Position numbers and translations under genes: made by a program
Shown here: piece after piece, positions 1 to 64,000 of the stretch
Layout: each line of letters starts with the position of its first letter
Position numbering within the stretch: the stretch's first letter is position 1
NCBI RefSeq assembly: GCF_003594885.1
Contig: NZ_QZEZ01000006.1
Span: 186,001 to 250,000 of the forward strand
Direction of reading: 5' to 3'
From: Vallicoccus soli
GTDB taxonomy: Bacteria; Actinomycetota; Actinomycetes; Motilibacterales; Motilibacteraceae
Length of the DNA stretch: 64,000 bases
Notes under the pieces: model-generated
Database searches by the model: none
Told to the model about the DNA's origin: nothing
What the model saw: only the letters and a program-made list of their open reading frames with translations

Positions 1-845
1 CACTCGTCCTCGTTGCGCTCGCCGACGATGCCGTGCTTGGCGACCGCGCGCGCGTGGTCCGCCCCGGTGCGGCTGTCCGGGCTGGCGAACCACATGTGCC
101 GGTGCTCCCACAGCGGGATGTGGCAGTAGAGGACGCCGGGCACGGGGCCGCCGTGGCGGCGCTCCAGGGCCTGCGACTGCTCGAGGTACCAGCGCACCTG
201 GTCCGCCCGGATCCAGTCCCACGTCGGGTAGCCCTCGAAGTCCTGGCCGGCGATCTGCTCCGGGGCGTAGCGCCCGCTGTCCACGAGCCACACGGCGGCG
301 GCGGGGCGCCCGCCGCGCGAGCCCTGCACGAGGACGACGCCGTTGCCGGTGCCCGTGACGCCGCTCGCGCCCTTCGGGTTGACGTTCCAGCGGTAGCGGC
401 GGAAGAAGCGCAGCATCTCGGCCTCGTCGACGCCCGCCTGCTCCAGCGAGTCCTCGTCGTGGTTGCCGAAGGTCGCGGCCCACGGGATGCGGCGCTGCTC
501 CATCTGCTGCACGACGTTGTTGAGCGCCTGCTGCACCTCGCGGCGGTCCGTCGGCCCGCCGGTGATGTTGTCGCCCACGAGGACGACGAGGTCGGGCTGC
601 TCCTGGTCGAGCACCCGGCCCATGAGCTCGAGGGTGCGCCGGTCCGTGCGCTGGTCGTCCTGGGTGTCGTTGAACTGGACGATCCGGAAGCGCCCGTCGC
701 GGCCGAAGCGCAGCCGCGGGTCCGGCGCGGCGGCCGCTGCCGGGGCGGCGGCGCCCGGCGCCGCCGCCTGCCCGACCCCCGCCAGCGCGAGGGCACCGGC
801 CCCCGCCTTCAGCGCGCTCCTGCGGTCCACGCCCTGTCCCTGCAC
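1..845 (-). CDS. Tat-exported metallophosphoesterase, C-terminus outside window
   Basis: Calcineurin-like phosphoesterase whose 3' end lies beyond the left edge; about 281 codons are visible. The N-terminus carries a twin-arginine motif (DRRSALKAG) followed by an Ala-rich hydrophobic stretch, so it is probably exported folded by Tat. Metal-site motifs appear in family order: FNDTQDD, VLVGDN, FGNHDED and later YCHIPLWEH. The first motif has D-x-Q instead of the commoner D-x-H. The GTG at 845 is chosen because GGAG sits 6 bases upstream; a GTG at 830 is possible. The substrate is not evident. It is divergent from pheA. Confidence 0.85.
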   Translation of the reverse strand, partial: MQGQGVDRRSALKAGAGALALAGVGQAAAPGAAAPAAAAAPDPRLRFGRDGRFRIVQFNDTQDDQRTDRRTLELMGRVLDQEQPDLVVLVGDNITGGPTDRREVQQALNNVVQQMEQRRIPWAATFGNHDEDSLEQAGVDEAEMLRFFRRYRWNVNPKGASGVTGTGNGVVLVQGSRGGRPAAAVWLVDSGRYAPEQIAGQDFEGYPTWDWIRADQVRWYLEQSQALERRHGGPVPGVLYCHIPLWEHRHMWFASPDSRTGADHARAVAKHGIVGERNEDE

Positions 846-955
846 GTCCGGCTCCTCGTCGTCGCTGCCTGCGGTCGTGCGTACGCTCGCGGTCCCGCGT
901 GAGGGCCGCGTGGCCCCCCGGGTGCCGGTGCGTGAACGCCGGGCACCGCGCTGCC

Positions 956-961
956 TACGCT
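956..961 (+). promoter_or_regulatory. -10 hexamer TACGCT of pheA (leaderless)
   Basis: TACGCT ends 6 bases before the GTG at 968, and no purine-rich ribosome binding site lies in between. This matches the spacing seen at several other genes in the window and implies transcription starting at or next to the start codon. Confidence 0.5.
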
Positions 962-967
962 GTGCGC

Positions 968-1903
968 GTGCCTGGGACCCCGACCGCCCGCTACGCCTAC
1001 TTCGGCCCGGAGGGCACGTTCACCGAGCAGGCGCTCCGCACGCTGCCCGCGGCGGGCCGCGCGGTCCTCGAGCCGCTGCCGACCATCACCGCAGCGCTCG
1101 ACGCGGTGCGCGCGGGCGACGCCGACGCGGCGATGGTGCCCATCGAGAACAGCGTCGAGGGGGCGGTGTCGACGACCCTCGACGCGCTCGCCACGGGCGA
1201 CCCGCTCATGGTCCTGCGCGAGGTGCTCCTGCCGGTGCGGTTCGTGCTGTGCGCCCGGAGCGGGACAGCGCTTGCCGACGTCCGTACGGTGGCGAGCCAC
1301 CCGCACGCGCTGGCCCAGTGCCGGGGGTGGATGTCGGCGACGCTGCCGCAGGCCGACGTCGTGCCGGCGGCCTCGACGGCGGCAGCGGCGCAGGCCGTCG
1401 CGCAGGACGCGGCCTTCGACGCCGCGATCTCCTCGCCGCTGGCGGCCGACCGGTACGCCCTCGAGGTGCTGGCCGACGGCATCGGCGACGTGCGCGACGC
1501 GGTGACCCGCTTCGTGCTCGTCGGCCGCCCGGGCGGCGCGCCCCTCCCCACGGGGCACGACCGCACCACCGTCGTCGCGTACATCGCCGACGACCACCCC
1601 GGCGCGCTCCTCGAGGTCCTCACGGAGTTCGCCGTGCGCGGGGTGAACCTCACCCGGATCGAGTCGCGCCCGACGGGGGAGCGGCTCGGCCGCTACTGCT
1701 TCTCCATCGACGCGGAGGGCCACGTGGACGACGCCCGGGTCGGCGAGGCGCTCATGGGCCTGCGCCGCGTCTGCGCGGACGTGCGCTTCCTCGGGTCGTA
1801 CCCGCGGGCCGACGCCGCGCGCCCGGGCACCGCGCCGGACGACGCCGGGTTCCGCGACGCGCAGGCGTGGCTGGCGCGGGTGCGGGAGGGACGCACCACC
1901 TAG
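968..1903 (+). CDS. pheA: Prephenate dehydratase
   Basis: Converts prephenate to phenylpyruvate in phenylalanine biosynthesis; cytoplasmic. The 311-residue protein opens with YFGPEGTFTEQAL, has the PIENSVEG motif near residues 58-65, and the catalytic TRF motif (VTRFVLVG) near residues 179-183. A C-terminal ACT domain (about 196-280) contains the ESRP motif, which in this family binds phenylalanine for feedback inhibition. Length and domain order fit the monofunctional bacterial enzyme. The GTG at 968 is preferred over upstream in-frame starts because the protein family begins there and a -10 hexamer sits just upstream. Its stop overlaps the stop of the convergent hydrolase gene. Confidence 0.96.
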   Translation: MPGTPTARYAYFGPEGTFTEQALRTLPAAGRAVLEPLPTITAALDAVRAGDADAAMVPIENSVEGAVSTTLDALATGDPLMVLREVLLPVRFVLCARSGTALADVRTVASHPHALAQCRGWMSATLPQADVVPAASTAAAAQAVAQDAAFDAAISSPLAADRYALEVLADGIGDVRDAVTRFVLVGRPGGAPLPTGHDRTTVVAYIADDHPGALLEVLTEFAVRGVNLTRIESRPTGERLGRYCFSIDAEGHVDDARVGEALMGLRRVCADVRFLGSYPRADAARPGTAPDDAGFRDAQAWLARVREGRTT

Positions 1904-2736
1904 GCGCCGGTCGCGGCGTCGGGCGCGTCGAGGAAGGCCGTCACGGCGTCGAGCACCATCGCGGTGCGGCCGAGGCCCGTGAAGTGGGTCGTCCCCGGGA
2001 AGACGGCCAGCTGCGAGGCGGGGACCCCCACGAAGTCGCCGTTGACGTCCCCGCCGCGCAGGCGCAGGAAGCGGACCGCGTGCTCCAGGGTGACCATGTC
2101 GCAGTCGCCCACGGTGATGAGCGTGGGGGCCGCGATGCCCCGAACGTCCTCGTCGGACCACCCGGGGAAGCCCTCGTCGAACGCCCCGAGCTTGTCCAGC
2201 AGGTCCTGCAGGCGCCCGGGGTCCGGCGCCTTGCGCCGGTACTCCTGCTCCATCGGCGTGCCGGCGATCATGTCGACGGTCATGGCGCCGACCGCCTCGG
2301 CGTTCTCGGGGCGGTCCCCGTCCGGGTGGTACGAGACCGACGACACGACGAGCCGGCGGACGAGCTGCGGCTGCTCGATCGCCAGGCGCAGCGCGACCGC
2401 GCCCCCGACGCTGAACCCGAAGAGGTCGACCTGCCCGATGCCGAGGTGCTCGAGCACCCCGACGACGTCGGACGCCAGGCCGGCGCTGGTGAGGGGCCGG
2501 TCGACGTCGCCGGTGCGCCCGTGCCCCTGCAGGTCGACGGCCACCACGCGGCGGCCCCCGGAGAGCCCGGGCAGCAGCGCGCCGAACTGCAGGTCGATGT
2601 CGAACAGCCCGCCGTGCAGGAGGAGCAGCGGCGTGCCGCCGGAGCCGTGGAGCTCGTAGTAGACCCGCAGGTCGCCGACCGGCGCGTAGCCGGTCTCCGG
2701 GGCCGTGGCCGTCGTGCTGCCGGTCTGCTCGCTCAT
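1900..2736 (-). CDS. Alpha/beta-hydrolase
   Basis: Single-domain alpha/beta-hydrolase of 278 residues. The nucleophile elbow GFSVGG (Ser about 109), an acid in VGDCDMV and a C-terminal histidine in GTTHFTG give a complete catalytic triad, and LLHGG marks the oxyanion region. Substrate unknown. The start ATG overlaps the stop of the upstream MarR gene by four bases (ATGA), so the two are translationally coupled and the MarR protein probably controls it. Its TAG and the pheA TAG overlap within CTAG at 1900-1903, so the two convergent genes have no spacer. Confidence 0.9.
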   Translation of the reverse strand: MSEQTGSTTATAPETGYAPVGDLRVYYELHGSGGTPLLLLHGGLFDIDLQFGALLPGLSGGRRVVAVDLQGHGRTGDVDRPLTSAGLASDVVGVLEHLGIGQVDLFGFSVGGAVALRLAIEQPQLVRRLVVSSVSYHPDGDRPENAEAVGAMTVDMIAGTPMEQEYRRKAPDPGRLQDLLDKLGAFDEGFPGWSDEDVRGIAAPTLITVGDCDMVTLEHAVRFLRLRGGDVNGDFVGVPASQLAVFPGTTHFTGLGRTAMVLDAVTAFLDAPDAATGA

Positions 2737-3251
2737 CGCTGCTCCTCGTCGCCAGGGGTCGGTACCCCCGGCAGACCGCGGTCGGTGCCCGCGCTCATCG
2801 GTCCGGGTGCTCCCGCCAGCGCGGCGGCGCAGGCCGCGAGGTCGTCGCGGAGGCGGCGCTGCCGGTCCCCGTCGAGCGGGGCGAGCATGCGCCGCTCGAC
2901 CGAGCGCACCGCGGTGCTCGCCGCGAGGAGCAGCTCCTCGCCGCGCGGCGTGAGCCGGGTGGGCAGGGCGCGCCCGTGCGGCGCCGCCGCGGGGCGCGTG
3001 ACGAGGCCGCGCTCCTGCAGCCCCCGCAGCACGCCGTTCATTGCCTGCCGGGTGACGAAGGTGGCGCGCGCGAGCTCGGCGTTGGACAGCCCGGGCCGCT
3101 GCGCGAGCACCTCGAGGCACGAGTACTGGGGCACGCTGAGCTCGAGCGGGCGCAGCACCGCGTCCATCCCCGAGCGCAGCGCGACGGCGGCCTGCTTGAG
3201 GGCGTACCCCACCGACGCGTCGACCGGCCCGACCGTCTCCGCTTGACCCAT
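2733..3251 (-). CDS. MarR-family transcriptional regulator
   Basis: Winged-helix repressor of 172 residues. The central helix-turn-helix is readable (LSNAELARATFVTRQAMNG) followed by the wing (ALPTRLTPRGEELL). First gene of a two-gene operon with the alpha/beta-hydrolase and divergent from a VOC-family gene. The ATG at 3251 is preferred to the ATG at 3269 because AGGA lies 7 bases upstream and because the shorter form leaves a palindromic operator outside the coding region. MarR proteins usually repress their own divergent promoter and respond to small phenolic or oxidising ligands; the ligand here cannot be told. Confidence 0.92.
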   Translation of the reverse strand: MGQAETVGPVDASVGYALKQAAVALRSGMDAVLRPLELSVPQYSCLEVLAQRPGLSNAELARATFVTRQAMNGVLRGLQERGLVTRPAAAPHGRALPTRLTPRGEELLLAASTAVRSVERRMLAPLDGDRQRRLRDDLAACAAALAGAPGPMSAGTDRGLPGVPTPGDEEQR

Positions 3252-3266
3252 GTCAAGATCCTGACA
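3251..3266. promoter_or_regulatory. MarR operator copy 1, TGTCA-N6-TGACA
   Basis: Perfect 5-bp inverted repeat TGTCA (3251-3255) and TGACA (3262-3266) immediately upstream of the marR start codon. An identical arm pair recurs 27 bp away, so both are probable binding sites for the encoded MarR dimer. Confidence 0.65.
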
Positions 3267-3276
3267 CATACTCCGG

Positions 3277-3294
3277 ATGTCAACGTCCTGACAT
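3277..3294. promoter_or_regulatory. MarR operator copy 2, ATGTCA-N6-TGACAT
   Basis: Six-base arms ATGTCA (3277-3282) and TGACAT (3289-3294) with the same 6-bp spacer as copy 1. It lies just upstream of the ribosome binding site of the divergent VOC gene, where a bound repressor would block that promoter. Confidence 0.65.
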
Positions 3295-3308
3295 CAAGGA
3301 GCAGCACC

Positions 3309-3701
3309 GTGACCGTCACCGGACCCGACTTCATCGCCCTGCAGGTGCGCGACGTGGAGCGCGCGGCGGCGTTCTACGAGACCCGCCTCGGCCTGCGCCG
3401 CGCCCCCGCGAGCCCGCCCGGCGCCGTCGTCTTCGCCACGACCCCCGTGCCGATGGCCGTGCGCGAGCCCCTGCCGGGCGTGGACCTCGACGCCGCGACC
3501 CCGCGCCCGGGGCTCGGCGTCGCGCTGTGGCTGGCGAGCGACGACGCGCAGGGCCTGCACGAAGCCCTCGTCGCGGCCGGCGTGCCCGTCCCGGTCCCGC
3601 CGGCCGACGGTCCCTTCGGGCGGGCGTTCACCCTCACCGACCCCGACGGGTACGCCGTCACGGTCCACCAGGCGCAGCCCCCGGGCGCACCCGGGCGCTG
3701 A
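3309..3701 (+). CDS. VOC (glyoxalase/bleomycin-resistance) family protein
   Basis: A 130-residue vicinal-oxygen-chelate protein: FIALQVRDVERAAAFYE at the N-terminus and FTLTDPDGYAVTVHQ at the C-terminus are the paired beta-alpha-beta-beta-beta module signatures. Members act as metal-dependent lyases, dioxygenases or drug-binding proteins; nothing visible fixes the substrate. GTG at 3309 has a good ribosome binding site, AAGGAG, 7 bases upstream. Divergent from marR with two MarR-type operators in the gap, so it is probably part of the same stress response. Confidence 0.88.
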   Translation: MTVTGPDFIALQVRDVERAAAFYETRLGLRRAPASPPGAVVFATTPVPMAVREPLPGVDLDAATPRPGLGVALWLASDDAQGLHEALVAAGVPVPVPPADGPFGRAFTLTDPDGYAVTVHQAQPPGAPGR

Positions 3702-3713
3702 CGGTCGCGCGGC

Positions 3714-4571
3714 TCACAGGTCCCTGCGCTGGAACGACAGCGCCGCGAGCCCCCACACCATCGCCACCCAGGCAGCGGCCCACAGCAGGTACGCGGTCGT
3801 CAGCGGCGCCTGGCTCAGGAACGGGAACCCGTCGAGGGCGGGCCCGAACTGCGCCAGGGCGGTGGGGTCCTGCAGGGCGTGCATGGCGCCGCGCCACAGC
3901 CCGTCGGTCGGCAGGAGCATCCGCGAGACCGTGCCGACCCGCTCGACCCCCTCGTTGCCGAGCGCCTGCCCGATGCCACCGACCACGCCGGCGACCCAGG
4001 CCGCGCCGAAGAGGCCGACGGCCACGACGCCCGAGGCCATGGGGGACACGACGGTCGACAGCAGCACGCCCAGCGTCAGCAGCACCGTCGTCTGCCCCGC
4101 CAGCAGCAGCAGGGCCTCCGCGGGCTCGGGCGGCCAGTAGTCCACCGTGGCCCGCACGACCAGGCACTGGGCGAGCCCGGCCAGCACGACGAAGCCGGTG
4201 CCGAAGGCGACCAGGCCGAGCTGCTTGCCGAGGAGCACGGCGCCCCGCCGCACCGGCCGGGCCAGCACCGCCAGCGCGACGCCCGACTCCGTCTCCCCGG
4301 AGACCGTGGGACCGGCCAGGAAAGCGGTGCCCAGCGCGGCGACGAGGCTGAGGCCGAACATGACGAGGTTGAGCAGCTGCGAGGCCACGAGGCGGGTCTG
4401 GCCGCTGGTCAGGCCGCCGGCGTCGACCTCCGCGCCGAGCCGGGAGAAGCCCCACCCGCTCAGCGCCAGCAGCGCCACGGTGAGCACGGCGAGCGCCAGC
4501 AGGACGCGGCGCCGGGTGGCCTCGCGCAGGGTGAGGGCGGCGACGGTGAGGACGGTGCGCGTCGTGCTCAC
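3714..4571 (-). CDS. ABC transporter permease (ABC-2 type)
   Basis: Integral membrane protein of 285 residues with about six hydrophobic segments (roughly 24-43, 64-88, 107-127, 143-162, 171-192 and 258-277), the size and topology of an ABC-2 exporter permease. The loop SGETESGVALAVLARPVRR is the cytoplasmic motif common in these permeases. The GTG start overlaps the stop of the ATPase gene (GTGA), so the two make one exporter. It is the last gene of the sigma/anti-sigma/ABC operon. Cargo unknown. Confidence 0.9.
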   Translation of the reverse strand: MSTTRTVLTVAALTLREATRRRVLLALAVLTVALLALSGWGFSRLGAEVDAGGLTSGQTRLVASQLLNLVMFGLSLVAALGTAFLAGPTVSGETESGVALAVLARPVRRGAVLLGKQLGLVAFGTGFVVLAGLAQCLVVRATVDYWPPEPAEALLLLAGQTTVLLTLGVLLSTVVSPMASGVVAVGLFGAAWVAGVVGGIGQALGNEGVERVGTVSRMLLPTDGLWRGAMHALQDPTALAQFGPALDGFPFLSQAPLTTAYLLWAAAWVAMVWGLAALSFQRRDL

Positions 4572-5554
4572 GAGGGGCTCCCGTGGTCGGCGGACTGCCC
4601 GGCCCGGAGGATGCCCAGCAGGCGCTCCTCGAGGGTGATCCGCGCCGGCTCGACGGCGTGGACCCGCGCGCCGAGGGCGGCGAGGTCCCGTACGAGGTCG
4701 GGCACGGCCCCCTCGTCGTGGTCGGCGGGGAGGGCGAGGACGTACCAGTCGCCCTCCCGCTCCACGGGGCCGGCGGCGGCCAGCCGGGCCGCGGCCGCCG
4801 CCGGGACGTCGGTGAGGTGCAGGCGCAGCTCGCGCTGGCCGAGGAGCTCGGCGAGCGTGCCCGCCGCGGCGACCCGGCCGCGGTCGAGGATGACGACCCG
4901 GTCGCAGACCCGCTCCACCTCGCCGATGAGGTGCGAGTTGAGCAGCACGGCCACCCCCTGCGCGCGCAGCGCCAGCACGACGTCGCGCACGTCGGCGCGC
5001 CCGAGCGGGTCCAGGGCGCTCGTCGGCTCGTCGAGCACGACGAGCTCGGGCCGCGCGACGAGCGCGACCGCCAGGCCGAGGCGCTGCTGCATCCCCTTCG
5101 AGAAGCCGCCCAGGCGGTCGTGCGCGCGCCCGGCCAGGCCGACGGTCGCCAGCCGCTCGCGCTGCTCGGCCTCGGGCACCGCCAGCCCGGCGAGGCGCAC
5201 GTGCAGCGCGAGGACCTCGGCCGGGGTGAGCCAGGGCTGGTAGCGGAAGAGCTCGGGCAGGTAGCCCACGCGGGCCCTCGCCGCCGGCTCGGCGGTGGGC
5301 CGGCCCAGCAGCAGCGCCTCGCCGCCGTCGGGGTGCACGAGGCCGAGCAGCATCTTGATGACGGACGTCTTGCCGGCGCCGTTCGGCCCGAGCAGCCCGA
5401 CCACCTCGCCGCGGCCGACGGTGAACGAGACGTCGGCGACGGCGGTGCGGCGCCCGTACCGCTTGCGCAGGCCCGAGCACCAGACGGCCGGGGCGGGGGG
5501 CAGGTCGGCGACGAGGCGCGCGGCGCCCTCGCGCAGGGCGGGGTCGGTGGCCAC
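4568..5554 (-). CDS. ABC transporter ATP-binding protein
   Basis: Nucleotide-binding subunit (328 residues) of an ABC-2 exporter. Walker A is GPNGAGKTS, the signature is FSKGMQQRLGLA, and Walker B is LVVLDEPTSALDP followed by the H-loop in LLNSHLIGE. The C-terminal third after the ATPase core is extra and poorly conserved, as in drug or lipid exporters. The start GTG lies 2 bases after the anti-sigma stop codon, indicating coupled translation. The operon context suggests export induced by the upstream ECF sigma factor. Confidence 0.93.
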   Translation of the reverse strand: MATDPALREGAARLVADLPPAPAVWCSGLRKRYGRRTAVADVSFTVGRGEVVGLLGPNGAGKTSVIKMLLGLVHPDGGEALLLGRPTAEPAARARVGYLPELFRYQPWLTPAEVLALHVRLAGLAVPEAEQRERLATVGLAGRAHDRLGGFSKGMQQRLGLAVALVARPELVVLDEPTSALDPLGRADVRDVVLALRAQGVAVLLNSHLIGEVERVCDRVVILDRGRVAAAGTLAELLGQRELRLHLTDVPAAAAARLAAAGPVEREGDWYVLALPADHDEGAVPDLVRDLAALGARVHAVEPARITLEERLLGILRAGQSADHGSPS

Positions 5555-5556
5555 GG

Positions 5557-6681
5557 TCAGCGCAGCCCCCGCGCCACGGCGAGCACCTCGTCGGCGTCCA
5601 GCGCGCCGGCCACCGCGGTGAGCACGCCGTCCTGCACCCAGACGACCGCGGCCAGGGCGCGGTCGCGGGTCTCCAGGACCGTCGCGGGCGCCCCGGCGAC
5701 CTCCGCCGTCGTCGTGGTGACGGCGTCGGCGGGCACGGGCAGCGGCAGGGTCGTGCCGTCGGCGGTGAAGCCGCGCAGCTGCGCGGCCAGGTCGGCGGGC
5801 AGCCCGGGCAGCCCGAGCAGGTAGTCGCGCACCTGCTCGAACGGCACGCCGTCGGAGTACGCGGTGGGCGCGACGGCGCGCCCCACGAGCAGGCTGGGCA
5901 CGCCGGACGGCTGGCTCCACACGGCGGCGACGCCGGGCCCCGCGTCGAGGCGCACGCTGGTGCCGTCGAGCCCGGGCGGTACGGGCGGCAGGTCGGCCCC
6001 CGTCGCTGCGGCGGCCCGCGCGGCGCGGTCCGCGGAGAAGGTGAACGTGGCGCTGGCCTCGCCGCCGGCCTGCCACTCCGGCTGGCCGCCGACGCCCGGC
6101 GGCAGCACCGTCGCCTCGGGCACGTCGAGCCCGGTCTCCTCCGCGGCCGCGGCCGCGCTCGCCACCCGGTGCACCTGCGGCTGGGAGGTGGAGCGCACCT
6201 CCCCGTACGCCGTGAGGTCCGGCAGCTCGACGAGGTCCTCGGTGCCGAGCGCGACCGGGACGACCTGCTCGGTGCGGAAGACCTGCAGCCAGTCGTTCGC
6301 CGCCGCCGTGCCGGCGCCCGCGAGGGCCAGGGCGAACGCCGCCGCCGCCACCGCCGGGCGGCGCAGCGCCCCGCGCAGCGGGGCCCGTCGCGGCGCCCCG
6401 CGCAGCGGGGCCCGTCGCGGCGCGCGCCCGGGCTCCGGCGCGGCCCCCGCGCCCGCCTGCGCGGCGGCGGCCGCCGCGAGGCGGTCCCACGCGGCGCCGT
6501 CGTCCTGCCCGTGGTCGGTGGGGACGCGCAGCGCCGCCCCGGCGCGGTCGGCGTCCGCACGGACGGCGGCGAGCCGGTCCAGGCAGCGCTCGCAGCCCGC
6601 GACGTGCGCGCGCTCGGGGTCGGGGACCCCGGCGGGCTCGTCGAGGAGCCGTCGCAGCAGGCCGTCAGGGGTGTGGTGCAT
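5557..6681 (-). CDS. Membrane-anchored anti-sigma factor-like protein
   Basis: Protein of 374 residues that begins with a short zinc-binding anti-sigma signature H-x3-C-x2-C (HVAGCERC, about 26-33), has a single transmembrane segment near 112-128, and a long extracytoplasmic domain of about 240 residues. The gene overlaps the end of the ECF sigma gene by 17 bases. That order is standard for a sigma/anti-sigma pair: the cytoplasmic N-terminus would hold the sigma factor and the outer domain would sense a signal. A 27-bp tandem duplication precedes the membrane segment. Confidence 0.82.
   Translation of the reverse strand: MHHTPDGLLRRLLDEPAGVPDPERAHVAGCERCLDRLAAVRADADRAGAALRVPTDHGQDDGAAWDRLAAAAAAQAGAGAAPEPGRAPRRAPLRGAPRRAPLRGALRRPAVAAAAFALALAGAGTAAANDWLQVFRTEQVVPVALGTEDLVELPDLTAYGEVRSTSQPQVHRVASAAAAAEETGLDVPEATVLPPGVGGQPEWQAGGEASATFTFSADRAARAAAATGADLPPVPPGLDGTSVRLDAGPGVAAVWSQPSGVPSLLVGRAVAPTAYSDGVPFEQVRDYLLGLPGLPADLAAQLRGFTADGTTLPLPVPADAVTTTTAEVAGAPATVLETRDRALAAVVWVQDGVLTAVAGALDADEVLAVARGLR
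6368..6421 (-). repeat. 27-bp tandem duplication inside the anti-sigma gene
   Basis: Two back-to-back copies of a 27-base unit (6368-6394 and 6395-6421) encode a doubled nine-residue Arg/Ala/Pro segment (RRAPLRGAP) on the cytoplasmic side just before the transmembrane helix. The copies are identical, suggesting recent slippage. Confidence 0.85.
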
Positions 6682-7186
6682 CGTCGTCCATCTCCTCGCG
6701 CAGTCGTGACTCGGCGCGCCGCACCGTGGTGCCGACGCTGCCGGGGGACAGGTCCAGGGCCGCCGCCACCTCGGCGTAGCTGAGGCCGCTGTGCCGGAGC
6801 ACCAGGGCGACGGCCTGCGGGCGGGGCAGCCGGGCCAGCGCCGCGCGGACGCGGCGGCGCTCCTCGCGCTCCAGCACCGTGTCGGCGACGTCCGGCACGG
6901 GCGGCGCCGCCGGCCCGGCCGCGCGCTCCTCGCGGCTCGCGCGGCGGCGGCCCGAGCGGAGCAGGTTCAGCGCGGTGTGGGCGGCGGCCACGCAGAGCCA
7001 GCCGCCGGCCCCCGCCGCCGGGACCGTGGAGCGGGCGAAGGAGAGGAAGACCTCCTGCGCCACGTCCTCGGCCTCGTCGCGCCGGCCGAGCACGCGGGCG
7101 GCGACCGCGACGACCCGGCGGTAGTCGCGCCGGAAGACCTCCTCGAGGTCGGGGCGCACGCCGGCGTGCTGCGGTGCCACCGCCAC
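6665..7186 (-). CDS. ECF-type RNA polymerase sigma factor
   Basis: Extracytoplasmic-function sigma factor. Region 2 reads FRRDYRRVVAVAARVLG then DEAEDVAQEVFLSF; region 4 contains LPRPQAVALVLRHSGLSYAEVAAAL followed by the recognition helix SPGSVGTTVRRAESRLRE. The GTG at 7186 gives 173 residues, the usual length, and has a very strong GGAGG-type ribosome binding site; a longer form starting at 7285 is possible. The stop lies inside the anti-sigma gene. It likely drives its own operon, including the ABC exporter. Confidence 0.9.
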   Translation of the reverse strand: MAVAPQHAGVRPDLEEVFRRDYRRVVAVAARVLGRRDEAEDVAQEVFLSFARSTVPAAGAGGWLCVAAAHTALNLLRSGRRRASREERAAGPAAPPVPDVADTVLEREERRRVRAALARLPRPQAVALVLRHSGLSYAEVAAALDLSPGSVGTTVRRAESRLREEMDDDAPHP

Positions 7187-7340
7187 GCGCTCCCCCTCCC
7201 GCGTCCCACCCGCCGGCCGGCGGCCCGCCGCCGGGGGCGGCAGGACCGCCACCCGTACGGCGCTCGGCTCCTCGTGCAGCTCCACGACCGTCCAGCACCG
7301 CCGCGGCGCCGGATGTGACGGCGACCGTCCCGGCCGCCGG

Positions 7341-7370
7341 GCCCGCGGCGAGTCTGCCCTCGCCGCGGGC
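7341..7370 (-). terminator. GC-rich hairpin downstream of gap
   Basis: Perfect 12-bp stem (arms 7341-7352 and 7359-7370) with a 6-base loop, about 62 bases beyond the gap stop codon and upstream of the sigma gene. No T-run follows, as is usual in very GC-rich genomes. It could equally shape the sigma factor 5' region. Confidence 0.6.
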
Positions 7371-7432
7371 GCGGCGGGCCGGTGCGGCGGGAGCCTCCGC
7401 AGGATCTCCGCACGACCTCCGCGGGGAGCGCG

Positions 7433-8431
7433 TCAGAGGTGCTGCCCCATGAGCTCGACGACGTCGACGAGCCGGTTCGAGAAGCCCCACTCGTTGTCGT
7501 ACCAGCCCAGGACCTTGACGGTCCGCCCGCTGACGGCGGTCAGGGGCGCGTCGAAGACGGCCGAGGCCGGGCTGCCCACGATGTCGCTGGAGACGATCGG
7601 CGCCTCGCTGTAGGCCAGGACCCCCCGCAGCTCGCCCTCGGAGGCGGTCCGGAAGGCCGCGGTGACCTCCTCCGCCGTGGTCTGGCGGGACGTCGTCACC
7701 GTGAGGTCGGTGATGGAGCCGACGAGCACCGGGACGCGCAGCGCGAAGCCGCTCAGCCTGCCGTCGAGCGCCGGCAGGACCCGCCCGATCGCCGTGGCGG
7801 CGCCGCTGGTGGTGGGGACGATGTTGTGCGCCGCGGCACGTGCGCGCCGCAGGTCGCCGTGCGGGCCGTCCTGCAGGTTCTGGTCCTGCGTGTAGGCGTG
7901 GACGGTCGTCATGAGGCCGCTGTCGATGCCCGCGAGGTCGTGCAGCACCTTCGCCAGCGGGGCGAGGGAGCCCGTCGTGCACGACGCCGCGGAGACGACG
8001 TGGTGCCGCGCCGGGTCGTACTGCGCGGAGTTGATGCCGTACGCGACCGTGAGGTCCTCGCCCCGGGCCGGGGCCGAGACGAGCACCTTGCGCGCACCCG
8101 CGTCGAGGTGGGCCCGCGCGCGGGAGGCGTCGGTGAACGCGCCGGTCGACTCCACCACGACGTCGACCGCGAGCTCGCGCCAGGGCAGTGCCCCCGGGTC
8201 GCGGGTCGAGAGCACCCGGAGCTCCCGCCCGCCGACCGCCAGCGCGCCGTCCGCGACGGCGACGGGGACGTCGAGCACGCCGGCGGCGGTGTCGTACGTC
8301 AGGAGGTGGGCCAGGGTCGCGGGCGGGGCCAGGTCGTTGACGGCCACGACCTCGAAGGGGGCGTCCCGGCGCAGGCTCGCGCGCAGGAAGCTGCGCCCGA
8401 TCCGGCCGAACCCGTTGATGGCGACGCGCAC
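7433..8431 (-). CDS. gap: Glyceraldehyde-3-phosphate dehydrogenase, variant active site
   Basis: Type I GAPDH of 332 residues. The Rossmann start INGFGRIGR and the catalytic cysteine in SCTT are clear, as are TTVHAYTQDQN and WYDNEWGFSNRLVD. The highly conserved SCTTNCLAP, however, reads SCTTGSLAP, so both the Asn and the second Cys are changed, and the usual VPVPTGS loop reads VPVLVGS. This suggests a second, specialised isoenzyme. GTG at 8431 has AGGAG six bases upstream. It is divergent from a tetR gene with a near-perfect palindrome between them. Physiological direction and cofactor cannot be decided from sequence. Confidence 0.92.
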   Translation of the reverse strand: MRVAINGFGRIGRSFLRASLRRDAPFEVVAVNDLAPPATLAHLLTYDTAAGVLDVPVAVADGALAVGGRELRVLSTRDPGALPWRELAVDVVVESTGAFTDASRARAHLDAGARKVLVSAPARGEDLTVAYGINSAQYDPARHHVVSAASCTTGSLAPLAKVLHDLAGIDSGLMTTVHAYTQDQNLQDGPHGDLRRARAAAHNIVPTTSGAATAIGRVLPALDGRLSGFALRVPVLVGSITDLTVTTSRQTTAEEVTAAFRTASEGELRGVLAYSEAPIVSSDIVGSPASAVFDAPLTAVSGRTVKVLGWYDNEWGFSNRLVDVVELMGQHL

Positions 8432-8465
8432 GTCGGTCTCCTCTGCTCTCGGTGGTGGCGGCACT

Positions 8466-8483
8466 GTACCTACTAGTACGTAC
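8466..8483. promoter_or_regulatory. Probable TetR operator between gap and tetR
   Basis: GTACCTACTAGTACGTAC is symmetric over 18 bp except for one mirrored position pair (both C). It lies 35 bp from the gap start and 27 bp from the tetR start, within both promoters. Confidence 0.7.
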
Positions 8484-8497
8484 GCCTGTCGCGCACG

Positions 8498-8503
8498 TAC
8501 CCT
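8498..8503 (+). promoter_or_regulatory. -10 hexamer TACCCT of tetR (leaderless)
   Basis: TACCCT ends 6 bases before the GTG at 8510 with no ribosome binding site between. The palindromic operator lies about 15 bp upstream, over the expected -35 region. Confidence 0.5.
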
Positions 8504-8509
8504 CGGCAC

Positions 8510-9073
8510 GTGGACGACGCGAGGACGCGGCTCATCGAGAGCACCCGGGAGCTCCTGTGGGAGCGCGGCTACACCGGCACCAGCCCCAGGGCGATCCAGG
8601 AGCGGGCGGGGGTGGGCCAGGGCAGCATGTACCACCACTTCGCCGGCAAGGCCGACCTCGCGCGGGCCGCCATCCGCAGCACGGCGCAGGAGATGGTGCC
8701 GCGCTCGCGGGCGCACCTCGAGGGCCCGGGGACGCCGCTGGAGCGGCTGCGGGCGTACCTGCGGGCCGAGCGCGACGCGCTCCGCGGCTGCCGCGTCGGC
8801 CGGCTCGTGCAGGACGCCGAGGTCGTCGCCGACGCGTCCCTGCGCGAGCCCATCGACGAGGTGTTCTCGGGGACGCTGCAGCGGCTCGCCGCGGTGCTGC
8901 GCGAGGGCCAGGCGGCCGGCGAGGTGCGCGCCGACGTCGACGCCGGGCAGGTCGCGGCGGCGCTGCTCTCGGTGCTGCAGGGCGCCTACGTCCTGGCGCG
9001 CGCGCACCAGGACCCGGCGCGGTTCACGGCCGCGGTGGAGGGGGTCCTCGCGCTCGTCGCCGCCCCCCGCTGA
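8510..9073 (+). CDS. TetR-family transcriptional regulator
   Basis: A 187-residue regulator. The N-terminal helix-turn-helix is SPRAIQERAGVGQGSMYHHFAGKADL, typical of TetR proteins; the rest is a ligand-binding helical domain ending in LQGAYVLARAH. It is divergent from the variant gap gene and shares an 18-bp palindromic site with it, so it most likely represses itself and gap. The GTG start follows directly on a -10 hexamer, suggesting a leaderless transcript. Confidence 0.92.
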   Translation: MDDARTRLIESTRELLWERGYTGTSPRAIQERAGVGQGSMYHHFAGKADLARAAIRSTAQEMVPRSRAHLEGPGTPLERLRAYLRAERDALRGCRVGRLVQDAEVVADASLREPIDEVFSGTLQRLAAVLREGQAAGEVRADVDAGQVAAALLSVLQGAYVLARAHQDPARFTAAVEGVLALVAAPR

Positions 9074-9134
9074 GCGCGGCGCACCCGCACACGACCTCCA
9101 CATCCCGTCCCCACCGGCCCCGCACCCGCCGACC

Positions 9135-9140
9135 TACGCT
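9135..9140 (+). promoter_or_regulatory. -10 hexamer TACGCT of the response regulator operon
   Basis: TACGCT ends 6 bases before the GTG at 9147, the same arrangement and the same hexamer as at pheA and at 23487; leaderless start inferred. Confidence 0.5.
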
Positions 9141-9146
9141 CGCCGC

Positions 9147-9846
<700 letters not shown>

Positions 9847-9854
<8 letters not shown>

Positions 9855-10848
9855 CCTGCGCCCGCTCGACCGGCTGGGCTCGATCAAGGTCAAGCTGGGC
9901 CTGCTCGTGGCGGCCTCGTGCGCCGCGACCGCGTTCGCGACCTACTACGGCCTCGTCGTGCTGGGCTGGTGGCCGCGCTACACGCTCCCCGTCGCGGTGC
10001 TGCTCGCGCTCGCGGTGACGCAGCTGCTCGCGCACGGGATGACCTCGCCGCTGCGCGAGCTGACCGCGGCGGCGCGGGCCATGGCCCGCGGCGACCACGG
10101 CCGGCGGGTCGCCGCGACGAGCCGCGACGAGGTGGGGGAGGCGGCGCGCGCCTTCAACCGCATGGCCGAGGACCTCGAGGACGTGGACCGCCGTCGCCGC
10201 GAGCTCGTGGCCAACGTGAGCCACGAGCTCCGTACGCCCGTCGCGGCGCTGCAGGCGGTGCTCGAGAACGTCGTCGACGGGGTGACCCCCGCCGACCCCG
10301 CGGCGCTGGGCGCGGCGCTCGCGCAGGTGCAGCGGCTGGGGCTGCTCGTCGACGAGCTGCTCGACCTGTCCCGCGTCGACGCCGGGCAGGTCCCCCTGCG
10401 CCGGACCGAGGTGCCGCTCGCGGACCTGGTCGGGGCGGCGGTGGCGGAGGCCCGCCTGGCCGGGCGCGACGTCGCGTACGACGTGCGGGTCGACCCCCCG
10501 CACGCCACCGTGCGGGCCGACCCGGCGCGGCTGCACCAGGTGGTGGCCAACCTGCTGGACAACGCTTCCCGGCACAGTCCGGCCGGCGGCACGGTGGCCG
10601 TGCGGGCGTCGGTGCGGGACGGGTGCGCCCGGCTGTCCGTGCTGGACGAGGGACCGGGCATCCCGCGCCAGGAGCGGGAGCTGGTGTTCGAGCGCTTCAC
10701 GCGCGGCGGAACCTCCGTCGCGCACGACGGCGGCACCGGGCTCGGGCTGGCCATCGCGCGCTGGGCCGTCGACCTGCACGGCGGGCGCATCGCCGTCGCC
10801 GACACCGAGCGCGGCTGCCGCATCGACGTCGAGGTGCCGGGCGCGTGA
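9847..10848 (+). CDS. Sensor histidine kinase
   Basis: Membrane sensor kinase of 333 residues with two hydrophobic segments (about 18-40 and 46-63) and almost no periplasmic loop. A HAMP domain follows (about 64-112), then the H-box VSHELRTP with phospho-acceptor His116, the N-box NLLDNASRHSP and G-boxes DEGPGIP and GGTGLGLAI. The tiny extracellular part suggests sensing within or near the membrane. It pairs with the upstream response regulator; its stop overlaps the start of the flavoprotein gene (GTGA). Confidence 0.95.
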
Positions 10849-11981
10849 GGGGCGGGACCGGTGGGCGGGCCGAGGAGGTCGACGTGCTGGTCGTCGGCGC
10901 CGGGCTGGCGGGGCTGCGCACCGCCACGCTGCTCGCGGAGCGCGGCCACCACGTGCTGCTGGCCGAGCGGCGGCCCGCGCTGAGCGGTGCCGTGCGGACC
11001 ACGGGCATCTTCGTGCGCCGCACGCTCGAGGACTTCCCGCTGCCGGAGGAGTGCCTGGGGCCACCGATCCGCCGGGTCGTGCTCTACCCGCCCGGGTTGC
11101 GCCGCCCGGTCGTGCTGGACAGCGACCGGGACGAGTTCCGCGTGGGCGACATGGCGCCGCTGTACGCCGCCACCGCCCGCGCCGCCCAGCGCGCCGGCGT
11201 GCGGCTGCTGCTCGGCAGGAGGTACGCCGGCCGCCGCGACGACGGCGCCTCCGTCCTCGACGGGCGCGACGGCCCGTCCGCCGTGCGGGCCCGGTACGTC
11301 GTCGGTGCGGACGGGGCGCGCTCCGGCGTCGCCCGCGACCTCGGGCTGGACCGCAACCGCCACCTGCTCGTCGGGGCCGAGGAGGTGTTCCGGGTGCCGC
11401 CGGGGGCGGGTCCTCCGACGTTCCACTGCGTCGTCGACCCCTCGCTGGCGCCGGGCTACCTCGCCTGGGTCGTCGACGACGGGCGGCACGCGCACGTCGG
11501 CGTCGCCGGGTACGGCAAGCGCTTCCCGGGAGGGCTGCGCCGCAGCCTCGACCGCTTCGCGGCCGCTCCGCCGGGGCTGGAGCGGGTGGTGCGGCCGGCG
11601 GACGTCGAGCGTCGCGGCGGCCCCATCCCGGTCGGCGGCCTGCTGCGTCGCATCGCCTCGCCGGACGGCCTGCTCGTGGGGGACGCGGCCGGTGCGGTCT
11701 CCCCGCTCACCGCCGGCGGGCTCGACCCCTGCCTGCGCCTGTCCGGGCACGCCGCCGACGTCCTCGACGACGCCCTCCACCACGGGCCCGCCGCGCTCGC
11801 CCGCTACGACGGCGCCACGCTGCGGGCGCGCTTCCGCGGCCGGCTCGCCCTGCGCCACGGCCTCGCCCAGGTCCGTACGCCCGCCCTTGCCTCCGCGGCC
11901 TTCTCCGTCCTGCGCACCCCGCCCGGCCGCGCCGCCGCGCGGCGGGTCCTCTTCGGGGACGGGTCGTTCCCCGACCCGTGA
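10845..11981 (+). CDS. Geranylgeranyl-reductase-family FAD-dependent oxidoreductase
   Basis: FAD-binding protein of 378 residues. The N-terminal dinucleotide fold reads VVGAGLAGLRTATLLAERG, the second FAD motif is VGADGARSG and the C-terminal FAD motif is LLVGDAAGAVSPLTAGGL, the pattern of the geranylgeranyl reductase/lycopene cyclase-like group. Such enzymes reduce isoprenoid chains or hydroxylate lipids. It is third in the two-component operon, coupled by GTGA to the kinase stop, so it may be a lipid-modifying output of that sensor. Confidence 0.88.
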   Translation: MRGGTGGRAEEVDVLVVGAGLAGLRTATLLAERGHHVLLAERRPALSGAVRTTGIFVRRTLEDFPLPEECLGPPIRRVVLYPPGLRRPVVLDSDRDEFRVGDMAPLYAATARAAQRAGVRLLLGRRYAGRRDDGASVLDGRDGPSAVRARYVVGADGARSGVARDLGLDRNRHLLVGAEEVFRVPPGAGPPTFHCVVDPSLAPGYLAWVVDDGRHAHVGVAGYGKRFPGGLRRSLDRFAAAPPGLERVVRPADVERRGGPIPVGGLLRRIASPDGLLVGDAAGAVSPLTAGGLDPCLRLSGHAADVLDDALHHGPAALARYDGATLRARFRGRLALRHGLAQVRTPALASAAFSVLRTPPGRAAARRVLFGDGSFPDP

Positions 11982-12030
11982 CACGGGTGCGCGCGGGAAC
12001 CGCGGGGAGGGGCGGCGCGTCCCAGCGCGC

Positions 12031-12570
12031 ATGACCAGCAGCCGACGGTCCCTGCTCGTCCTCGGGGCGGTGCTCGTCGCGGGTGCCGCCCTGGCCCCGC
12101 CGGCCGTCGCGTCGTGCGCCGGCGAGGTGACGCTCGTCGGGCTCGCCGGCGCCCCCGAGGCGCTGCTGGTCCGCGTGGAGGAGCAGCGCGGGCCCCGGGC
12201 CCGGGTCACGGTGCAGCAGGTGTGGTCGGGCCCCGACCGCCCGCCGGAGGTCTGGGTCGTGACCGGTGAGACGGAGCGGGGGGTCTCCTCCTCGCTCGAC
12301 GTGGAGCTGGTGGTGGGGCGGCTCTACGTCCTGGCAGTGCACGGGGACGCGTTGCGCACGAGCGCCTGCACCGCCCTGGCGGTCACGCTGGACGAGGCGC
12401 GCGCCGCGGCTCCGGCCGCGGCCCGCGCGCCGGTCCCGGGGAGCCGCGGCGCAGCCCCGCCGCCGCTGTCGCCCCTGGCGGTCCTGGGCCTCGCGGGCGG
12501 CGGTGCCGCGGCGGCCGTGGGCCTCGGGGCCCTCCTCGTGCAGGCCTGGCGCCGCCGCCCGGTGCGCTGA
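12031..12570 (+). CDS. Secreted, C-terminally membrane-anchored protein of unknown function
   Basis: A 179-residue protein with an N-terminal signal sequence (hydrophobic 8-27, likely cleavage after AVA), a compact extracytoplasmic domain with two cysteines (near the mature N-terminus and in TSACTA), an Ala/Pro-rich linker and a C-terminal transmembrane helix ending in RRRPVR. The layout resembles small NTR/TIMP-like cell-surface domains, but this is a weak impression. A purine-rich GGGGAGGGGCGG precedes the ATG. It is convergent with the amylase-family gene, with 12 bases between stops. Confidence 0.7.
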   Translation: MTSSRRSLLVLGAVLVAGAALAPPAVASCAGEVTLVGLAGAPEALLVRVEEQRGPRARVTVQQVWSGPDRPPEVWVVTGETERGVSSSLDVELVVGRLYVLAVHGDALRTSACTALAVTLDEARAAAPAAARAPVPGSRGAAPPPLSPLAVLGLAGGGAAAAVGLGALLVQAWRRRPVR

Positions 12571-12582
12571 CGGGGCGGGGCG

Positions 12583-13905
12583 TCAGCCTTGCAGCACCGC
12601 CCAGCCCCGCGGCGCCAGGTGCACCCGCCCGTCGGCGAGCCGCCCGTCGCCCGCGGCGAGGGAGCGGGCACCGGCCGCGGGCAGGGCGACCGGGCCGTCC
12701 TCGAGGCTGAGCGCCGTGACCACCGCTCCGCTGCCGGTGGCGGTGCGCAGGACGAGGCTGCGGTTGTCCAGGTGCACCACATCGGTGCGGGCGCGCACGA
12801 GCCAGGGGTTGCGGCGGCGCAGCGCGACCAGCTCCTGGTGCACGCGCAGGGTGCGCCGGGCGACGGGGTCCAGCGACCCCGGGTCGGGCGGGCTCGCGGG
12901 GAACTCGGGGCGGACCGCGTCGTCGCCGCCGATCCGCTGCTCCTTGACCCCCGTCCACGCGTACTCGTCACCGGCGTAGACGCTCGGGACCCCCGCCACG
13001 GTGAGCAGCACTGCCAGGGCGTGCGGTACGAGGTCCGGGCCCACGGCGGAGGCGATGCGGGTGACGTCGTGGTTGCCGACGAAGGTGGACGGCACGAAGG
13101 TGGCGAGCAGCGCGTCGTGCCGCTCCAGCGCGTGCGCCAGCTCGTAGAAGTTGCGCTCGGCGATCCCGTGCCAGATCCCCTGCCAGAGCTCGTACTGGGT
13201 GAGGGAGTCCATGGTCGAGGCGCGCACGATGCCCGCGGCGTCGCCGTGGATCACCTCGCCGGTGAACCAGGCGTCGGGGTGGGTGCGCCGCACCTCGGGC
13301 AGCACCCGCGCCCAGAAGGCGGGCGGCACCGCGTACGCGGCGTCGAGGCGCCAGCCGTCGGCCCCCCGGTCGAGCCAGTGCCGCATGACCCGGACGACGA
13401 GGTCGGCGACCTCCGGCGCGCCGTGGTCGAGCGCGACGAGCTGCTCGTGGCCCTCGAAGACCCGCGCCCGCACGGGGTCCCCCGGGCGCCAGCCGTCCCA
13501 GTCGACGTCGAACCAGCCCGCGGTCGGCGCGTCCGGGCCCTCGGCCTCGACACGGGCGAAGGCGGGGTGGGCGCGGCCGACGTGGTGGAAGACGCCGTCG
13601 AGGAGCACCCGTACGCCCCGCGCGTGCGCGGCGCCCAGGAGCCGGTCGAGGTCGCCCTCGTCGCCGAGGCGCGGGTCGACGCGGAAGTGGTCGACGGTGT
13701 CGTAGCCGTGCGTCTGCGACGCGAACACGGGGCCGAGCGCGAGGCCGTTGAGGCCCAGCCCGACGAGGTGGTCCAGCCACGGCTCCATGCGCCCCAGCCG
13801 GTGCACGACGGTCGTGGCCTCGTCCGCGTCCGGGCGGACCGGCGCCCCGGTGAACCCGAGGGGGTAGGCGTGCCACCACATCACGTGCTCGTGCCAGGAC
13901 GTCAT
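12583..13905 (-). CDS. Glycoside hydrolase family 13 (alpha-amylase family) enzyme
   Basis: Cytoplasmic (no signal peptide) TIM-barrel alpha-glucan hydrolase of 440 residues. All four GH13 regions are present: LLDGVFHH near residue 100, GWRLDAAYA with the nucleophile Asp near 185, FTGEVIHG with the acid Glu near 214, and VGNHDVTR near 277. A short C-terminal beta domain follows. The missing signal peptide suggests action on intracellular glucan or maltooligosaccharides; exact specificity cannot be read. The ATG at 13905 is preferred to a GTG at 13935 because the family begins near there. Confidence 0.93.
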   Translation of the reverse strand: MTSWHEHVMWWHAYPLGFTGAPVRPDADEATTVVHRLGRMEPWLDHLVGLGLNGLALGPVFASQTHGYDTVDHFRVDPRLGDEGDLDRLLGAAHARGVRVLLDGVFHHVGRAHPAFARVEAEGPDAPTAGWFDVDWDGWRPGDPVRARVFEGHEQLVALDHGAPEVADLVVRVMRHWLDRGADGWRLDAAYAVPPAFWARVLPEVRRTHPDAWFTGEVIHGDAAGIVRASTMDSLTQYELWQGIWHGIAERNFYELAHALERHDALLATFVPSTFVGNHDVTRIASAVGPDLVPHALAVLLTVAGVPSVYAGDEYAWTGVKEQRIGGDDAVRPEFPASPPDPGSLDPVARRTLRVHQELVALRRRNPWLVRARTDVVHLDNRSLVLRTATGSGAVVTALSLEDGPVALPAAGARSLAAGDGRLADGRVHLAPRGWAVLQG

Positions 13906-14022
13906 GCGGGCGCGGCCCCTTCTCGCGTGCTGCACCCGCCGCGGTCCGGGCGGGCGGCGCGGACCGCTCCGGACCGGCCCGGCGACCGTACCCGCCCCCG
14001 GGTCCGGCCCCGGCGCGGCCGG

Positions 14023-14646
14023 TCAGGGGAGCCGGCGCGCCCGCAGGACGACGTCGAGCACGTGGTGCGCGCCCGCCCCGCCGCTCACGCGGTGCGGGCG
14101 GCGCTCGTCGACGAGCACCTCCCAGCCCTTGCCGAGCAGCGGCGCGACGTCGTGCGGCAGCGCGTACTCCGAGGGGTCGAAGCCGCTGTCGCGCTCGCCC
14201 ATCTGCTCCACGTCGTGGTGCACGACGAGGAGCGTCCCGCCGGGGGCGACGAGGTCGAGGAGCGTGCGCTCGGCCACCGCGCCGGGGGTCTTGCGCAGCA
14301 CCGCGTAGCAGGCCGACACGAGGTCGAAGCCGCCCGCCGGCAGCCCCGCCTCGACGAGCCCGGCGTGCAGCCACGCGACGTCGACGCCCGCGTCCCGGCC
14401 GTGCTGCCGGGCGCGGTCGAGGGCGACCTGCGACACGTCGAGCGCCGTGACCCGCCAGCCGCGGCGGGCCAGCCAGACGGCGTCGGCGCCTTCGCCGCAG
14501 CCGACGTCGAGCGCCCGGCCCGGGGGCAGGCCCCCGGCCTCGGCGACGAGCGCCCCGTTGGGGTCCCCGCTCCACACCCGCTCGGCGCCGGCGTAGCGCT
14601 CGTCCCACTCGGCGGCGTCAGGGGTGCGGCTCCCGGTCAGGTCCAT
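14023..14646 (-). CDS. Class I SAM-dependent methyltransferase
   Basis: Methyltransferase of 207 residues. The SAM-binding motif I is ALDVGCGEGADAVWLA (about 46-61), motif II ends TALDVSQVALDRAR, and the later strand GGTLLVVHHD is visible. The opening DAAEWDERYAGAERVWSGDPN is typical of the thiopurine/tellurite-resistance-like group. Substrate unknown. It is divergent from a second methyltransferase gene at 14737, and a 15-bp palindrome lies between them. Confidence 0.9.
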   Translation of the reverse strand: MDLTGSRTPDAAEWDERYAGAERVWSGDPNGALVAEAGGLPPGRALDVGCGEGADAVWLARRGWRVTALDVSQVALDRARQHGRDAGVDVAWLHAGLVEAGLPAGGFDLVSACYAVLRKTPGAVAERTLLDLVAPGGTLLVVHHDVEQMGERDSGFDPSEYALPHDVAPLLGKGWEVLVDERRPHRVSGGAGAHHVLDVVLRARRLP

Positions 14647-14689
14647 GGCGCCCAGCCTCGCCCCCGGCGGGCTCCGGCGCCAAGCGCCG

Positions 14690-14704
14690 TTGCCGGGCCG
14701 GCAA
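14690..14704. promoter_or_regulatory. 15-bp palindrome TTGCCGGGCCGGCAA between two methyltransferase genes
   Basis: Seven-base arms around one central base, so the site is fully symmetric. It differs at only two central bases from the palindrome at 29339-29353 in front of the XRE-cupin regulator gene. It overlaps the expected -35 region of the gene at 14737, so it may be a distant site of that regulator. Confidence 0.6.
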
Positions 14705-14723
14705 AGGCGTCAGACCCCGCCCC

Positions 14724-14729
14724 TACCTT
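14724..14729 (+). promoter_or_regulatory. -10 hexamer TACCTT of the methyltransferase at 14737
   Basis: TACCTT ends 7 bases before the GTG start with no ribosome binding site between; a leaderless start is inferred. Confidence 0.5.
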
Positions 14730-14736
14730 CCGCGAC

Positions 14737-15339
14737 GTGGAGCTGGAGACGGTGGTCGGGGCCTACGCGCGGGTCGCGGAGCTGTACGCGTCGCTGCTCG
14801 GCTCGGTGGAGCAGGTGCACCGCGACGACCTCGCCCTCGTCGAGCGCCACCTGGGGCACCTGCGGGGGCCGGTGCTCGACGTCGGCTGCGGGCCCGGCCA
14901 CTGGACGGAGCACCTGCGCTCCCTCGGGGTCGACGCGAGCGGCGTCGACCCCGTCCCCCCGTTCGTCGAGCACGCCCGCGCCACGCACCCCCTGGGCCGC
15001 TACGACGTCGGCGCCCTGCCCGACCCCGGGCCGCGCGACGGCTCGCAGGCCGGGGTGCTGGCCTGGTACTCGCTGATCCACGTGGAGCCCGCCGGGCTGG
15101 AGCCGGCCCTCGCCGCCCTGCGGCGCCTGCTGCGCCCGGGCGGCACGCTCGTCCTGGGGTTCTTCGACGGCGAGCGCGTCGAGCCCTTCGAGCACCGGGT
15201 GGTCCGGGCCCACCGCTGGCCGGTCGACGAGGTGTCGCGCCGCCTCGCCGCCGCCGGCCTCGTCGAGGTCGAGCGGGCGCGGCGGCCCGCCGAGGAGGGG
15301 CACCGCCCGCACGCGGCCGTCGTGGCGCGGGCTGCCTGA
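14737..15339 (+). CDS. Class I SAM-dependent methyltransferase
   Basis: Methyltransferase of 200 residues. Motif I is VLDVGCGPGHWTEHL (about 46-60), followed by the acidic loop GVDPVPPFVEHAR, and motif III is LLRPGGTLVLGFFDG. This is the general Methyltransf_11/25 fold; substrate unknown. It starts at a GTG directly behind a -10 hexamer, so it is probably leaderless. It is divergent from another methyltransferase and convergent with the terpene-cyclase-like gene. Confidence 0.9.
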   Translation: MELETVVGAYARVAELYASLLGSVEQVHRDDLALVERHLGHLRGPVLDVGCGPGHWTEHLRSLGVDASGVDPVPPFVEHARATHPLGRYDVGALPDPGPRDGSQAGVLAWYSLIHVEPAGLEPALAALRRLLRPGGTLVLGFFDGERVEPFEHRVVRAHRWPVDEVSRRLAAAGLVEVERARRPAEEGHRPHAAVVARAA

Positions 15340-15360
15340 CCCGGGGGCCGGCACCTCGTG

Positions 15361-16320
15361 TCACCCCGGCGCCTGCCCGTCCCACCACGCCAGCACCCGC
15401 AGGGCGTGGAACGTCAGCCACCGCGACGGCTCCCCCGGTCCGGCGTCGACGTCGAACCACACCCGGCCCTCGTGCCGCAGCTGCTGGTGCCAGGTGCCGT
15501 CGGGGTCGCGCGCGGCCCGCACCAGCTCGACGGCCTCCGCCGCGCGCGGGTCGGGGTCGCGCCCGTCGTGCAGGGCCGCGGCACGGACGTGGTCCAGCGC
15601 GCGCAGCGCGCTGTAGTACCAGCGGTACGGGTACGCGACGTGGGTCGCCCACGGCGCGTGCACCTCGCCGGTGCTCAGCCGGCGCAGGAGGTCCCGGTCG
15701 AGCAGGTAGTCCTCGCCCCGGTGGCGCGCGGCCCGCAGCACCGCGGACCCCCCGGTGCGGACCTCGTGGTCGAGGAGCCCGTGCAGGACGTTGAGCGTGG
15801 AGTGGAACGACGAGCGCACCGAGCCGTCCACCCAGGCGCAGTTCCAGCCGCCGTCCTCCATCCGGTGGTCGACGAACCAGCGCTCCAGCCCGGACACGTC
15901 CGCCCCCAGCCACGCGCCGTTGGCCAGCGTCCACGCGTTGATGCAGGCGTCGACCTCCCCGCCCCAGTACGGCAGGTCGTCGTACTCCCAGCGCACCTGC
16001 GCCAGCAGGGCCGCGGTGCCGGGCCGCAGCGCGCCGGGCTCCACGCCCCATGCGCGCAGGTCGTTGAGCGACCACGTCGTCGCCGTCCACGGCTGCCCGG
16101 GCTCGTCCTCCCGCGCGTCCGCCGGGAAGTACGCGCCGCCGGCCCACCGGCCGTCCTCGTCCTGCAGGGCGAGCAGCCGCGCGCCGAAGCCCTCCTCGGC
16201 CACCCGCGCCCGCGTCGCCCGCCACACCTCCTCCGGCGCGCCCGCGAGGTCGCGCTCGACCTGCCACCGCAGGCTCGGGTCGGACGCGAGCAGCCAGCTG
16301 ACCAGGTCCCCGTCGGCCAT
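15361..16320 (-). CDS. Prenyltransferase/squalene-cyclase-repeat-like protein
   Basis: Protein of 319 residues with repeated helical hairpins and QW-like motifs (QDEDGRWAGG, RMEDGGWNCAW, DPDGTWHQQL), which suggest the alpha/alpha toroid fold shared by squalene-hopene cyclases and prenyltransferases. It is half the length of a true cyclase and lacks a DxDD-type acid motif, so it is unlikely to be a full terpene cyclase. The function is not known. The ATG lies 6 bases behind a TAGCGT hexamer. Confidence 0.75.
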   Translation of the reverse strand: MADGDLVSWLLASDPSLRWQVERDLAGAPEEVWRATRARVAEEGFGARLLALQDEDGRWAGGAYFPADAREDEPGQPWTATTWSLNDLRAWGVEPGALRPGTAALLAQVRWEYDDLPYWGGEVDACINAWTLANGAWLGADVSGLERWFVDHRMEDGGWNCAWVDGSVRSSFHSTLNVLHGLLDHEVRTGGSAVLRAARHRGEDYLLDRDLLRRLSTGEVHAPWATHVAYPYRWYYSALRALDHVRAAALHDGRDPDPRAAEAVELVRAARDPDGTWHQQLRHEGRVWFDVDAGPGEPSRWLTFHALRVLAWWDGQAPG

Positions 16321-16326
16321 GCCCGG

Positions 16327-16332
16327 ACGCTA
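16327..16332 (-). promoter_or_regulatory. -10 hexamer TAGCGT of the cyclase-like gene (leaderless)
   Basis: On the minus strand TAGCGT ends 6 bases before the ATG at 16320, with no ribosome binding site in the gap. Confidence 0.5.
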
Positions 16333-16372
16333 GCCCGGTGTCGGCGGGGCGGGAAGGCCCGCACGCGGACGC

Positions 16373-16753
16373 TCAACCGTGGGCGGCCCCGTCGACGACC
16401 TCACGCCCGCCCAGCGGTGACGCGAGCGGTACCTCCAGCGAGCGGGGCAGCCCCAGGTCGTCGCACGCTCCCCGCTGCACCCGGCTCCGGACGGTGACGA
16501 CCACCTGCTGCGGGCCCTCGTCGACCGCCGCGTCCCACTCCAGGTCGCACGGTCCGCCGATCCACTCGACCCGCAGGCGGTCCTCGGCCACGGGGACCGC
16601 CCGCTCCCAGGGCTCGGGGTGCCAGCTGCCGTGGCCCCACCACAGCAGGTAGGCGGTGAGGGCCGCGGCGGCGAGCACGAGGCCCAGCACCGGCAGGACG
16701 GCCCGGCGCAGGGGGTGTGCAAGCACCTCCGCAGCGTCCCGGCCGTTCGGCAC
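16373..16753 (-). CDS. Small single-pass membrane protein of unknown function
   Basis: A 126-residue protein with one hydrophobic segment (about 20-38: LPVLGLVLAAAALTAYLL) and an outside domain of about 85 residues with two cysteines (GGPCDLEW and RGACDDLG) that could pair. Not recognised. Coding-type base use (third positions nearly all G or C) and a complete reading frame support it as a gene. A shorter form starting at the GTG near residue 10 is possible. Confidence 0.6.
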   Translation of the reverse strand: MPNGRDAAEVLAHPLRRAVLPVLGLVLAAAALTAYLLWWGHGSWHPEPWERAVPVAEDRLRVEWIGGPCDLEWDAAVDEGPQQVVVTVRSRVQRGACDDLGLPRSLEVPLASPLGGREVVDGAAHG

Positions 16754-16846
16754 CTGCGACCAGCACGGCTGTGCAACGATCCGGCTCGCGGAGCCGCGGG
16801 CTCGGCCGGGGGACGGGGGTGCTCGTGGACGCGGTCAGGTGGTGCC

Positions 16847-17041
16847 GTGCCGCGGCCGGCCGCGCTCGCCGGGTCCGGTGCGGCGCCGGCGCTCGCCCTC
16901 CTCGCCCTGGCCGTGCCGCCCGTCGCCGGGCTGCCCGTCGCCGCGCCCGCCGAGACGTCGGCGCTCGCCGCCGCGGTCGTCCTCGCGGGCCTCCTGCGGG
17001 CCGGTGCGGCCGTCCCGCGGGAGCCGGTCAGGGCTCGCTGA
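16847..17041 (+). CDS. Possible small hydrophobic protein
   Basis: A 64-codon frame, GTG at 16847 to TGA at 17041, with two Ala/Leu-rich hydrophobic stretches and G or C in nearly every third codon position. It overlaps the 3' end of the opposing ABC ATPase gene by 14 bases. It fills an otherwise empty gap of about 270 bases, but in DNA this GC-rich such a frame can occur by chance. No ribosome binding site stands out. Confidence 0.25.
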   Translation: MPRPAALAGSGAAPALALLALAVPPVAGLPVAAPAETSALAAAVVLAGLLRAGAAVPREPVRAR

Positions 17042-17843
17042 GCGCCCCGCTGCGGTGCCGCCCGATCGGCAGCATGAGCGGCCGGCCGGACACCGGGTCG
17101 GTGACCACGCTGCTGTCGAGGCCGAAGACCGCGCGGACCGTGCCCTCGGTGAGGACCTCCTCGGGCGTGCCGGCGGCGTGCACCCGGCCGTCGGCCAGCG
17201 CGATGAGGTGGTCCGCGTAGCGCGCGGCGAGGTTGAGGTCGTGCAGCACCATGACGATCGTCGTGCCGCGGGCCAGGTTGAGGTCGGTGAGCAGGTCGAG
17301 GACCTCGACCTGGTGGGTCACGTCGAGGAACGTCGTCGGCTCGTCGAGCAGCAGCAGCTCGGTCTGCTGCGCGAGGGCCATGGCGATCCACACCCGCTGG
17401 CGCTGCCCGCCCGACAGCTCGTCGACGGGCCGCTCGGCCAGCTCGGTCGTCCGGGTCGCCTCGAGCGCCGCCGCCACCGCGCGGTCGTCGTCCTTGCTCC
17501 AGCGGGAGAACACGCCCTGGTGCGGGTGGCGGCCGCGGCCCACGAGGTCGGCGACGACGATGCCCTCCGGCGCGGTGGGCGACTGCGGCAGCAGGCCGAG
17601 CGTCCGGGCGAGCGCCTTGGCCGGCAGCCGGTGCACGTCCTTGCCGTCGAGCAGCACGTGCCCGGCGCGCGGGGCCAGCAGCCGCGACATCGCCCGCAGC
17701 AGCGTGGACTTGCCGCACGCGTTCGCCCCGACGACGGCGGTGATCCGCCCCGGCGGCACGGCGAGGTCGAGCGAGGAGATGACCGTGCGGTCGCGGTAGC
17801 CGAGGGTGAGGTCCTCGACGGTGAGCCTGTGCTCCGTGGTCAC
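17028..17843 (-). CDS. Ferric-siderophore ABC transporter ATP-binding protein
   Basis: FepC/FecE-type ATPase of 271 residues. Walker A is GANACGKST, signature LSGGQRQRVWIA, Walker B LLLLDEPTTFLD and the H-loop HDLN. The motif FSRWSKDDD and the ending are typical of iron-siderophore importers. It energises uptake through the two permeases encoded just upstream; its GTG overlaps the permease stop (GTGA). Likely repressed by iron through the box at 21073. Confidence 0.95.
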   Translation of the reverse strand: MTTEHRLTVEDLTLGYRDRTVISSLDLAVPPGRITAVVGANACGKSTLLRAMSRLLAPRAGHVLLDGKDVHRLPAKALARTLGLLPQSPTAPEGIVVADLVGRGRHPHQGVFSRWSKDDDRAVAAALEATRTTELAERPVDELSGGQRQRVWIAMALAQQTELLLLDEPTTFLDVTHQVEVLDLLTDLNLARGTTIVMVLHDLNLAARYADHLIALADGRVHAAGTPEEVLTEGTVRAVFGLDSSVVTDPVSGRPLMLPIGRHRSGALSEP

Positions 17844-18889
17844 AGCGAGCCCCCGGCGCGGTGGGTGCGGACGATGAGGTAGACGAGGTACGGCGCCCCG
17901 AGCACGCCGGTGACGACGCCGACGGGGTAGCGGGTGTCGAAGGCGTACTGGCCGCACAGGTCGGCGAGCAGCACGAGCACGGCGCCGACGAGGGCCGACG
18001 GCACGAGCAGCGACGGCCCCGGTCCGACGAGGCGCGCGGCGATCGGCCCGGCGAGGAACGCGACGAAGGCGATGGGCCCGGTCGCGGCGGTCGCGAAGGC
18101 GAGCAGGCCCACCGCGGAGGCGATGACGAGCAGCCGGGTGCGCTCGACCCGTACCCCCAGCGCGGAGGCCGTGTCGTCGCCGAGCTGCAGCAGGGAGAGC
18201 GGGCGCGCCTGGCTCAGCAGCAGCGGGCCGAGCAGCGCGAGCGCGAGCAGGGCGGGGACGACGTCGCCCCAGCCGACGCCGTTGAGGCTCCCGCTGAGCC
18301 AGCGCAGCGCCTCCTGCAGGTCCCACTGCGACGCGCGGTCCAGCAGGTAGACGATCGCGCTGGTGAGCATCGCGTCGATCCCGATGCCGATGAGGATGAG
18401 CCGCGTGCCCGCGACGCCGTCCTTGAACGACAGCACGTAGATGAGCAGGGCCACGGCGAGCCCCACGACGATGGCGAACGTCGAGACCCCGGCCGCCCCG
18501 AGGCCGAGCACCACGATGGCGAACGTGGCGGCCGCGCTCGCGCCGGCGCTGATGCCGATGACGTCGGGGCTCGCGAGCGGGTTGCGCAGCATGGTCTGGA
18601 AGGTGACGCCGGCCAAGCCGAAGCACAGGCCCGTGACGACGGCGAGCACCGTGCGCGGCAGGCGCAGCGTGCCCACCGTGAAGGAGGCGCCCGGCACGTC
18701 CTCGCCGAGCACCACGCGGAGCACCTCGCCGGGCGGGTAGTACGTCCGCCCGAGCATGACCGAGGCCGCCGCCGCGGCGACGACGAGCAGCGCGAGGACC
18801 GCGACGACGCCGCGGAGCCGGAGCGCGCGGCTCGTACGGCCCCGCCCCACCGCCTCGCTCAGCGGCTCCGGGGGCGCCAGGGTGCTCAC
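17840..18889 (-). CDS. Ferric-siderophore ABC transporter permease (FepG-like)
   Basis: FecCD-family permease of 349 residues with about nine or ten membrane helices. Family motifs LRLPRTVLAVVTG, FQTMLRNPLASPDVIG and ATGPIAFVAFLAGPIAARL are clear. It pairs with the next upstream permease to form the membrane channel. Start and stop overlap both neighbours by four bases. Confidence 0.95.
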   Translation of the reverse strand: MSTLAPPEPLSEAVGRGRTSRALRLRGVVAVLALLVVAAAAASVMLGRTYYPPGEVLRVVLGEDVPGASFTVGTLRLPRTVLAVVTGLCFGLAGVTFQTMLRNPLASPDVIGISAGASAAATFAIVVLGLGAAGVSTFAIVVGLAVALLIYVLSFKDGVAGTRLILIGIGIDAMLTSAIVYLLDRASQWDLQEALRWLSGSLNGVGWGDVVPALLALALLGPLLLSQARPLSLLQLGDDTASALGVRVERTRLLVIASAVGLLAFATAATGPIAFVAFLAGPIAARLVGPGPSLLVPSALVGAVLVLLADLCGQYAFDTRYPVGVVTGVLGAPYLVYLIVRTHRAGGSL

Positions 18890-19935
18890 AGCTCGCGCAC
18901 CTTCCGCCGGCGGACCACGTGGATGAAGAACGGCGCCCCGACGAGCGCGGTGATGATGCCGACGTCGATCTCGGCCGGTCGGGCGACGACCCGGCCCAGG
19001 ACGTCGGACGCCGTGAGCAGCGCGGCCCCGGTCACCGCCGAGGAGGGCAGCAGCCAGCGGTGGTCCACGCCGACGAGCAGGCGGCACAGGTGCGGCACGA
19101 CGAGGCCGACGAAGGCGATGGGGCCGGCGACCGCCGTGGCGGCGCCGCACAGCAGGACCGCGCCCAGCGCTCCCGCCCCGCGGGCGAGCGCCACCCGCTC
19201 GCCGAGCCCGGCGGCGAGGTCGTCGCCCAGCGCGAGGGAGTCGAGCCCGCGCGCGGTGAGCAGGCAGACGACGAGCCCGGCGAGGAGGAAGGGCGCGACG
19301 AGCCGGAGGCTCTCGTACGAGGCGCCGCCGACGCCGCCGACCTGCCACGACCGGACGCCGTCGGAGATGTCGCCGCGCGGCAGCACGACGGCGGTGATGA
19401 AGGAGGCGAGCGCTGCCGACGTCGCGGTGCCGGCCAGCGCGAGCTTGAGCGGCGTCGCGCCCCCGCGCCCCAAGGAGGCCACGGCGTAGACGAAGACCGC
19501 CGCGGCGGCGGCACCGCCGACGGCCACCCAGACGTAGCTCGTCGCCACGGTGAGGCCGAACCAGGCGATGCCGACGACGACGGCGAGCGAGGCGCCCATG
19601 TTCACGCCGAGGATGCCGGGGTCGGCGAGCGGGTTGCGGCTCACGCCCTGCAGGACCGCGCCGGCGAGCCCGAGCGCCGCGCCGACCACGACGGCGAGCA
19701 GGGTGCGCGGCATGCGCTTGCTCACCGCGGCCTCGCCGATGGTGCCCGCGTCACCCCCCACGGCGGCGACGACGTCGGCCCACGTCACGCCGCGGGACCC
19801 GACCCTCACCGAGACCACCATGAGCACGGCCAGCACGACGAGCGCGACGACGAACCACGCGCTGCGGACCCGCAGCGACCGCCGCCCGGGGGCGGGGGTC
19901 GCTGCGGGTCCGGCGGCCTCGGCGACCTGCGTCAC
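18886..19935 (-). CDS. Ferric-siderophore ABC transporter permease (FepD-like)
   Basis: Second FecCD-family permease, also 349 residues. Motifs KRMPRTLLAVVVGAALGLAG, VLQGVSRNPLADPGILGVN and VAGPIAFVGLVVPHLCRLL match the family. Two different permease genes with one ATPase is the usual heterodimeric siderophore importer. GTG at 19935 overlaps the stop of the binding-protein gene (GTGA), so a longer reading of this frame is unlikely. Confidence 0.95.
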   Translation of the reverse strand: MTQVAEAAGPAATPAPGRRSLRVRSAWFVVALVVLAVLMVVSVRVGSRGVTWADVVAAVGGDAGTIGEAAVSKRMPRTLLAVVVGAALGLAGAVLQGVSRNPLADPGILGVNMGASLAVVVGIAWFGLTVATSYVWVAVGGAAAAAVFVYAVASLGRGGATPLKLALAGTATSAALASFITAVVLPRGDISDGVRSWQVGGVGGASYESLRLVAPFLLAGLVVCLLTARGLDSLALGDDLAAGLGERVALARGAGALGAVLLCGAATAVAGPIAFVGLVVPHLCRLLVGVDHRWLLPSSAVTGAALLTASDVLGRVVARPAEIDVGIITALVGAPFFIHVVRRRKVREL

Positions 19936-20972
19936 GAGGTGCGGGCGGCGGCCTGCGCGAGCATCTCCACGTAGTCCTCGAGCACCCACGAGATCGACAG
20001 CGGGGTCGGGTTCGCGGCCGTGCCGAGCGGGGTCTGCGGCAGGAAGACGATCGCGTCCTGCGCGACGGCCGGCATCGTCGACAGCAGCGGGTCGGCCTGC
20101 AGCGCGGTCCGCAGCTCCTCGCCGCCGTAGGTGACGATGACGTCGACGTCGTCGAAGGCGTCGACCTGCTCCGCGCTCCGGGTGAGCGAGAACTGGTCGG
20201 TGCCGGCGGAGGCCTGCTCGATGCTCGGCGGCATGGTCATGCCGAGGTCGGAGAAGAACTTCACCCGCGTGTCGTGCGTCGTGTAGAAGCTGACCTCGCT
20301 CAGGTCGGTCGAGTCGACGTGGGTGAGGAACATCGTGCGGGTGCCCGCGAGCTCGGGGTGGGCCGCGGCCGCCTCGGTGATCTCCTGCTCGAGGTCGGCG
20401 ACCAGCTGCTCACCCTCCTGGGCCAGGCCCATGGCCTCGCTGCTCGTGAGGATCATGTCGCGCCACTCCGTGGCCCACGGGGCCTCCGGGTACGCCACGA
20501 CCGGGGCGATGTCGCTGAGCGTGTCGTAGTCCTCCTGCGTCAGCCCGGAGTACGCGGCGAGGATGACGTCGGGGTCGGTGTCGGCGACCGCCTCGAAGTC
20601 GATGCCGTCGGTCTCGTCGAAGAGGACCGGCTCCTCGCCCCCGAGCTCCTGCAGCTTCTCGTCGACCCACGGGAGCAGCCCGTCGCCGTCGTCGTCGCCG
20701 AAGTTGGCCGCCGCCATGCCGACGGGGACGACCCCGAGGGCCAGCGGCACCTCGTGGTTGGCCCAGTTGACCGTCGCGATCCGCTCGGGGCGCTCCTCGA
20801 TCGTCGTCGTCCCGAGCGCGTGCTCGATCGTCAGCGGGAACTGGTCCGCCTCCGCGGACGGCGCCGGGGTCGACGCGGCGGCGCCCTCCTCGTCGGCGGA
20901 GCCGCCGCAGGCGGCGAGCAGCACGGAGGCGGCGGCGACCGACAGGCCGGCGAGGAGACGCTGTGAGCGCAC
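19932..20972 (-). CDS. Iron-siderophore substrate-binding lipoprotein
   Basis: FepB-type periplasmic-binding-fold lipoprotein of 346 residues. The signal peptide ends in the lipobox LLAAC with Cys22, followed by an acidic Ser/Ala linker. ERPERIATVNWANHEVPLALGVVP and the later DPDVILAAYSGLTQEDYDTL are typical helical-backbone metal-receptor features. GTG at 20972 has GGAAGGG seven bases upstream. First gene of the importer operon; an iron box lies about 100 bp upstream. Confidence 0.95.
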   Translation of the reverse strand: MRSQRLLAGLSVAAASVLLAACGGSADEEGAAASTPAPSAEADQFPLTIEHALGTTTIEERPERIATVNWANHEVPLALGVVPVGMAAANFGDDDGDGLLPWVDEKLQELGGEEPVLFDETDGIDFEAVADTDPDVILAAYSGLTQEDYDTLSDIAPVVAYPEAPWATEWRDMILTSSEAMGLAQEGEQLVADLEQEITEAAAAHPELAGTRTMFLTHVDSTDLSEVSFYTTHDTRVKFFSDLGMTMPPSIEQASAGTDQFSLTRSAEQVDAFDDVDVIVTYGGEELRTALQADPLLSTMPAVAQDAIVFLPQTPLGTAANPTPLSISWVLEDYVEMLAQAAARTS

Positions 20973-21072
20973 GGGGGAGCCCTTCCAGGGACGACGGGGA
21001 CAGGCGCGGGCGTGCGGGGGCACGCGGGACGGGCGGGGGCACGGCGAGGGGACCCCGGCGCGGCGCCAAGGA

Positions 21073-21091
21073 CGAGGTGAGCCTAACCTAA
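21073..21091. promoter_or_regulatory. IdeR/DtxR iron box
   Basis: CGAGGTGAGCCTAACCTAA matches the 19-bp DtxR/IdeR consensus (TWAGGTWAGSCTWACCTWA) at 16 positions. It sits between the divergent importer operon and the siderophore-interacting protein gene, 29 bp before the latter's ATG, and contains its likely -10 hexamer TAACCT. Confidence 0.85.
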
Positions 21092-21120
21092 GCGGTGTCC
21101 ACGGTCGACGGAGGAGCTCG

Positions 21121-21933
21121 ATGCACGGCTACGTCCAGAGCACGCGGTGGCTGACCCCGACGATGGTCCGGGTCGTCCTCGGCGGGGGTGACCTGCACCG
21201 GTTCGCGCCGGTCGAGGCCACCGACGCCTACGTGAACCTGGCGTTCGCGCCCGAGGGCGCCGACTACGGCGGGGCGTTCGACCCGGCGGTCGTGGCGGCC
21301 ACCCGGCCCCGGCACGAGCAGCCGGCGCGGCGGCGCTTCACGGTGCGGCGCTGGGACGCGGGCGCCGGCGAGCTGACCGTCGACTTCGTGGTGCACGGCG
21401 ACGTCGGCGTCGCCGGGCGGTGGGCGGCGCGCGCCGTCCCGGGCGACGTCCTGGTGCTCGAGGGCCCCGCAGGCGGCTACCGGCCCGACCCGGGTGCCGC
21501 CGTGCACCTGATGCTCGGCGACGAGTCGGCGCTCCCGGGCGTCGCCGCGGCCCTCGAGGTGCTCCCCGCCGGGGCGCGCGCGGTCGTCCGGCTGGTCGTC
21601 GACGGCCCCGGGCACGAGCTCGCGCTGGGCACGCGCGCCGACCTCGACCTCGCGTGGCTGCACCGCACCGGGTCGCCCGAGGACGTCGACCTGCTGCTGC
21701 GCGCGACGCGGGACCTCGTGCTGCCGCCCGGGCCGGTGCACGCCTTCGTGCACGGCGAGGCGGAGGAGGTCCGGGGCGTGCGGCGCCACCTGCTGGTCGA
21801 CCGCGGGCTGCCGAGGGCGGGGATGTCGTGCTCGCCGTACTGGCGCCGCACGATGACGGACGAGGCGTGGCGGCGGGTCAAGGCCGACTTCCTCGCGGCG
21901 ATGGACCGGGACGTGGTCGCGCAGGGGGCCTGA
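21121..21933 (+). CDS. Siderophore-interacting protein (ferric-siderophore reductase)
   Basis: SIP/ViuB-type flavoprotein of 270 residues that releases iron by reducing ferric siderophores in the cytoplasm. The FAD-binding motif RRFTVRRWD and the segment FVVHGDVGVAGRWAARAVPGD are diagnostic, and the NAD(P)-domain end (AFVHGEAEEVRGVRRHL then YWRRTMTDEAW) is intact. ATG at 21121 has GGAGGAG upstream. Divergent from the siderophore importer and sharing an iron box with it, so uptake and iron release would be induced together in iron starvation. Confidence 0.95.
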   Translation: MHGYVQSTRWLTPTMVRVVLGGGDLHRFAPVEATDAYVNLAFAPEGADYGGAFDPAVVAATRPRHEQPARRRFTVRRWDAGAGELTVDFVVHGDVGVAGRWAARAVPGDVLVLEGPAGGYRPDPGAAVHLMLGDESALPGVAAALEVLPAGARAVVRLVVDGPGHELALGTRADLDLAWLHRTGSPEDVDLLLRATRDLVLPPGPVHAFVHGEAEEVRGVRRHLLVDRGLPRAGMSCSPYWRRTMTDEAWRRVKADFLAAMDRDVVAQGA

Positions 21934-21937
21934 GCGG

Positions 21938-21962
21938 GCCCCGGCGCCGCCCGGCACGGGGC
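21938..21962 (+). terminator. GC-rich hairpin after the siderophore-interacting protein gene
   Basis: Outer arms GCCCCG (21938-21943) and CGGGGC (21957-21962) enclose a nested GCCG/CGGC pair, giving a bulged stem five bases after the stop codon. Confidence 0.5.
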
Positions 21963-22078
21963 GGACCGGGCGGAGCGGGAAGGGTCGGGCGCGACGGGAC
22001 GTACCTTGACGCACCGGAGCGTAGGTGGTCGTGTGCTCACTGCACGTGCCGATCCACTGCGAACCGCCCGGAGACCGC

Positions 22079-23386
22079 ATGAGACGCCCCCTCCTCGCCA
22101 GCCTCGCCGCGCTCGCCGCCGGCGCCTCCCTCGTCGCGGCGCCGCTCGCCGCGGCCGCCCCCGCCGCCGGCGCGGAGCCGCCGCGGACCGGCTTCGAGCG
22201 GTCCGACGGCACCGAGTGGACCTCCCTCGAGGACGAGGCGCGCTTCCTGCGCCAGGTCGACCGCGACAGCGACCGGGTGAGCATCCGGACGATCGCCCGC
22301 ACCGCCCAGGACCGCCCGGTGCGGATGGTGCAGATCGGGTCCGGTCCGCGCTCGCAGCAGGAGGTCGCCGAGGGCAGCACGCTGCTCCTGCTCTGCCTGC
22401 AGCACGGCAACGAGCCGGCCGGCCGCGAGGCGTGCCTGTCGACCGTGCGCGACCTCGCGTACGCGACGGACGCCCGCACGCAGCGGCTGCTCGACCGCAC
22501 CACGGTCCTCGTGGTGCCGACGTTCAACCCCGACGGCCGCGCGGCGGACACCCGGCAGAACTCCGCGGGCGTGGACCTCAACCGCGACCACCTCGTGCTG
22601 ACCCAGCCGGAGACGCAGGGGCTCGCGCGGGTCCTGCGGGACCTGCGCCCGGACGTCCTGCACGACGCCCACGAGTACGGCGGGACGCCCGAGCTCTACG
22701 ACCGCGACCTCATCAGCCTGTGGCCGCGCAACCGCAACGTCGACGACCGGGTCCACGCGCTGGCCCGCCAGCTGAGCCTGACGTACGTCAACGGCACGGT
22801 CGAGGACGCCGGCTTCTCCACCGGCATCTACGGCATCTACAACGGCCCCGACGGCGAGCCCGTCGCCCAGGTCGCCGGTGACGAGGACGAGCGCATCCTG
22901 CGCAACCTGGCCGGCCTGCGGCACGTCGCCGGGCTGCTCGTCGAGACCCGCATCGACGACGGCCTCGAGGACGACCCGGAGGGCAACGTCCGCCGGGTGA
23001 ACAGCCAGCTGGCCGCGGTGCGCGGCACGCTGAGCATGGTGCTCGAGAAGCGCACCCAGCTGGCCCGCCAGACCGCGGCCGCGCGCGAGCGGGCGGCGCA
23101 GGAGGGCGCGAGCGGGGACTCCCCGTACTACCTGGGCGGTGCGGACAACCGCCTCCCCGAGCGCTCGGAGGTGCTCTTCGAGCCGCCGTGCGCGTACGAG
23201 CTGACCGCCGAGCAGTTCTCGTCGGTCCGCCGGACCCTGACCCTGCACGGCATCGAGACCACCCGCTCCGGCGGCACGGTCACGGTGAGCATGGCGCAGG
23301 AGGCGCAGCCGGTCATCCCGCTGCTGCTCGACGAGCGCGCCGAGTACGAGGTCGCGGCCGGCACGCCGGTCGCCTGCGGCGCCTGA
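22079..23386 (+). CDS. Secreted M14-family zinc carboxypeptidase
   Basis: Exported metallopeptidase of 435 residues with a signal peptide (hydrophobic 7-30, cleavage likely after AAGA). M14 ligands are present: HGNE (His109, Glu112) and the third ligand His198 in HDAHEYGG. NPDGR and DLNRDH form the substrate pocket, and Glu289 in LVETRID is the likely catalytic base. M14 enzymes remove C-terminal residues from peptides or cleave peptidoglycan stem peptides. ATG at 22079 has GGAG upstream. A strong hairpin terminator follows. Confidence 0.9.
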   Translation: MRRPLLASLAALAAGASLVAAPLAAAAPAAGAEPPRTGFERSDGTEWTSLEDEARFLRQVDRDSDRVSIRTIARTAQDRPVRMVQIGSGPRSQQEVAEGSTLLLLCLQHGNEPAGREACLSTVRDLAYATDARTQRLLDRTTVLVVPTFNPDGRAADTRQNSAGVDLNRDHLVLTQPETQGLARVLRDLRPDVLHDAHEYGGTPELYDRDLISLWPRNRNVDDRVHALARQLSLTYVNGTVEDAGFSTGIYGIYNGPDGEPVAQVAGDEDERILRNLAGLRHVAGLLVETRIDDGLEDDPEGNVRRVNSQLAAVRGTLSMVLEKRTQLARQTAAARERAAQEGASGDSPYYLGGADNRLPERSEVLFEPPCAYELTAEQFSSVRRTLTLHGIETTRSGGTVTVSMAQEAQPVIPLLLDERAEYEVAAGTPVACGA

Positions 23387-23404
23387 GGTCCCGGCCCGCA
23401 CGGC

Positions 23405-23436
23405 AGGGCCCCGCACCCCCGGGGGTGCGGGGCCCT
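23405..23436 (+). terminator. 32-bp perfect palindrome, terminator
   Basis: Sixteen-base arms (23405-23420 and 23421-23436) with no interruption; the RNA would fold into a 14-bp stem with a 4-base loop. It starts 19 bases after the carboxypeptidase stop. No T-run is present. Confidence 0.8.
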
Positions 23437-23474
23437 CGCGCGTCCGGGGGTCCCGCCGGGCGCGGCGCCGGCCG

Positions 23475-23480
23475 TACGCT
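23475..23480 (+). promoter_or_regulatory. -10 hexamer TACGCT of the nucleoside phosphorylase-like gene
   Basis: Ends 6 bases before the GTG at 23487; same hexamer and spacing as at pheA and the response regulator gene. Confidence 0.5.
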
Positions 23481-23486
23481 GCCCGG

Positions 23487-24086
23487 GTGCGCGTCCCCGA
23501 GCCGGCCCTCGACCTGCGCGGCGCCGACCCCGCCCCCGGGGGCGTGCTCGCCGTCGTGGCCGTCGACGAGGAGGCCGTGCACCTCCCGCCCTGGCTGAGC
23601 GTCGTGGTCACCGGCGCCGGCCCGGTGAACGCCGCGATCGCCACGACCGCGGCGGTGCTGGCGCTGCACCCCGGCGAGGTCGTCGGCCTCGGCACCGCGG
23701 GAGCGCTCGTCGAGGGGCTGGCGGGGACGTACGAGGTCGGCGAGGTCCGCCAGCACGACCTCGACGACGCGGCGCTGCTCGCCCTCACCGGCAGGTCCTC
23801 CGCCCCGGCGCTGCACCTCGGCGACGGGCCGGTGCTCACGACGGGGGGCGCCTTCGTCGCCGGCGGGCCGCTGCGCGAGCGCCTCGCCGCCTCCGGCGCC
23901 CAGCTCGTCGACATGGAGGGGTACGCCGTCGCCCGCGCGGCCGCCGCGCTCGGCGTGCCGGTGCGCCTGGTGAAGCACGTCAGCGACGCGGCCGACGAGC
24001 GCGCCCCGCGCACCTGGCCCGAGACGGTCGAGGCCTGCTCCCGGGCGCTCGGCGCGTGGTGCGCGGCGGCGCTGCCCCACGCGTAG
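23487..24086 (+). CDS. Purine nucleoside phosphorylase/nucleosidase-superfamily protein
   Basis: A 199-residue protein of the PNP/MTAN fold. VVVTGAGPVNAAIAT near residue 40, VGLGTAGAL near 70, VDMEGYAVARAAAALGVP near 139 and KHVSDAADE near 165 correspond to the phosphate/ribose site, the Met-Glu ribose-binding motif and the catalytic Asp of the family. It is short compared with true MTA/SAH nucleosidases (about 230), so the substrate is uncertain. Probably a leaderless transcript. Confidence 0.82.
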   Translation: MRVPEPALDLRGADPAPGGVLAVVAVDEEAVHLPPWLSVVVTGAGPVNAAIATTAAVLALHPGEVVGLGTAGALVEGLAGTYEVGEVRQHDLDDAALLALTGRSSAPALHLGDGPVLTTGGAFVAGGPLRERLAASGAQLVDMEGYAVARAAAALGVPVRLVKHVSDAADERAPRTWPETVEACSRALGAWCAAALPHA

Positions 24087-24089
24087 GCG

Positions 24090-24596
24090 TCACATGTAGC
24101 CGGTCCTGCCGTCGAGCTGCTCGCGGAGCAGGTCGAGGTGCCCGACGTGCCGGGCGGTCTCCTCGAGCATGTGCTGCAGGACCCAGCGCAGGCTGGCGCC
24201 GCCCCAGCGCGGGTGGCGGCCCAGGTCGTCGAGGGACGCCGCGGCGACGACCGCCCGGGAGGCGGCGCACTCGCGCTCGTACTCCTCGAGCAGGCGAAGC
24301 AGCGGGACCCCGTGCGCCGTGCGGAAGTCGGCCCCCTCGCCGCCGTCGCCGAACTGCGGGTTGAGGTCCTCCTCGCGGTGGGAGTGGACGACCTGGAACC
24401 AGCAGTGCTCGGTCCAGCGCAGGTGCGCGACGACGCCGGCGACCGTCATGAGCGGCGACGTCGGGACGAGGCTGCGGTGCGCGTCCTCGTCGGAGAGGCC
24501 CTCGCACTTCAGAGCGGCGATGCCGCGCTGCAGGTCGAGCCAGCCCGTCAGCTGGGTCCGCTCGTCGGCCACGGCCGGGGGACGTCTGCGCTCCAC
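24090..24596 (-). CDS. DUF664 (DinB-like) protein
   Basis: A 168-residue four-helix-bundle protein of the DinB/DUF664 group. The hallmark GWLDLQRGIAALKCEGLSDEDA is present, as are the metal-binding histidines in VAHLRWTEHCWF and in HMLEETARHVGHLD. In actinobacteria many members are thiol-dependent S-transferases using mycothiol, but this one has no direct evidence of substrate. GTG at 24596 is chosen because TAGCGT ends 7 bases upstream. Confidence 0.9.
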   Translation of the reverse strand: MERRRPPAVADERTQLTGWLDLQRGIAALKCEGLSDEDAHRSLVPTSPLMTVAGVVAHLRWTEHCWFQVVHSHREEDLNPQFGDGGEGADFRTAHGVPLLRLLEEYERECAASRAVVAAASLDDLGRHPRWGGASLRWVLQHMLEETARHVGHLDLLREQLDGRTGYM

Positions 24597-24603
24597 GCGC
24601 CGC

Positions 24604-24609
24604 ACGCTA
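24604..24609 (-). promoter_or_regulatory. -10 hexamer TAGCGT of the DUF664 gene
   Basis: On the minus strand, 7 bases before the GTG at 24596. The hexamer overlaps the stop codon of the upstream MFS gene, so the DUF664 promoter is embedded in that gene's end. Confidence 0.45.
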
Positions 24610-25830
24610 GGCCGTGGCGGCCGTCGCGCGCACGCGCTTGCCGACGAGCAGCCGGTGCAGCAGCAGGACCCCCGCGCCGGCGAGCACGACGCCGAGCAGC
24701 GCGACCCGCAGGCTGGTCGCGTCCGCGACGAGGCCGACGAGCGGCGGGGAGAGCAGGAAGCCGACGCGCAGCAGCCAGCTGACGACCGTGAGGCCGACGC
24801 CGTGCGGCAGGCCGGGGAGCTCGTCCGCGGCGTGCATCACCGCGGGGACGAGGGTGGCGACGCCGAGCCCGGCCAGCGCGAAGCCCGCGAGCGTGGCGGG
24901 GACGGTGGCGAGCGCGAGGGCGCCGCCCATGCCGCCGGCGATGAGCACCCCGCCGGCCAGGGCGACCGACCGCTGCCCGACGCGGTCCACGACCCGGTCG
25001 CCGGTGAGCCGCCCGACGGTCATGGCGACCTGGAGCGCGACGAAGGCGAGCCCGCCCGCCGCGGCGCTCGCGCCGAGCCCGTCGCGCAGGTAGACCGCGC
25101 CCCACGACGCGCCCGCGTCCTCGACGAAGGCGGCGCACGCCGCGAGCACGCCGAGGCCGGCGAGGGCGAGCGCCGTACGGCCCCCGAGGCGGACCGTCGG
25201 GGCGCCGGCCGGCGGCTCGTCGCGCTCGGCGTCCTCCGGCCCCGGGAGCAGGCCCCGCCGGGCGAGGACCGCGACGCCGGAGAAGACGACGGCGACCACG
25301 GCGAGGTGCGCCGTGAGGGGCACCCCCAGGCCGGCGGCGGCCGAGCCCATGAGCCCGCCGAGCACCGCCCCCACGCTCCAGAGCCCGTGGAAGGCGTTGA
25401 CGATGCTGCGGCCGTAGCCCCGCTGCACCCGGAAGCCGTGCGCGTTCTGCGCGACGTCCACCACGGCGTCGAGGGCGCCGACGAGCAGCATGGCCGCGGC
25501 CAGCAGCACCCAGGAGCCGGCGAGCGGCACGCCGAGCACCGCGGCGGCGAGCAGCACGAGGCCGTAGGCGGCGACCCGGGCCGACCCGAGCCGGCCGATG
25601 AGCACCGGGGCGAGCAGGCCGGCGAGCAGCGCGCCGACGGGCATCGCGGCGATCGCGGTGCCGAGGCCGGCGTTGCTGAGGTCGAGGCGCTCCTTGACGT
25701 CCGGCAGGCGCGGCACGAGGTTCGCGTAGAGCACGGCGTTGACGAGGAACACCGCCGAGACGGCGGCGCGGGCGCGGCGCAGGGCGGGGGCGGGCGCGGC
25801 GGGGCGCGGCGGGGCGGGGGTGGCGGGCAC
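24607..25830 (-). CDS. MFS transporter
   Basis: Major facilitator of 407 residues with about 12 hydrophobic helices. The N-half motif NLVPRLPDVKERLDLSNAGLGTAI and DVAQNAHGFRVQ place it near the FucP/YbjJ-like 12-helix group often called inner-membrane efflux proteins. Third gene of an operon after the acetyltransferase and TetR genes (24 bp after the tetR stop), so TetR probably controls it. GTG at 25830 has GAGGA upstream. Substrate unknown. Confidence 0.9.
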   Translation of the reverse strand: MPATPAPPRPAAPAPALRRARAAVSAVFLVNAVLYANLVPRLPDVKERLDLSNAGLGTAIAAMPVGALLAGLLAPVLIGRLGSARVAAYGLVLLAAAVLGVPLAGSWVLLAAAMLLVGALDAVVDVAQNAHGFRVQRGYGRSIVNAFHGLWSVGAVLGGLMGSAAAGLGVPLTAHLAVVAVVFSGVAVLARRGLLPGPEDAERDEPPAGAPTVRLGGRTALALAGLGVLAACAAFVEDAGASWGAVYLRDGLGASAAAGGLAFVALQVAMTVGRLTGDRVVDRVGQRSVALAGGVLIAGGMGGALALATVPATLAGFALAGLGVATLVPAVMHAADELPGLPHGVGLTVVSWLLRVGFLLSPPLVGLVADATSLRVALLGVVLAGAGVLLLHRLLVGKRVRATAATA

Positions 25831-25854
25831 GGGCTGTCCTCGGCGGTCGGGCGC

Positions 25855-26412
25855 TCAGCGGGCTAGGCGGCGCAGGGCGTGCCGGACCTGGTCCGGCGTC
25901 ATGGGGTCGGTGGAGAGCGCGCTGTGCAGGACGAGCCCCTCGACGAGGGCGTCCAGCTCGCGCGCGGTGACGGGGTCGAGGAAGCGCTCGAGCGCCGCCC
26001 GGCTGCGGCGCATCCACGCCTCGGTGATGCTGCGCATCTCCGGGCGCCGGGCCGCGGCGGCGTAGAGCTCGAGGCTGAGGACGAGGTCGCGCTCGGAGCC
26101 GAGCAGGTCGGCGCACAGGTGCTGGGCGAGGCCCTCGAGGGCCTCCTCCGTGTCGCGGGCGCCGGCGAGCCGGGCCTCGTACTGCGAGGCGACGCGGTCG
26201 GCGAGCGCGGTGAAGGCGGCGACGAGCAGCTCCTCGCTCGTGGAGAAGTGGTACGTCGTCGAGCCCAGCGGCACGTCGGCCGCGCGGGCGATCGCGCGGT
26301 GCGACGCCCCCTCGACCCCGTGCTCGGCGATGACGTCGAGCGCGGCGGCGACGATGCGCTCGCGCCGCTGCGGGTCGTGCCGGCGGGCCCGGCGGACCGG
26401 TGCGGTGCTCAC
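25855..26412 (-). CDS. TetR-family transcriptional regulator
   Basis: Regulator of 185 residues. The helix-turn-helix is GASHRAIARAADVPLGSTTYHFSTSEEL, preceded by an Arg-rich N-terminus. It sits in the middle of an operon, coupled by GTGA to the acetyltransferase stop and followed by the MFS gene. This arrangement suggests it represses the whole operon through the large palindrome at 26986-27026. Confidence 0.92.
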   Translation of the reverse strand: MSTAPVRRARRHDPQRRERIVAAALDVIAEHGVEGASHRAIARAADVPLGSTTYHFSTSEELLVAAFTALADRVASQYEARLAGARDTEEALEGLAQHLCADLLGSERDLVLSLELYAAAARRPEMRSITEAWMRRSRAALERFLDPVTARELDALVEGLVLHSALSTDPMTPDQVRHALRRLAR

Positions 26413-26987
26413 GCGGGCCGCAGGGAGCGGACGACGCGGGCCGGGTTCCCGACCGCGAGGACGTACGGCGGCAGGTCCCGCGTGACGACGGCGCCGGCGC
26501 CGACCACCGTCCCCTCGCCGATGGTGACGCCGGGGCACACCACCACCCCGCCGCCGAGCCAGGCGTTGTCCCCGATGGTGATGGGCTCGGCCCCCTCCCA
26601 CTTCTGCCGGCGCAGCTCGGGGTCGAGCGGGTGGGTGGGGGTGAGGAGCTGCACCCCGGGCCCGATCTGCACGTCGTCGCCGATGGTGATCGGGGCGACG
26701 TCGAGCGCGACGAGCCCGTAGTTCGCGAAGCAGCGGGCGCCCACGCGCAGGTGCCGGCCGTAGTCGACGTGCAGCGGCGGGCGCAGCTCGGTCCCCTCGC
26801 CGACGCCGCCGAGGAGCTGCTCGAGCAGGGCGCGGCGCAGCGGCCCCTGGCGCGCGGTCGTCGCGTTGTACGCCGCCGCCAGGTCCTGCGCCGCGGCCGT
26901 CTCCTCGGCCAGCAGGGGGTCGTCGGCGACGTACGGCTCGCCGGCGAGCATCCGGTCGCGCATCGAGCGGCGGTCGTCCTGAGGCAT
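26409..26987 (-). CDS. Maltose/galactoside O-acetyltransferase-like protein
   Basis: Left-handed beta-helix acetyltransferase of 192 residues. The N-terminal mac domain reads RDRMLAGEPYVADDPLLAEE, and hexapeptide repeats (ITIGDDVQIGPGVQL, ITIGDNAWLGGGVVV, VTIGEGTVVGAGAVV) lead to the acetyl-CoA site; the catalytic His is in LLTPTHPLD. Such enzymes acetylate sugars such as maltose or galactosides, often for detoxification and export, which fits the MFS gene in the same operon. The ATG at 26987 lies inside the left arm of a 41-bp palindrome. Confidence 0.9.
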   Translation of the reverse strand: MPQDDRRSMRDRMLAGEPYVADDPLLAEETAAAQDLAAAYNATTARQGPLRRALLEQLLGGVGEGTELRPPLHVDYGRHLRVGARCFANYGLVALDVAPITIGDDVQIGPGVQLLTPTHPLDPELRRQKWEGAEPITIGDNAWLGGGVVVCPGVTIGEGTVVGAGAVVTRDLPPYVLAVGNPARVVRSLRPA

Positions 26988-27026
26988 GTGGACGAGCGTA
27001 CGCATGCTGCGGACGCTCGTCCACAT
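26986..27026. promoter_or_regulatory. 41-bp near-perfect palindrome over the acetyltransferase start
   Basis: Outer arms ATGTGGACGAGCGT (26986-26999) and its exact complement (27013-27026) continue inward, after one mismatched pair, as CGCA/TGCG around a TGC centre, so 18 of 19 pairs match. It may be a double operator for the TetR protein of this operon. Confidence 0.65.
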
Positions 27027-27099
27027 CGCCGGCGGTGTGGCAGGGTCGGACCGCGCGGACCGCGCGACCGCGCGGGGCGCGACGACGAGGAGGGGCGCG

Positions 27100-27756
27100 T
27101 TGGCCGTCATCCACCGCACGACGATGGACCCGACGAAGCTGCAGCTGCTGGCCGGCTGGCTCCCGGGACGGCCCTGGTACCGCGGGGGCGGCGCCCCGCC
27201 GGAGCGGGCCGGAGGCTTCCGGCTCGACGACCCGGCCGGCGAGGTCGGCGCCGAGCTCATGCTCGTCGCGGCGGGCGGCACCGTGCACTTCGTGCCGCTG
27301 GCCTACCGCGGCGCGCCGCTCGCGGGCGCCGAGGAGGGTCTCGTCGGCACGTCCGAGCACGGGGTGCTCGGGACGCGGTGGGTGTACGACGCCGCGCACG
27401 ACCCGGTCGTCATGGCGCAGCTGCTCGCGCTGCTGCAGGGCCGGGCGCAGGCCCAGCACCAGGACGAGTCGCACCGGGCCGACCCCGGCGTGGGGGTGGA
27501 GCCCGGCCCGGCGGGGCCCGTCGAGGTGCCGTCGGCCGCCCCGGTGCCGGCCGACGGCGACCTCGTCACCTCCGTGGACCTCGGGGACGCCGCCGGGGGT
27601 GCCGGCCGGGTCGTGGTCGACCTGCTGCGGGTGCCGGGCGACGACCCGGGGACGGTCACGGGAGCGGCGCCGCTCGGGCGCGCGAGCGCGGGCTGGCGCG
27701 TCGAGGGCGGCCCGTCGGGTCGCGGGGTCGTCGCCCGCGCCCACCTGCTGGGCTGA
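27100..27756 (+). CDS. Maltokinase N-terminal-cap-like protein
   Basis: A 218-residue protein opening AVIHRTTMDPTKLQLLAGWLPGRPWYRG, the signature of the N-terminal cap domain of mycobacterial-type maltokinase, here without the kinase domain. Stand-alone versions are common in actinobacteria and have sometimes been labelled glucan-branching proteins; the function is unknown. The start is a TTG at 27100, chosen because GAGGAGGGG sits just upstream and the conserved sequence begins there. The serine-hydrolase gene follows after 5 bases. Confidence 0.85.
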   Translation: MAVIHRTTMDPTKLQLLAGWLPGRPWYRGGGAPPERAGGFRLDDPAGEVGAELMLVAAGGTVHFVPLAYRGAPLAGAEEGLVGTSEHGVLGTRWVYDAAHDPVVMAQLLALLQGRAQAQHQDESHRADPGVGVEPGPAGPVEVPSAAPVPADGDLVTSVDLGDAAGGAGRVVVDLLRVPGDDPGTVTGAAPLGRASAGWRVEGGPSGRGVVARAHLLG

Positions 27757-27761
27757 CGGCG

Positions 27762-28724
27762 GTGCCCGGGGACGCCGCGCTGGCGGCGCGGCTGGACGAG
27801 CTCGTCGCGGGCCGTCCGGCGGTCGCCGCGACGGTCGCGGCGGGGCGCACGGCCACGGCGTCCCGGGGAGTGCCGCTCGAGGCCGACGTGGAGCTCGGGT
27901 CGGTGTCCAAGGGCCTCACCGGCCTGCTCTACGCCGACGCGGTGGACCGGGGCGAGGTCGCGCCGGGCACGCGGCTGGGCGACCTGCTCACCGACCTGGA
28001 CGGGTCCCCGGCGGGGGACGCCGTGCTGGCGGCGCTCGCGACGCACCGCTCCGGGCTGCCCCGGCTGCCCGCGGGCTCCCGGGCGCTGCGCCGCACGGTG
28101 GCGCTGTGGCGCACCGGTGCGAACCCGTACGGCGAGGACCTCCCCGCGCTGCTCGCCCAGGCGCGGCGCACCCGGGTGGGCCGGCCCCGGCCGCGCTACT
28201 CGAACCTCGGGTACGAGCTGCTCGGCCACGCGCTGGCCGCCGCGGCCGGGACGACGTACGCCGACCTGCTGCACGACCGGCTCACCGGCCCGCTCGGCAT
28301 GGGCGGGACGTACGTCCCCGCCTCGCCCGCGCAGCTGCGGCCCGGTGCGGCCACCGGCGCGGACCGGCGCGGGCGGCCCCGCGCGCCCTGGACCGGCGAG
28401 GGCCTCGGGCCCGCCGGCGGCGTGCGGTCGACGGCCGCGGACCTCGGGCGCCTCCTCGCGGCGCTCCTCGACGGCGGCGCGCCGGGGCTGCGGGCGCTCG
28501 ACCCGGTCGAGCGGCTGGGCCCGGGCGCGCGCATCGGCGCGGCCTGGGTCGTGGTGCGGCTCCCCGGACGGGTGCTGACCTGGCACAACGGCGGCACGGG
28601 CGGCTTCCGCAGCTGGGTCGGGCTCGACCGCGACGCGGGGTGCGGCGCCGCGGTCGTCGCGGCGGACGGGCGCGGGGTGGACCGTCAGGGGCAGGCGCTG
28701 CTGGAGGGGCTCGGGGCCGCCTGA
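27762..28724 (+). CDS. Beta-lactamase/penicillin-binding-like serine hydrolase
   Basis: Class C beta-lactamase-fold protein of 320 residues. The SxxK motif is Ser47-Val-Ser-Lys50, the Tyr-x-Asn motif is YSNLGYELLG near residue 146, and HNGGTGGF stands in for the KTG box. There is no signal peptide, so it is probably cytoplasmic and acts as an esterase or peptidase rather than an antibiotic resistance enzyme. It is translated right after the maltokinase-cap gene, so they form one transcript. Confidence 0.87.
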   Translation: MPGDAALAARLDELVAGRPAVAATVAAGRTATASRGVPLEADVELGSVSKGLTGLLYADAVDRGEVAPGTRLGDLLTDLDGSPAGDAVLAALATHRSGLPRLPAGSRALRRTVALWRTGANPYGEDLPALLAQARRTRVGRPRPRYSNLGYELLGHALAAAAGTTYADLLHDRLTGPLGMGGTYVPASPAQLRPGAATGADRRGRPRAPWTGEGLGPAGGVRSTAADLGRLLAALLDGGAPGLRALDPVERLGPGARIGAAWVVVRLPGRVLTWHNGGTGGFRSWVGLDRDAGCGAAVVAADGRGVDRQGQALLEGLGAA

Positions 28725-28734
28725 GGCCCCGCCG

Positions 28735-29328
28735 TCAGGCGGCGCCCCGGGGCCGGGCGCGCACGTGCATCCGCTCGCCCTGCGGGCCGAAGAGGCACAG
28801 CACCTCGGCCGGCCGCTCCGTGGGGTTGGCGAACCAGTGCGGCGTGCGGGTGTCGAACTCGACGACCTCGCCGTCGCGCAGCACCATGTCGTGCTCGCCG
28901 AGCACGAGCCGCAGCCGGCCCTGCAGGACGTAGAGCCACTCGTAGCCCTCGTGCACCTGGGGGTCCGGCTCCCCGGCCCGCGGCTGCGGCGGGATGATCA
29001 GCTTGAAGGCCTGCAGCCCGCCGGGGCGCCGCGTCAGCGGGATGTACGTCCGCCCGCCGCGCTGCAGCGGCCGCAGCTGCACCCGCGGGTCGCCCGTCGG
29101 CGGGGCGCCGACGAGCTCGTCGAGCGGCACCTCGTGCGCCCGGGCGAGCGGGAGCAGCAGCTCCAGCGTCGGCCGGCGCCCGCCGGACTCGAGGCGGGAC
29201 AGCGTGCTCACCGAGATGCCCGTCGCGCTCGAGAGCTGGGCCAGGGTCGCGCCGCGCTGCTGGCGCAGCGCGCGCAGGCGCGGGCCCACCGCCTGCAGCA
29301 CGCCGCCGAGGTCGGGGTCGTCGTCCAT
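28735..29328 (-). CDS. XRE-family regulator with C-terminal cupin domain
   Basis: A 197-residue regulator. The helix-turn-helix GATLAQLSSATGISVSTLSRLESGGRRPTLELLLPLARA (in pieces around residues 25-65) is followed by a single-stranded beta-barrel cupin (about 110-190: HEGYEWLYVLQGRLRLVLGE and TRTPHWFANPTE). Such proteins bind a small molecule in the cupin and repress neighbouring genes. It is divergent from an FAD-dependent reductase, and a palindrome sits 11 bp before its ATG. Confidence 0.93.
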   Translation of the reverse strand: MDDDPDLGGVLQAVGPRLRALRQQRGATLAQLSSATGISVSTLSRLESGGRRPTLELLLPLARAHEVPLDELVGAPPTGDPRVQLRPLQRGGRTYIPLTRRPGGLQAFKLIIPPQPRAGEPDPQVHEGYEWLYVLQGRLRLVLGEHDMVLRDGEVVEFDTRTPHWFANPTERPAEVLCLFGPQGERMHVRARPRGAA

Positions 29329-29338
29329 GCCGACCAGT

Positions 29339-29353
29339 TTGCCGGCTCGGCAA
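29339..29353. promoter_or_regulatory. 15-bp palindrome TTGCCGGCTCGGCAA, probable XRE-cupin operator
   Basis: Arms TTGCCG and CGGCAA with a 3-bp centre, 11 bp upstream of the regulator ATG and next to its likely -10 (CAAACT). A near-identical site is at 14690-14704. Confidence 0.65.
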
Positions 29354-29427
29354 CGATGTTTGTCAAGGCGGCGGTCGGGGCGCACCGTGCTCGCACCAGG
29401 GACGACAGGGGTGACGAGGAGGCGGTC

Positions 29428-30477
29428 GTGGTGCGCGAGGCGTACGACGTGGTGGTGGTCGGTGGCGGTGCGGCGGGCCTCAGCGCGGGGGTGGTGCTCG
29501 CGCGGGCGCGCCGCTCGGTGCTCGTGGTCGACGCGGGGGAGCCGCGCAACGCCCCCGCCGAGGGCGTGCACGGGCTGCTGGGGCAGGAGGGCGTGGGCCC
29601 GGCGGAGCTGCTGGCGCGCGGGAGGGCGGAGGTGCGCTCCTACGGCGGCGAGGTCGTCGACGGGAGAGCGCTTGCTGTGCAGCAGCAGGAGGAGGGCTTC
29701 CTCGTGGTGCTGGAGGGGTCGTCCGTGCGGTGCCGGCGGGTCGTCGTCGCGACCGGCCTGAGGGACGGCCTGCCCGACGTCCCCGGCGTGGCCGAGCAGT
29801 GGGGCCGAGGGGTCGTGCACTGCCCCTACTGCCACGGGTGGGAGGTGCGCGACCGGCGGGTGGGCGTCCTCGCGACGGGGCCGCTGTCGGTGCACCAGGC
29901 GCTGCTGTTCCGCCAGTGGACCGACGACGTGGTGCTGCTGCTGCACGCCGGTGGCGTCGAGCCGTCGGACGAGGAGTGGGAGCAGCTGGCGGCGCGGGGC
30001 GTCGAGGTCGTCGACGGCGAGGTGGCCGCCCTGGAGAGCGAGGACGGGCGGGTCCGCGGCGCACGGCTCGCGTCGGGCGTCACGGTGCCCCTCGACGCGC
30101 TCGCCGTGGCGACGCGCATGGAGTCGCGCGCCGGGGTCCTCGCCGGGCTGGGGCTCGAGGCGGAGGACCTCGTGGTCGGCGGCGCCCGCGTCGGTGCCGC
30201 GGTGCCCGCGGGTGCCGGCGGCGAGACCGCCGTGCCGGGCGTGTACGTGGCCGGGAACGTGACCGACCTCCGCGCGCAGGTCGTGGTGGCCGCGGCCGCG
30301 GGCCTGACCGTGGGCGCGCTGGTCAACGCCGACCTCGTCGGCGAGGACACCCGCCGGGCGGTCGAGGCGCGCCGGGCGGCGCTCGCCGGCGGCACGCCGC
30401 GCCCCTTCGGGGCGGCGGCCGAGCGGGAGCTGGCCGAGCGGGTGCTGGGGGACCGGCGGCACGGGGTCCGGGCCTGA
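29428..30477 (+). CDS. FAD-dependent thioredoxin-reductase-like oxidoreductase
   Basis: NAD(P)/FAD oxidoreductase of 349 residues. The FAD motif is VVVGGGAAGLSAGVVLARARR, and the redox pair is Cys132-x-x-Cys135 in HCPYCHGWEV. The terminal FAD motif GVYVAGNVTD is present. This group resembles thioredoxin reductase but often lacks a dedicated thioredoxin partner. The NADPH-site glycine motif (GVLATGPLSVHQ) looks altered, a known feature of this subgroup. Two adjacent GTG codons (29428, 29431) follow GAGGAGG; either could start. Probably controlled by the divergent XRE-cupin regulator. Confidence 0.88.
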   Translation: MVREAYDVVVVGGGAAGLSAGVVLARARRSVLVVDAGEPRNAPAEGVHGLLGQEGVGPAELLARGRAEVRSYGGEVVDGRALAVQQQEEGFLVVLEGSSVRCRRVVVATGLRDGLPDVPGVAEQWGRGVVHCPYCHGWEVRDRRVGVLATGPLSVHQALLFRQWTDDVVLLLHAGGVEPSDEEWEQLAARGVEVVDGEVAALESEDGRVRGARLASGVTVPLDALAVATRMESRAGVLAGLGLEAEDLVVGGARVGAAVPAGAGGETAVPGVYVAGNVTDLRAQVVVAAAAGLTVGALVNADLVGEDTRRAVEARRAALAGGTPRPFGAAAERELAERVLGDRRHGVRA

Positions 30478-30570
30478 CGCTGCTCACGCAGGGTCTAGGC
30501 ACGGTGACGCGCCGGTGCTAGCGTCCCGGTCCATCGTTGTCATCCGGGTCGACGGGGATCGGGGAGCGCT

Positions 30571-32346
30571 GTGCTGCGAGGTCGTGCGAGGACGGGGTCG
30601 GCGGGGCGCGGCGGGGTCGCCGCCCTGGGGGTGGCCGCCGCGGCGGCGGTGGCGCTGGCGGGGCTCCCCGCCGCGGCCGCGCCGGCCGGGGCGCCCGCGG
30701 ACCTGGTGACCGCCACGGCGGGCAACCCCTTCGTCGACGGCTGGTACGCCGACCCCGACGTCACCGTCTACGACGGCACGTACTGGGTCTTCCCGACGAC
30801 CTCGGCCCCGTACGACGACCAGACGTACCTCGACGCCTTCTCCTCCACGGACCTCGTCCACTGGACCAAGCACGAGCGGGTCCTCGACGTCGCCGACGTG
30901 TCGTGGGCCCGGCGCGCGCTGTGGGCGCCCGCGCCGGTGGAGCGCGACGGCAAGTACTACCTCTACTTCGGCGCCAACGACATCCAGGGGGACGACGAGC
31001 TCGGCGGGATCGGGGTCGCCGTGGCCGACCGGCCCGAGGGGCCGTACGTCGACGCGATCGGCGAGCCGCTCGTCGGCGCGTTCGTCAACGGCGCCCAGCC
31101 CATCGACCAGGACGTGTTCGTCGACGACGACGGCCAGGCGTACCTCTACTACGGCGGGCACGGCCACGCGAACGTCGCGCTGCTCGAGGACGGCATGACC
31201 AGCCTCGGGCGCTTCGAGGACGGCACGACGTTCCGCGAGATCACGCCCTCCGAGGACTACGTCGAGGGCTCGCAGATGGTCAAGCGCGGCGACACCTACT
31301 ACTACATGTGGTCCGAGGGCGGCTGGACCGGACCGGACTACGCGGTCTCGTACGCCACCGCCGACTCTCCCGTCGGGCCGTTCGGGCCGGCGCGGCGCGT
31401 GCTGTCGCAGGACCCGTCCGTGGCGCGCGGCTCCGGGCACAACGGCATCGTCAACGTGCCGGGCACCGACGACTGGTACCTCTTCTACCACCGCCGCCCC
31501 CTCAGCCAGACCGACCCGAACGCGCGCGTGCTCGCGTACGACCGCGTGCGGTTCGACGCCGACGGCGTGATGCAGCCGGTGACGATGCACGTGCAGGACG
31601 ACTTCGCCGACGGCAACAGCCTGGGGTGGAGCACGTCCGGGGGCGACTGGCGCGCCCGGCGGGGGGCGTACACCGTCGAGGCCAGCGGGCAAGCGCGTTC
31701 CCTGCTGGACACCCGCTTCTCCGAGGTCGCCCAGGAGGCCAGGGTGACGCTGCGGGGAGGCCGCGGCGACGCCGGGCTGCTCTTCCGCGTCAGCCGGCCC
31801 GGCGCCGACGTGCTCGACGGGTACTACGCCGGGATCAGCGCCGCGGGCAGCGTGTTCCTGCGCTCCTCCCAGGGCGGTACGTGGTCCCGGCTCGCCTCCG
31901 CGCCCCTGCCCCGCGCCGTCGGGCGCGCGCACGTCCTGCGGGTCGAGGCGGTCGGCGACCGCATCGAGGTGCACGTCGACGGGACGCGGCGCCTCGCGGT
32001 CACCGACGGCCGGCACGGCCGCGGGATGAACGGCCTGCGCGCCGCCCGCGCCACGGCCGCCTTCGACGACGTCGTGGTGGCGCCGGCGCCGGACGACGCC
32101 GTCGCCATGTACGGCGACTGCGACCACGGCGCGCTGCTCGGCACGTACGCCGAGGGCGACCACCTCCCGCCGGCCCCCGACGCGGTGTCCTCGCTGCGCG
32201 TGCCGCCGGGCTGGGCCGTCACCCTCTTCGACGGCCCCGGCCAGACCGGCGCCTCGCTCACCAAGACCGCGAGCGACGGCTGCCTGGTCGACGACGGCTG
32301 GAACGACCGCACCGAGTCGTTCCGCGTCGAGCGCGTCGGCGGGTAG
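30571..32346 (+). CDS. Secreted GH43-type glycosidase with C-terminal beta-sandwich modules
   Basis: Exported protein of 591 residues. A signal peptide (about 1-37) precedes a five-bladed beta-propeller like GH43 arabinofuranosidase/xylosidase: general base in WYADPDVTVYDGTYW, likely pKa modulator Asp in PIDQDVFVDDDGQAYLYYG, and acid Glu in VEGSQMVK. A second module (about 355-505) resembles a concanavalin-like sandwich, and the last 85 residues (CDHGALLGTYAEGDH, then VTLFDGPGQTG) look like a beta/gamma-crystallin unit. Probably acts on plant arabinan or xylan. GTG start with GGGGAG upstream; a TAGCGT hexamer is at 30519. Confidence 0.87.
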   Translation: MLRGRARTGSAGRGGVAALGVAAAAAVALAGLPAAAAPAGAPADLVTATAGNPFVDGWYADPDVTVYDGTYWVFPTTSAPYDDQTYLDAFSSTDLVHWTKHERVLDVADVSWARRALWAPAPVERDGKYYLYFGANDIQGDDELGGIGVAVADRPEGPYVDAIGEPLVGAFVNGAQPIDQDVFVDDDGQAYLYYGGHGHANVALLEDGMTSLGRFEDGTTFREITPSEDYVEGSQMVKRGDTYYYMWSEGGWTGPDYAVSYATADSPVGPFGPARRVLSQDPSVARGSGHNGIVNVPGTDDWYLFYHRRPLSQTDPNARVLAYDRVRFDADGVMQPVTMHVQDDFADGNSLGWSTSGGDWRARRGAYTVEASGQARSLLDTRFSEVAQEARVTLRGGRGDAGLLFRVSRPGADVLDGYYAGISAAGSVFLRSSQGGTWSRLASAPLPRAVGRAHVLRVEAVGDRIEVHVDGTRRLAVTDGRHGRGMNGLRAARATAAFDDVVVAPAPDDAVAMYGDCDHGALLGTYAEGDHLPPAPDAVSSLRVPPGWAVTLFDGPGQTGASLTKTASDGCLVDDGWNDRTESFRVERVGG

Positions 32347-32350
32347 GGGC

Positions 32351-32575
32351 TCAGGCGCCGTCGTCCTCGGCCCGGGTCGCGGCCACGAGCGCGTTCGCGT
32401 GGCCGTGGCCCATGCCGTGCTCGCCCTTGAGCCACGCGACCTGCTCCATGTGCCGGGCGTCGGGGTGCTCCGCGCGGTGCGCCCGCAGCAGGTCCTGCCA
32501 GTGCGCGACCGGGTGCCCGTACCTCGCCTCGATCGCCGGGAAGTAGGACGCCGGTCCCCGGGTGCTGCCTGCCAT
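32351..32575 (-). CDS. DUF4287 domain protein
   Basis: A 74-residue protein. SYFPAIEARYGHPVAHWQ and HMEQVAWLKGEHGMGHGHANALVA are the two conserved blocks of DUF4287, so it is essentially a stand-alone copy of the domain. Function unknown; such proteins are often cytoplasmic and found near stress genes. It is convergent with the GH43 gene, with 4 bases between stops. Confidence 0.88.
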   Translation of the reverse strand: MAGSTRGPASYFPAIEARYGHPVAHWQDLLRAHRAEHPDARHMEQVAWLKGEHGMGHGHANALVAATRAEDDGA

Positions 32576-32705
32576 CGCTCGCTCCTGCCGCTCGTCCGTC
32601 GCCGTCGTCCCTGGTGGGACCGCCGGCCGCGCCGGTGCTCATCGCCGCCCCGGTGACCCGCTGCGGGGCTGAGCCGGGCCGGGCCGGTCGGCCCCGGGGA
32701 CCCCC

Positions 32706-32729
32706 CCGGCCGCGATCATGCGCTCGTGG
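32706..32729 (+). repeat. GATCATGC interspersed repeat, copy 1
   Basis: Carries the core CGCGATCATGCGCTCGTGG. Direct orientation relative to copy 2, with 53 bases between. Confidence 0.75.
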
Positions 32730-32782
32730 CGGCTGCGGGCTCAGGGCGCCCCCGTGGCTCGGTGCAGTGCCGTGCTCCGACC

Positions 32783-32806
32783 CCGGCCGCGATCATGCAC
32801 TCGTGG
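32783..32806 (+). repeat. GATCATGC interspersed repeat, copy 2
   Basis: Identical to copy 1 over 24 bases except one G to A change (GATCATGCACTCGTGG). Confidence 0.75.
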
Positions 32807-32917
32807 TGGGCGCGGGTCCAGGGGCCGTCGCGCCCACTCGGCTTCGCCTCACGTGTCGCCCGTGCCGTGCCGGCGGTGACGCCTGGCTGGTCAGACGCCC
32901 CGCAGCACCACCAACCA

Positions 32918-32941
32918 GCCGCCGCGATCATGCTCGGATGG
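32918..32941 (+). repeat. GATCATGC interspersed repeat, copy 3
   Basis: Same left half (GCCGCCGCGATCATGC) but a right half of TCGGATGG. Faces copy 4, which ends the same way, forming an inverted pair with 55 bases between. Confidence 0.65.
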
Positions 32942-32996
32942 CGCGCACCTGACCCCCGACGGGCAGCAGACCGACGACGACACCGGCACCCCCGCG

Positions 32997-33020
32997 CCAT
33001 CCGCGCATGATCACGGCAGG
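32997..33020 (-). repeat. GATCATGC interspersed repeat, copy 4 (inverted)
   Basis: On the minus strand it reads CCTGCCGTGATCATGC then GCGGATGG. Together with copy 3 it could fold a long cruciform. It abuts the HNH pseudogene. Confidence 0.65.
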
Positions 33021-33520
33021 ACTGACGGCGAGCAGGATGAGCTGGGTGAGCGGGAGCTGCTGCTCGGGCAGCACCGCGTGAACACCCTGCTCGCCCGGGC
33101 GCTGCACGCCCTCGACGACCCCACCCTGCCCACCGTCACGGCCGGCACCTCACCCTGCACGGGCACGTCGACCTGCCCACCTGCTCGACGCCGGACGCAC
33201 CCGCTACCAACCGGCCCAGCAGCTGCGCGACCACGTCCTCGCCAGCGACCACACCTGCGTGTTCCCCGGCTGCGCCCGCCCCGCCGCCCGCCGCCAGACC
33301 GACTCGTCCACGCACGGCACGACGACGGCGTCACGTCCGCGGACAACCTCCGACCCCTGTGCACGAGGCACCACGGGCTGACGACGAAGCAGCGCTGGAC
33401 CAGCACCACCAGCGAGGACGCCGACACGGGGCCGACCATCACCTGGACCAGCCGCACCGGCCGCACCCTCACCACCGGCCCCACCCCCAGCCCCTGCACA
33501 CCGCTGCCGCGCCACCAGCG
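33012..33520 (+). pseudogene. Remnant of a DUF222/HNH endonuclease gene
   Basis: Pieces of a DUF222 (13E12-type) HNH endonuclease occur in two reading frames. One frame gives NTLLARALHALDDPTLPTV. A second gives RTRYQPAQQLRDHVLASDHT then CVFPGCARPAARRQTD. The first frame resumes with HARHDDGVTSADNLRPLCTRHH and ends ITWTSRTGRTLTTGPTP, a typical family C-terminus. At least two frameshifts (near 33180 and 33304) are needed, and most of the N-terminal DUF222 domain is gone. The HNH residues therefore cannot be made in one protein. It lies directly beside the repeat cluster. Confidence 0.82.
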
Positions 33521-33557
33521 CCCAGGACCAGCACGCCGACGCCCGCACCACCCGCAC

Positions 33558-34250
33558 TCAGCGCTCGTGGCCGGGGCTCGACGACGAGCCACCGTCCTGG
33601 AGCGGGGCGCGCCAGACCAGCAGGTAGCGCCAGAGCAGCAGCCTCCGCACCCGGGCGCCGGGGAGGTGCCGAGCGGCGACGTCCCGCACCTCGCGGACCG
33701 TGAGGGCCGGCGCCGCGACCGGCATCGCGGCGTGGGTGGGCTCGTGCGCGTACCCGTGGCCGAGGCGCAGCACGCGGACGGCGCGCAGCCCGACGGCGAG
33801 GACGCGCTGGGTGACGTACGCGGCCGCCTCCACGGGCAGGTCCCGCGGCAGGTCGGTCCGGGGCAGGGCGACCGCGACGAGGACCCCGCCCGGGCGCAGG
33901 GACCGCGCGAGCCGCGGCAGTGCCAGGTCGAGCGGCAGGTGGTGCAGAGCGCTGACCGAGACCACGGCGTCGTACCCCGTCCCGGGCAGCGGGTCCCGCA
34001 GGACGTCCGCCCGCACCACGCGCACCGACGGCGGCACCCGGGCGCGGGCGGCCGCCACCATCCCCGGGTCGACGTCGAGCGCGTCGACGCGGGCGCCGCG
34101 CCGGGCCAGCCGCACGGCGAGCGCGCCCGCGCCGCAGCCGACGTCGAGGACCCGCAGCGGTCCGGGCGGGACCCGGTGCAGGAGGGTCCGGTGGTACCAG
34201 GCGTTGTGGTCCCACGCCCACGGGTGGGGGCGCGGCCGGTCGTCGGTCAC
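33558..34250 (-). CDS. Class I SAM-dependent methyltransferase
   Basis: Methyltransferase of 230 residues. PWAWDHNAWYHRTLLHRVP at the N-terminus is followed by motif I RVLDVGCGAGALAVRLA (about 33-49), the acidic loop DALDVDPGMV, and DAVVSVSALHHLPLD then SLRPGGVLVAVAL. The C-terminus has a basic, hydrophobic tail (VRRLLLWRYLLVWRAP). Substrate unknown. Its GTG overlaps the stop of the pentapeptide gene (GTGA), so the two are co-translated. Confidence 0.9.
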   Translation of the reverse strand: MTDDRPRPHPWAWDHNAWYHRTLLHRVPPGPLRVLDVGCGAGALAVRLARRGARVDALDVDPGMVAAARARVPPSVRVVRADVLRDPLPGTGYDAVVSVSALHHLPLDLALPRLARSLRPGGVLVAVALPRTDLPRDLPVEAAAYVTQRVLAVGLRAVRVLRLGHGYAHEPTHAAMPVAAPALTVREVRDVAARHLPGARVRRLLLWRYLLVWRAPLQDGGSSSSPGHER

Positions 34251-35050
34251 CGCGTCGGCGCCGCGAGCGCCGCGGGCAGCCGGGTCCGCGCGTCGGTGCG
34301 CGCCGCGGCGACCTGGGGCCGGGTGACGAACAGCGCGTCGGCGAGGTCGGCGCCGCGCAGGTCCGCGCCGCGCAGGTCGGCGCCCAGCAGGTCCGCGAGG
34401 CCGAGGTCCACGCCCTCGAGCCGGGCCCCCAGGAGCAGCGCCCCCCGCAGGTCCGCCCGCCGCAGGTCCTGCCGCCGCAGGTCCCGCCCCGCGAGGTCCC
34501 GTCCGGCGAGGTCACGTCCCGCCCGGCCGCGGCCCTCCGCCCGCACCATCCGGCTGGCCGCGCGCAGCAGCGGCCCGACGCGCGTGCGGTGCCCGGCCAC
34601 GTCGACGCGCGGCAGGTCCTCGGGGCCGAGCCCGGCGAGCCGGTCGGTCTCCTCGAGCAGCGCGCGGGCCTCGGCGTGCAGGGGCGCGGCGGCCGGGAAG
34701 GCGAGGACCTCGTCGAGGTACCAGAGCACCTCGTGCAGCTGGTGCACCACCGGCAGCGCCGCGAGCTGGCCGCGGGCGGCCGGGCCGTCCCGCCAGTGCC
34801 GGCCGCCGTACGTCACCTGCGACACCCGCTGCCCCGCGCCGAAGCAGTCGTACGCGACGCAGCCGGGGAACCCGCGCTGCGGCAGCCGGTCGTGGATGCC
34901 GCACCGGTCGTCGCGCCGCAGGTGCCGGCACGGCTCCCCCGCGGGCTTGTCGTACCCGAAGTCGGCGGACCGGGAGAACGGCAGGCCGACGCAGCACAGC
35001 GCGTGGCAGCTCCCGCAGTCGGCGACGAGCTCGGCGCGGGTGGGGGGCAC
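34247..35050 (-). CDS. Cys-rich N-terminal domain fused to pentapeptide repeats
   Basis: A 267-residue two-part protein. Residues 1-75 are rich in cysteine and histidine (CGSCHALCCVGLPF, CRHLRRDDRCGIH, GCVAYDCFGAG), like YkgJ-type metal-chelating domains. Residues 176-236 are tandem pentapeptides of the A(D/N)LxG type (AGRDL, RGADL, RGADL). Pentapeptide helices mimic DNA or mediate protein contacts; the fusion suggests a metal-dependent scaffold. First gene of an operon with the methyltransferase. Confidence 0.85.
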   Translation of the reverse strand: MPPTRAELVADCGSCHALCCVGLPFSRSADFGYDKPAGEPCRHLRRDDRCGIHDRLPQRGFPGCVAYDCFGAGQRVSQVTYGGRHWRDGPAARGQLAALPVVHQLHEVLWYLDEVLAFPAAAPLHAEARALLEETDRLAGLGPEDLPRVDVAGHRTRVGPLLRAASRMVRAEGRGRAGRDLAGRDLAGRDLRRQDLRRADLRGALLLGARLEGVDLGLADLLGADLRGADLRGADLADALFVTRPQVAAARTDARTRLPAALAAPTR

Positions 35051-35058
35051 GTCGGGCG

Positions 35059-35064
35059 AGGGTA
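35059..35064 (-). promoter_or_regulatory. -10 hexamer TACCCT of the pentapeptide gene
   Basis: Minus-strand TACCCT ends 8 bases before the GTG at 35050; no ribosome binding site in the gap. Confidence 0.4.
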
Positions 35065-35117
35065 CGCGCGCGGGCCGGCGCCCGGCCGCGCCCGGCGCCG
35101 GCCGCCGCCCCCCGGCG

Positions 35118-37289
35118 TCAGGTGCCGTACCGCCGGACGCTGCGCAGGTCGACGACCGGCGCCCGCGAGGCGACCGCCGTGCCGCGCAGCGGCGGCAGGG
35201 CGACGAGCGCCATGGCGTCCTCGACGGGGACCGGACGGGCGAAGTGGTAGCCCTGCCCGAAGGGGCAGCCGAGCTCGGCGAGCGCCGCGGCCTGCTCCCC
35301 GGTCTCGACGCCCTCCGCGACGAGCTGCAGGTCGAGCGTGCTCCCCAGGTCGACGATGGCGCGCACGACGGCCTCGTCCTGCGGGTTGCCCGGCACCTCG
35401 TCGAGGAACGACCGGTCGATCTTCAGCACGTCGATGGCGAACCGGCGCAGGTAGCTCAGCGACGAGTAGCCGGTGCCGAAGTCGTCGAGGGCGAGGCTCA
35501 CGCCGAGCGCCTGCAGCGCCGCGAGCCGGCTGCGGGTGACCTCACCGTCCTGCATGAGCAGGCTCTCGGTGAGCTCGAGGGTGAGGTGGTGCGGGTCGAG
35601 CCCGGCCGCCCCGAGCGCCGCCTCGACCTCGCCGACGAGCCCCGGGTGCTGGAACTGCCGCGCGCTGAGGTTCACGCTGACCGTCACCCCGGCGCCGTGC
35701 GCGCCGCTGCGCTGCCAGGCGGCCGCGTGCCGGCACGCCTCGCGCAGGGCCCAGCGCCCGATGGACAGGATGAGGTCGCTCTCCTCGGCGAGCGGCACGA
35801 ACTCCCCGGGCATGAGGAGCCCGCGGCGCGGGTGGCGCCAGCGCAGCAGCGCCTCGAACGACACGATGCTGCCCGTCACCAGGTCGACGATCGGCTGGTG
35901 GTGGAGCACGAGCTCCTCGTGCTCCAGCGCCTCCTCGAGGTCCGCGCGCAGCGCGCGCCGCGCCAGCTCGGCGGCGTGGTGCCGCGGCTGGAAGAGCTCG
36001 GCGCGGCCCTTGCCGGCCTTCTTCGCGGTGTACATGGCGGCGTCGGCCGCGCGGACGATGTCGTCGGCCCCGCCGAGGGCGTCGCTCGTGGCGATGCCGA
36101 TGGAGGCGCTGGGCACGATCGAGCGCCCGCCCAGCGCGAGCGGGGCGGCGACCGCGGCGAGCACCCGCTGGGCGACCGCGGGCGCGTCGCAGGCCGCCCC
36201 GGCCCCGGCGAGGAGCACGGCGAACTCGTCGCCGCCGAGGCGGGCCACGACGTCCGAGGGGCGCACGACGGCGCGCAGCCGCTCGGCGACCGTGGTGAGC
36301 AGCAGGTCGCCGCCCTCGTGCCCCGCCGAGTCGTTGACGACCTTGAGGTTGTCGAGGTCGACGAAGAGCACCGCCGAGACCCGTCCCTCCGCGCGCGTGC
36401 GCTGCACCTCCTCGAGGAAGAGCGCGCGGTTGGGCAGCCCGGTGAGCGAGTCGTGGTACGCCTGGTGCCGCAGCCGGTCCTCGAGCTCGCGGCGGTCGGT
36501 CACGTCCCGGGCGGCCAGGACGATGCCGCCCACCGCCGGGTCGGACTGCAGGTCGTTGCCCGCCGCCTCGACGTGGCGCCACGTGCCGTCGCGGTGGCGC
36601 AGCCGCAGCGCGACCGGCGGCGGGGTGGGGCCGCCCGCGGACACCTCGCCGAGGTAGGCGCACAGCCGGGCCGTGTCGTCGGGGTGCAGCAGGTCGTGGA
36701 CCCTGCGCCCCACGACGTCCTCGGGCGCGAGGCCGAGCAGGCCCTGCAGGGAGGGGCTCGTCCAGCGCACCGTGCCGTCCCGGCCGACGACGGTGATGAG
36801 GTCGGAGGAGTTGTGGACCAGGGAGCGCGAGTGCGCGCCCGCGGCCAGCGCGTCGAGCAGGTCGTTGAAGGCGCGCGCCGTGCGCCCGAGCTCGTCGTCG
36901 GAGTCCACCGCGATGTGCGCCGGTCCGGTCGCGACGCCGCCCCAGTCGCCGGTGGCGCCGGCGCGCAGCACGGTGTCCGCGGCGAGGCGCAGGTGGCGGC
37001 TGAGCTCGGCGAGGCGGCGCCCGACGACGAGGCGGGACAGGCCGTGGTTCAGGGCGCCCACGATGAACCCGGCGGCGAGGCACGACCCGACGAAGAGGGG
37101 GTCGTACGGCCCGTCGTCGCTCACCCGCAGCAGGGCGACGAAGGGCGGGAAGGCGAGGCCGACCACCAGCCCCAACCCCACCATCCAGATGGCCAGGTCG
37201 GTGAAGACCCGGTCGGTCACCGGCCGGGTGAGGAGGGCGGCGACCCGCCGCCGTCCCCCGTCCGGGCGATCGTCCCCGTGAGGTGCCAT
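35118..37289 (-). CDS. Membrane GGDEF-EAL protein with PAS domain
   Basis: Cyclic-di-GMP metabolic enzyme of 723 residues. Two membrane helices (about 30-52 and 66-82), a HAMP-like linker, a PAS sensor (about 150-275), a GGDEF domain with intact RLGGDEF near residue 350, and an EAL domain with FEALLRWRHP near 478, NLSARQF, DDFGTGYSSL, LKIDRSF and VAEGVET. Both active sites look complete, so it may make and break c-di-GMP. Monocistronic; divergent from a cysteine desulfurase-like gene. Confidence 0.96.
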   Translation of the reverse strand: MAPHGDDRPDGGRRRVAALLTRPVTDRVFTDLAIWMVGLGLVVGLAFPPFVALLRVSDDGPYDPLFVGSCLAAGFIVGALNHGLSRLVVGRRLAELSRHLRLAADTVLRAGATGDWGGVATGPAHIAVDSDDELGRTARAFNDLLDALAAGAHSRSLVHNSSDLITVVGRDGTVRWTSPSLQGLLGLAPEDVVGRRVHDLLHPDDTARLCAYLGEVSAGGPTPPPVALRLRHRDGTWRHVEAAGNDLQSDPAVGGIVLAARDVTDRRELEDRLRHQAYHDSLTGLPNRALFLEEVQRTRAEGRVSAVLFVDLDNLKVVNDSAGHEGGDLLLTTVAERLRAVVRPSDVVARLGGDEFAVLLAGAGAACDAPAVAQRVLAAVAAPLALGGRSIVPSASIGIATSDALGGADDIVRAADAAMYTAKKAGKGRAELFQPRHHAAELARRALRADLEEALEHEELVLHHQPIVDLVTGSIVSFEALLRWRHPRRGLLMPGEFVPLAEESDLILSIGRWALREACRHAAAWQRSGAHGAGVTVSVNLSARQFQHPGLVGEVEAALGAAGLDPHHLTLELTESLLMQDGEVTRSRLAALQALGVSLALDDFGTGYSSLSYLRRFAIDVLKIDRSFLDEVPGNPQDEAVVRAIVDLGSTLDLQLVAEGVETGEQAAALAELGCPFGQGYHFARPVPVEDAMALVALPPLRGTAVASRAPVVDLRSVRRYGT

Positions 37290-37414
37290 GCCGACCCCTT
37301 CGGCACGTCCGGCCCGCGCCTTGAGCGGCCGTCCGGGGGCTTGAGGCCGGGGCCCGGGCTGCCGAGTCCTCTCCCGTCCGGGGGGACGGGGGCGGAGCCG
37401 AGGAGGGGTGGACC

Positions 37415-38746
37415 GTGAGGATGCCGCTGGTGGGGGACGGGGTGCTGGTGCCCGTGGCGGGGGGGCCGCCGCGCCCGTACGTGGACCTCGACGCGGCGGC
37501 GAGCACGTCGCCGTCGGTGCGCGTGGCGGCGGCGGTCGCGGACTTCCTGCCCTGGTGCTCGAGCGTGCACCGCGGGGCCGGGCTGAAGTCGCGCGTGTCG
37601 AGCGAGCGGTTCGAGCAGGCGCGCGACACCGTCCTGCGCTTCGTGGGCGCCGACCCGGTGGAGCACCAGGCGGTCTTCGTGCGCGGCACCACCGAGGCCC
37701 TCAACGTCGCCGCCGCCCGCCTCGGGCTCACCCGCGACGACGTCGTCCTCACGACGGTCGCGGAGCACCACTCCAACCTCCTGCCGTGGCGGCGCCACGC
37801 GGCGGTCCGCTACGTCGACGTGGACGTGGACGGCACCTTCACCGTCGACGACGTGGTCGCGGGGCTCGACGCGTCCCCGCGCCCGAAGGTCCTCGCGCTC
37901 ACCGGCGCGTCCAACGTCACCGGCTGGGTGCCGCCGCTCGCGGAGATCGCCGCGGCCGCCCGCGCCCGCGGGGTCCTCGTCGTCGTCGACGGCGCGCAGC
38001 TCGCCCCGCACCGCCCGGTGCGCATGGCCGAGCTGGGCATCGACGTGCTGGCGCTCAGCGGGCACAAGATGCACGCCCCGTACGGCGCCGGGGCGCTCGT
38101 CGCCCCCCGCCGCCTGCTCGCGCAGGGCGAGCCGCTGCTCGTCGGCGGCGGCGCGGTGAGCGCGGTCGGGCTGCACGACGTGCAGTGGGGACCGGCCCCC
38201 GACCGGGACGAGGCCGGCTCGCCGAACGTCGTCGGCGTGGTCGCGCTCGACGCGGCGGTGCAGGAGCTCGGGATGCGCGGCTGGGCGGCGACGCTGCGCC
38301 ACGAGCGCCGGCTCGCCGCCGAGCTCGACCGCCAGCTCGCGACCGTCCCGGGCCTGGTCCGCTACGGCCCCCGCGACGCCGACGCCCTGGCCCTCGCCAC
38401 CTTCAACCTCGAGGGCGTGCCGCACGGGCTGGTGGCGGCCCGGCTGTCGTACGAGCACGGCATCGGCGTGCGCAGCGGCTGCTTCTGCGCCCACCCGCTC
38501 GTCACCCGGCTGCTCGGCCTCGACGCCGAGCGCACCGCGCTGTTCCGCGAGCAGGTGCGCCGCGGGGACCACCACGACCTGCCGGGCGCGGTGCGGGCGA
38601 GCACCGGCCACGGCAGCGACGTGGGCGACGTGGTGCGGCTCGGCGAGGCGCTGCGGGCGATCGCCGCCTCGCCCGGGCGCGCGGCGGACTACGAGGTCAC
38701 GGGCTCGGGCGAGCACGTGCCGCGCGACGCCGCCGCGGCCGCCTGA
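37415..38746 (+). CDS. Cysteine desulfurase-like class V aminotransferase
   Basis: PLP enzyme of 443 residues. The PLP lysine is Lys218 in SGHKMHAPYG, the His that stacks on PLP is in VAEHHSNLLPW, and the mobile-loop cysteines are Cys356 and Cys358 in RSGCFCAHP. The length and SGHK motif fit the SufS/CsdA-like group that moves sulfur from cysteine, but no suf or isc genes are nearby, so a specialised role is likely. The GTG at 37415 has GAGGAGGGG upstream. Confidence 0.88.
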   Translation: MRMPLVGDGVLVPVAGGPPRPYVDLDAAASTSPSVRVAAAVADFLPWCSSVHRGAGLKSRVSSERFEQARDTVLRFVGADPVEHQAVFVRGTTEALNVAAARLGLTRDDVVLTTVAEHHSNLLPWRRHAAVRYVDVDVDGTFTVDDVVAGLDASPRPKVLALTGASNVTGWVPPLAEIAAAARARGVLVVVDGAQLAPHRPVRMAELGIDVLALSGHKMHAPYGAGALVAPRRLLAQGEPLLVGGGAVSAVGLHDVQWGPAPDRDEAGSPNVVGVVALDAAVQELGMRGWAATLRHERRLAAELDRQLATVPGLVRYGPRDADALALATFNLEGVPHGLVAARLSYEHGIGVRSGCFCAHPLVTRLLGLDAERTALFREQVRRGDHHDLPGAVRASTGHGSDVGDVVRLGEALRAIAASPGRAADYEVTGSGEHVPRDAAAAA

Positions 38747-38774
38747 GGCGCCGGCGGTCGGGCGGCCGCGCCGC

Positions 38775-39404
38775 TCAGGAGGCCGGCGGGTAGGGCGAGG
38801 CCTTGAGCAGCCGGGCGAGGTGCGCGGCGTTCGCCGCGACCGTGGCGGTGGTGGAGGCGACGCCGTCCGGCGTCCGCGGCAGGTCCTTGTAGTCCCGCGC
38901 CTCGCCCATGGCCTCGTCGTTCCAGTACGTCACCGCGTTCGCCGCGAGGCTGAAGCCGACGTCGTTGAGGCCCTGGTAGAGGATCCCGGTGATGTGGTGG
39001 GCGCCGTCCTCGTTGCCCACGACGGCGCCGACGGCGACCTTGCCGAAGGTCTCGAGGCGGCCCTGGTCGTCGGTGTACGACAGCTCGGCGTCGAGCCGCT
39101 CGAGCACGCGCTGGCAGACGCTGGAGTGCTGGCCCATCCAGGTGGGCGTCGCGAGCACGAGCACGTCGGCCTCGAGGACCTGCCGGCGGATCGCGGGCCA
39201 GGCGTCGCCGTCGCCCATGTCCGCCTCGACGCCGGGCTTGACGTCGTGGTCGACGACGCGCACCACCTCGCCGTACGTGACCCCGTGCTCGCCCAGCGCC
39301 TCGAGGACCTGCTGGGCGATGAGGACGCTGCTCGAGGCGTCGGGCGAGGGGGTGAGGGTGCAGGACAGGGCGACGGCGCGCAGGGGCGGGGTCTGGTCGG
39401 TCAT
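38775..39404 (-). CDS. Flavodoxin-like NAD(P)H-dependent FMN reductase
   Basis: Flavodoxin-fold protein of 209 residues. The FMN phosphate loop follows the first strand (SCTLTPSPDASSS), and the isoalloxazine motif ATPTWMGQHSSVCQRVLERLD is typical of NADPH-dependent FMN reductases and WrbA-like quinone reductases. Probably cytoplasmic. The ATG lies behind GACGCT with a 7-base gap. Convergent with the cysteine desulfurase-like gene. Confidence 0.88.
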   Translation of the reverse strand: MTDQTPPLRAVALSCTLTPSPDASSSVLIAQQVLEALGEHGVTYGEVVRVVDHDVKPGVEADMGDGDAWPAIRRQVLEADVLVLATPTWMGQHSSVCQRVLERLDAELSYTDDQGRLETFGKVAVGAVVGNEDGAHHITGILYQGLNDVGFSLAANAVTYWNDEAMGEARDYKDLPRTPDGVASTTATVAANAAHLARLLKASPYPPAS

Positions 39405-39506
39405 GCCGGCCAGCGTCCCCGCCCCGGCCGGAGATCACTCGTGCGCGACAGGAACCCCTCCCGTGGTGCATGCTCCCCCTCGGCCGACGGACCGGCGGGA
39501 GGGCGC

Positions 39507-40745
39507 GTGCACGGACAGGACCGGCAGGACCGGCAGGACCGGCAGGAGGGCGGCGCGGCGGGGGTGGGCCGCCCGCTCACGGTGCTCGTGGACGCGGGGC
39601 CGTGGCTGCCCGTCCCCCCGGCGGGGTACGGCGGGATCGAGACCGTCGTCGCGACCCTGGTGCCCGAGCTGCGCCGGCTCGGGGTGCGGGTCGTCCTCGC
39701 CGCGGTGGGCGGCAGCGCGCTGGAGGCGGACGGTCGGGTGACCACGCTGCCGCACGGGCAGCTCGAGCGGGTCACGGCGCCGTACAACCGCAGCTCGGGC
39801 GTCGCGCACGCGCACATGCAGGCCGTCGTCGCCGCGCTGCGGGCCGACCCGTCCATCGACCTCGTGCACGACCACCTCGAGGTCGTGGGCCCGGCCGTGC
39901 TCGCCGCGATGGGCGAGGCCGCGCCGCCGGTGCTGCAGACGCTGCACTGGGACCTGCGCAAGCACCGCGAGTTCTACGAGACCTTCGACGGGCGCGGGCG
40001 GGTGTTCTTCGCCGGGGTGTCCGACAGCCAGGTCGAGCGGGCGCCGCTCAACCTGCGCCGCCAGGTGCTGGCCAGCGTGCCGCTGGCGGTGCCGCCGCCG
40101 CTGCCCCTGCCCGCGCCGCGGCGGTCGGGGGAGCCGTACGCGCTCGTGCTCGCCCGCGTCACGCGCGACAAGGGCCAGGACCTGGCGGCCCGCGCGTGCC
40201 GGCGCGCCGGGCGCCGCCTCGTGCTCGCCGGACCGGTGGCGGGGGTCGACGACCCCGCGGAGCTCGCGCGGCGGCTCGCCGACCCCGCCGACCCGCTGCA
40301 GGGCGACCCGGACGCGGCGTACTGGCGGGAGGAGGTCGCCCCGCTCGTCGACGGCGACCGGGTGCGCTGGGTGGGCGGCGTCGCCGGCGAGGAGAAGGAG
40401 CGGCTGCTCCAGGGCGCCGACGCCCTGCTGACCCCGGTCCGCTGGGCCGAGCCGGGCGCGACGGGCGTGGTCGAGGCGCTGGTGCGCGGGGTCCCCGTGG
40501 TGGCGACGCCGCTCGGGGTGCTGCCCTCGCTGGTCGAGGACGGCGTCAACGGCTTCCTCGCCGACGACGAGGAGGGGCTCGCCGCAGCGCTGCGCCGGGT
40601 GGGCTCCCTGGACCCGGCCCGGGTGCGGGCGTCCGCGGACCGCTGGACGCCCGAGGCGATGGCCCGCAGCTACCTCGCGCTCTACCGCCGGGTGCTGGCG
40701 CTCGCCGGCCCGCGCCGCGAGGACCTCACGGCGTCGTCGCGCTGA
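39507..40745 (+). CDS. Glycosyltransferase family 4-like protein
   Basis: GT-B glycosyltransferase of 412 residues. The donor-domain pattern runs VLARVTRDKGQDLAARAC, VRWVGGVAGEEKERLLQGADALLTP, and the E-x7-E-like site WAEPGATGVVEALVRGVPVVATPLG near residue 320. The N-terminus holds a Gln/Asp/Arg tandem repeat (DRQ three times) not seen in the family core. Sugar and acceptor are unknown. Its last 20 bases overlap the end of the convergent dehydrogenase gene. GTG start with GGGAGG upstream. Confidence 0.9.
   Translation: MHGQDRQDRQDRQEGGAAGVGRPLTVLVDAGPWLPVPPAGYGGIETVVATLVPELRRLGVRVVLAAVGGSALEADGRVTTLPHGQLERVTAPYNRSSGVAHAHMQAVVAALRADPSIDLVHDHLEVVGPAVLAAMGEAAPPVLQTLHWDLRKHREFYETFDGRGRVFFAGVSDSQVERAPLNLRRQVLASVPLAVPPPLPLPAPRRSGEPYALVLARVTRDKGQDLAARACRRAGRRLVLAGPVAGVDDPAELARRLADPADPLQGDPDAAYWREEVAPLVDGDRVRWVGGVAGEEKERLLQGADALLTPVRWAEPGATGVVEALVRGVPVVATPLGVLPSLVEDGVNGFLADDEEGLAAALRRVGSLDPARVRASADRWTPEAMARSYLALYRRVLALAGPRREDLTASSR
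39518..39544 (+). repeat. 9-bp tandem repeat (GGACCGGCA) x3
   Basis: Three perfect units in frame give Asp-Arg-Gln repeated at the glycosyltransferase N-terminus. A similar 9-bp repeat occurs at 55532. Confidence 0.9.
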
Positions 40746-41859
40746 GGCCCGGCACCCCGGGCGCGACGAGCACCGCCTGCAGCACGTGCCGCCGCCGCGC
40801 GGCCAGGTCGGCGTAGAGCGCGGGCGCCTCCGCCAGCGGGACGAGGTCGCTCACGAGGTGCTCGCGCACCGCGGCCCCGCGGGCGAGGAGCAGGTCGACC
40901 GTGGCCGCCGACAGCCGCTCGCGGTCCCACGCGTGCCCGAGCCCGCGCGGCACCCGGCCGATCTGCGCGCAGACCAGGCGCAGCCCGTTGTGGTGGAACT
41001 CCTCGCCGAGCCGGAGCTCACCGGCGCCGCCGGGGTAGAAGGCCAGGTCGACGACGGTGCCCTGCGGCCGGAGCGCGCGCAGCGCGTCGTGCAGCGCCGC
41101 CGCCTGCCCGCGGCCCTGCAGCACGAGGTCCGCGCCCCGGTCGCCGGCGGCGTGCCGCCAGCGCTCCTTGGCCCAGGTGCCGAGGTCGGTCGATGAGGTG
41201 TCCACGGGGACGAGCCCGAGGCCGGCGGCGGCCGCGAGGCGCTCCGGCGTGGGGTCCGCGACCGCCACCTCGGCCGCCCCGTGGTGCGCGGCGAGCAGCC
41301 CCGTGAGCAGGCCGACGACGCCGGCCCCGGTGACGACGACGCGCCGGCCGCGCACCCCGGCGCCGAGGTCGGCCGCCGCGGCGCCCGCGCCGAGCAGGTC
41401 CTCCGCCGCGTGCAGCAGCCCGTTGGCGCAGATCGGGCCCATGTGGGCGACGTACGTGCCGAGGACCGGGTCGAGCCCCTCCGGCAGCACGACCGCCCGC
41501 TCGGCGAGCGGGTCGAGGTCGTGGCCCGTCGCGTGCCCGTACGTCGCCGCGACCGCCGCGCCCTCCGGCAGGTGCGGGCTGCGGCTCTCCACCACCCGCC
41601 CGACCTGCATGTAGCCGAGCTTGCGGACCGGGTACGCGGGCGCGCCCCCGCCGTCGCGGAACAGCCCGAGGGTGCCGTCCCAGGTGCGGGTCAGGGCCGG
41701 GTTCGTGCCCTTGAGGAACGTCAGCTCGGTCCCGGCCGAGACGCCCGAGGCGAGGGTGTCGACCCGTACGGACCCCTCGGCGAGCGGCCCCTGCCCGACC
41801 GGCACCCACGCGACCTCGCCGGGCCCGGTCACCTGGAGCACCTCGACGGTGCGGGTCAC
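40726..41859 (-). CDS. Medium-chain-dehydrogenase-like oxidoreductase
   Basis: MDR-fold NAD(P)-dependent dehydrogenase of 377 residues. VGRVVE, an N-terminal GroES-like domain, and the Rossmann motif VVVTGAGVVGLLTGLLAAHHGA near residue 175 are clear. The typical catalytic zinc cysteines are not obvious. It is coupled by GTGA to the Gfo/Idh/MocA gene. The pair is common in polyol and cyclitol metabolism clusters, so a sugar-derived substrate is likely. Confidence 0.88.
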   Translation of the reverse strand: MTRTVEVLQVTGPGEVAWVPVGQGPLAEGSVRVDTLASGVSAGTELTFLKGTNPALTRTWDGTLGLFRDGGGAPAYPVRKLGYMQVGRVVESRSPHLPEGAAVAATYGHATGHDLDPLAERAVVLPEGLDPVLGTYVAHMGPICANGLLHAAEDLLGAGAAAADLGAGVRGRRVVVTGAGVVGLLTGLLAAHHGAAEVAVADPTPERLAAAAGLGLVPVDTSSTDLGTWAKERWRHAAGDRGADLVLQGRGQAAALHDALRALRPQGTVVDLAFYPGGAGELRLGEEFHHNGLRLVCAQIGRVPRGLGHAWDRERLSAATVDLLLARGAAVREHLVSDLVPLAEAPALYADLAARRRHVLQAVLVAPGVPGLSATTP

Positions 41860-42821
41860 CGCGGCACCTCGACCGGGGCGCCGGTGCGCGCGGACTCGGC
41901 GAGCGCCCAGCCCACCCGGTGCGTGCGCAGCGCCTCGGCGTAGGGCACGCGGACGAGCGAGGGGTCGCCGGTGCGCACCGCCGCGCAGAACTCGGCGTCG
42001 ACCCGCTGCTTGGACACCCCGTCGTCGGGGACGCGCTCGCTGCGCCCGTCGACCTCGAGGCGGGTCTCGAGCTCCCCGACCTCGACGAGGGTGCGCTCGC
42101 CGACCAGCGTCAGGGACGCCGCGTGCTTGCGGTCGAGCAGCGAGGTGGCGACCAGCGTCGCGACGGCGCCGCCGTCGAGGACGAGCGTCGCCGCGGTCGC
42201 CGCGTCCACCAGGGCGGGGTCGCGGTCCGGCAGGGCCGCGGCGTGCGCGCTGACCCGCACGGGCTCGCCGGCGAGCAGGCGCAGCACGTCGAGCAGGTGC
42301 GTCGCCTGCTCCACGAGCTGCCCGCCGGACAGGTCGCGCCGCGGCCACCACGCGACCGGGGGCACCTTGTCGAGCCAGGCGCCGTGGGCGAGTCGTACGG
42401 GGGTGCCGTCCAGCGCCTCGCGCGCCCGCTCGACCCCGGGCATCCCGCGCCAGTGGTAGCCGGTCGCGGTGACCAGCCCGGCCGCCGCGACCTCCGCCGC
42501 GACCGCCTCGGCCGTCGCCAGGTCCGCGGCCAGCGGCTTCTCCACGAGGAACGGCAGGCCCGCCGCGACGACCGCCCGCTCGGCGTCGCCGTGGGCGAAC
42601 GGCGGCAGGCAGAGCCACACCGCGTCGAGCCCGGGCGCGGCGAGGAGCGCGTCGAGGTCCGGGTACGCCGTCGCCCCGTGCTCGTCCGCCAGCGCGCGGG
42701 CCCGCCCGGCGTCGGTGTCGGTCACCGCGACGAGCGACACCCCCTCGAGCCCCGCCAGCACCTGCGCGTGCCGCGCCCCGACCCCGCCCGCCCCGACCAG
42801 CCCCGCCCGCAGCCCGTCCAT
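41856..42821 (-). CDS. Gfo/Idh/MocA-family oxidoreductase
   Basis: NAD(P)-dependent oxidoreductase of 321 residues. The Rossmann motif is LVGAGGVGARHAQVLAG, and the catalytic Lys is in FLVEKPLAADLATAEA, with HLLDVLRLL further on. These enzymes oxidise hydroxyls on sugars or inositols. Good ribosome binding site GGAGGAGG just before the ATG. First gene of the operon with the MDR-like dehydrogenase. Confidence 0.93.
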   Translation of the reverse strand: MDGLRAGLVGAGGVGARHAQVLAGLEGVSLVAVTDTDAGRARALADEHGATAYPDLDALLAAPGLDAVWLCLPPFAHGDAERAVVAAGLPFLVEKPLAADLATAEAVAAEVAAAGLVTATGYHWRGMPGVERAREALDGTPVRLAHGAWLDKVPPVAWWPRRDLSGGQLVEQATHLLDVLRLLAGEPVRVSAHAAALPDRDPALVDAATAATLVLDGGAVATLVATSLLDRKHAASLTLVGERTLVEVGELETRLEVDGRSERVPDDGVSKQRVDAEFCAAVRTGDPSLVRVPYAEALRTHRVGWALAESARTGAPVEVPR

Positions 42822-42906
42822 GGGCCTCCTCCCGCTCGATGGTGCCGACGAGCACCGGCATGCCCACGCGGTCCCGGTCCACCCCTGCGGGTGCGAGGGT
42901 GGGGGA

Positions 42907-43653
42907 GTGCGCGACGACCTCGGCCTCGACGTGGCGGTGCCGGCGGATGTGCGGCGGGTGGTGAGCCTCGTGCCTTCGCTGACCGAGGCGGTCGCCGCCA
43001 CCGGGCGCGGGCTGCTCGTGGGCGCGACGGACTGGTGCAGCCACCCGCCGGACCTCGCGGTGCGCAGGGTGCGGGGCACGAAGAACCCCGACGTCGCCGC
43101 GGTCGTCGACCTCGCGCCCGACCTCGTCCTGGCCAACCAGGAGGAGAACCGCGCCGCCGACCTCGACGCCCTGCGCGCCGCCGGGCTCGCGGTGTGGGTG
43201 ACCGACGTCCGTACGGTCGACGGCGCCCTCGCCTCGCTCGGCCGCGCGCTCGGCGCCTGCGGGCTCGGCCGACCGGGCTGGCTGGACGCGGCGGCCGCGG
43301 CCTGGGCCGCGGTGCCGGAGCCGGCCGTGCGGCGCCGGGCGGTCGTGCCCGTGTGGCGGCGGCCGTGGATGGCGCTGGGCCGCGACACCTTCGCCGGCGA
43401 CGTCCTGCGCCGGCTCGGCGTCGACCACGTGCTCGCGGACCACCCGGAGCGCTACCCCCGGTTCGACCCGGCGGCGCTCGGCCCGCTCGACCTCGTCGTG
43501 CTGCCCGACGAGCCGTACGCCTTCACCGCCGACGACGGCCCGGAGGCCTTCCCCGGCGTCCCCGCCGCCCTCGTCGACGGGCGCTCCCTCACCTGGTACG
43601 GCCCGAGCATGGTCGAGGCACCCGCCCGCCTGGCGGCCGCGCTCGACGTCTAG
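42907..43653 (+). CDS. Helical-backbone metal-receptor protein without signal peptide
   Basis: BtuF/FepB-fold protein of 248 residues. RRVVSLVPSLTEAVAATG, GATDWCSHP, GTKNPDVAAVVDLAPDLVLANQEENRAADLDAL and the C-terminal GPSMVEAPARL match vitamin B12/metal-chelate receptor proteins. There is no signal peptide or lipobox, and no permease or ATPase gene is adjacent. It is therefore either cytoplasmic or served by a transporter elsewhere. The cobalamin enzyme IcmF is encoded 0.6 kb downstream, which makes a B12 link tempting but unproven. Confidence 0.83.
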   Translation: MRDDLGLDVAVPADVRRVVSLVPSLTEAVAATGRGLLVGATDWCSHPPDLAVRRVRGTKNPDVAAVVDLAPDLVLANQEENRAADLDALRAAGLAVWVTDVRTVDGALASLGRALGACGLGRPGWLDAAAAAWAAVPEPAVRRRAVVPVWRRPWMALGRDTFAGDVLRRLGVDHVLADHPERYPRFDPAALGPLDLVVLPDEPYAFTADDGPEAFPGVPAALVDGRSLTWYGPSMVEAPARLAAALDV

Positions 43654-43659
43654 CGCCCG

Positions 43660-44166
43660 TCAGAAGTCGCCGGCGTCGCGGCGCAGGTCGGCGAGGACGT
43701 CGACGAGGCGCCGCGCCCGCTCGGCGTCGAGGCCGGGCGCGGCGAACACCTCGGCGTTGAGCCGGGCCGTGGCGGCGAGGGCGAGGTCGCGCCCCGCGGG
43801 CGTCAGCGCGACGAGGGTGGTGCGGCGGTCGCTGGGGTGCTGCTCGCGGCGCACGAGACCGGCGGCCTCGAGCCGGTCGACGGCGTTCGTGACGCTCGTC
43901 GGGTGCACCTGCAGCCGCGCGCCGATCTTCGCCATGGGCAGGGAGCCGGCGCGGCTGAAGTGCAGCAGGACGAGGAGCTCGTAGCGCGCGAAGGTGACGC
44001 CCAGCGGGCGCAGCACCGCCTCGACGCGCGCCAGCACGATCTGCTGGGCGCGCATGAGCGAGGTGACGGCGGCCATGCCGTCGGCCGCCTCGCCCCAGCC
44101 GTGCGCGACCCACTGCCGGTGCGCCTCGGCGACGGGGTCCAGGGCGAGGGCGGGCGTGTCCGGCAC
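43660..44166 (-). CDS. MarR-family transcriptional regulator
   Basis: Winged-helix regulator of 168 residues: LPMAKIGARLQVHPTSVTNAVDRLEAAGLV then the wing RREQHPSDRRTTLVALTPAG. It is divergent from icmF, with a 97-bp gap holding two GGACGTCC palindromes. Very similar MarR genes accompany icmF in other actinobacteria as far as I know, so it is probably its repressor. TACGAT ends 7 bases before the GTG at 44166. Confidence 0.92.
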   Translation of the reverse strand: MPDTPALALDPVAEAHRQWVAHGWGEAADGMAAVTSLMRAQQIVLARVEAVLRPLGVTFARYELLVLLHFSRAGSLPMAKIGARLQVHPTSVTNAVDRLEAAGLVRREQHPSDRRTTLVALTPAGRDLALAATARLNAEVFAAPGLDAERARRLVDVLADLRRDAGDF

Positions 44167-44186
44167 GGCGCCGATCGTACGCCCGT

Positions 44187-44211
44187 GGACGTCCGTCGGT
44201 AGGACGTCCTA
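44187..44211. promoter_or_regulatory. Paired GGACGTCC palindromes, MarR operator candidates
   Basis: GGACGTCC at 44187-44194 and again within the 12-bp perfect palindrome TAGGACGTCCTA at 44200-44211, offset 15 bp. The second overlaps the probable icmF -10 hexamer TAGCAT (44210-44215). Confidence 0.65.
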
Positions 44212-44263
44212 GCATCGGGGGGTCCCGGCACCCGGGGCACCCTCGACGACGAGGAGCACCGCC

Positions 44264-47200
44264 GTGAGCGACGCCCCGGCCCTGCACGTCCCCTCGCGGC
44301 CGGTCCGGCTCGTGACCGCGGCGAGCCTCTTCGACGGCCACGACGCCGCCATCAACGTCATGCGCCGGCTGCTGCAGGCCCAGGGCGCGGAGGTGGTCCA
44401 CCTGGGGCACGACCGCTCGGTCGAGGACGTCGTCACCGCGGCGGTGCAGGAGGACGTGCAGGGCGTGGCCGTGTCGTCGTACCAGGGCGGGCACGTCGAG
44501 TACTTCGGCTACCTGGTCGAGCGGCTGCGCGAGCGCGGGGCCGGGCACGTCAGGGTGTACGGCGGCGGCGGCGGCGTCATCGTGCCGGAGGAGATCGCCC
44601 TGCTCGCCGGGCGCGGGGTGCGCATCTTCAGCCCGCAGGACGGCCAGCGGCTCGGTCTGCCCGGCATGGTCAACACCCTCGTGCGCGAGTGCGACGTCGA
44701 CCTCGCCGCCGACGGGCCCGACGTCGACGCGCTGCTGGCCGGGGACGAGGCCGCGCTCGCGCGCGCCGTCACCGTGCTCGAGGCGGGGGCCGACCCGGCC
44801 CTGGCCGAGCGCGTGCGCTCCGCCCCGCCCGTCCCCGTGCTCGGCATCACCGGCACGGGCGGCTCGGGGAAGTCCTCCCTGACCGACGAGCTGGTCCGCC
44901 GGCTGCGCCGCGACACCGAGGACGAGGTGCGCGTCGCGGTGCTCGCCGTGGACCCCTCGCGCCGTCGCGGCGGGGGCGCCCTGCTCGGCGACCGCATCCG
45001 GATGGGCAGCATCGCCGCCGGGACCGTGTTCTTCCGCTCCCTCGCCACCCGCAGCCCCGGGGCCCAGGTGCCCGAGCACCTCGGGGACTGCATCGCCGCC
45101 TGCGCCGCGGCCGGCGTCGACCTCGTCGTCCTGGAGACGCCGGGCATCGGTCAGGGCGACGCCGCGGTCGTCCCGTTCTCCGACGTCGCGCTCTACGTCA
45201 TGACGCCGGACTACGGCGCCGCCAGCCAGCTCGAGAAGATCGACATGCTCGACCTCGCCGACGTGGTCGCGGTCAACAAGTTCGAGCGCCGCGGCGCCGA
45301 GGACGCCCGCCGCGACGTGGCCCGCCAGGTGGTCCGCAACCGGGAGGCCTTCGGGACGCCCTGGGAGGAGATGCCGGTCTTCGGCACGAGCGCGGCCCGG
45401 TTCGACGACGACGGGGTCACGGCCCTCTACCACCACGTCGTGGACCTGCTGCGGGGCAAGGGCCTCACCGCGCCGACCGGGGCGCTGCCGCGGGTCGCCA
45501 CGCGGGTGTCCACCGGGCTGACCAGCGTGCTGCCGCCCTCGCGGGTGCGCTACCTCGCCGAGGTGGCCGACACGGTGCGCGCCCACCACCAGCGGACCCG
45601 CCAGCAGGCCGACGCGGCACGGCGCCGGCAGCAGCACGCGGCGACGTACGACGCCCTGCTCGCGGCGGGCGAGGAGGAGACGGCCCGCGCGGTGGCCGCG
45701 CTGCGCGACGCGGCGGAGGCCGAGCTCGACGGCGACGTGCGCAGCGGGCTCGAGCGCTGGCCGCAGGTGGTGGAGGCGTACTCCGCGGACGAGCTGGTGT
45801 ACCGCGTGCGGGGGCGGGAGGTGCGCGCGCCGCTGCGCGTGGAGACGCTGTCGGGGTCGCGGCTGCCGCGGGTGGCCCTGCCCCGCACGCGGGACCACGG
45901 CGAGCTCGTGGCGTTCCTGCGCGGGGAGGGCCTGCCCGGGTCCTTCCCCTACACGGCGGGCGTGTTCCCGCTGCGGCGCAGCGGCGAGGCGCCGGCGCGC
46001 ATGTTCGCCGGCGAGGGCGACCCGGCGCGCACGAACCGGCGGTTCCACCTGCTCAGCGAGGGGCAGCCCGCGACCCGGCTGTCCACCGCGTTCGACTCGG
46101 TGACCCTCTACGGGCGCGACCCGTCCGACCGGCCCGACGTGTACGGCAAGGTCGGCACCTCCGGCGTCTCGGTCGCCACGCTCGACGACGTGGCCGTGCT
46201 CTACTCCGGGTTCGACCTCTGCTCGCCGACGACGTCGGTGTCGATGACGATCAACGGGCCCGCGCCCGCCGTGCTGGCGATGTTCCTGTGCACCGCCGTC
46301 GACCAGCAGCTCGACCGCTTCCGCGAGGAGCACGGCCGCGAGCCGAGCGCGGACGAGGCGGAGGAGGTGCGCAGGAGAGCGTTGTCCACGGTCCGGGGGA
46401 CGGTGCAGGCCGACATCCTCAAGGAGGACCAGGGGCAGAACACCTGCATCTTCTCCACCGAGTTCGCCCTGCGGTGCATGGCCGACGTGCAGGAGTGGTT
46501 CGTCGAGCACGGGGTCCGCAACTTCTACTCGGTGAGCATCAGCGGCTACCACATCGCCGAGGCCGGGGCGAACCCGATCAGCCAGCTCGCCTTCACCCTG
46601 GCGAACGGCTTCACGTACGTCGAGGCGTACCTCGCCCGCGGCATGGCGGTCGACGACTTCGCGCCGAACCTCTCGTTCTTCTTCAGCAACGGGATGGACG
46701 CGGAGTACACCGTGCTCGGCCGGGTCGCCCGGCGCATCTGGGCGGTGGCGATGCGGGACCGCTACGGCGCCGACGAGCGCTCGCAGAAGCTGAAGTACCA
46801 CGTGCAGACGTCGGGGCGGTCGCTGCACGCGCAGGAGATGTCGTTCAACGACATCCGCACGACGCTGCAGGCGCTGTGCGCGGTCTACGACAGCGCCAAC
46901 AGCCTGCACACCAACGCGTACGACGAGGCGGTCACCACGCCGACGGCGGAGTCGGTGCGCCGCGCCCTCGCGATCCAGATGGTCATCGACCGCGAGTGGG
47001 GGATCGCCGACAACGAGAACCCGCTGCAGGGCAGCTTCGTCGTGGAGGAGCTCACCGAGCTCGTCGAGCAGGCGGTGCTCGAGGAGTTCGACCGGATCGC
47101 CGAGCGCGGCGGGGTCCTCGGCGCCATGGAAACCGGTTACCAGCGAGGGCGCATCCAGGACGAGTCGATGCTCTACGAGCACCGCAAGCACGACGGCAGC

Positions 47201-47497
47201 CTCCCGATCATCGGCGTCAACACCTTCCTGGCGCCGGAGGGGGACCGCGAGGAGCCGGCCCCGGTCGAGCTGGCCCGCGCCACCGAGGAGGAGAAGCGCT
47301 CGCAGCTGCGCCGGCTCGCGGAGTTCCACGAGCGGCACCGCCACGAGGCGCCGGCGGCGCTCGCGAGGCTGCGCGAGGTCGCGACGTCCGGCGGCAACGT
47401 CTTCGACGCGCTCATGGAGGCCGTGCGCTGCTGCTCGCTGGGGCAGATCACCGAGGCGTTCTTCGAGGTGGGCGGCCAGTACCGCCGCAGCGTCTGA
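44264..47497 (+). CDS. icmF: Fused isobutyryl-CoA mutase (IcmF)
   Basis: Interconverts isobutyryl-CoA and n-butyryl-CoA with adenosylcobalamin; may also accept related acyl-CoAs. The 1077-residue protein combines, in order: a B12-binding domain with SLFDGHDAAIN near residue 22; a G-protein chaperone domain with Walker motif ITGTGGSGKSS near 196, DPSRRRGGGALLGDRIRM, and NKFERRGAED near 337; and a C-terminal mutase barrel with TYGRDP/KVGTSGVS and HYHIAEAGANPI-like motifs. Domain order and length are those of IcmF. Start GTG with GAGGAG upstream. It is monocistronic and probably repressed by the divergent MarR protein. Confidence 0.96.
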   Translation: MSDAPALHVPSRPVRLVTAASLFDGHDAAINVMRRLLQAQGAEVVHLGHDRSVEDVVTAAVQEDVQGVAVSSYQGGHVEYFGYLVERLRERGAGHVRVYGGGGGVIVPEEIALLAGRGVRIFSPQDGQRLGLPGMVNTLVRECDVDLAADGPDVDALLAGDEAALARAVTVLEAGADPALAERVRSAPPVPVLGITGTGGSGKSSLTDELVRRLRRDTEDEVRVAVLAVDPSRRRGGGALLGDRIRMGSIAAGTVFFRSLATRSPGAQVPEHLGDCIAACAAAGVDLVVLETPGIGQGDAAVVPFSDVALYVMTPDYGAASQLEKIDMLDLADVVAVNKFERRGAEDARRDVARQVVRNREAFGTPWEEMPVFGTSAARFDDDGVTALYHHVVDLLRGKGLTAPTGALPRVATRVSTGLTSVLPPSRVRYLAEVADTVRAHHQRTRQQADAARRRQQHAATYDALLAAGEEETARAVAALRDAAEAELDGDVRSGLERWPQVVEAYSADELVYRVRGREVRAPLRVETLSGSRLPRVALPRTRDHGELVAFLRGEGLPGSFPYTAGVFPLRRSGEAPARMFAGEGDPARTNRRFHLLSEGQPATRLSTAFDSVTLYGRDPSDRPDVYGKVGTSGVSVATLDDVAVLYSGFDLCSPTTSVSMTINGPAPAVLAMFLCTAVDQQLDRFREEHGREPSADEAEEVRRRALSTVRGTVQADILKEDQGQNTCIFSTEFALRCMADVQEWFVEHGVRNFYSVSISGYHIAEAGANPISQLAFTLANGFTYVEAYLARGMAVDDFAPNLSFFFSNGMDAEYTVLGRVARRIWAVAMRDRYGADERSQKLKYHVQTSGRSLHAQEMSFNDIRTTLQALCAVYDSANSLHTNAYDEAVTTPTAESVRRALAIQMVIDREWGIADNENPLQGSFVVEELTELVEQAVLEEFDRIAERGGVLGAMETGYQRGRIQDESMLYEHRKHDGSLPIIGVNTFLAPEGDREEPAPVELARATEEEKRSQLRRLAEFHERHRHEAPAALARLREVATSGGNVFDALMEAVRCCSLGQITEAFFEVGGQYRRSV

Positions 47498-47562
47498 GCG
47501 ACCCGCGGCGAACTTCCGTGCACGGGGCGTATCAGCAGCTTCCCCTGCGGCTCTGACCCGGT

Positions 47563-47581
47563 GGCGCCCGCAGCGGGCGCC
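47563..47581 (+). terminator. Hairpin terminator after icmF
   Basis: GGCGCCCG (47563-47570) and CGGGCGCC (47574-47581) with a CAG loop, 66 bases after the icmF stop. Confidence 0.65.
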
Positions 47582-47628
47582 CACCCACAGATCCCGTAGG
47601 GCGCAGCCCTGAGCGAAGGAGCCTCTGC

Positions 47629-48216
47629 ATGACCACGTCCGCCCACCCGGCGACGACCACCCGGCGGCGCGTCGCGCTCGCCACGGCCACGGCGCTGGCG
47701 GTCACCCCGCTGCTGCTGGCCGGCCCCGCCTCGGCGGCGGGGGCCGCCCCGGCGCAGGCCCTCGCGGCCACCGCCGAGGTCCCGTCGCACCAGCTCTGGA
47801 GCGACGTCGAGGACGGCGTCACCCGCTCGGGCGCGCGCCGCATGCGCACCCAGGCGACGTTCCACATCGCCGAGCGGCGCGTCACGGCCCTCACCCGCAC
47901 CTGGAACGGCGTGGCGCTCACGGGCTTCACCGGCGCCGTGCAGCTGGTCTTCCTCGACGCGAACGACCGCGTCATCGGTGCCGGCGGCGTGCGCACCTAC
48001 GGCGTCGACGGCACGTGGATCGGGCGGTACGACCGCACCGACTACTGGGAGGAGCACGTCGACGGGCCGTGGATGGCCGACGTCGCCTCGGTGCGCGTCG
48101 TCCACAGCCACGCCGGCAAGGTGCGGCTCAAGGAGATCGTCGCGTACGCCGTCGACACCGCCTCGCCGGTCGTCGACCTCGTGAACCGGCTCAACGCCGC
48201 CAAGCCCGCCAGCTGA
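47629..48216 (+). CDS. Secreted protein of unknown function
   Basis: A 195-residue protein with a twin-arginine-type signal (TTRRRVALATA) and cleavage likely after SASA near residue 36. The mature part (HQLWSDVEDGVTRSGARRMRTQATF onward) looks like a single beta-rich domain without cysteines. Not recognised. AAGGAG precedes the ATG. A second small secreted protein follows 36 bases after its stop, so they may share a transcript. Confidence 0.75.
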   Translation: MTTSAHPATTTRRRVALATATALAVTPLLLAGPASAAGAAPAQALAATAEVPSHQLWSDVEDGVTRSGARRMRTQATFHIAERRVTALTRTWNGVALTGFTGAVQLVFLDANDRVIGAGGVRTYGVDGTWIGRYDRTDYWEEHVDGPWMADVASVRVVHSHAGKVRLKEIVAYAVDTASPVVDLVNRLNAAKPAS

Positions 48217-48252
48217 CCGCACCCCACGACACCCTACGGAGAGACCACCAGC

Positions 48253-48633
48253 ATGAGCATGACGAAGCGCGTCCCCGCCGTCACCGTCCTCGCCGGCCTC
48301 GTCCTCGCCGCGACCGCCACGGGGGCGGCCGCGGAGGGACCCGGCGACGTGACGCTGTGGGAGGACTACAGCTACACCGGCAGCAAGTACATCGACTACG
48401 CCCAGGGCAGCTCCGACGCCGACGAGGTCGAGATCCACTGGTGGGACGGCGACAACGAGATCAGCTCGGTGAAGAACATGACGGGCAAGTGGCTCGTCCT
48501 CTACGCCGACGACGGCCAGCGCGGCAAGAAGGTCTGCCTGCGCCCGGGCGCCATGGTGGCGAACCTCGGCTGGTACGGCTTCAACGACCAGGCCGAGAGC
48601 CTCGCCCTGCGCGACACCAACCCCTGCGCCTGA
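48253..48633 (+). CDS. Secreted beta/gamma-crystallin-like (I36 inhibitor-type) protein
   Basis: A 126-residue exported protein with a signal peptide of about 28 residues. The mature domain (VTLWEDYSYTGSKYIDY, then CLRPGAMVANLGWYGFNDQAESL) has the two Greek-key motifs of beta/gamma-crystallin or peptidase inhibitor family I36, with two cysteines near the end likely to pair. Many such proteins bind calcium or inhibit extracellular proteases. Function not proven. Confidence 0.83.
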   Translation: MSMTKRVPAVTVLAGLVLAATATGAAAEGPGDVTLWEDYSYTGSKYIDYAQGSSDADEVEIHWWDGDNEISSVKNMTGKWLVLYADDGQRGKKVCLRPGAMVANLGWYGFNDQAESLALRDTNPCA

Positions 48634-48651
48634 GCGCGCGGGGCCGACGAC

Positions 48652-48683
48652 GAGGGGCCGTCCGGGCGACCGGGCGGCCCCTC
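48652..48683 (+). terminator. Hairpin with GCGA (GNRA) tetraloop
   Basis: Fourteen-base arms (48652-48665 and 48670-48683) with a single G-U pair and the loop GCGA, which is a stable GNRA tetraloop. It begins 18 bases after the crystallin-like gene. Confidence 0.8.
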
Positions 48684-48717
48684 GCCGTGCGCGCCCGGCG
48701 GTGGCAGGATCCGGGCC

Positions 48718-49245
48718 GTGCGCTGCGCCCTGCTCGTGCGCGCCGTCAACGTCGGCGGCCGCAGCCGGCTGCCCTCGGCCGACCTGCGGCGCGCGGTCGA
48801 GGCGGCCGGCGGGACGCAGGTCGCGACGTACCTGCAGAGCGGCAACGCCGTCTGCGGCACCGACCTCGCCCCGGACGCCCTGGCCGTCCGCGTCGAGGCG
48901 GCGCTGGCGGACGTGGCGGGGGTCCGCACCGACGTCCTCGCGCGCACCGGCGAGGAGCTGGCCGCCGTCGTCGCGGCGAACCCGTTCCCCGACGCCCTCG
49001 CGCAGCCGTCCTGGCTGCACGTGGTCTTCCTCGGCGCGCCGCTCGCCCCGGAGGTCGCCGCGGGGCTCGACCCCGCCGCGTGGCTGCCCGACCGGTTCGC
49101 CGTCGCCGGGCGGGAGGTCTACGCGGCGTACGCCGGCGGCTCGGGCCGCAGCCGGATGAGCGCCGGGCTCCTGCGGGGCGTGCCCCTCGTCGCCACCGCC
49201 CGGAACTGGGGCACCGTCCGGGCGCTGGCCGAGCGCACCGCCTGA
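48718..49245 (+). CDS. DUF1697 protein
   Basis: A 175-residue cytoplasmic protein. LLVRAVNVGGRSRLPSADLR at the start, YLQSGNAV near residue 41 and the ending MSAGLLRGVPLVATARNWGTVRAL are the family blocks. Biochemical role unknown. CAGGAT sits 7 bases before the GTG, suggesting a leaderless start; the preceding gene ends in a hairpin. Confidence 0.9.
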   Translation: MRCALLVRAVNVGGRSRLPSADLRRAVEAAGGTQVATYLQSGNAVCGTDLAPDALAVRVEAALADVAGVRTDVLARTGEELAAVVAANPFPDALAQPSWLHVVFLGAPLAPEVAAGLDPAAWLPDRFAVAGREVYAAYAGGSGRSRMSAGLLRGVPLVATARNWGTVRALAERTA

Positions 49246-49269
49246 GGCCCGCCCCGGCCGGGGCGGGCC
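49246..49269. terminator. Perfect hairpin between convergent genes
   Basis: GGCCCGCCCC (49246-49255) and GGGGCGGGCC (49260-49269) around GGCC. It can serve both the DUF1697 gene and the acyltransferase gene that ends at 49278. Confidence 0.75.
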
Positions 49270-49277
49270 GACCCGGC

Positions 49278-51518
49278 TCAGCCGGCCTGCGCCTCCCGCG
49301 TCAGCTCCCGGCCCAGGGCGCCCGAGAGCCGGGCGCTGAAGGACGCGGTGAGGTGGTCGTCGTCGCGGTACATGACGACGCCGTCGCGGGTGACCGCGGG
49401 GCACGGGTCGGTGGGGCAGACGTCGAGCGTCAGGCGCACGGAGCCGACCGAGGGGTGGGCGCGCGCGGCCTCCTGCTCGGCCGCGGCGATCTCCTCGTCG
49501 GACACGACCTGGCCGTCGCGGGGGAAGTCGCAGCCGCGCAGGTCGCCCGGGTCCTCCGAGAGGCAGGCGGGCACGTCGACCGTGGGCTTCGGCGTGTCGC
49601 GCAGCACGACCACCCGCGAGGCGACGTCGTCGAGCGCGTCGAACATCTCCTCGGACCCCTCGACCCAGGCCGCGTGGCGCTCCTCGGGGGCGATGTCCTC
49701 GTACGAGGCGTCGACCGCGTTGGGGAAGTGCCCGCCGACCCGGCCGACGGCGACGAGGTCGAGGCGGGGCAGCCCCGCCATGCGCTCCAGCACGTGCGCC
49801 CGCCACTCCTCGCACTGGGTGTAGGGCACCCGCCCGCGCTGGAGCTGGTGGACCCCGTGCGGCGCGCAGCCGGCCTTGCCCCAGAACCACAGGGTCCAGC
49901 CGCGCTCCCGCGCGAGCTGCTCGAAGGCGGGGAACCACTGCTCGGCGTGCGAGTCGCCCCACAGCGCGACGACCCGCGAGCCGTCCTCCGCGCCGAAGCG
50001 GCACTCGGTGCCGGCGGTGGTCGTCGGGTAGTCCACGTGGCAGCCGTCGGTGCCCTCCGGCCGGTCGGCGCGGGCCTCCTCCGGGCTCAGGGTGGTGCTC
50101 GTCGCGTCGGGTCCGGTGAGGACGGCCGAGCCGACGGCGGGCGTACCGCCCGGGACGGCGCCGCCCGGCTCCAGCGGCAGGACCGCGGCCGAGGCGAGCG
50201 GCGGGCCGCTCTCGGTGCCCCGGGGCGCGGTGCCGCCGGTGCCGACGACGCCCGCGCCGAGCGAGGCGACGACGGCGACGGCGGTCAGGCCGGCGCCGAG
50301 GGCCAGCGAGCGCCCGTCGCGCAGGGCCAGGCCCCGCGCGTGCCGCACCGGCTCCTCGACGAGCCGGTGGGTCAGGGCGGCCAGGCCGAACGAGACGACG
50401 ACCGCCGCCAGCGTGGCGAGGGTGCTGCCCCGGGCCGCTCCGCCGGCGCCGCCGACGAGGGCGTCGCCGCCCGCCGTGCCGCCGCTGAGCGCCCCGGCGA
50501 GGACGAGGCACGGCCAGTGCCAGAGGTACCAGCCGTAGGAGATCCGCCCGACGTAGCGCAGGGCCCGGTTGTCGAGCAGGCGGGGTACGCCGGCGGAGGT
50601 CCCGACGGCGGCGGTGCCGCCGGCGAGGACGACGAGCGCGGTGCCGAGCACCGGCACGGCCGCGGCGGCCCCGGGGAAGACGGTGGTGCTGTCGTACGCC
50701 AGGGCGGCGACGACGACGGCGAGCAGGCCGGCCCAGCCGGCGGCGAGGGCGGCGGGGCGCGGCACCCGCGCCACGAGCGGCGCGGCGAGCGCCAGCGCGG
50801 CGCCGACGGCGAGCTCCCAGGCCCGGGTGTGCAGGCCGTAGTAGGCGACGGGCCCGGCGGTGCGGGTGGTCAGCGCGGACACGGCGAAGGACAGGCCGCC
50901 GACCACGGCGAGCAGCAGGGCGACGCGGGTGACCGCGACCCGCGGGCTGCGCCGCGCCAGGCCGGCGCCCGCCACGAGGAGGAGCAGCAGCGGCCAGGCG
51001 ACGTAGAACTGCTCCTCCACCGCGAGCGACCAGTAGTGCAGCACCGGGCTCTTGTCGGTGTCGGCCATGTACTCGGTCGACTCGGCCGCGAACTGCCAGT
51101 TGGCGACGTAGAGCGCCGCCGCCCGCACGTCGCCCGCCAGTCCGCCGTGGTCCAGCGGCGGCAGGACGAGGTACGACACCACGGCCGTGACCACGAGGAC
51201 GAGCGTGGACATCGGCAGCAGCCGGCGGGCGCGGCGCGCCCAGAAGCGGCGCAGCGAGACGGTGCCGGTGGTCCGCAGCTCGTGCAGCAGCAGGCCGGTG
51301 ATGAGGAAGCCGGACAGCACGAAGAAGACGTCGACGCCGACGTACCCCCCGGCCAGGGCGCCGACCCCCGCGTGGAAGGCGACGACGAGGCCGACCGCCA
51401 CCGCGCGCAGGCCCTCGATGTCCCCCCGGTGCCTCCCCCCGGACGTCGCCCCGGCCCGTGCCCCGCGCCGCGCGTCGGCGGCGGCGAGGTCGACGGCGGG
51501 GGCGGCGGTGCCGCTCAG
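49278..51518 (-). CDS. Acyltransferase-3/SGNH O-acyltransferase (OafA-like), likely CTG start
   Basis: Membrane O-acetyltransferase of about 746 residues that modifies cell-surface glycans. The N-terminal part has 10 or more helices with GLRAVAVGLVVAFHAG (catalytic His near residue 46), GVDVFFVLSGFLIT and HYWSLAVEEQFYVAWP. An extracytoplasmic SGNH esterase domain follows, with WGDSHAEQW near 517 and DDHLT near 721. The frame has no ATG, GTG or TTG before the conserved DIEGLRAVAV; the only plausible start is CTG at 51518, with GGAG 6 bases upstream. A GTG at 51401 would remove the conserved Arg motif. A 27-codon reading frame ends in overlap with the CTG. Confidence 0.88.
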   Translation of the reverse strand: MSGTAAPAVDLAAADARRGARAGATSGGRHRGDIEGLRAVAVGLVVAFHAGVGALAGGYVGVDVFFVLSGFLITGLLLHELRTTGTVSLRRFWARRARRLLPMSTLVLVVTAVVSYLVLPPLDHGGLAGDVRAAALYVANWQFAAESTEYMADTDKSPVLHYWSLAVEEQFYVAWPLLLLLVAGAGLARRSPRVAVTRVALLLAVVGGLSFAVSALTTRTAGPVAYYGLHTRAWELAVGAALALAAPLVARVPRPAALAAGWAGLLAVVVAALAYDSTTVFPGAAAAVPVLGTALVVLAGGTAAVGTSAGVPRLLDNRALRYVGRISYGWYLWHWPCLVLAGALSGGTAGGDALVGGAGGAARGSTLATLAAVVVSFGLAALTHRLVEEPVRHARGLALRDGRSLALGAGLTAVAVVASLGAGVVGTGGTAPRGTESGPPLASAAVLPLEPGGAVPGGTPAVGSAVLTGPDATSTTLSPEEARADRPEGTDGCHVDYPTTTAGTECRFGAEDGSRVVALWGDSHAEQWFPAFEQLARERGWTLWFWGKAGCAPHGVHQLQRGRVPYTQCEEWRAHVLERMAGLPRLDLVAVGRVGGHFPNAVDASYEDIAPEERHAAWVEGSEEMFDALDDVASRVVVLRDTPKPTVDVPACLSEDPGDLRGCDFPRDGQVVSDEEIAAAEQEAARAHPSVGSVRLTLDVCPTDPCPAVTRDGVVMYRDDDHLTASFSARLSGALGRELTREAQAG

Positions 51519-51598
51519 GACGCGCTCCGCTCGACCGTGCGCGGGGTGCTGCGGGGGCCGGCGGGCGGCGGCAGGTGGATCGGTGTCACGCCACCCAT
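51515..51598 (-). CDS. Possible 27-residue leader peptide before the O-acyltransferase
   Basis: ATG at 51598 to TGA at 51517-51515 encodes a Pro/Arg-rich peptide (MGGVTPIHLPPPAGPR at its start). Its TGA overlaps the CTG of the acyltransferase gene (CTGA), mimicking the GTGA overlaps used for translational coupling elsewhere in the window. An alternative is that a frameshift joins the two frames into one protein. Confidence 0.4.
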   Translation of the reverse strand: MGGVTPIHLPPPAGPRSTPRTVERSAS

Positions 51599-51626
51599 GG
51601 TCGCAGCCCGCGACGGGTGCGGCGCG

Positions 51627-52499
51627 TCACCGCGCCCGGCCGGTCAGGTCCGCGCACCCCTCCTCACCGGGCAGGAGCGGGCGCAGGACGACGGACCACT
51701 CCGCGCCGCCGGAGGTCCAGGGGGTTAGCGCGTCGGCGTCCGCGGCCGCGTCGAGCACCGCGTCGGCCTGCGCCCCCCGGGCGACGACGCAGCCGCCCTC
51801 GACCCCCTCGCCGAGGGGCTCGCCCGGCAGGGCGGGGCCGGGCCACGGCACGGGGGTCCGCGCACCGACCGCGGGGTCGGCCGGGCCGGGCGGCACGGGG
51901 GCGACGAGGGCGGCGACCGCCGCGGGCTCGTACGGCGAGGTCGCGGCGCCCTGCACGGCCGCGGCGGCCTCCTCCACGGCCGCCGCGAGGCGCGCCCGGG
52001 CGTCCTGCTGCTCCGCGGTGAGCGCGGGGTCGGGGGCGACGGCCTCGGCGAGGGCGTACGCCTCGAGGACGTGCTCCCGGCCCTCGTGCCGGAGGGTGAC
52101 CCGCGTCGTCGTCGCGTCGGCCACCGGCGGCTCGCCGAGGTCCGGGTCCCCGCCGACCCCGGCGTCGAGGAGCGCCTGCACCAGCCGGTCGACCTGCTCC
52201 GCCGGGAGCGTCCCCGTGGCCACCGGCCGCAGCGCGGGGCCCGGGTAGACGGCGGGGACCGCAGCGGAGGTGTGCGCCGTGCCGTCGGCCTCCACGACGA
52301 GGAGGGGCAGCCGTGCGGCCAGCTCCTGCGGGCTCGTGAACCCGCCCGTGGCGTCGACGCGCAGGACGGGGCCCGGTGCAGGCTCCTCGCCAGCGCCCGG
52401 GGAGGCCCCGGACGTCGTCGTGGTGCTCCCGCAGCCCGCGGCCAGGGCCGCGGTGACCAGCAGGCTCGTCGTCAGCGCGCGCGTGCGTCGGGTCCCCAT
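51627..52499 (-). CDS. Lipoprotein of unknown function
   Basis: A 290-residue lipoprotein: Arg-rich start, hydrophobic segment and lipobox LAAGC (Cys23), followed by a Ser/Thr/Gly linker. The outside domain has two C-terminal cysteines (GGCVV and EGCAD). Not recognised. It lies upstream of the acyltransferase gene in the same direction. Confidence 0.8.
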   Translation of the reverse strand: MGTRRTRALTTSLLVTAALAAGCGSTTTTSGASPGAGEEPAPGPVLRVDATGGFTSPQELAARLPLLVVEADGTAHTSAAVPAVYPGPALRPVATGTLPAEQVDRLVQALLDAGVGGDPDLGEPPVADATTTRVTLRHEGREHVLEAYALAEAVAPDPALTAEQQDARARLAAAVEEAAAAVQGAATSPYEPAAVAALVAPVPPGPADPAVGARTPVPWPGPALPGEPLGEGVEGGCVVARGAQADAVLDAAADADALTPWTSGGAEWSVVLRPLLPGEEGCADLTGRAR

Positions 52500-52553
52500 G
52501 GGCCTGCGACGCAGCGGCGGGCGGAGCGGTTCCCGCGCCGGTCCGCAGGCGCG

Positions 52554-53981
52554 TCAGACCACGTACGCCGCCGGCGCCGGACCGTCCTGCGGCGCCACGT
52601 CGGCCGCCGCCGCGGCGAGGTCGGCGACGGCCCGGCGCAGCACGGGCGCCGGGTGGGTGTACGGCAGGCGGAGCCGGTCCTCGAACGCGTGCCCGGCGCC
52701 GAAGCGGGGCCCGGCGGCGAGGTGCAGCCCGCGCCGCGCGGCGGCGGCCACGAGCGCGCTCGACGTCGGGGCGGGCAGCCGGCACCAGAGGAACAGGCCC
52801 CCGGAGGGCACCGGGACCTCCCAGGAGGGCAGGTGCTCGCCGAGGGCGGCGACGAGCGCGGCGCGTGAGGCGCGCAGGGCCGGGCGGCGCTCGGCGAGCA
52901 CCGCGTCCAGCCCGTCGAGCAGGTGGCAGGCCGCGAGCTGCTCCACGACGGGGCCGCTGAGCTCGCGCCGGGCGAGGGCCGCGGCGAGCCGGTGCACGAG
53001 CGGGGGGTCGGCGCGCAGCCAGCCGACCCGCAGCCCGCCCCACACCGCCTTGCTCAGCGTGCCGACGGACACCGAGCGGCCCGGCGCGAGCGCGGCGGCC
53101 AGCGGGGGCGGGGGCTCGCCGTCGAGCGCGAGCTCGGCGAAGGTCTCGTCGACGAGGGCCAGCGTCCCGGCCCCCTGGAGCCCGGCGGCGAGCCGGCGCC
53201 GCTGGGCGGCGTCGAGGGTGAGGCCGGTCGGGTTCTGGGCGTCGGGCACGAGGTACGCGAGCGGGGCGCCCGTCGCGCGGGCCGCCGCCGACAGCGCGGC
53301 GACCGCGCCGTCCCCGTCGCCGAGCGCGACGGGGACGCGGGCGGGCCGGGCGCCGCCGGCGGCGAGCGCGTCGAGGGCGTTGGGGTAGCCCGGGTCCTCG
53401 ACGACCACCCGCTGCCCGCGGCGCAGCAGCACGTCGAGGCAGGCGCTCAGGCCGTGCAGCGCGCCCGAGGTGACGAGGACCTGCTCCGGGGTCGTCGGCA
53501 GGCCGCGGCGGGCGTACCGCTCGGCGATGCGGGCCCGCAGCCCCGGCAGCCCGCCGGGGTGGTAGCCGTGCCCGGGCAGCAGCCGGGGAAGCTCGTCGAG
53601 GGCGGCGGCGTACGCGGCCGGCACCTGCGGCGGCGCGGCCGGCGCGGCGTGCGCGAGGTCGAGGACGCCCTCGCCGACCGGGCCCGGGACCCAGCCCGCC
53701 CGCACCGGGCCGGCGGGCAGCGCCGTCCAGGTGCCGGCGCCCTGGCGGGCGAGCGCCCAGCCGTCGTCGCGCAGGCGGCGGTAGGCCGAGGTCACGGTGT
53801 CGCGGCTGAGCCCGAGCGCGGGGGCGAGCTCGCGCTCGGCGGGGAGCCGCGCCCCGACGGGCAGCCGGCCGTCGGCCACGAGCAGGCGCAGGCGCGCGGC
53901 GAGCGCGGCGTAGCGCGGGCCGCGCTCCGCGCCGAGGTCGCCGACGAGGCCCGCCAGCCGGGCTGCGCCCACCGCGTCCAT
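52554..53981 (-). CDS. MocR-type GntR/aminotransferase regulator
   Basis: A 475-residue regulator fusing a GntR winged helix (about 20-90: LPAERELAPALGLSRDTVTSAYRRL) to a fold-type I aminotransferase domain. PLP-site motifs are DPGYPNALDAL, DAQNPTGLTLD, VDETFAEL and the lysine in TLSKAVWGG. Such proteins bind PLP or amino compounds and regulate a neighbouring gene. It is divergent from a YczE-type membrane protein; a MocR gene next to yczE is also seen in Bacillus subtilis (ycxD/yczE). Confidence 0.94.
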   Translation of the reverse strand: MDAVGAARLAGLVGDLGAERGPRYAALAARLRLLVADGRLPVGARLPAERELAPALGLSRDTVTSAYRRLRDDGWALARQGAGTWTALPAGPVRAGWVPGPVGEGVLDLAHAAPAAPPQVPAAYAAALDELPRLLPGHGYHPGGLPGLRARIAERYARRGLPTTPEQVLVTSGALHGLSACLDVLLRRGQRVVVEDPGYPNALDALAAGGARPARVPVALGDGDGAVAALSAAARATGAPLAYLVPDAQNPTGLTLDAAQRRRLAAGLQGAGTLALVDETFAELALDGEPPPPLAAALAPGRSVSVGTLSKAVWGGLRVGWLRADPPLVHRLAAALARRELSGPVVEQLAACHLLDGLDAVLAERRPALRASRAALVAALGEHLPSWEVPVPSGGLFLWCRLPAPTSSALVAAAARRGLHLAAGPRFGAGHAFEDRLRLPYTHPAPVLRRAVADLAAAAADVAPQDGPAPAAYVV

Positions 53982-53994
53982 GCCACTCCCGCCG

Positions 53995-54019
53995 ATTGGC
54001 CTGCTGCCGACCCGCCAAT
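53995..54019. promoter_or_regulatory. Inverted repeat ATTGGC-N13-GCCAAT, MocR site candidate
   Basis: Six-base arms at 53995-54000 and 54014-54019 in the 57-bp gap between mocR and the YczE gene. The sequence is A/T-richer than its surroundings, which fits a regulator target. Confidence 0.55.
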
Positions 54020-54038
54020 GCTGGGCCACGATGGGCGG

Positions 54039-54665
54039 GTGCCGCAACGCCTGCCCCGCCGCCTCGTCCAGCTCTACGCCGGCCTCGTGCTGTACGGCGC
54101 CTCCATGGCGCTGCTCGTGCGCGCCGAGCTCGGCGTCATGCCCTGGGACGTGCTGCACCAGGGCCTCGCCGGGATCCTCGGCTGGTCCCTCGGGACGGTG
54201 ACGATCGCCGTCGGGGCGCTCGTCCTGCTGCTGTGGGTCCCGCTGCGCGAGCGGCCGGGCCTCGGGACGGTGAGCAACGTGCTCGTCATCGGCCTCGCCG
54301 TCGACGCGGTGCTGCGGGTGCTGCCCGAGGTCGACGGGCTCGCCCTGCGGGTCGTGCTCGCCGTCGCGGGGACGCTGCTCAACGCCGTCGCCACGGCGGC
54401 GTACATCGGCGTGCGCCTCGGCCCCGGCCCCCGCGACGGGCTCATGACCGGGCTCGTGCGGCGCACCGGCGGCTCGGTGCGGCTCGTCCGGACCTCCATC
54501 GAGGTCGCCGTCGTGGCGCTCGGGTGGGTGCTCGGCGGCACGTTCGGCGCGGCCACCGTGCTGTACGCCCTCGCCATCGGCCCGCTCGTGCAGATCGCCC
54601 TGCCGCGCTTCGAGGTGGGGCCGGCGCGGGCGCCGCTGCGCCCGCGCCGGCCCGCCCCCGCCTGA
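54039..54665 (+). CDS. YczE/YyaS/YitT-type membrane protein
   Basis: Integral membrane protein of 208 residues with about five helices; LYGASMALLVRAELGVMPWDVLHQGLA and GPRDGLMTGLVRRTGGSVRLVRTSIE are the conserved blocks of the YczE family. Function unknown; in Bacillus it lies next to the surfactin locus. Start GTG at 54039 is 6 bases behind CACGAT; an ATG at 54018 is also in frame. Divergent from mocR. Confidence 0.9.
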   Translation: MPQRLPRRLVQLYAGLVLYGASMALLVRAELGVMPWDVLHQGLAGILGWSLGTVTIAVGALVLLLWVPLRERPGLGTVSNVLVIGLAVDAVLRVLPEVDGLALRVVLAVAGTLLNAVATAAYIGVRLGPGPRDGLMTGLVRRTGGSVRLVRTSIEVAVVALGWVLGGTFGAATVLYALAIGPLVQIALPRFEVGPARAPLRPRRPAPA

Positions 54666-54679
54666 CGGGGCCCGACGGG

Positions 54680-55507
54680 TCAGGCCGGGGCCGCCACCCG
54701 CTGCTCGAGGAACGCGCGCCACCCGGCCGCCTCCTGCGCCGCCGCGTCGGCATCGGGTCCGTACAGGTAGAGGTAGAGGCTGGCGCCGACCTGGTCGCCC
54801 ATGCCCTCGACGCCGACGAAGGCCGTGCCGGGTGCGGGTGCGTCGAGGACGAGGAAGTACGTCGCCGACGCGCCGGTGGCGACCCGCTCCTGGACGGTCC
54901 CGGCCAGCGCGGGGGCGCCGGGAGCGGCCACCTCGAGGCGGTCGCCGGCGCCGAGGTCGTCCCGCACCCCGAGCGCGGCGCACAGCCGGGAGAAGGCGTC
55001 GTCCAGCGGCCCGGGCAGCATGACCGTCGGGATGACCGCTCGCGCCCGCTGCCCCCGGTGGTGGGTGAGGTGCAGGCGCAGGTTGGCCAGGAAGATCCGC
55101 CAGCCCTCGCTCATGCCGTGGTAGTCCGCGTCCCAGTCCTCGCCCGGGCCGAAGCCGGTGTTGACCAGGCGCACGACGCACGTCCCGCCGTCGCGGGCCT
55201 CGACGAGCCACTCGTACGCGAGCGCCCGCTCGCCCGTCCCCTCGAAGACGACCCGTCGCGGCGGGTCCCACGCCGTCACGGTCCCGGTCTCCTCCCCGAA
55301 CCCCTCGCCGAAGTCCATGCGCACCCCGCCCCCGGCGCGCTCGTCGACCTCGTGCGGCACGAACCAGGACGAGATGCCCGGCCCGGTCGCCACGGCCTCC
55401 CACACCTCCTCGGGCGTGCCGGGCACCTCGACGGACAGGTCGATGGTGCGGCCCCCGCCGGTGCGGTCCCGGTGGTCGCGGTCCTCGTCGTGACGGGCGT
55501 CAGTCAT
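54680..55507 (-). CDS. SRPBCC-domain protein (AHSA1-like)
   Basis: A 275-residue protein with an N-terminal START/AHSA1-type domain (VEVPGTPEEVWEAVATGPGISSWFVP, then WDPPRRVVFEGTGERALAYEWLVEA and the terminal helix GWRIFLANLRLHLTHH). A second part (about 160-275) is a less typical SRPBCC-like or dimer half. Binds hydrophobic ligands in other members. Its ATG lies 8 bases inside the 3' end of the ArsR-type gene, so they form an operon; this ArsR/SRPBCC pairing is common. Confidence 0.88.
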   Translation of the reverse strand: MTDARHDEDRDHRDRTGGGRTIDLSVEVPGTPEEVWEAVATGPGISSWFVPHEVDERAGGGVRMDFGEGFGEETGTVTAWDPPRRVVFEGTGERALAYEWLVEARDGGTCVVRLVNTGFGPGEDWDADYHGMSEGWRIFLANLRLHLTHHRGQRARAVIPTVMLPGPLDDAFSRLCAALGVRDDLGAGDRLEVAAPGAPALAGTVQERVATGASATYFLVLDAPAPGTAFVGVEGMGDQVGASLYLYLYGPDADAAAQEAAGWRAFLEQRVAAPA

Positions 55508-56159
55508 GGGCGGTCCCCTCGTCGTGGTGGTGGTCCTGCGGGTCCTGCGGGTCCTGCGGGTCCTGCTGCTCCTGCGGGCGCGGGTGGGCGAGCACGACGA
55601 CGCGGTACGTCCGCCCGCCCGCCGCGCCCTCGTCGTGGTAGCGGGCGGCCAGGTCGCGCACGGCCCCGGCGAGCTCCGCCGCGAACGCCGAGCGGTCGGC
55701 GGCCGAGGCGAAGCGGACGTCCACGTCGAGGCTCAGGGTCGGCAGCCGCTGCCCGGCCCGCTGCGCCCCGCGCAGCAGCCCGCCCACCTCGCGCACCGCG
55801 CGCCCGGCCAGCGCCACGAGGTACGCCGCCGAGAGCCGGTCGGGCACCCGCGCCGGGTCGGCCGCGGCACCGCCGAGGACGCCGGGCGACACGACGTACG
55901 ACGCCGCGCTCGCCGCGAGCACCCGCTCGACGATCCCGCCGTGCCGGCGCCGGCCCACCTCCACGACGAGCCCCTGCTCCTCCAGCGCGCGCAGGTGGTG
56001 GCCCACCTGCTGGCGCGGCAGGCCGACGCGCGCGGCGACGGCGGCCGCCGACGCGGGCTCGGCGGCCAGCGCGGCGAGCAGCCGCGAGCGCCGCGGGTCG
56101 AGCGCGGCGAGCGCGGCGGCGGGGTCCTCGAGCACGGCGACGTCGGGCACGGGCACCAC
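55500..56159 (-). CDS. ArsR-type winged-helix regulator
   Basis: A 219-residue regulator with an N-terminal helix-turn-helix (LDPRRSRLLAALAAEPASAAAVAARVGLPRQQVGHHLRALEEQG in pieces) and a C-terminal domain typical of ArsR regulators paired with SRPBCC proteins. The last 25 residues hold an in-frame QDP repeat and a His/Asp tail. GTG at 56159 is chosen over a TTG at 56186, because the latter would lie in a perfect operator-like palindrome. No metal-binding cysteines are visible. Confidence 0.88.
   Translation of the reverse strand: MVPVPDVAVLEDPAAALAALDPRRSRLLAALAAEPASAAAVAARVGLPRQQVGHHLRALEEQGLVVEVGRRRHGGIVERVLAASAASYVVSPGVLGGAAADPARVPDRLSAAYLVALAGRAVREVGGLLRGAQRAGQRLPTLSLDVDVRFASAADRSAFAAELAGAVRDLAARYHDEGAAGGRTYRVVVLAHPRPQEQQDPQDPQDPQDHHHDEGTAHD
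55532..55567 (-). repeat. 9-bp tandem repeat, four units
   Basis: Three perfect GGTCCTGCG units and one with a final T encode Gln-Asp-Pro repeats at the C-terminus of the ArsR-type protein. It resembles the 9-bp repeat at 39518 read as CAGGACCSG. Confidence 0.9.
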
Positions 56160-56166
56160 GGTGCTC

Positions 56167-56186
56167 TTGACAGGAGAACCTGTCAA
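56167..56186. promoter_or_regulatory. ArsR operator candidate TTGACAGG-N4-CCTGTCAA
   Basis: Perfect 8-bp arms with an AGAA spacer, 8 bp upstream of the chosen arsR start and 44 bp before the divergent gene at 56231. A strong site for a dimeric winged-helix protein; the arms also supply a TTGACA -35-like box. Confidence 0.75.
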
Positions 56187-56230
56187 GGAGGCGGATGGCC
56201 ACGGGCCCTCCGGGGGACGACACTGCGGGC

Positions 56231-56647
56231 ATGACCTGGGACGTGTACGCGCTCCGCCCGCCGCACGGCGTGCGCCGGCTCGAGGACCTGCCCGAGGGCT
56301 GGCTCCCCCCGGTCGTCGGCGACCCCGGGGCGGTCGCCGCCCGGGTGCGCGAGGCCGCGCCGCACGCCGAGCCGGGCAGCGGCGGCTGGCTCGCGCTGCG
56401 CGGCCCCGACCACGACGTCGACGTCGCCCTCGGCAAGGGCGTCGAGGTCCGCGACCTCACGCTCTACGTCAACGGCGGCGACGGCGCGGTCCCCGTCGTC
56501 CTCGCCGTCTGCCGCGCCGTCGGCGTCGTCCCCTTCGACACCGAGACCGGCGACGTGCTCACCGAGGACTCCCGCCCCCCGGGCCCGCCCGCCGACGACG
56601 CCGACGACGAGCCCCGCGGCTTCTGGCGCCGCCTCGTCCGCCGCTGA
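56231..56647 (+). CDS. Conserved protein of unknown function
   Basis: A 138-residue cytoplasmic protein beginning MTWDVYALRPPHGVRRLEDLPEGWLP. The fold seems to be a small alpha/beta domain (VRDLTLYVNGGDGAVPVVLAVCRAVGVVPFD). I recall similar uncharacterised proteins in many bacteria. ATG at 56231 follows GACACT by 6 bases; a longer form from 56195 has AAGGAGG but too short a spacer. Divergent from arsR and facing its operator. Confidence 0.75.
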   Translation: MTWDVYALRPPHGVRRLEDLPEGWLPPVVGDPGAVAARVREAAPHAEPGSGGWLALRGPDHDVDVALGKGVEVRDLTLYVNGGDGAVPVVLAVCRAVGVVPFDTETGDVLTEDSRPPGPPADDADDEPRGFWRRLVRR

Positions 56648-56657
56648 CCCCCGGCCG

Positions 56658-56682
56658 CCACGGGCGCGTGATCGCCGCCGGG
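56658..56682 (-). repeat. GATCATGC interspersed repeat, copy 5 (divergent copy)
   Basis: Minus-strand copy with GATCACGCGCCCGTGG in place of the common core. It starts 10 bases after the stop of the gene at 56231 and forms a head-to-head pair with copy 6. Confidence 0.6.
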
Positions 56683-56686
56683 AAGC

Positions 56687-56710
56687 CCCGCCGTGATCAT
56701 GCGCTGGTGG
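56687..56710 (+). repeat. GATCATGC interspersed repeat, copy 6
   Basis: Core CGTGATCATGCGCTGGTGG; only 4 bases separate it from the inverted copy 5. Confidence 0.75.
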
Positions 56711-56741
56711 TGGCGGCGGAGCGAGGGGTGGGGCACGACCT

Positions 56742-56765
56742 CCCGCCGCGATCATGCGCTGGTGG
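56742..56765 (+). repeat. GATCATGC interspersed repeat, copy 7
   Basis: Core CGCGATCATGCGCTGGTGG; faces inverted copy 8 across 86 bases. Confidence 0.75.
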
Positions 56766-56851
56766 TCGTGGCGCGGCCGGGGGCGGCACGTCCCGCGCGG
56801 CTGGGCTGCTCCGCCAGGCGTACGAGGAGGCGGCCGGCCCCTCGACCCCCA

Positions 56852-56876
56852 CCACGAGCGCATGATCGCGGCGGGG
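56852..56876 (-). repeat. GATCATGC interspersed repeat, copy 8 (inverted)
   Basis: Minus-strand core CGCGATCATGCGCTCGTGG. It begins on the base right after the stop codon of the Lrp-family gene and shares its orientation. Confidence 0.75.
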
Positions 56877-57356
56877 TCAGGCGTGGCGGTCGCGGCGGTC
56901 GAGGACGTGGCGCAGGACGGTGCGGGTCTCGAGGCCGGTGACGCCGGGGGCGAGGCGGACGGCCTGGACGGCGGCGTACAGCTCCTGCTGGGTCGCGCAC
57001 TCCAGGCGCACCTCGTAGTCGACGGAGCCGGCGAGGTCGAGGACCTCGACGACGGCGGGGACGGCGGCGAGCGCGGCCTCGCAGGCGTCCGCGTCGGCGT
57101 CGGCGGCGACGCGCAGGTGGACGAGGGCGGACAGCGCCGCCTGGCGGGAGGGCTCGAGCACGGCCGTGTAGCCGCGCAGCACCCCCTCGGCCTCGAGGCG
57201 GCGCATGCGCTGGGCGACGGCGTTGGCGGAGAGCCCGACGGCGGCGCCGAGGTCGCGGTACGAGGCGCGGGCGTTCCTCACGAGCAGGCGGAGGATCCTC
57301 TCGTCCGTCGCGTCGGGGCGGCGGTTGCTCACGGGCGTCGCGCTCACGCCTTGCAT
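56877..57356 (-). CDS. Lrp/AsnC-family regulator
   Basis: A 159-residue feast/famine regulator. HTH: ILRLLVRNARASYRDLGAAVGLSANAVAQRMRRLEAEGVLRGY (residues about 20-62), followed by the RAM ligand domain ending VTGLETRTVLRHVLD. Divergent from an EamA exporter with a 10-bp CCCGGCCGGG palindrome in the 32-bp gap, a common pairing where Lrp controls amino-acid or metabolite export. A GTG at 57347 is an alternative start. Confidence 0.93.
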   Translation of the reverse strand: MQGVSATPVSNRRPDATDERILRLLVRNARASYRDLGAAVGLSANAVAQRMRRLEAEGVLRGYTAVLEPSRQAALSALVHLRVAADADADACEAALAAVPAVVEVLDLAGSVDYEVRLECATQQELYAAVQAVRLAPGVTGLETRTVLRHVLDRRDRHA

Positions 57357-57388
57357 CGTCCCAGCCCGGCCGGGTCTCCTCGTACCTC

Positions 57389-58324
57389 GTGACCACCGTG
57401 CCCGCCCGCCGCGCCTCGCCGGCCCTCGCCGCCGCCCTCGGCCTCGTGCTCGTCACCGCGAGCTGGGGCTCCACCTTCCCGCTGCTCAAGGACGTCAACG
57501 AGCGGGTGCCGGTGCCGGACTTCCTGGCGGTGCGGTTCGCGGTCGCCGCGGTGGTGCTGCACCTGCTGGCTCCGCGCGCGGTGGCGCGGATGGCGCCGGA
57601 GGTGCGCCGGCGCGCGGTCTGGCTGGGGCTCGCGTACGGCGCCGCCCAGCTGGTGCAGACCGTCGGCCTGCAGCACACGTCGGCGTCGGTGTCCGGCTTC
57701 GTGACCGGGATGTACGTCGTCCTGACCCCCGTCCTGTCCGCCCTGCTGCTGCGCCAGCGGGTCGCGCCGCGGGTCCGGCTGGCCGTCGCGCTGGCGACGC
57801 TCGGGCTGGCGGTGCTCTCGCTGCAGGGGTTCGCGGTGGGCCCGGGCGAGCTCCTGACCCTGCTCGGCGCGCTGCTCTACGCCGTGCACATCGTCGGGCT
57901 CGGCGCCTGGGCGACCGCGCGCGACGCGTGGGGCCTCGCGGTCGTGCAGATGGCGGTCGTCAGCGCCGTGTGCACCGTGGCCGCGGTGCCCGGCGGCATC
58001 GCGGTGCCGGACCGCACGGGCGACTGGGTGGCGCTGCTCTACGTCGCCCTCGTGGCCGGCGCCTTCGCCCTGGTGGTGCAGACCTGGGCGCAAGCGCACC
58101 TGCCGCCGACCCGCGCCGCGGTCGTCATGACGCTGGAGCCGGTGTGGGCCGCGGGCTTCGCCGTGGCGTTCGCGGGCGAGGTGCTCGGGTGGCGGACGCT
58201 GGTCGGCGGGCTGCTCGTCCTGGCCGCGATGTACCTGTGCGAGGTGCCGCGGCGCGGGCGCCCGGCGGGACCCGGGGGCGCGGACGACGCCGGGCCCGCC
58301 GCCCGCAGCACCATCAGCGCATGA
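57389..58324 (+). CDS. EamA-family (DMT) transporter
   Basis: Drug/metabolite transporter of 311 residues with two EamA halves and about ten helices. ASWGSTFPLLKDVNERVPVPDFLAVRF and the second half ending LEPVWAAGFAVAFAGEVLGWRTLVGGLLVL are typical. The last codons and stop are part of repeat copy 9. The GTG at 57389 immediately follows TACCTC; the next GTG, at 57398, would fit a leaderless start better. Substrate unknown; the divergent Lrp gene suggests an amino-acid-like molecule. Confidence 0.92.
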   Translation: MTTVPARRASPALAAALGLVLVTASWGSTFPLLKDVNERVPVPDFLAVRFAVAAVVLHLLAPRAVARMAPEVRRRAVWLGLAYGAAQLVQTVGLQHTSASVSGFVTGMYVVLTPVLSALLLRQRVAPRVRLAVALATLGLAVLSLQGFAVGPGELLTLLGALLYAVHIVGLGAWATARDAWGLAVVQMAVVSAVCTVAAVPGGIAVPDRTGDWVALLYVALVAGAFALVVQTWAQAHLPPTRAAVVMTLEPVWAAGFAVAFAGEVLGWRTLVGGLLVLAAMYLCEVPRRGRPAGPGGADDAGPAARSTISA

Positions 58325-58334
58325 TCACGGCGGG
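58311..58334 (-). repeat. GATCATGC interspersed repeat, copy 9
   Basis: Minus-strand core CGTGATCATGCGCTGATGG. The stop codon of the EamA gene (58322-58324) lies inside it, so the repeat supplies the last residues of that protein. It lies 11 bases beyond the lacI stop. Confidence 0.7.
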
Positions 58335-58345
58335 AGGGGGCGGGG

Positions 58346-59341
58346 TCAGCCGGCGAGCCGCGCGCCCGTGCTGCCGCGCAGCACCGGCACCGAGGGGAAC
58401 AGCGCGCCGGGAGCGGGGGCGAGGCCGAGGGCCGTACGCGCCGCCGCGGCCGCGACCTCCTCGACGGGGTGCGTCGCGGTGGTGAGGCCGGGCTCGACGA
58501 GCCCGGCCGCCGCCGAGTCGTCGAAGCCGCTCACGGCCACGTCGTCCGGCACCCGCCGGCCCGCGGCCCGCAGGGCGCGCAGGGCCCCGAGCGCGGGCGC
58601 GTCGCTCACCGCGTGCACCGCGTCCGTCCCGGGCCAGCGGGCGAGCACGGCCCGTACGGCCTCCTCGCCGGCGGCGACCGTGAAGTCGCCCGGGACGAGG
58701 CGCGGCGCGAGGCCCGCGGCCCGGACGGCGCGCTCGTACCCCTGCTGGGCCCGCCGCGTGCAGGGCAGCCAGGCGGGGCCGGTGACCATCGCGACCTGGC
58801 GGCGGCCGGAGGCGAGCAGGTGCTCGACGACCGCCGCGGTGCCGCTGCCGGTGTCGACGTCGACCCCCGCCACCCCGGCGCTGCCGGTCCCGATCGAGGC
58901 GACCCGGCCGGCCAGGCGGGGCGGCAGGGCGCCGAGCACCGCGTGCGTCGTGTTGACGAGCACGAGGCCCGCGACGCCCCGGTCGCGGGCCAGCCCGTCG
59001 AGGACGCGGCTGCCCGCCAGCGGCAGGTGCACCAGCGACGCGCCGAGGCCGGCCGGCTCCCCGACGGCGGCGGCCGCGGCGAGGACGCGGGCGACGTACG
59101 GGTCGTGCAGGACCGCCGCCGAGGTCCCGCCGACCGCGACGACGAGGCGCGTGCCCGTGCCGGCGACGAGCGCGCGGGCCAGCGGGTCCGGGACGTAGCC
59201 GAGCGCCCGCGCCGCGGCGAGCACCCGGTCGCGGGCCGACGCCGACACCGGGCCCTGCCCGGTCACCGCGCGCGAGGCGGTCGCGCGCGACACCCCCGCC
59301 GCGCGCGCGACGTGCTCCAGCGTGACCCCGCGGTGCTCCAC
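58346..59341 (-). CDS. LacI-family transcriptional regulator
   Basis: A 331-residue regulator. HTH and hinge: TLEHVARAAGVSRATASRAVTG then VSASARDRVLAAARALGYVPDPLARAL; the periplasmic-binding-like effector domain ends with VAVSGFDDSAAAGLVEPGLTTATHPVEEVAAAA. Effectors of this family are usually sugars, but no sugar transporter is adjacent. GTG at 59341 follows TACACC by 6 bases. Confidence 0.93.
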   Translation of the reverse strand: MEHRGVTLEHVARAAGVSRATASRAVTGQGPVSASARDRVLAAARALGYVPDPLARALVAGTGTRLVVAVGGTSAAVLHDPYVARVLAAAAAVGEPAGLGASLVHLPLAGSRVLDGLARDRGVAGLVLVNTTHAVLGALPPRLAGRVASIGTGSAGVAGVDVDTGSGTAAVVEHLLASGRRQVAMVTGPAWLPCTRRAQQGYERAVRAAGLAPRLVPGDFTVAAGEEAVRAVLARWPGTDAVHAVSDAPALGALRALRAAGRRVPDDVAVSGFDDSAAAGLVEPGLTTATHPVEEVAAAAARTALGLAPAPGALFPSVPVLRGSTGARLAG

Positions 59342-59403
59342 CGGACCGGTGTACCACCGCGGGCCCGTGCGGGGTACCGCCCGCGCGGTGGGACCGCTTC
59401 CAC

Positions 59404-60015
59404 TCAGCCGGTCGGACGCCCGAGCCAGGTGGTGGCGGCCGGACCGTCGACGGTCAGCTCGACGAAGCCGAGCCGGTCGTAGAAGGCGCGGGCGGCGGTG
59501 TTCGCCGACGCCATGGCCAGGTGCACCGCGGGGACCCCGGCCGCGTGCAGCCCCGCGAGGAAGCGCTCCATGAGCCGGCGGCCCCAGCCGCGCCCCTGGG
59601 CCGCGGGCAGCAGGTCGATGTGCAGGTGCGCGGGCCAGGCCGCGAGCTCCGGGTGCAGCAGCCGCTCCGGCCGCTCGAGGGCGGCGAGCAGCAGCTCGTC
59701 GAAGGTGCGCGGGTCCGGCGGCGCCGCCCGGTGACGGGCGCGCGCCGCGGGGAGCCACTCGGCGCGGTAGCGGCGGACGAACCGCGCGGTGTCCGCCGTG
59801 CCGAGCACGTAGCCCGCCACGCCGCCCGCGCCGTCGTCGAGCACGTGGACGTGCTCCGGCTCCAGCACCGCGTACGGGGCCGCGTAGACGTCGCCGAGGA
59901 GGGTGGGCGAGGCGCTCAGCGCGGTGGCGTCGCGGCCGCCGTCGCCGGTGCGCAGGCACACGTCGTACAGCCCCGGCAGGTCCTCCGGCCGGTACGTTCG
60001 CAGGTGCTCGCCCAC
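59404..60015 (-). CDS. GNAT-family N-acetyltransferase
   Basis: A 203-residue acetyltransferase with an N-terminal half of YRPEDLPGLYDVCLRTGDGGRDATAL type and the acetyl-CoA motif QGRGWGRRLMERF near residues 139-151, then NTAARAFYDRLGF. This N-terminal extension resembles the bacterial relatives of the O-GlcNAcase C-terminal acetyltransferase-like domain. Acceptor unknown. Six bases separate it from the ACBP gene's stop. Confidence 0.9.
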   Translation of the reverse strand: MGEHLRTYRPEDLPGLYDVCLRTGDGGRDATALSASPTLLGDVYAAPYAVLEPEHVHVLDDGAGGVAGYVLGTADTARFVRRYRAEWLPAARARHRAAPPDPRTFDELLLAALERPERLLHPELAAWPAHLHIDLLPAAQGRGWGRRLMERFLAGLHAAGVPAVHLAMASANTAARAFYDRLGFVELTVDGPAATTWLGRPTG

Positions 60016-60021
60016 TCCCGC

Positions 60022-60279
60022 TCAGCCGCCGGTGAGGTCCGCGACGAGGTCGACGTACGCCCGCTGCGCGTCCTCGCGCGAGGTGCCGGCGGCCCCGGCC
60101 CACGCGTCGTGCTTGGCCCGCCCGACCGGGTCGAGCAGGCCGGGGCGCCGGCCGGTCGGGTCGCCCGCCGTGGCCTGCTTGTAGAGCGCGTAGAGCCGCA
60201 GCTTGACGTCGTTCCCGGGGTCGCGGGCGAGCCCGCCGACCGCGGCCACGGCCGCGTCGAACTCCTCCTGCAGCGCCAT
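60022..60279 (-). CDS. Acyl-CoA-binding protein
   Basis: An 85-residue ACBP, the standard length of the stand-alone eukaryotic-type protein. LQEEFDAAVAAVGGL, LRLYALYKQATAGD and PGLLDPVGRAKHDAWA are the conserved binding-site motifs. It holds long-chain acyl-CoA in the cytoplasm. ACBP is patchy in bacteria; several actinobacteria and proteobacteria carry it. It lies upstream of, and likely co-transcribed with, the GNAT acetyltransferase gene. Confidence 0.93.
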   Translation of the reverse strand: MALQEEFDAAVAAVGGLARDPGNDVKLRLYALYKQATAGDPTGRRPGLLDPVGRAKHDAWAGAAGTSREDAQRAYVDLVADLTGG

Positions 60280-60374
60280 GCCGCCCACCTCCGCCGCCAC
60301 GGTAGCGGCGGCGGGGCGGGCGGCGGGTGCGGTGCGGTGCGGTGGGAGGAGGGGGGCCGGTGCCGGCGGGGCGG

Positions 60375-61175
60375 TCAGCTGACCTCGCGCCGCTGCACGC
60401 GCAGCGCCCCGAGGACGAGGGTGGCGCCGGCCCAGAGCAGGCTGGCCGTGCCGAACTGCGCCCACTGCTCCCCGCTGGGCTCCCCGGTCGCGGCGATCGG
60501 CGTGCTGGCCTGGTTGAAGTCGACCCAGGGGGCGATGTCCTCGAAGGGCCCGACGAGGCTCGCGACGACCGTCACCAGCGTCGGGATGAGGAAGAACGAC
60601 ACGATCGCGACGGCCGAGTTCTGCAGCAGGAGGCCGAAGCCCACACCGACGAGGACGTTGACCACCTGCAGCAGCAGGACCCGCCACAGCAGGCCGCTGC
60701 CCACGTCCCAGCTGCCGTCCCCGTCGACGGCGGGTGCGAGGGCGTTGCCGACCGCGGCTGCGAGCAGCGAGAACGCCCACGCCAGCACCGCCAGCGCGAC
60801 GGCGGCGAGCACCTTCGCGCCGACGACGCGCAGGCGCCGCGGCACCAGGGCGAAGGTCGTCAGGGCGGTGCGCTGCGACCACTCGCTGGTCACGCCGAGG
60901 ATGCCGATGACCGGCAGCAGCAGGGCCAGCGGCAGCTGCGCGATCGACGCGAAGTCCTCGAAGGTGAGCTCCTGCGGTTCCGCGGCGAACAGCATCACGG
61001 CGACCGCTGCGACGACGAGCAGCCCGGTGACGACGAGGAGCCACCGGCCGGCGCGGGTGTCGACGGTCTTGCGCAGCTCCACGCCGGCGAGCGTGGCCAG
61101 GGAGGGCCCGGTGTGCCGGCGGGCGGCCGCGGCGGCCCCGGTCGGGCCCCCGGGGGCCGTGGTGGTGGTGCTCAT
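60375..61175 (-). CDS. ABC-2 type transporter permease
   Basis: A 266-residue permease with a Thr/Ala-rich start and about six helices (first near 45-63; VELRKTVDTRAGRWLL just before it is a typical ABC-2 motif). TSEWSQRTALTTFALVPRR is the conserved cytoplasmic loop. Its ATG overlaps the stop of the ATPase gene (ATGA). Exports an unknown substrate, possibly a peptide or drug. Confidence 0.9.
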   Translation of the reverse strand: MSTTTTAPGGPTGAAAAARRHTGPSLATLAGVELRKTVDTRAGRWLLVVTGLLVVAAVAVMLFAAEPQELTFEDFASIAQLPLALLLPVIGILGVTSEWSQRTALTTFALVPRRLRVVGAKVLAAVALAVLAWAFSLLAAAVGNALAPAVDGDGSWDVGSGLLWRVLLLQVVNVLVGVGFGLLLQNSAVAIVSFFLIPTLVTVVASLVGPFEDIAPWVDFNQASTPIAATGEPSGEQWAQFGTASLLWAGATLVLGALRVQRREVS

Positions 61176-62095
61176 CGGGCGACCTCCTCGACGGGGGCGG
61201 CGTGGTGCACGTCGGCGGCGCCGGCGTGGGTCAGGGTGAGGAACAGCTGCTCGAGGCCGGCGCCCTCGGCCTGGCGCAGCTCGAGGAGCACGACGCCGGC
61301 CGCCGCAGCAGCGCGGCCGACGGCCTCGGTGCTGCCGTCGACGAGCAGCGCGCCGTCGGAGGTCGGGGTGGTGTCGAGCCCTGCCCGGGCGAGCGCGCCG
61401 GACAACGCTTCCCCGTCGAGGCCGCGCACCAGGGTGCCGCTGCCGGCGAGGAGCTCCTCCTTGGAGCCGTCGGCCACGACGCTGCCGCCGCCGATGACGA
61501 CGAGGTGGTCGGCGACCGCCTCGACCTCGTGCAGCAGGTGCGAGGAGAGCAGGACGGTGCCGCCGCGGTCGGCGAACTCGCGCAGCAGGCCGCGCATCCA
61601 GAAGATGCCCTCGGGGTCCAGGCCGTTCGCGGGCTCGTCGAGCACGAGCACCTCGGGCTCGCCGAGCAGGGCCTGGGCGATGCCCAGCCGCTGGCGCATC
61701 CCGAGGCTGTACTGCCCGGTGCGCTTGCCCGGCGCGCGGCCCGTGAGCCCGACGAGGTCGAGGACCTCGCCGACCCGGCGCCGCTCGACGCCCAGCACCC
61801 GGGCGGCGAGGGTCAGCACCTCGCGCCCCGACCGGCCGGGGTGCTGCGCGCCCGCGTCGAGCAGGACGCCCACGACGCGCCCGGGGTTCGGCAGGTCGCG
61901 GTACGCCGTCCCGGCCACCGTCGCGCGCCCGCTCGTCGGCTCCGTCAGCCCGCAGAGCATCCGCAGGGTCGTCGACTTCCCGGCGCCGTTGGGACCGAGG
62001 AAGCCGGTGACGGTGCCCGGTCCGCAGCGGAAGGAGACGTCCGAGACGGCGGCCTGCGAGCCGTACCGCTTGGTGAGGTGCTCGGCGGAGATCAT
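61172..62095 (-). CDS. ABC transporter ATP-binding protein (drug/peptide exporter type)
   Basis: A 307-residue ATPase: Walker A GPNGAGKST, signature YSLGMRQRLGIAQ, Walker B VLVLDEPANGLDP, H-loop SSHLLHE, and a C-terminal DUF4162-like extension ending LEQLFLTLTH, as in bacitracin-type exporters. The start ATG lies 6 bases behind CAGGCT. Divergent from a NarL-type kinase/regulator pair, the usual arrangement of a sensing-and-export module. A 24-bp inverted repeat is in between. Confidence 0.95.
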   Translation of the reverse strand: MISAEHLTKRYGSQAAVSDVSFRCGPGTVTGFLGPNGAGKSTTLRMLCGLTEPTSGRATVAGTAYRDLPNPGRVVGVLLDAGAQHPGRSGREVLTLAARVLGVERRRVGEVLDLVGLTGRAPGKRTGQYSLGMRQRLGIAQALLGEPEVLVLDEPANGLDPEGIFWMRGLLREFADRGGTVLLSSHLLHEVEAVADHLVVIGGGSVVADGSKEELLAGSGTLVRGLDGEALSGALARAGLDTTPTSDGALLVDGSTEAVGRAAAAAGVVLLELRQAEGAGLEQLFLTLTHAGAADVHHAAPVEEVAR

Positions 62096-62137
62096 GGGCC
62101 CAGCCTGGACGTCCTGCGGGTCGCGCCGCATCGGCCG

Positions 62138-62161
62138 GACGGCCATGCCGGCCTGGCCGTC
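62138..62161. promoter_or_regulatory. Inverted repeat GACGGCCA-N8-TGGCCGTC
   Basis: Perfect 8-bp arms with an 8-bp spacer in the 141-bp gap between the ABC exporter operon and the kinase gene. A candidate binding site for the NarL-type response regulator at 63472. Confidence 0.6.
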
Positions 62162-62224
62162 GGTCGGTCCCGGGAGGGCGGCGGACCGGCCGGCGGACGG
62201 CTGGGCGGGCGCCGTACGGGCGCC

Positions 62225-62230
62225 TAGGCT
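62225..62230 (+). promoter_or_regulatory. -10 hexamer TAGGCT of the kinase gene
   Basis: Ends 6 bases before the GTG at 62237; leaderless start inferred. Confidence 0.5.
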
Positions 62231-62236
62231 CGGGGC

Positions 62237-63475
62237 GTGAGCCAGCCCAGCGCCCCGACCCCCGCCGGCGCGGGCCGTCCCGTCCTCGAGCGCTGGGCAC
62301 CGGGGGAGAGCGGGCGGCGCACGGCGCGGGACTGGACCGTCGACGTCGCGGCCTTCGTCCTCGCCCTGGGCTTCGGCGCCTTCGCGTTCGGGAGCCGGCT
62401 GGCGCAGCCCGGTGGCGTGCCCGACGGGCTCGCGACGCTCGACCTCGTTGGTGGCCTGGTCTGCTGCGCCCTGCTCTGGTGGCGCCGCCGCTTCCCCGCG
62501 GCGCTCGCCCTGCTGACCGGGCTCTTCGGCGCGTACTCGGACATGGCCTCCGGCGCCGGGCTGGTCGCGCTGTTCACCGTCGCCGTCCACCGGCGCTGGC
62601 AGGTCGTCGCGGGCGTCGTGGCGGTCAACCTGGTGAGCGTCCTCGTCTACTACCGGGCGCGGCCCGACCCCGACCTCGGCTACGTCGCCGCGGCCACCGT
62701 GGCCGCGTCGGTCGTGGCCGCCGTCGTCGCGTGGGGCATGTTCGTGCGCGCCCGGCGCCAGCTCATCCAGTCGCTGCGCGAGCGGGCGCAGCGGGCGGAG
62801 GCCGAGCAGGCGCAGCGCGTCGAGCAGGCCCGCGAGACCGAGCGCACCCGCATCGCCCGCGAGATGCACGACGTCCTCGCGCACCGGATCACCCTGCTGA
62901 GCCTGCACGCCGGCGCGCTGGAGTTCCGCCCCGACGCCCCGCCGGACGAGGTCGCCCGGGCAGCGGGGGTGATCCGGGAGAGCGCGCGCCAGGCGCTGCA
63001 GGAGCTGCGCGAGGTCATCGGCGTGCTGCGGGCGGGGCCCGAGGACGCGGCCGGGCGGCCGCAGCCGACGCTCGCCGACCTGCCGGCGCTGCTCGAGGAG
63101 TGCCGCCGGGCCGGCACCCGGATCCGCAGCGACGTGCGGGTCGCGGACCCGTCGGCGCTGCCGCTCGCGACGGGGCGCAACGCGTACCGGATCGTGCAGG
63201 AGGCCCTGACCAACGCCCGCAAGCACGCCCCCGGCGCGGCCGTGGACCTGGTCGTCGCGGGCGCGCCGGGCGAGGGGCTGCGGGTCCGGGTCAGCAACCC
63301 GCCCGCGGTCTCCGCGCCGCTCGGGGTGCCCGGCGGGGGTACGGGCCTCGTCGGGCTCGCCGAGCGCGCCGCGCTCGCCGGGGGGCGCCTGGAGCACGAG
63401 GTCGGGGCCGACGGGCGGTTCCGGCTCTCGGCCCACCTGCCGTGGCCCGCGCCCGTCACGGCGGTGCCGTCGTGA
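62237..63475 (+). CDS. NarL/DesK-type sensor histidine kinase
   Basis: A 412-residue kinase with about five to six membrane helices in residues 35-175, a coiled coil rich in Arg/Glu/Gln (about 176-207), the HisKA_3 box REMHDVLAHRITLLSLHA with His211, and the ATPase motifs NAYRIVQEALTNARKHAP and GGTGLVGLAERAALAGG. This short-loop, multi-helix sensor is typical of kinases that detect membrane stress or antibiotics. Its stop overlaps the regulator start (GTGA). Confidence 0.95.
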   Translation: MSQPSAPTPAGAGRPVLERWAPGESGRRTARDWTVDVAAFVLALGFGAFAFGSRLAQPGGVPDGLATLDLVGGLVCCALLWWRRRFPAALALLTGLFGAYSDMASGAGLVALFTVAVHRRWQVVAGVVAVNLVSVLVYYRARPDPDLGYVAAATVAASVVAAVVAWGMFVRARRQLIQSLRERAQRAEAEQAQRVEQARETERTRIAREMHDVLAHRITLLSLHAGALEFRPDAPPDEVARAAGVIRESARQALQELREVIGVLRAGPEDAAGRPQPTLADLPALLEECRRAGTRIRSDVRVADPSALPLATGRNAYRIVQEALTNARKHAPGAAVDLVVAGAPGEGLRVRVSNPPAVSAPLGVPGGGTGLVGLAERAALAGGRLEHEVGADGRFRLSAHLPWPAPVTAVPS

Positions 63476-64000
63476 CCGGTGCGGTGCGCGTCCTCGTCGC
63501 CGACGACGACGCCCTGGTGCGCTCCGCGCTGGCCCTCATGCTCGGCGGCGCGGACGGCGTCGAGCTCGTGGGCGAGGTCGCCGACGGGGCCGAGGTGCCC
63601 GACGCGGTGGACCGGCTGCGCCCCGACGTCGTGCTCATGGACATCCGCATGCCGCGCACCGACGGCATCACCGCCACCGAGCGGCTGCGCGCCCGCGGCC
63701 CGGGCGGCCCGCACGTCGTCGTGCTGACGACGTTCAGCGCCGACGAGCAGGTGATGCGCGCCCTGCGGGCCGGCGCGAGCGGCTTCCTGCTCAAGGACAC
63801 CCCGCCGCAGGAGATCGTCCAGGCGGTGCGCCGGGTCGCCGACGGCGAGGCCATGCTCTCGCCCGCGGTGACCCGCCACGTCATCGACCGCGTCGTCGCC
63901 CTCGACCCGCCCGGCGGGCGCACCGACCCGCGCCGGGAGCGGGCCGTGGGGCTCTTCGCGCGGCTCAGCGAGCGCGAGCGCGAGGTCGCCCTGGCCCTCG
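63472..64000 (+). CDS. NarL-type response regulator, cut by window edge
   Basis: About 176 codons are visible. The receiver domain has the acidic cluster ADDD, phospho-acceptor Asp57 in VVLMDIRMPRTDG and Lys in LLKDTPPQE. The LuxR-type helix-turn-helix starts at LSEREREVALAL just before the edge. Paired with the kinase and likely to control the divergent ABC exporter. GTG at 63472 overlaps the kinase stop. Confidence 0.93.
   Translation, partial: MTGAVRVLVADDDALVRSALALMLGGADGVELVGEVADGAEVPDAVDRLRPDVVLMDIRMPRTDGITATERLRARGPGGPHVVVLTTFSADEQVMRALRAGASGFLLKDTPPQEIVQAVRRVADGEAMLSPAVTRHVIDRVVALDPPGGRTDPRRERAVGLFARLSEREREVALAL

Follow-up and report, generated by a model that had tools for sequence, protein, structure and literature searches.

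A conserved palindrome in front of icmF in Vallicoccus soli as the probable operator of a Sco5413-group MarR regulator of isobutyryl-CoA genes

The stretch of Vallicoccus soli DNA analysed here in full (64,000 nucleotides; hereafter, the window) contains a gene for a fused isobutyryl-CoA mutase, icmF, and a divergent gene for a MarR-family regulator, marR (Table 1). The two genes are separated by a gap of 97 bp, inside which lie two copies of the 8-bp palindrome GGACGTCC with a start-to-start spacing of 15 bp. The downstream copy forms the centre of the 12-bp palindrome TAGGACGTCCTA, which overlaps by two bases with TAGCAT, a non-consensus hexamer that is plausible as the icmF -10 element. The first-pass annotation had described two GGACGTCC palindromes 15 bp apart, the second lying in a 12-bp palindrome that touches the -10, and its coordinates proved to be exact.

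Table 1. Genes, predicted sites and putative promoter elements around the marR-icmF gap (positions in the window).
Feature	Position	Strand	Remarks
ORF convergent with marR	42469-43653	+	NF038402 match
marR	43660..44166	-	MarR-family regulator, 168 aa; divergent from icmF; PF01047
Putative marR -10, TACGAT	44174..44179	-	7 bp before GTG at 44166; read from sequence only
Secondary operator-like site, GTGGACGTCCGT	44185..44196	.	15 bp upstream of main site
-35-like hexamer, TGGACG	44186-44191		within secondary site
Upstream GGACGTCC	44187-44194
Main operator (predicted), CGGTAGGACGTCCTAGCA	44197..44214	.	core palindrome 44200-44211; score 16.3
12-bp palindrome TAGGACGTCCTA	44200-44211		core of main operator
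Downstream GGACGTCC	44202-44209		centre of TAGGACGTCCTA
Putative icmF -10, TAGCAT	44210..44215	+	overlaps main operator; read from sequence
icmF	44264..47497	+	fused isobutyryl-CoA mutase/MeaB-type GTPase, 1077 aa; NF045497

The hexamer TGGACG, located mostly inside the first GGACGTCC, is 18 bp from TAGCAT, and the pair was judged by eye to be a weak sigma-70 match. A strict sigma-70 scan of positions 44060-44320, based on near-consensus -35 and -10 elements, returned 0 promoters. Since TACGAT ends 7 bp before its GTG, marR may be leaderless. The leader was also searched for a B12 riboswitch or other RNA, and no Rfam match was obtained at E<=0.1 in 43600-44600. The ORF that converges with marR matches NF038402 (helical-backbone metal receptor) over residues 163-379 and, weakly, BtuF. 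The real start codon probably lies about 160 codons further in, and a B12-related role next to a B12 enzyme is possible.

Both gene assignments of the first-pass annotation hold. The icmF product scores 1856.9 bits against NCBIfam NF045497 (equivalog cut-off 1500), its chain carries B12-binding, MeaB and mutase domains, and the residues at the isobutyryl-CoA mutase selectivity positions are F581 and Q725, all of which agrees with membership in IcmF and, more broadly, IcmF/IcmA. The regulator belongs to the MarR family according to PF01047 (53.1 bits, cut-off 24.6) and PF12802 (48.3 bits, cut-off 27). Among solved structures, its best match is 4b8x (E 2.9e-41 over 142 aligned query residues), to which it is related over its length and which we take to be Sco5413. 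A MarR orthologue found near icmA (L124) is almost identical to 4b8x over 143 residues. Thirteen relatives share 47-75% identity with the window MarR, and in the recognition-helix stretch of 14 MarR sequences, H88, S91 and T93 are invariant (V87 too in one tally), with T90 and V92 nearly so. Full-length similarity and conservation of the recognition helix place the window protein in the 4b8x (Sco5413) orthologous group. The title of Holley et al. 2013 reportedly calls Sco5413 a MarR regulator that is widespread in actinomycetes and of "unknown function".

The group is indeed common: of 393 class genomes, 267 carry a MarR match at E<=1e-25 and 115 an IcmF match at E<=1e-200. MarR relatives were collected from 60 genomes, together with 80 loci from named genomes, and they occur in several arrangements: marR may be divergent from icmF, come after it, or lie close to a separate mutase gene or to valine-catabolism genes. 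In 61 of the 80 named loci, the fetched stretch contains no icmF. Four genomes of the window's own family (G001-G004) have neither an IcmF match at E<=1e-200 nor a MarR match at E<=1e-25, and the marR/icmF pair looks patchy within this family, as judged by such similarity searches.

When loci from different genomes are compared, TAGGACGTCCTA is found in front of many mutase genes near MarR loci, within the longer palindrome TAsTAGGACGTCCTAsTA. The strict form of this 18-bp pattern yields 61 sites in 59 of the 393 genomes, and its reversed control yields 0 matches. Each of the 61 sites fronts a gene of a narrow set (icmA 47, icmF 11, acyl-CoA dehydrogenase 2, mmsA 1), at -30 to +400 bp relative to the start of the target gene. 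The site in the window conforms to this operator, as proposed for the 4b8x group, with an intact 12-bp core and degenerate outer arms that hold 3 mismatches to TASTAGGACNTCCTASTA; its shuffle p of 0.005 is the minimum attainable with 200 shuffles.

A relaxed search (<=1 mismatch) of the 101 genomes of the G007 family found matches in 15, with control matches in 3. Among the 16 loci obtained, 11 sites are upstream of mmsA, 4 have no assigned gene, and in one (L172) the site is flanked by marR and an acyl-CoA dehydrogenase-like gene. At the same stringency, 7 of 15 further genomes, picked because no icmF was seen beside MarR, gave a match and 8 gave none (control, 1/15). Their nine loci comprise five mmsA, one icmF, one acyl-CoA dehydrogenase, adjoined by a 3-hydroxyisobutyryl-CoA hydrolase gene, and two without an assigned gene. 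In Antrihabitans (L175), marR and mmsA are divergent and the palindrome is between them. One locus, L141, had been considered unrelated (rmlC); this was rejected, the gene being mmsA. The palindrome was also seen before acyl-CoA dehydrogenase-like genes in L129, L204, L172 and L178, which are possibly isobutyryl-CoA dehydrogenases. Sites without an assigned target were noted in L157, L163, L164, L171, L176, L181 and L086; in the last of these, from Actinoplanes, a site with 1 mismatch lies just upstream of marR, and the fetched stretch contains no icmF match. L163 shares its coordinates with L176, as does L165 with L180, so that each pair probably represents one genome under two labels.

The separate mutases that follow the palindrome were classified by their active-site residues. 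F80 and Q198 are the signature of isobutyryl-CoA mutase, with Tyr and Arg at these positions in methylmalonyl-CoA mutase, as the alignments also show. F80/Q198 was present in 39/39 loci, some of which are one gene fetched twice; the check covers loci other than the 31 strict-site loci fetched later. The separate mutases are therefore called IcmA, on the strength of these residues, and their identification as methylmalonyl-CoA mutase was rejected. In the icmF-type loci that cover both positions, F and Q were found in 26/26 (these loci include repeats of one gene); 18 further icmF-type loci cover one or neither position.

The operator is not specific to icmF, for it stands at icmA, mmsA and acyl-CoA dehydrogenase genes as well. 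The original model, in which the MarR protein represses an acyl-CoA mutase, stands with regard to the conserved site and the identities of the enzyme and the regulator; its scope was too narrow. The occurrence of the operator at icmF, icmA, mmsA and acyl-CoA dehydrogenase genes points to isobutyryl-CoA. IcmF, IcmA and the acyl-CoA dehydrogenase-mmsA-mmsB route all share this compound, a breakdown product of valine from which actinobacteria draw branched fatty acids and precursors of polyketides. In the one operon examined in the G007 family (L119), mmsA is followed by genes for an acyl-CoA dehydrogenase and 3-hydroxyisobutyrate dehydrogenase, in that order. According to excerpts of a study of S. 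albus, addition of L-valine raised butyryl/isobutyryl-CoA more than 100-fold and the mRNA of isobutyryl-CoA mutase by log2 5.2 (PMC8176718). Such induction is the behaviour expected of de-repression, and we infer that the mutase gene induced by valine in S. albus is the one near the MarR orthologue.

The identity of the ligand is the part of this picture that has the most serious competitor. That MmsA acts downstream of isobutyryl-CoA would suit another metabolite, such as methacrylyl-CoA, methylmalonate semialdehyde, n-butyryl-CoA, propionyl-CoA, free isobutyrate or valine itself, and we regard this as a real possibility at somewhat less than even odds; against it, isobutyryl-CoA is the one compound shared by all the marked routes, and late valine intermediates are unlikely in the window's genome, where no methylmalonate semialdehyde dehydrogenase (MMSDH) was found over the cut-off.

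Does the site also occur in icmF upstream regions that were not chosen because they contain it? A matrix was built from icmA and mmsA sites: of 46 candidates, 42 were kept for palindromy (L131, L158, L059 and L159 were dropped), and 10 distinct sequences were used. On 35 icmF upstream regions, it scored at least 8 in 31 and in 0/35 of the within-gene controls. Of 30 neighbouring marR-icmF pairs that were selected solely for similarity to MarR, 26 have the site and L011, L012, L017 and L071 lack it; this set leaves out the window, its copies (L001, L002, L173) and the pattern-fetched L142, L143, L147 and L152. A second set of icmF upstream regions was collected blind to the site, and 77 of 89 contain it, as against 1/89 after one shuffle each. 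Ninety regions, drawn from the 115 IcmF-bearing genomes, had been fetched for this set, of which L308 (32 bases) was too short. The set leaves out G141, G267, G319 and G353 (no clear start), genomes already sampled and 11 with a strict site, and the start of G359 was estimated. The 12 regions without a site are those of G066, G070, G085, G146, G176, G193, G259, G271, G299, G315, G342 and G359.

By family, the second set gives 29/29 in f27, 24/27 in f18, 6/11 in f34, 5/5 in f38, 4/4 in f17, 2/2 each in f46, f33 and f29, 1/1 each in f4, f21 and f41, 0/2 in f13, and 0/1 each in f39 and f47. Many of the icmF sites in f18 and f34 are degenerate. The main contrary result, and a genuine exception, is family f13, in which the matrix scan recognised a site in 0/5 icmF upstream regions (L011, L012, L017, G070, G085). 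In these five genomes, marR is the divergent neighbour of icmF, and each genome has one to four MarR matches. One reading is that the operator of f13 was lost or changed. Absence of the sites from conserved marR/icmF pairs had been named at the outset as the finding that would speak against the model; most pairs and most site-blind upstream regions have the site, and f13 does not.

The two palindromes of the window are unequal, and the upstream copy is the weaker. With the icmA/mmsA matrix, the downstream site scores 16.3 over 18 bp and 23.2 over the 12-bp core, and the upstream site scores -8.5 and 4.4, respectively. The pairing itself was examined across promoters. Main sites scoring at least 12, with identical contexts merged, gave 72 contexts, 30 of them from icmF; removal of flanks at least 60% alike left 22, and 21 without the window, including the pattern-fetched L142, L147 and L152. 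The score threshold of 2 for calling a second site was chosen after looking at promoter scores, and matches at 10 bp, which reflect self-overlap of the palindrome, were excluded as second sites. In 12 of these 21 non-redundant icmF promoters, a second core-like, weaker site lies exactly 15 bp away, and other distances from 11 to 30 bp occur in 0-2 of the 21. The partner at 15 bp was found in 0/20 icmA and 0/9 mmsA promoters. In the 77 site-bearing promoters of the site-blind set, which were not thinned for relatedness, the best secondary match is at 15 bp in 30 and at any other distance in at most 4. The expectation that both sites would be conserved in relatives was thus borne out for the 15-bp spacing in the 12 promoters, with a second site that is degenerate. 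Several icmF promoters of f27 (G079, G145, G302, G341, G357, G364 and others) show a different feature, a near-perfect second palindrome 20-26 bp away.

Promoters differ in the side on which the partner is found: it is the -35 side in the window, L034, L038, L083 and L089, and the start-site side (+15) in L022, L027 and L113-L116. Because the downstream (+15) versions cannot be a -35 box, comparison of these promoters favours the twin as a real second operator. In the window, the upstream copy can be given a role with less certainty than the main site, because its 18-bp score is -8.5 and it coincides with a -35-like hexamer. It is conceivable, if rather unlikely, that the upstream GGACGTCC is the icmF -35 box alone and that the operator is single: the low score and the 18-bp spacing of TGGACG from TAGCAT would agree with this, as would the TTGACG that Terrabacter and Intrasporangium loci have in their -15 copies and the TTGACA at this place in L094. 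Against this, in many relatives, the second site comes after the -10-like arm, a position that no -35 can occupy; the -15 copies of the window, L034, L038, L083 and L089 read GGAC rather than TTGAC, the better -35; and icmA and mmsA also need a -35 and have no partner at 15 bp.

The distribution of the site also follows that of the regulator. None of the 59 strict-site genomes lacks a MarR match (E<=1e-25; lists compared by eye), with a hypergeometric P of 1e-11; by genera, the counts are 23/23 vs 82/137 (P 2e-6), and both values are uncorrected for phylogeny. MarR was counted by eye in 111 of the 115 IcmF-bearing genomes. The icmF-upstream site is found in 76 of 85 MarR-plus genomes vs 1 of 4 MarR-minus genomes (P 0.007). 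The one MarR-minus genome with a site, a good one, is G062, which is 78% complete. In the reverse direction, the strict site occurs in just 59 genomes vs MarR matches in 267. The co-occurrence is not independent of linkage, because marR often adjoins icmF or icmA. Of the 61 strict-site loci, 41 include a MarR gene within the fetched stretch (up to ~3 kb) and 20 do not; on account of these 20 loci, MarR is likely to act at a distance as well. The same 20 loci would allow MarR to be a mere neighbour of a palindrome bound by a BkdR-, PccD- or AccR-like protein, these being reported actinomycete regulators of branched-chain/short acyl-CoA metabolism in the available parts of PMC8176718; this is improbable given the presence of MarR in 59/59 strict-site genomes and its position as the divergent neighbour in the icmF and mmsA arrangements.

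Within the window and its own genome, the statistics of the palindromes are suggestive and not decisive alone. An enrichment of GGACGTCC in the window was rejected, as its frequency is ordinary (6 copies vs 5.76 expected). When six positions were placed at random in 64 kb, a pair 8-25 bp apart arose in 0.9% of draws. With <=1 mismatch, TAGGACGTCCTA occurs at one place in the 4.04-Mb genome and its reversed control at 2 places, which is why the local numbers do not settle the matter. No other targets were found in the window's own genome at <=3 mismatches (control, 3 matches). Chance words of a GC-rich genome, a reading in keeping with the expected frequency of GGACGTCC in the window and with a relaxed pattern no commoner than its control in the genome, are refuted by the placement of 61/61 sites, the 0 control matches in 393 genomes and the 77/89 vs 1/89 shuffled regions. 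Taken at the level of sequence, conservation across genomes is the decisive support for the palindrome.

The palindrome before icmF is, from its conservation and placement, very probably the docking site of the regulator. The window MarR would be the local member of the widespread actinobacterial 4b8x/Sco5413 group, with TAsTAGGACGTCCTAsTA as its operator. A MarR dimer bound at the -10 region of isobutyryl-CoA genes (icmF here; icmA, mmsA and acyl-CoA dehydrogenase genes elsewhere) would block RNA polymerase. The position of the operator over the -10 fits such repression, as do the right arms of the operator in relatives, many of which read TASTAT or TASTAA at the position of the window's -10. 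Repression of icmF may be tightened by a further dimer bound 15 bp from the first, either towards the -35, as in the window, or towards the start site, and valine-derived isobutyryl-CoA or a close acyl-CoA would release MarR. The regulator may also control its own gene. For the model as a whole, with a 4b8x/Sco5413-group MarR, the 18-bp operator, repression and release by isobutyryl-CoA, we estimate a probability of about 0.8; of its parts, we infer the binding, the repression and the ligand. That one MarR regulator and one palindrome control isobutyryl-CoA use across Actinomycetia, with targets that switch by lineage and a double site at a fixed 15-bp phase at icmF, seems likely to us.

If this is true, the 15-bp spacing (~1.4 helical turns) would place the two dimers almost opposite each other around the helix, and a function would be provided for a regulator whose structure was published as one of unknown function. 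An orphan regulator with a solved structure can now be tested as a regulator of isobutyryl-CoA (valine) use whose operator is defined and whose targets are listed, and the operator site could be used to predict or tune precursor supply. The kind of regulator is ordinary; what is newly proposed is the operator and the pathway. In the open-access literature (subscription papers are outside this search), neither the operator nor a function of the regulator was found in print, and none of three palindrome strings occurs in the open-access papers searched. In the portions of open-access papers checked, SCO5413 appears just in references, tables or figure legends. It is among the ChIP-seq targets of NdgR, a protein reported to regulate leucine biosynthesis among other pathways, according to the accessible part of PMC4340878.

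Several known systems can be compared with the proposed one. The window MarR differs from 4b8x/Sco5413 in its surroundings, since its gene is divergent from icmF and away from icmA. CouR (6c28) is likewise of the MarR family and is remote in sequence (matched at E 1.1e-4). It responds to a CoA thioester and releases DNA on acyl-CoA; its ligand is an aromatic CoA. BkdR, PccD and AccR act at the same metabolic node as is proposed for the window MarR. The targets of BkdR and PccD are the branched-chain dehydrogenase complex, those of AccR (TetR family) are short acyl-CoA genes, and no link to the palindrome is seen in the excerpts of the source (PMC8176718). In the methylmalonyl-CoA mutase operon of Saccharopolyspora erythraea (mutA, mutB, meaB, mutR), as given in excerpts of two papers, a regulator gene also lies beside a B12 mutase and meaB (PMC3733707, PMC6693128). 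The loci L134, L139 and L140, with the order meaB-like gene, marR, site and mutase, resemble this MutR operon in their gene neighbourhood.

Follow-up and report, generated by a model that had tools for sequence, protein, structure and literature searches.

Dispersed REP-like repeats in Vallicoccus soli and a candidate partner nuclease combining AbiEi and Vsr/EDxHD-type domains

The closest described counterparts of the repeats considered here are the REP and REPIN sequences that, together with RAYT enzymes, form REPtrons (PMC3733652, PMC8266576, PMC3116915). In both groups the repeats are short and dispersed, can form hairpins and have a constant head; both are intergenic and lie mostly 3′ of genes; in both, one chromosomal enzyme gene is flanked by inverted copies, and enzyme and repeat differ together between lineages. 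They part on three counts. The enzyme of REPtrons is a Y1 HUH transposase, whereas the candidate found here joins an AbiEi domain to a predicted Vsr/EDxHD-type nuclease; the head reads TGATCATGC rather than GTAG or CGTC; and head-to-tail arrays with units of 21-22 nt or 32-44 nt are common here. REPs of the CGTC type were reported to lack a dedicated transposase in the 2013 REP survey (PMC3733652), in the text of which the word Actinobacteria is absent. The wider question is how REP-type repeats spread and whether enzymes besides RAYT can drive that spread. Our search of the literature (subscription papers lying outside its scope) found no paper combining REPIN, RAYT and Actinobacteria, and none joining DUF559 with inverted repeats or repetitive extragenic elements; in a broader search, no title or beginning of an abstract suggested a nuclease-repeat link.

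The EDxHD proteins are a recognised family of homing endonucleases with a restriction-enzyme-like mechanism (PMC3943268), to which a DUF559-containing intein gene has been assigned (PMC9403480). MITEs and insertion sequences resemble the present system in that inverted repeats, also found on their own, lie at either end of an enzyme gene. Here, however, the ends are arrays of variable repeat number rather than defined termini, several genera have the gene at one and the same conserved site, and the DDE_Tnp_1 profile (PF01609; families scanned, PF01609 and PF01797) has no match in the genome under study.

Repeat copies in the window and across the genome

The sequence analysed, hereafter the window, is a 64,000-nt stretch (C6:186001-250000) of the Vallicoccus soli genome (G000; 4.04 Mb in 20 contigs, 98.6% complete). 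The original prediction had placed four repeat copies between two genes at 56658-56876, and all four were found there. The repeats and neighbouring genes discussed below are as follows, in window coordinates.

32700-32740, plus strand: class A copy of the first cluster
32777-32817, plus strand: class A copy of the first cluster
32905-33030, no strand assigned: inward-facing class A pair with long arms (fold z -5.7)
56231-56647, plus strand: left convergent neighbour, an ORF with no Pfam family (home-made gene call and Pfam)
56658-56685, minus strand: copy 5, class A repeat with diverged core GCGATCACGC, abutting copy 6 back to back
56686-56716, plus strand: copy 6, class A repeat CCCCGCCGTGATCATGCGCTGGTGGTGG
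56741-56771, plus strand: copy 7, class A repeat CCCGCCGCGATCATGCGCTGGTGGTCG
56846-56876, minus strand: copy 8, class A repeat facing copy 7
56877-57347, minus strand: right convergent neighbour, Lrp/AsnC-type regulator (PF13404, E 6e-16, and PF01037)
58308-58340, minus strand: lone class A copy where the next two genes converge; it overlaps the EamA gene (57389-58324) at its 3′ end

The convergent gap holding copies 5-8 measures 229 nt, and the core of copy 8 starts 9 nt past the stop codon of the Lrp/AsnC gene. That copies 5 and 6 would fold as a hairpin was borne out by RNA fold prediction, which gave -44.2 kcal/mol for 56656-56715 (z -4.6; 0/200 shuffles equally low). Copies 7 and 8 face each other as anticipated, and the segment containing them (56740-56876) has a predicted fold of z -5.5. 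The most REPIN-like element of the window is the pair at 32905-33030. No Rfam match was obtained within the window. Beside the first cluster, 33040-33560 holds what seems, judged by eye, to be a degraded C-terminal part of an HNH/13E12-like gene, within a duplicated segment with 94% identity over 296 nt to C1:776717-777012; this 296-nt segmental duplication contains a class A pair.

The family has the core YGATCATGC. The form SYGATCATGC occurs 258 times in the 4.04-Mb genome and CCGYGATCATGCGC 53 times, the reversed control giving 0 in either case. Aligned copies share one common core, CCGYGATCATGC, with a constant head, (C/G)YGATCATGC, that is not a GTAG or CGTC tag, and they split into two classes. 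Class A (...GCGCNNRTGGYG), to which the window copies belong, is found singly, as loose tandems and as inverted pairs, with near-perfect arms in some of the latter, palindromic pairs being a minority. Class B is a 22-nt unit, about GCCGYGATCATGCAGNNCCCCG, organized in head-to-tail arrays of 2-20 units. The longest array, with 19 near-identical units consecutively at C9:47864-48260 (L107), is a likely hypervariable locus of use in strain typing. Class B arrays together with a nearly identical terminal sequence of ~80 nt also occupy the contig ends C2:636700-637032 and C3:381040-381358, where the assembly was probably broken by a repeated element.

Placement relative to genes was scored in an unbiased 809-kb sample of the genome using a home-made codon-usage gene finder. 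Of 67 core matches, 57 were intergenic, and 38 of these 57 lay in convergent gaps, though such gaps make up 19% of intergenic length; the first copy often starts 9-22 nt past a stop codon. A role as DNA-uptake sequence was rejected, since the repeats keep almost entirely to intergenic DNA. An exception to the 3′-end preference is the four-copy class B array at C4:211557-211710, which fills a divergent gene-start region.

Were 258 points scattered at random over 4.04 Mb, about 3 neighbours within 200 bp would be expected; the sampled stretches alone yielded 42 non-array pairs within 200 bp plus 70 pairs at exactly 22 nt. Clustering was thus far above random, while the orientation of the 42 non-array pairs (16 inward, 12 outward, 14 same-strand) showed inverted pairs to be only mildly over-represented, at no constant distance. 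The interpretation of the cluster as REPINs held up in part: the copies are REP-like, dispersed, hairpin-capable and mostly convergently placed, but they do not form a fixed REPIN unit, since pair spacing is variable and same-strand 22-nt arrays are the commonest arrangement.

One head and genome-specific tails in other actinobacteria

Copies of CGTGATCATGCA numbered 287 in G004, a member of the same family as G000, 288 in G033, 100 in G257, 29 in G157, 22 in G075 and 20 in G140; G001, G002 and G003, also of the family of G000, had few. The tail following the head was CGTCCTGGG in G004, ATCCCGCCACCC in G033, CGTTCGCCC in G157, CGYCAGCGCA in G257 and GTTGTTGTC in G075. One head with a genome-specific tail is amplified across unrelated actinobacterial genomes. 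In a G004 sample, 34 copies fell in convergent gaps making up 15% of intergenic length, and in a small G033 sample copies avoided such gaps. Conservation of a hairpin through arm complementarity was considered and rejected: complementarity within G004 pairs is no higher than between arms of different pairs, and the excess seen in G000 is confounded by mixed subclasses. Across 85k genomes, in a set that may omit the source genome, tandem arrays of the 22-nt GATCATGC unit gave 6 matches, none of them actinobacterial.

The original prediction had remarked that no RAYT was visible, and a profile search of the whole G000 genome for the Y1/RAYT family (PF01797) agreed, giving no match while positive controls matched. 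PF01797 was likewise absent from G001-G004, G033, G257, G157 and G075 and was present in G140, so that five of the six other repeat-rich genomes tested lack Y1/RAYT; its absence from these and from G000 speaks against this enzyme as the partner of the repeats.

A nuclease gene bracketed by inverted copies

In several genomes, inverted arrays surround a gene of ~1 kb, and in G000, G257 and G157 this gene encodes the same protein, with an AbiEi-like N-terminal part and a REase_MTES_1575/DUF559-like C-terminal part. This AbiEi-domain protein with a C-terminal Vsr/EDxHD-like nuclease domain, encoded outside the window, is our candidate partner of the repeats. Its gene is found at two places in G000.

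C2:137611-138651: intact nuclease gene between class B arrays, its last codons running into the array
C1, about 1035790-1036790: frameshifted orthologue preceded by three class A copies and followed by degenerate, inverted ones of the same class

The C1 frameshift sits at a short C run and may be a sequencing error. The two repeat classes of G000 are thus matched by two nuclease loci, class B by that on C2 and class A by that on C1.

Ten genomes were searched with the G000, G257 and G157 proteins and the flanks of the matches were then read, flank sequence never being used in the protein searches. The best matches in G033, G004, G003 and G075 had inward-pointing copies on both sides, and those in G001 and G140 an exact copy on one side; among 18 lower-scoring paralogues, none had copies within gene-bracketing flanks. 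An eight-protein profile run against 394 genomes brought in two more, G053 and G118, where exact heads flank the gene on both sides. Variant heads were seen at three orthologues: both flanks of the G140 gene bear CGTGATCTTGTAG, the G001 gene has an exact copy besides a TGATCAAGCA copy, and at the G009 gene an array of TGATCAAGCA on one flank is paired with weaker variants on the opposite flank. Inward heads bracket 12/12 top orthologues when variants of one to a few bases are counted and 9/12 with exact heads on both sides, and in repeat-rich genomes the copies flanking the nuclease bear the host genome's own tail. Because the G000, G257 and G157 genes were chosen for being bracketed, the independent evidence comes from the other nine orthologues, and the score-based association (P 1e-13) is partly circular, the survey profile including sequences of the repeat-rich genomes, and carries no weight in our argument. 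Two other genes, C5:99467-100162 in G000 (1 of 388 genes) and mobA in G033, are also bracketed; chance bracketing of ordinary genes thus happens, if infrequently. We therefore rejected the notion that any gene between two inverted arrays is the partner; bracketing alone is no proof, and the evidence lies in the shared orthologue.

An AlphaFold2 model was obtained for the G157 protein (pLDDT 87.6). Its AbiEi half matched 6y8q (Foldseek E 2.6e-5, Z 7.7), and Pfam PF09407 (AbiEi) scored above its cut-off in the G000, G033 and G004 proteins. The best structural matches of the nuclease half were I-Bth0305I (3r3p, Z 8.3), 3hrl (Z 7.7) and Vsr (1cw0, Z 7.5); a Z of about 8 is modest, but for this domain these related enzymes top the list. 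The Pfam MTES_1575 match of this half was below its cut-off. E195, D228, E239, H246 and D255, numbered along the first row of the alignment and invariant across eight orthologues, are putative catalytic residues. The predicted fold of the C-terminal domain resembles that of EDxHD homing endonucleases such as I-Bth0305I (PMC3943268), from which the protein differs in being fused to an AbiEi-like half, located outside an intron or intein, and tied to repeat arrays. The N-terminal half has the fold and profile matches of the AbiEi component of AbiE type IV toxin-antitoxin systems, but here the nuclease is fused to it and no AbiEii toxin gene is among the neighbours checked: the gene sits between DUF349 and RelA-type genes in G000, G003, G004 and G326 and beside ClpX in G033 and G009. 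A search for phage homologues gave no match, and a plasmid collection gave two weak ones, of which one came from an 11.85-Mb record. At L306, L302, L303 and L362, for example, the start of the nuclease gene is preceded, at a distance of 48-176 nt, by a CTGTGGAyrAC-like motif similar to a DnaA box; TGTGGA was present upstream of the gene at 35/66 loci, compared to 3% of control windows.

In the wider nuclease family, 400-bp flanks were examined for inverted repeats that match exactly over 15 nt or more. Such repeats were present at 39/88 nuclease loci (22/48 and 17/40), as opposed to 0/78 control intervals taken 1.7 kb away within those stretches and 1/302 ordinary G000 genes. Other clades had other repeats, often likewise in 21-22-nt tandems: CTCGCGAGAGAC in G326 and G311, GCGCTCGCGGGTCAC in G319 and TTGATTCCTCCCTCGTGGCGGG in G365; TTGATCATGGAGAAG-type flanks were recurrent in f20 genomes. 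In G326, G319 and G365 the arrays flank the gene, but 120-140 kb of sequence showed no dispersed copies. At the DUF349|RelA site, the G326 repeat differs from that of G000, G003 and G004; at this one conserved site the enzyme and its repeat have diverged in step. The nuclease tree did not recover a single origin for the TGATCATG association (5 changes; row L311 wrongly extracted). More distant AbiEi-nuclease paralogues (L282, L283, L284, L291, L298, L300 and L369) carry inverted repeats of other sequence, 21-75 nt long, such as GCACCCGTACGGGTGCCGACCGAGGC around C7:212469 of G000.

Explanations for the spread of the repeats

These observations suggest an enzyme-plus-repeat partnership, undescribed so far, that resembles RAYT/REP yet is unrelated to it. 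Our reading, for and against which we find the case evenly balanced, is that the copies form a REP-like family whose constant head is recognised by a dedicated AbiEi + Vsr/EDxHD-type nuclease, an analogue of RAYT/REP built on an unrelated enzyme. From the association of nuclease and repeat we infer cleavage and mobility: the head, (T/C)GATCATGC(A), would be the recognition site; the AbiEi half would bind it and the protein nick or cut there; repair or strand transfer could then copy repeats to new sites, and copies would survive mainly at harmless places just after stop codons. We propose only tentatively the broader view of a second, independently evolved actinobacterial REP system: in place of a tyrosine transposase, a chromosomal AbiEi-Vsr/EDxHD nuclease would recognise a short repeat that evolves with it and would spread that repeat, each clade of the enzyme having its own. 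Counting against spread by the nuclease are the non-dispersing clades (G326, G319, G365), the other bracketed genes, the lack of a single origin on the tree, the avoidance of convergent gaps in the small G033 sample and the modest Z scores.

The main competing account is passive spread of an operator array: the repeats would be operator or landing sites of the AbiEi half, for autoregulation or silencing, and would have dispersed by slippage and segmental duplication rather than through the nuclease. AbiEi antitoxins are DNA-binding regulators, a 22-nt period would set the sites on one helix face, the CTGTGGAyrAC motif is conserved ahead of the nuclease gene, some clades show no dispersal, and the 296-nt duplication carries a class A pair. 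Against it, the arrays lie inverted on both sides of the gene instead of upstream only, and slippage alone does not readily account for the hundreds of copies, single or in inverted pairs, dispersed through several unrelated genomes; we consider this account unlikely, if worth keeping in view. The convergent-gap counts of G000 (38/57 intergenic copies in 19% of intergenic length) and G004 (34 copies in 15%), and the stable predicted folds, would also suit 3′-end elements, namely bidirectional terminators or mRNA stabilisers selected at convergent gene ends, with the nuclease link incidental. Such selection fits poorly with the tandem 22-nt arrays, the copies in divergent gaps (C4:211595-211683) and the lack of preferential complementarity between paired G004 arms, and it leaves the bracketing of the nuclease without explanation; it strikes us as improbable, and any 3′-end function where genes converge may be secondary. 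Finally, inverted pairs, intergenic location and a conserved head with a variable tail are what ordinary REPINs would show if moved by a RAYT missing from the assembly or too diverged. With no PF01797 match in a 98.6%-complete genome in which positive controls match, none in G004, G033, G257, G157 and G075, and pair spacing that is not fixed, this possibility is largely refuted already and we give it hardly any credence.

Returning to the nuclease-driven reading, the copies at the window locus have probably become passive, or serve as 3′-end hairpins for two converging transcripts. If the reading is true, a widespread nuclease family (AbiEi + MTES_1575/DUF559-like) would gain a candidate substrate and the REP-like repeats of actinobacteria a candidate maker, both proposals being testable with purified protein and oligonucleotides.
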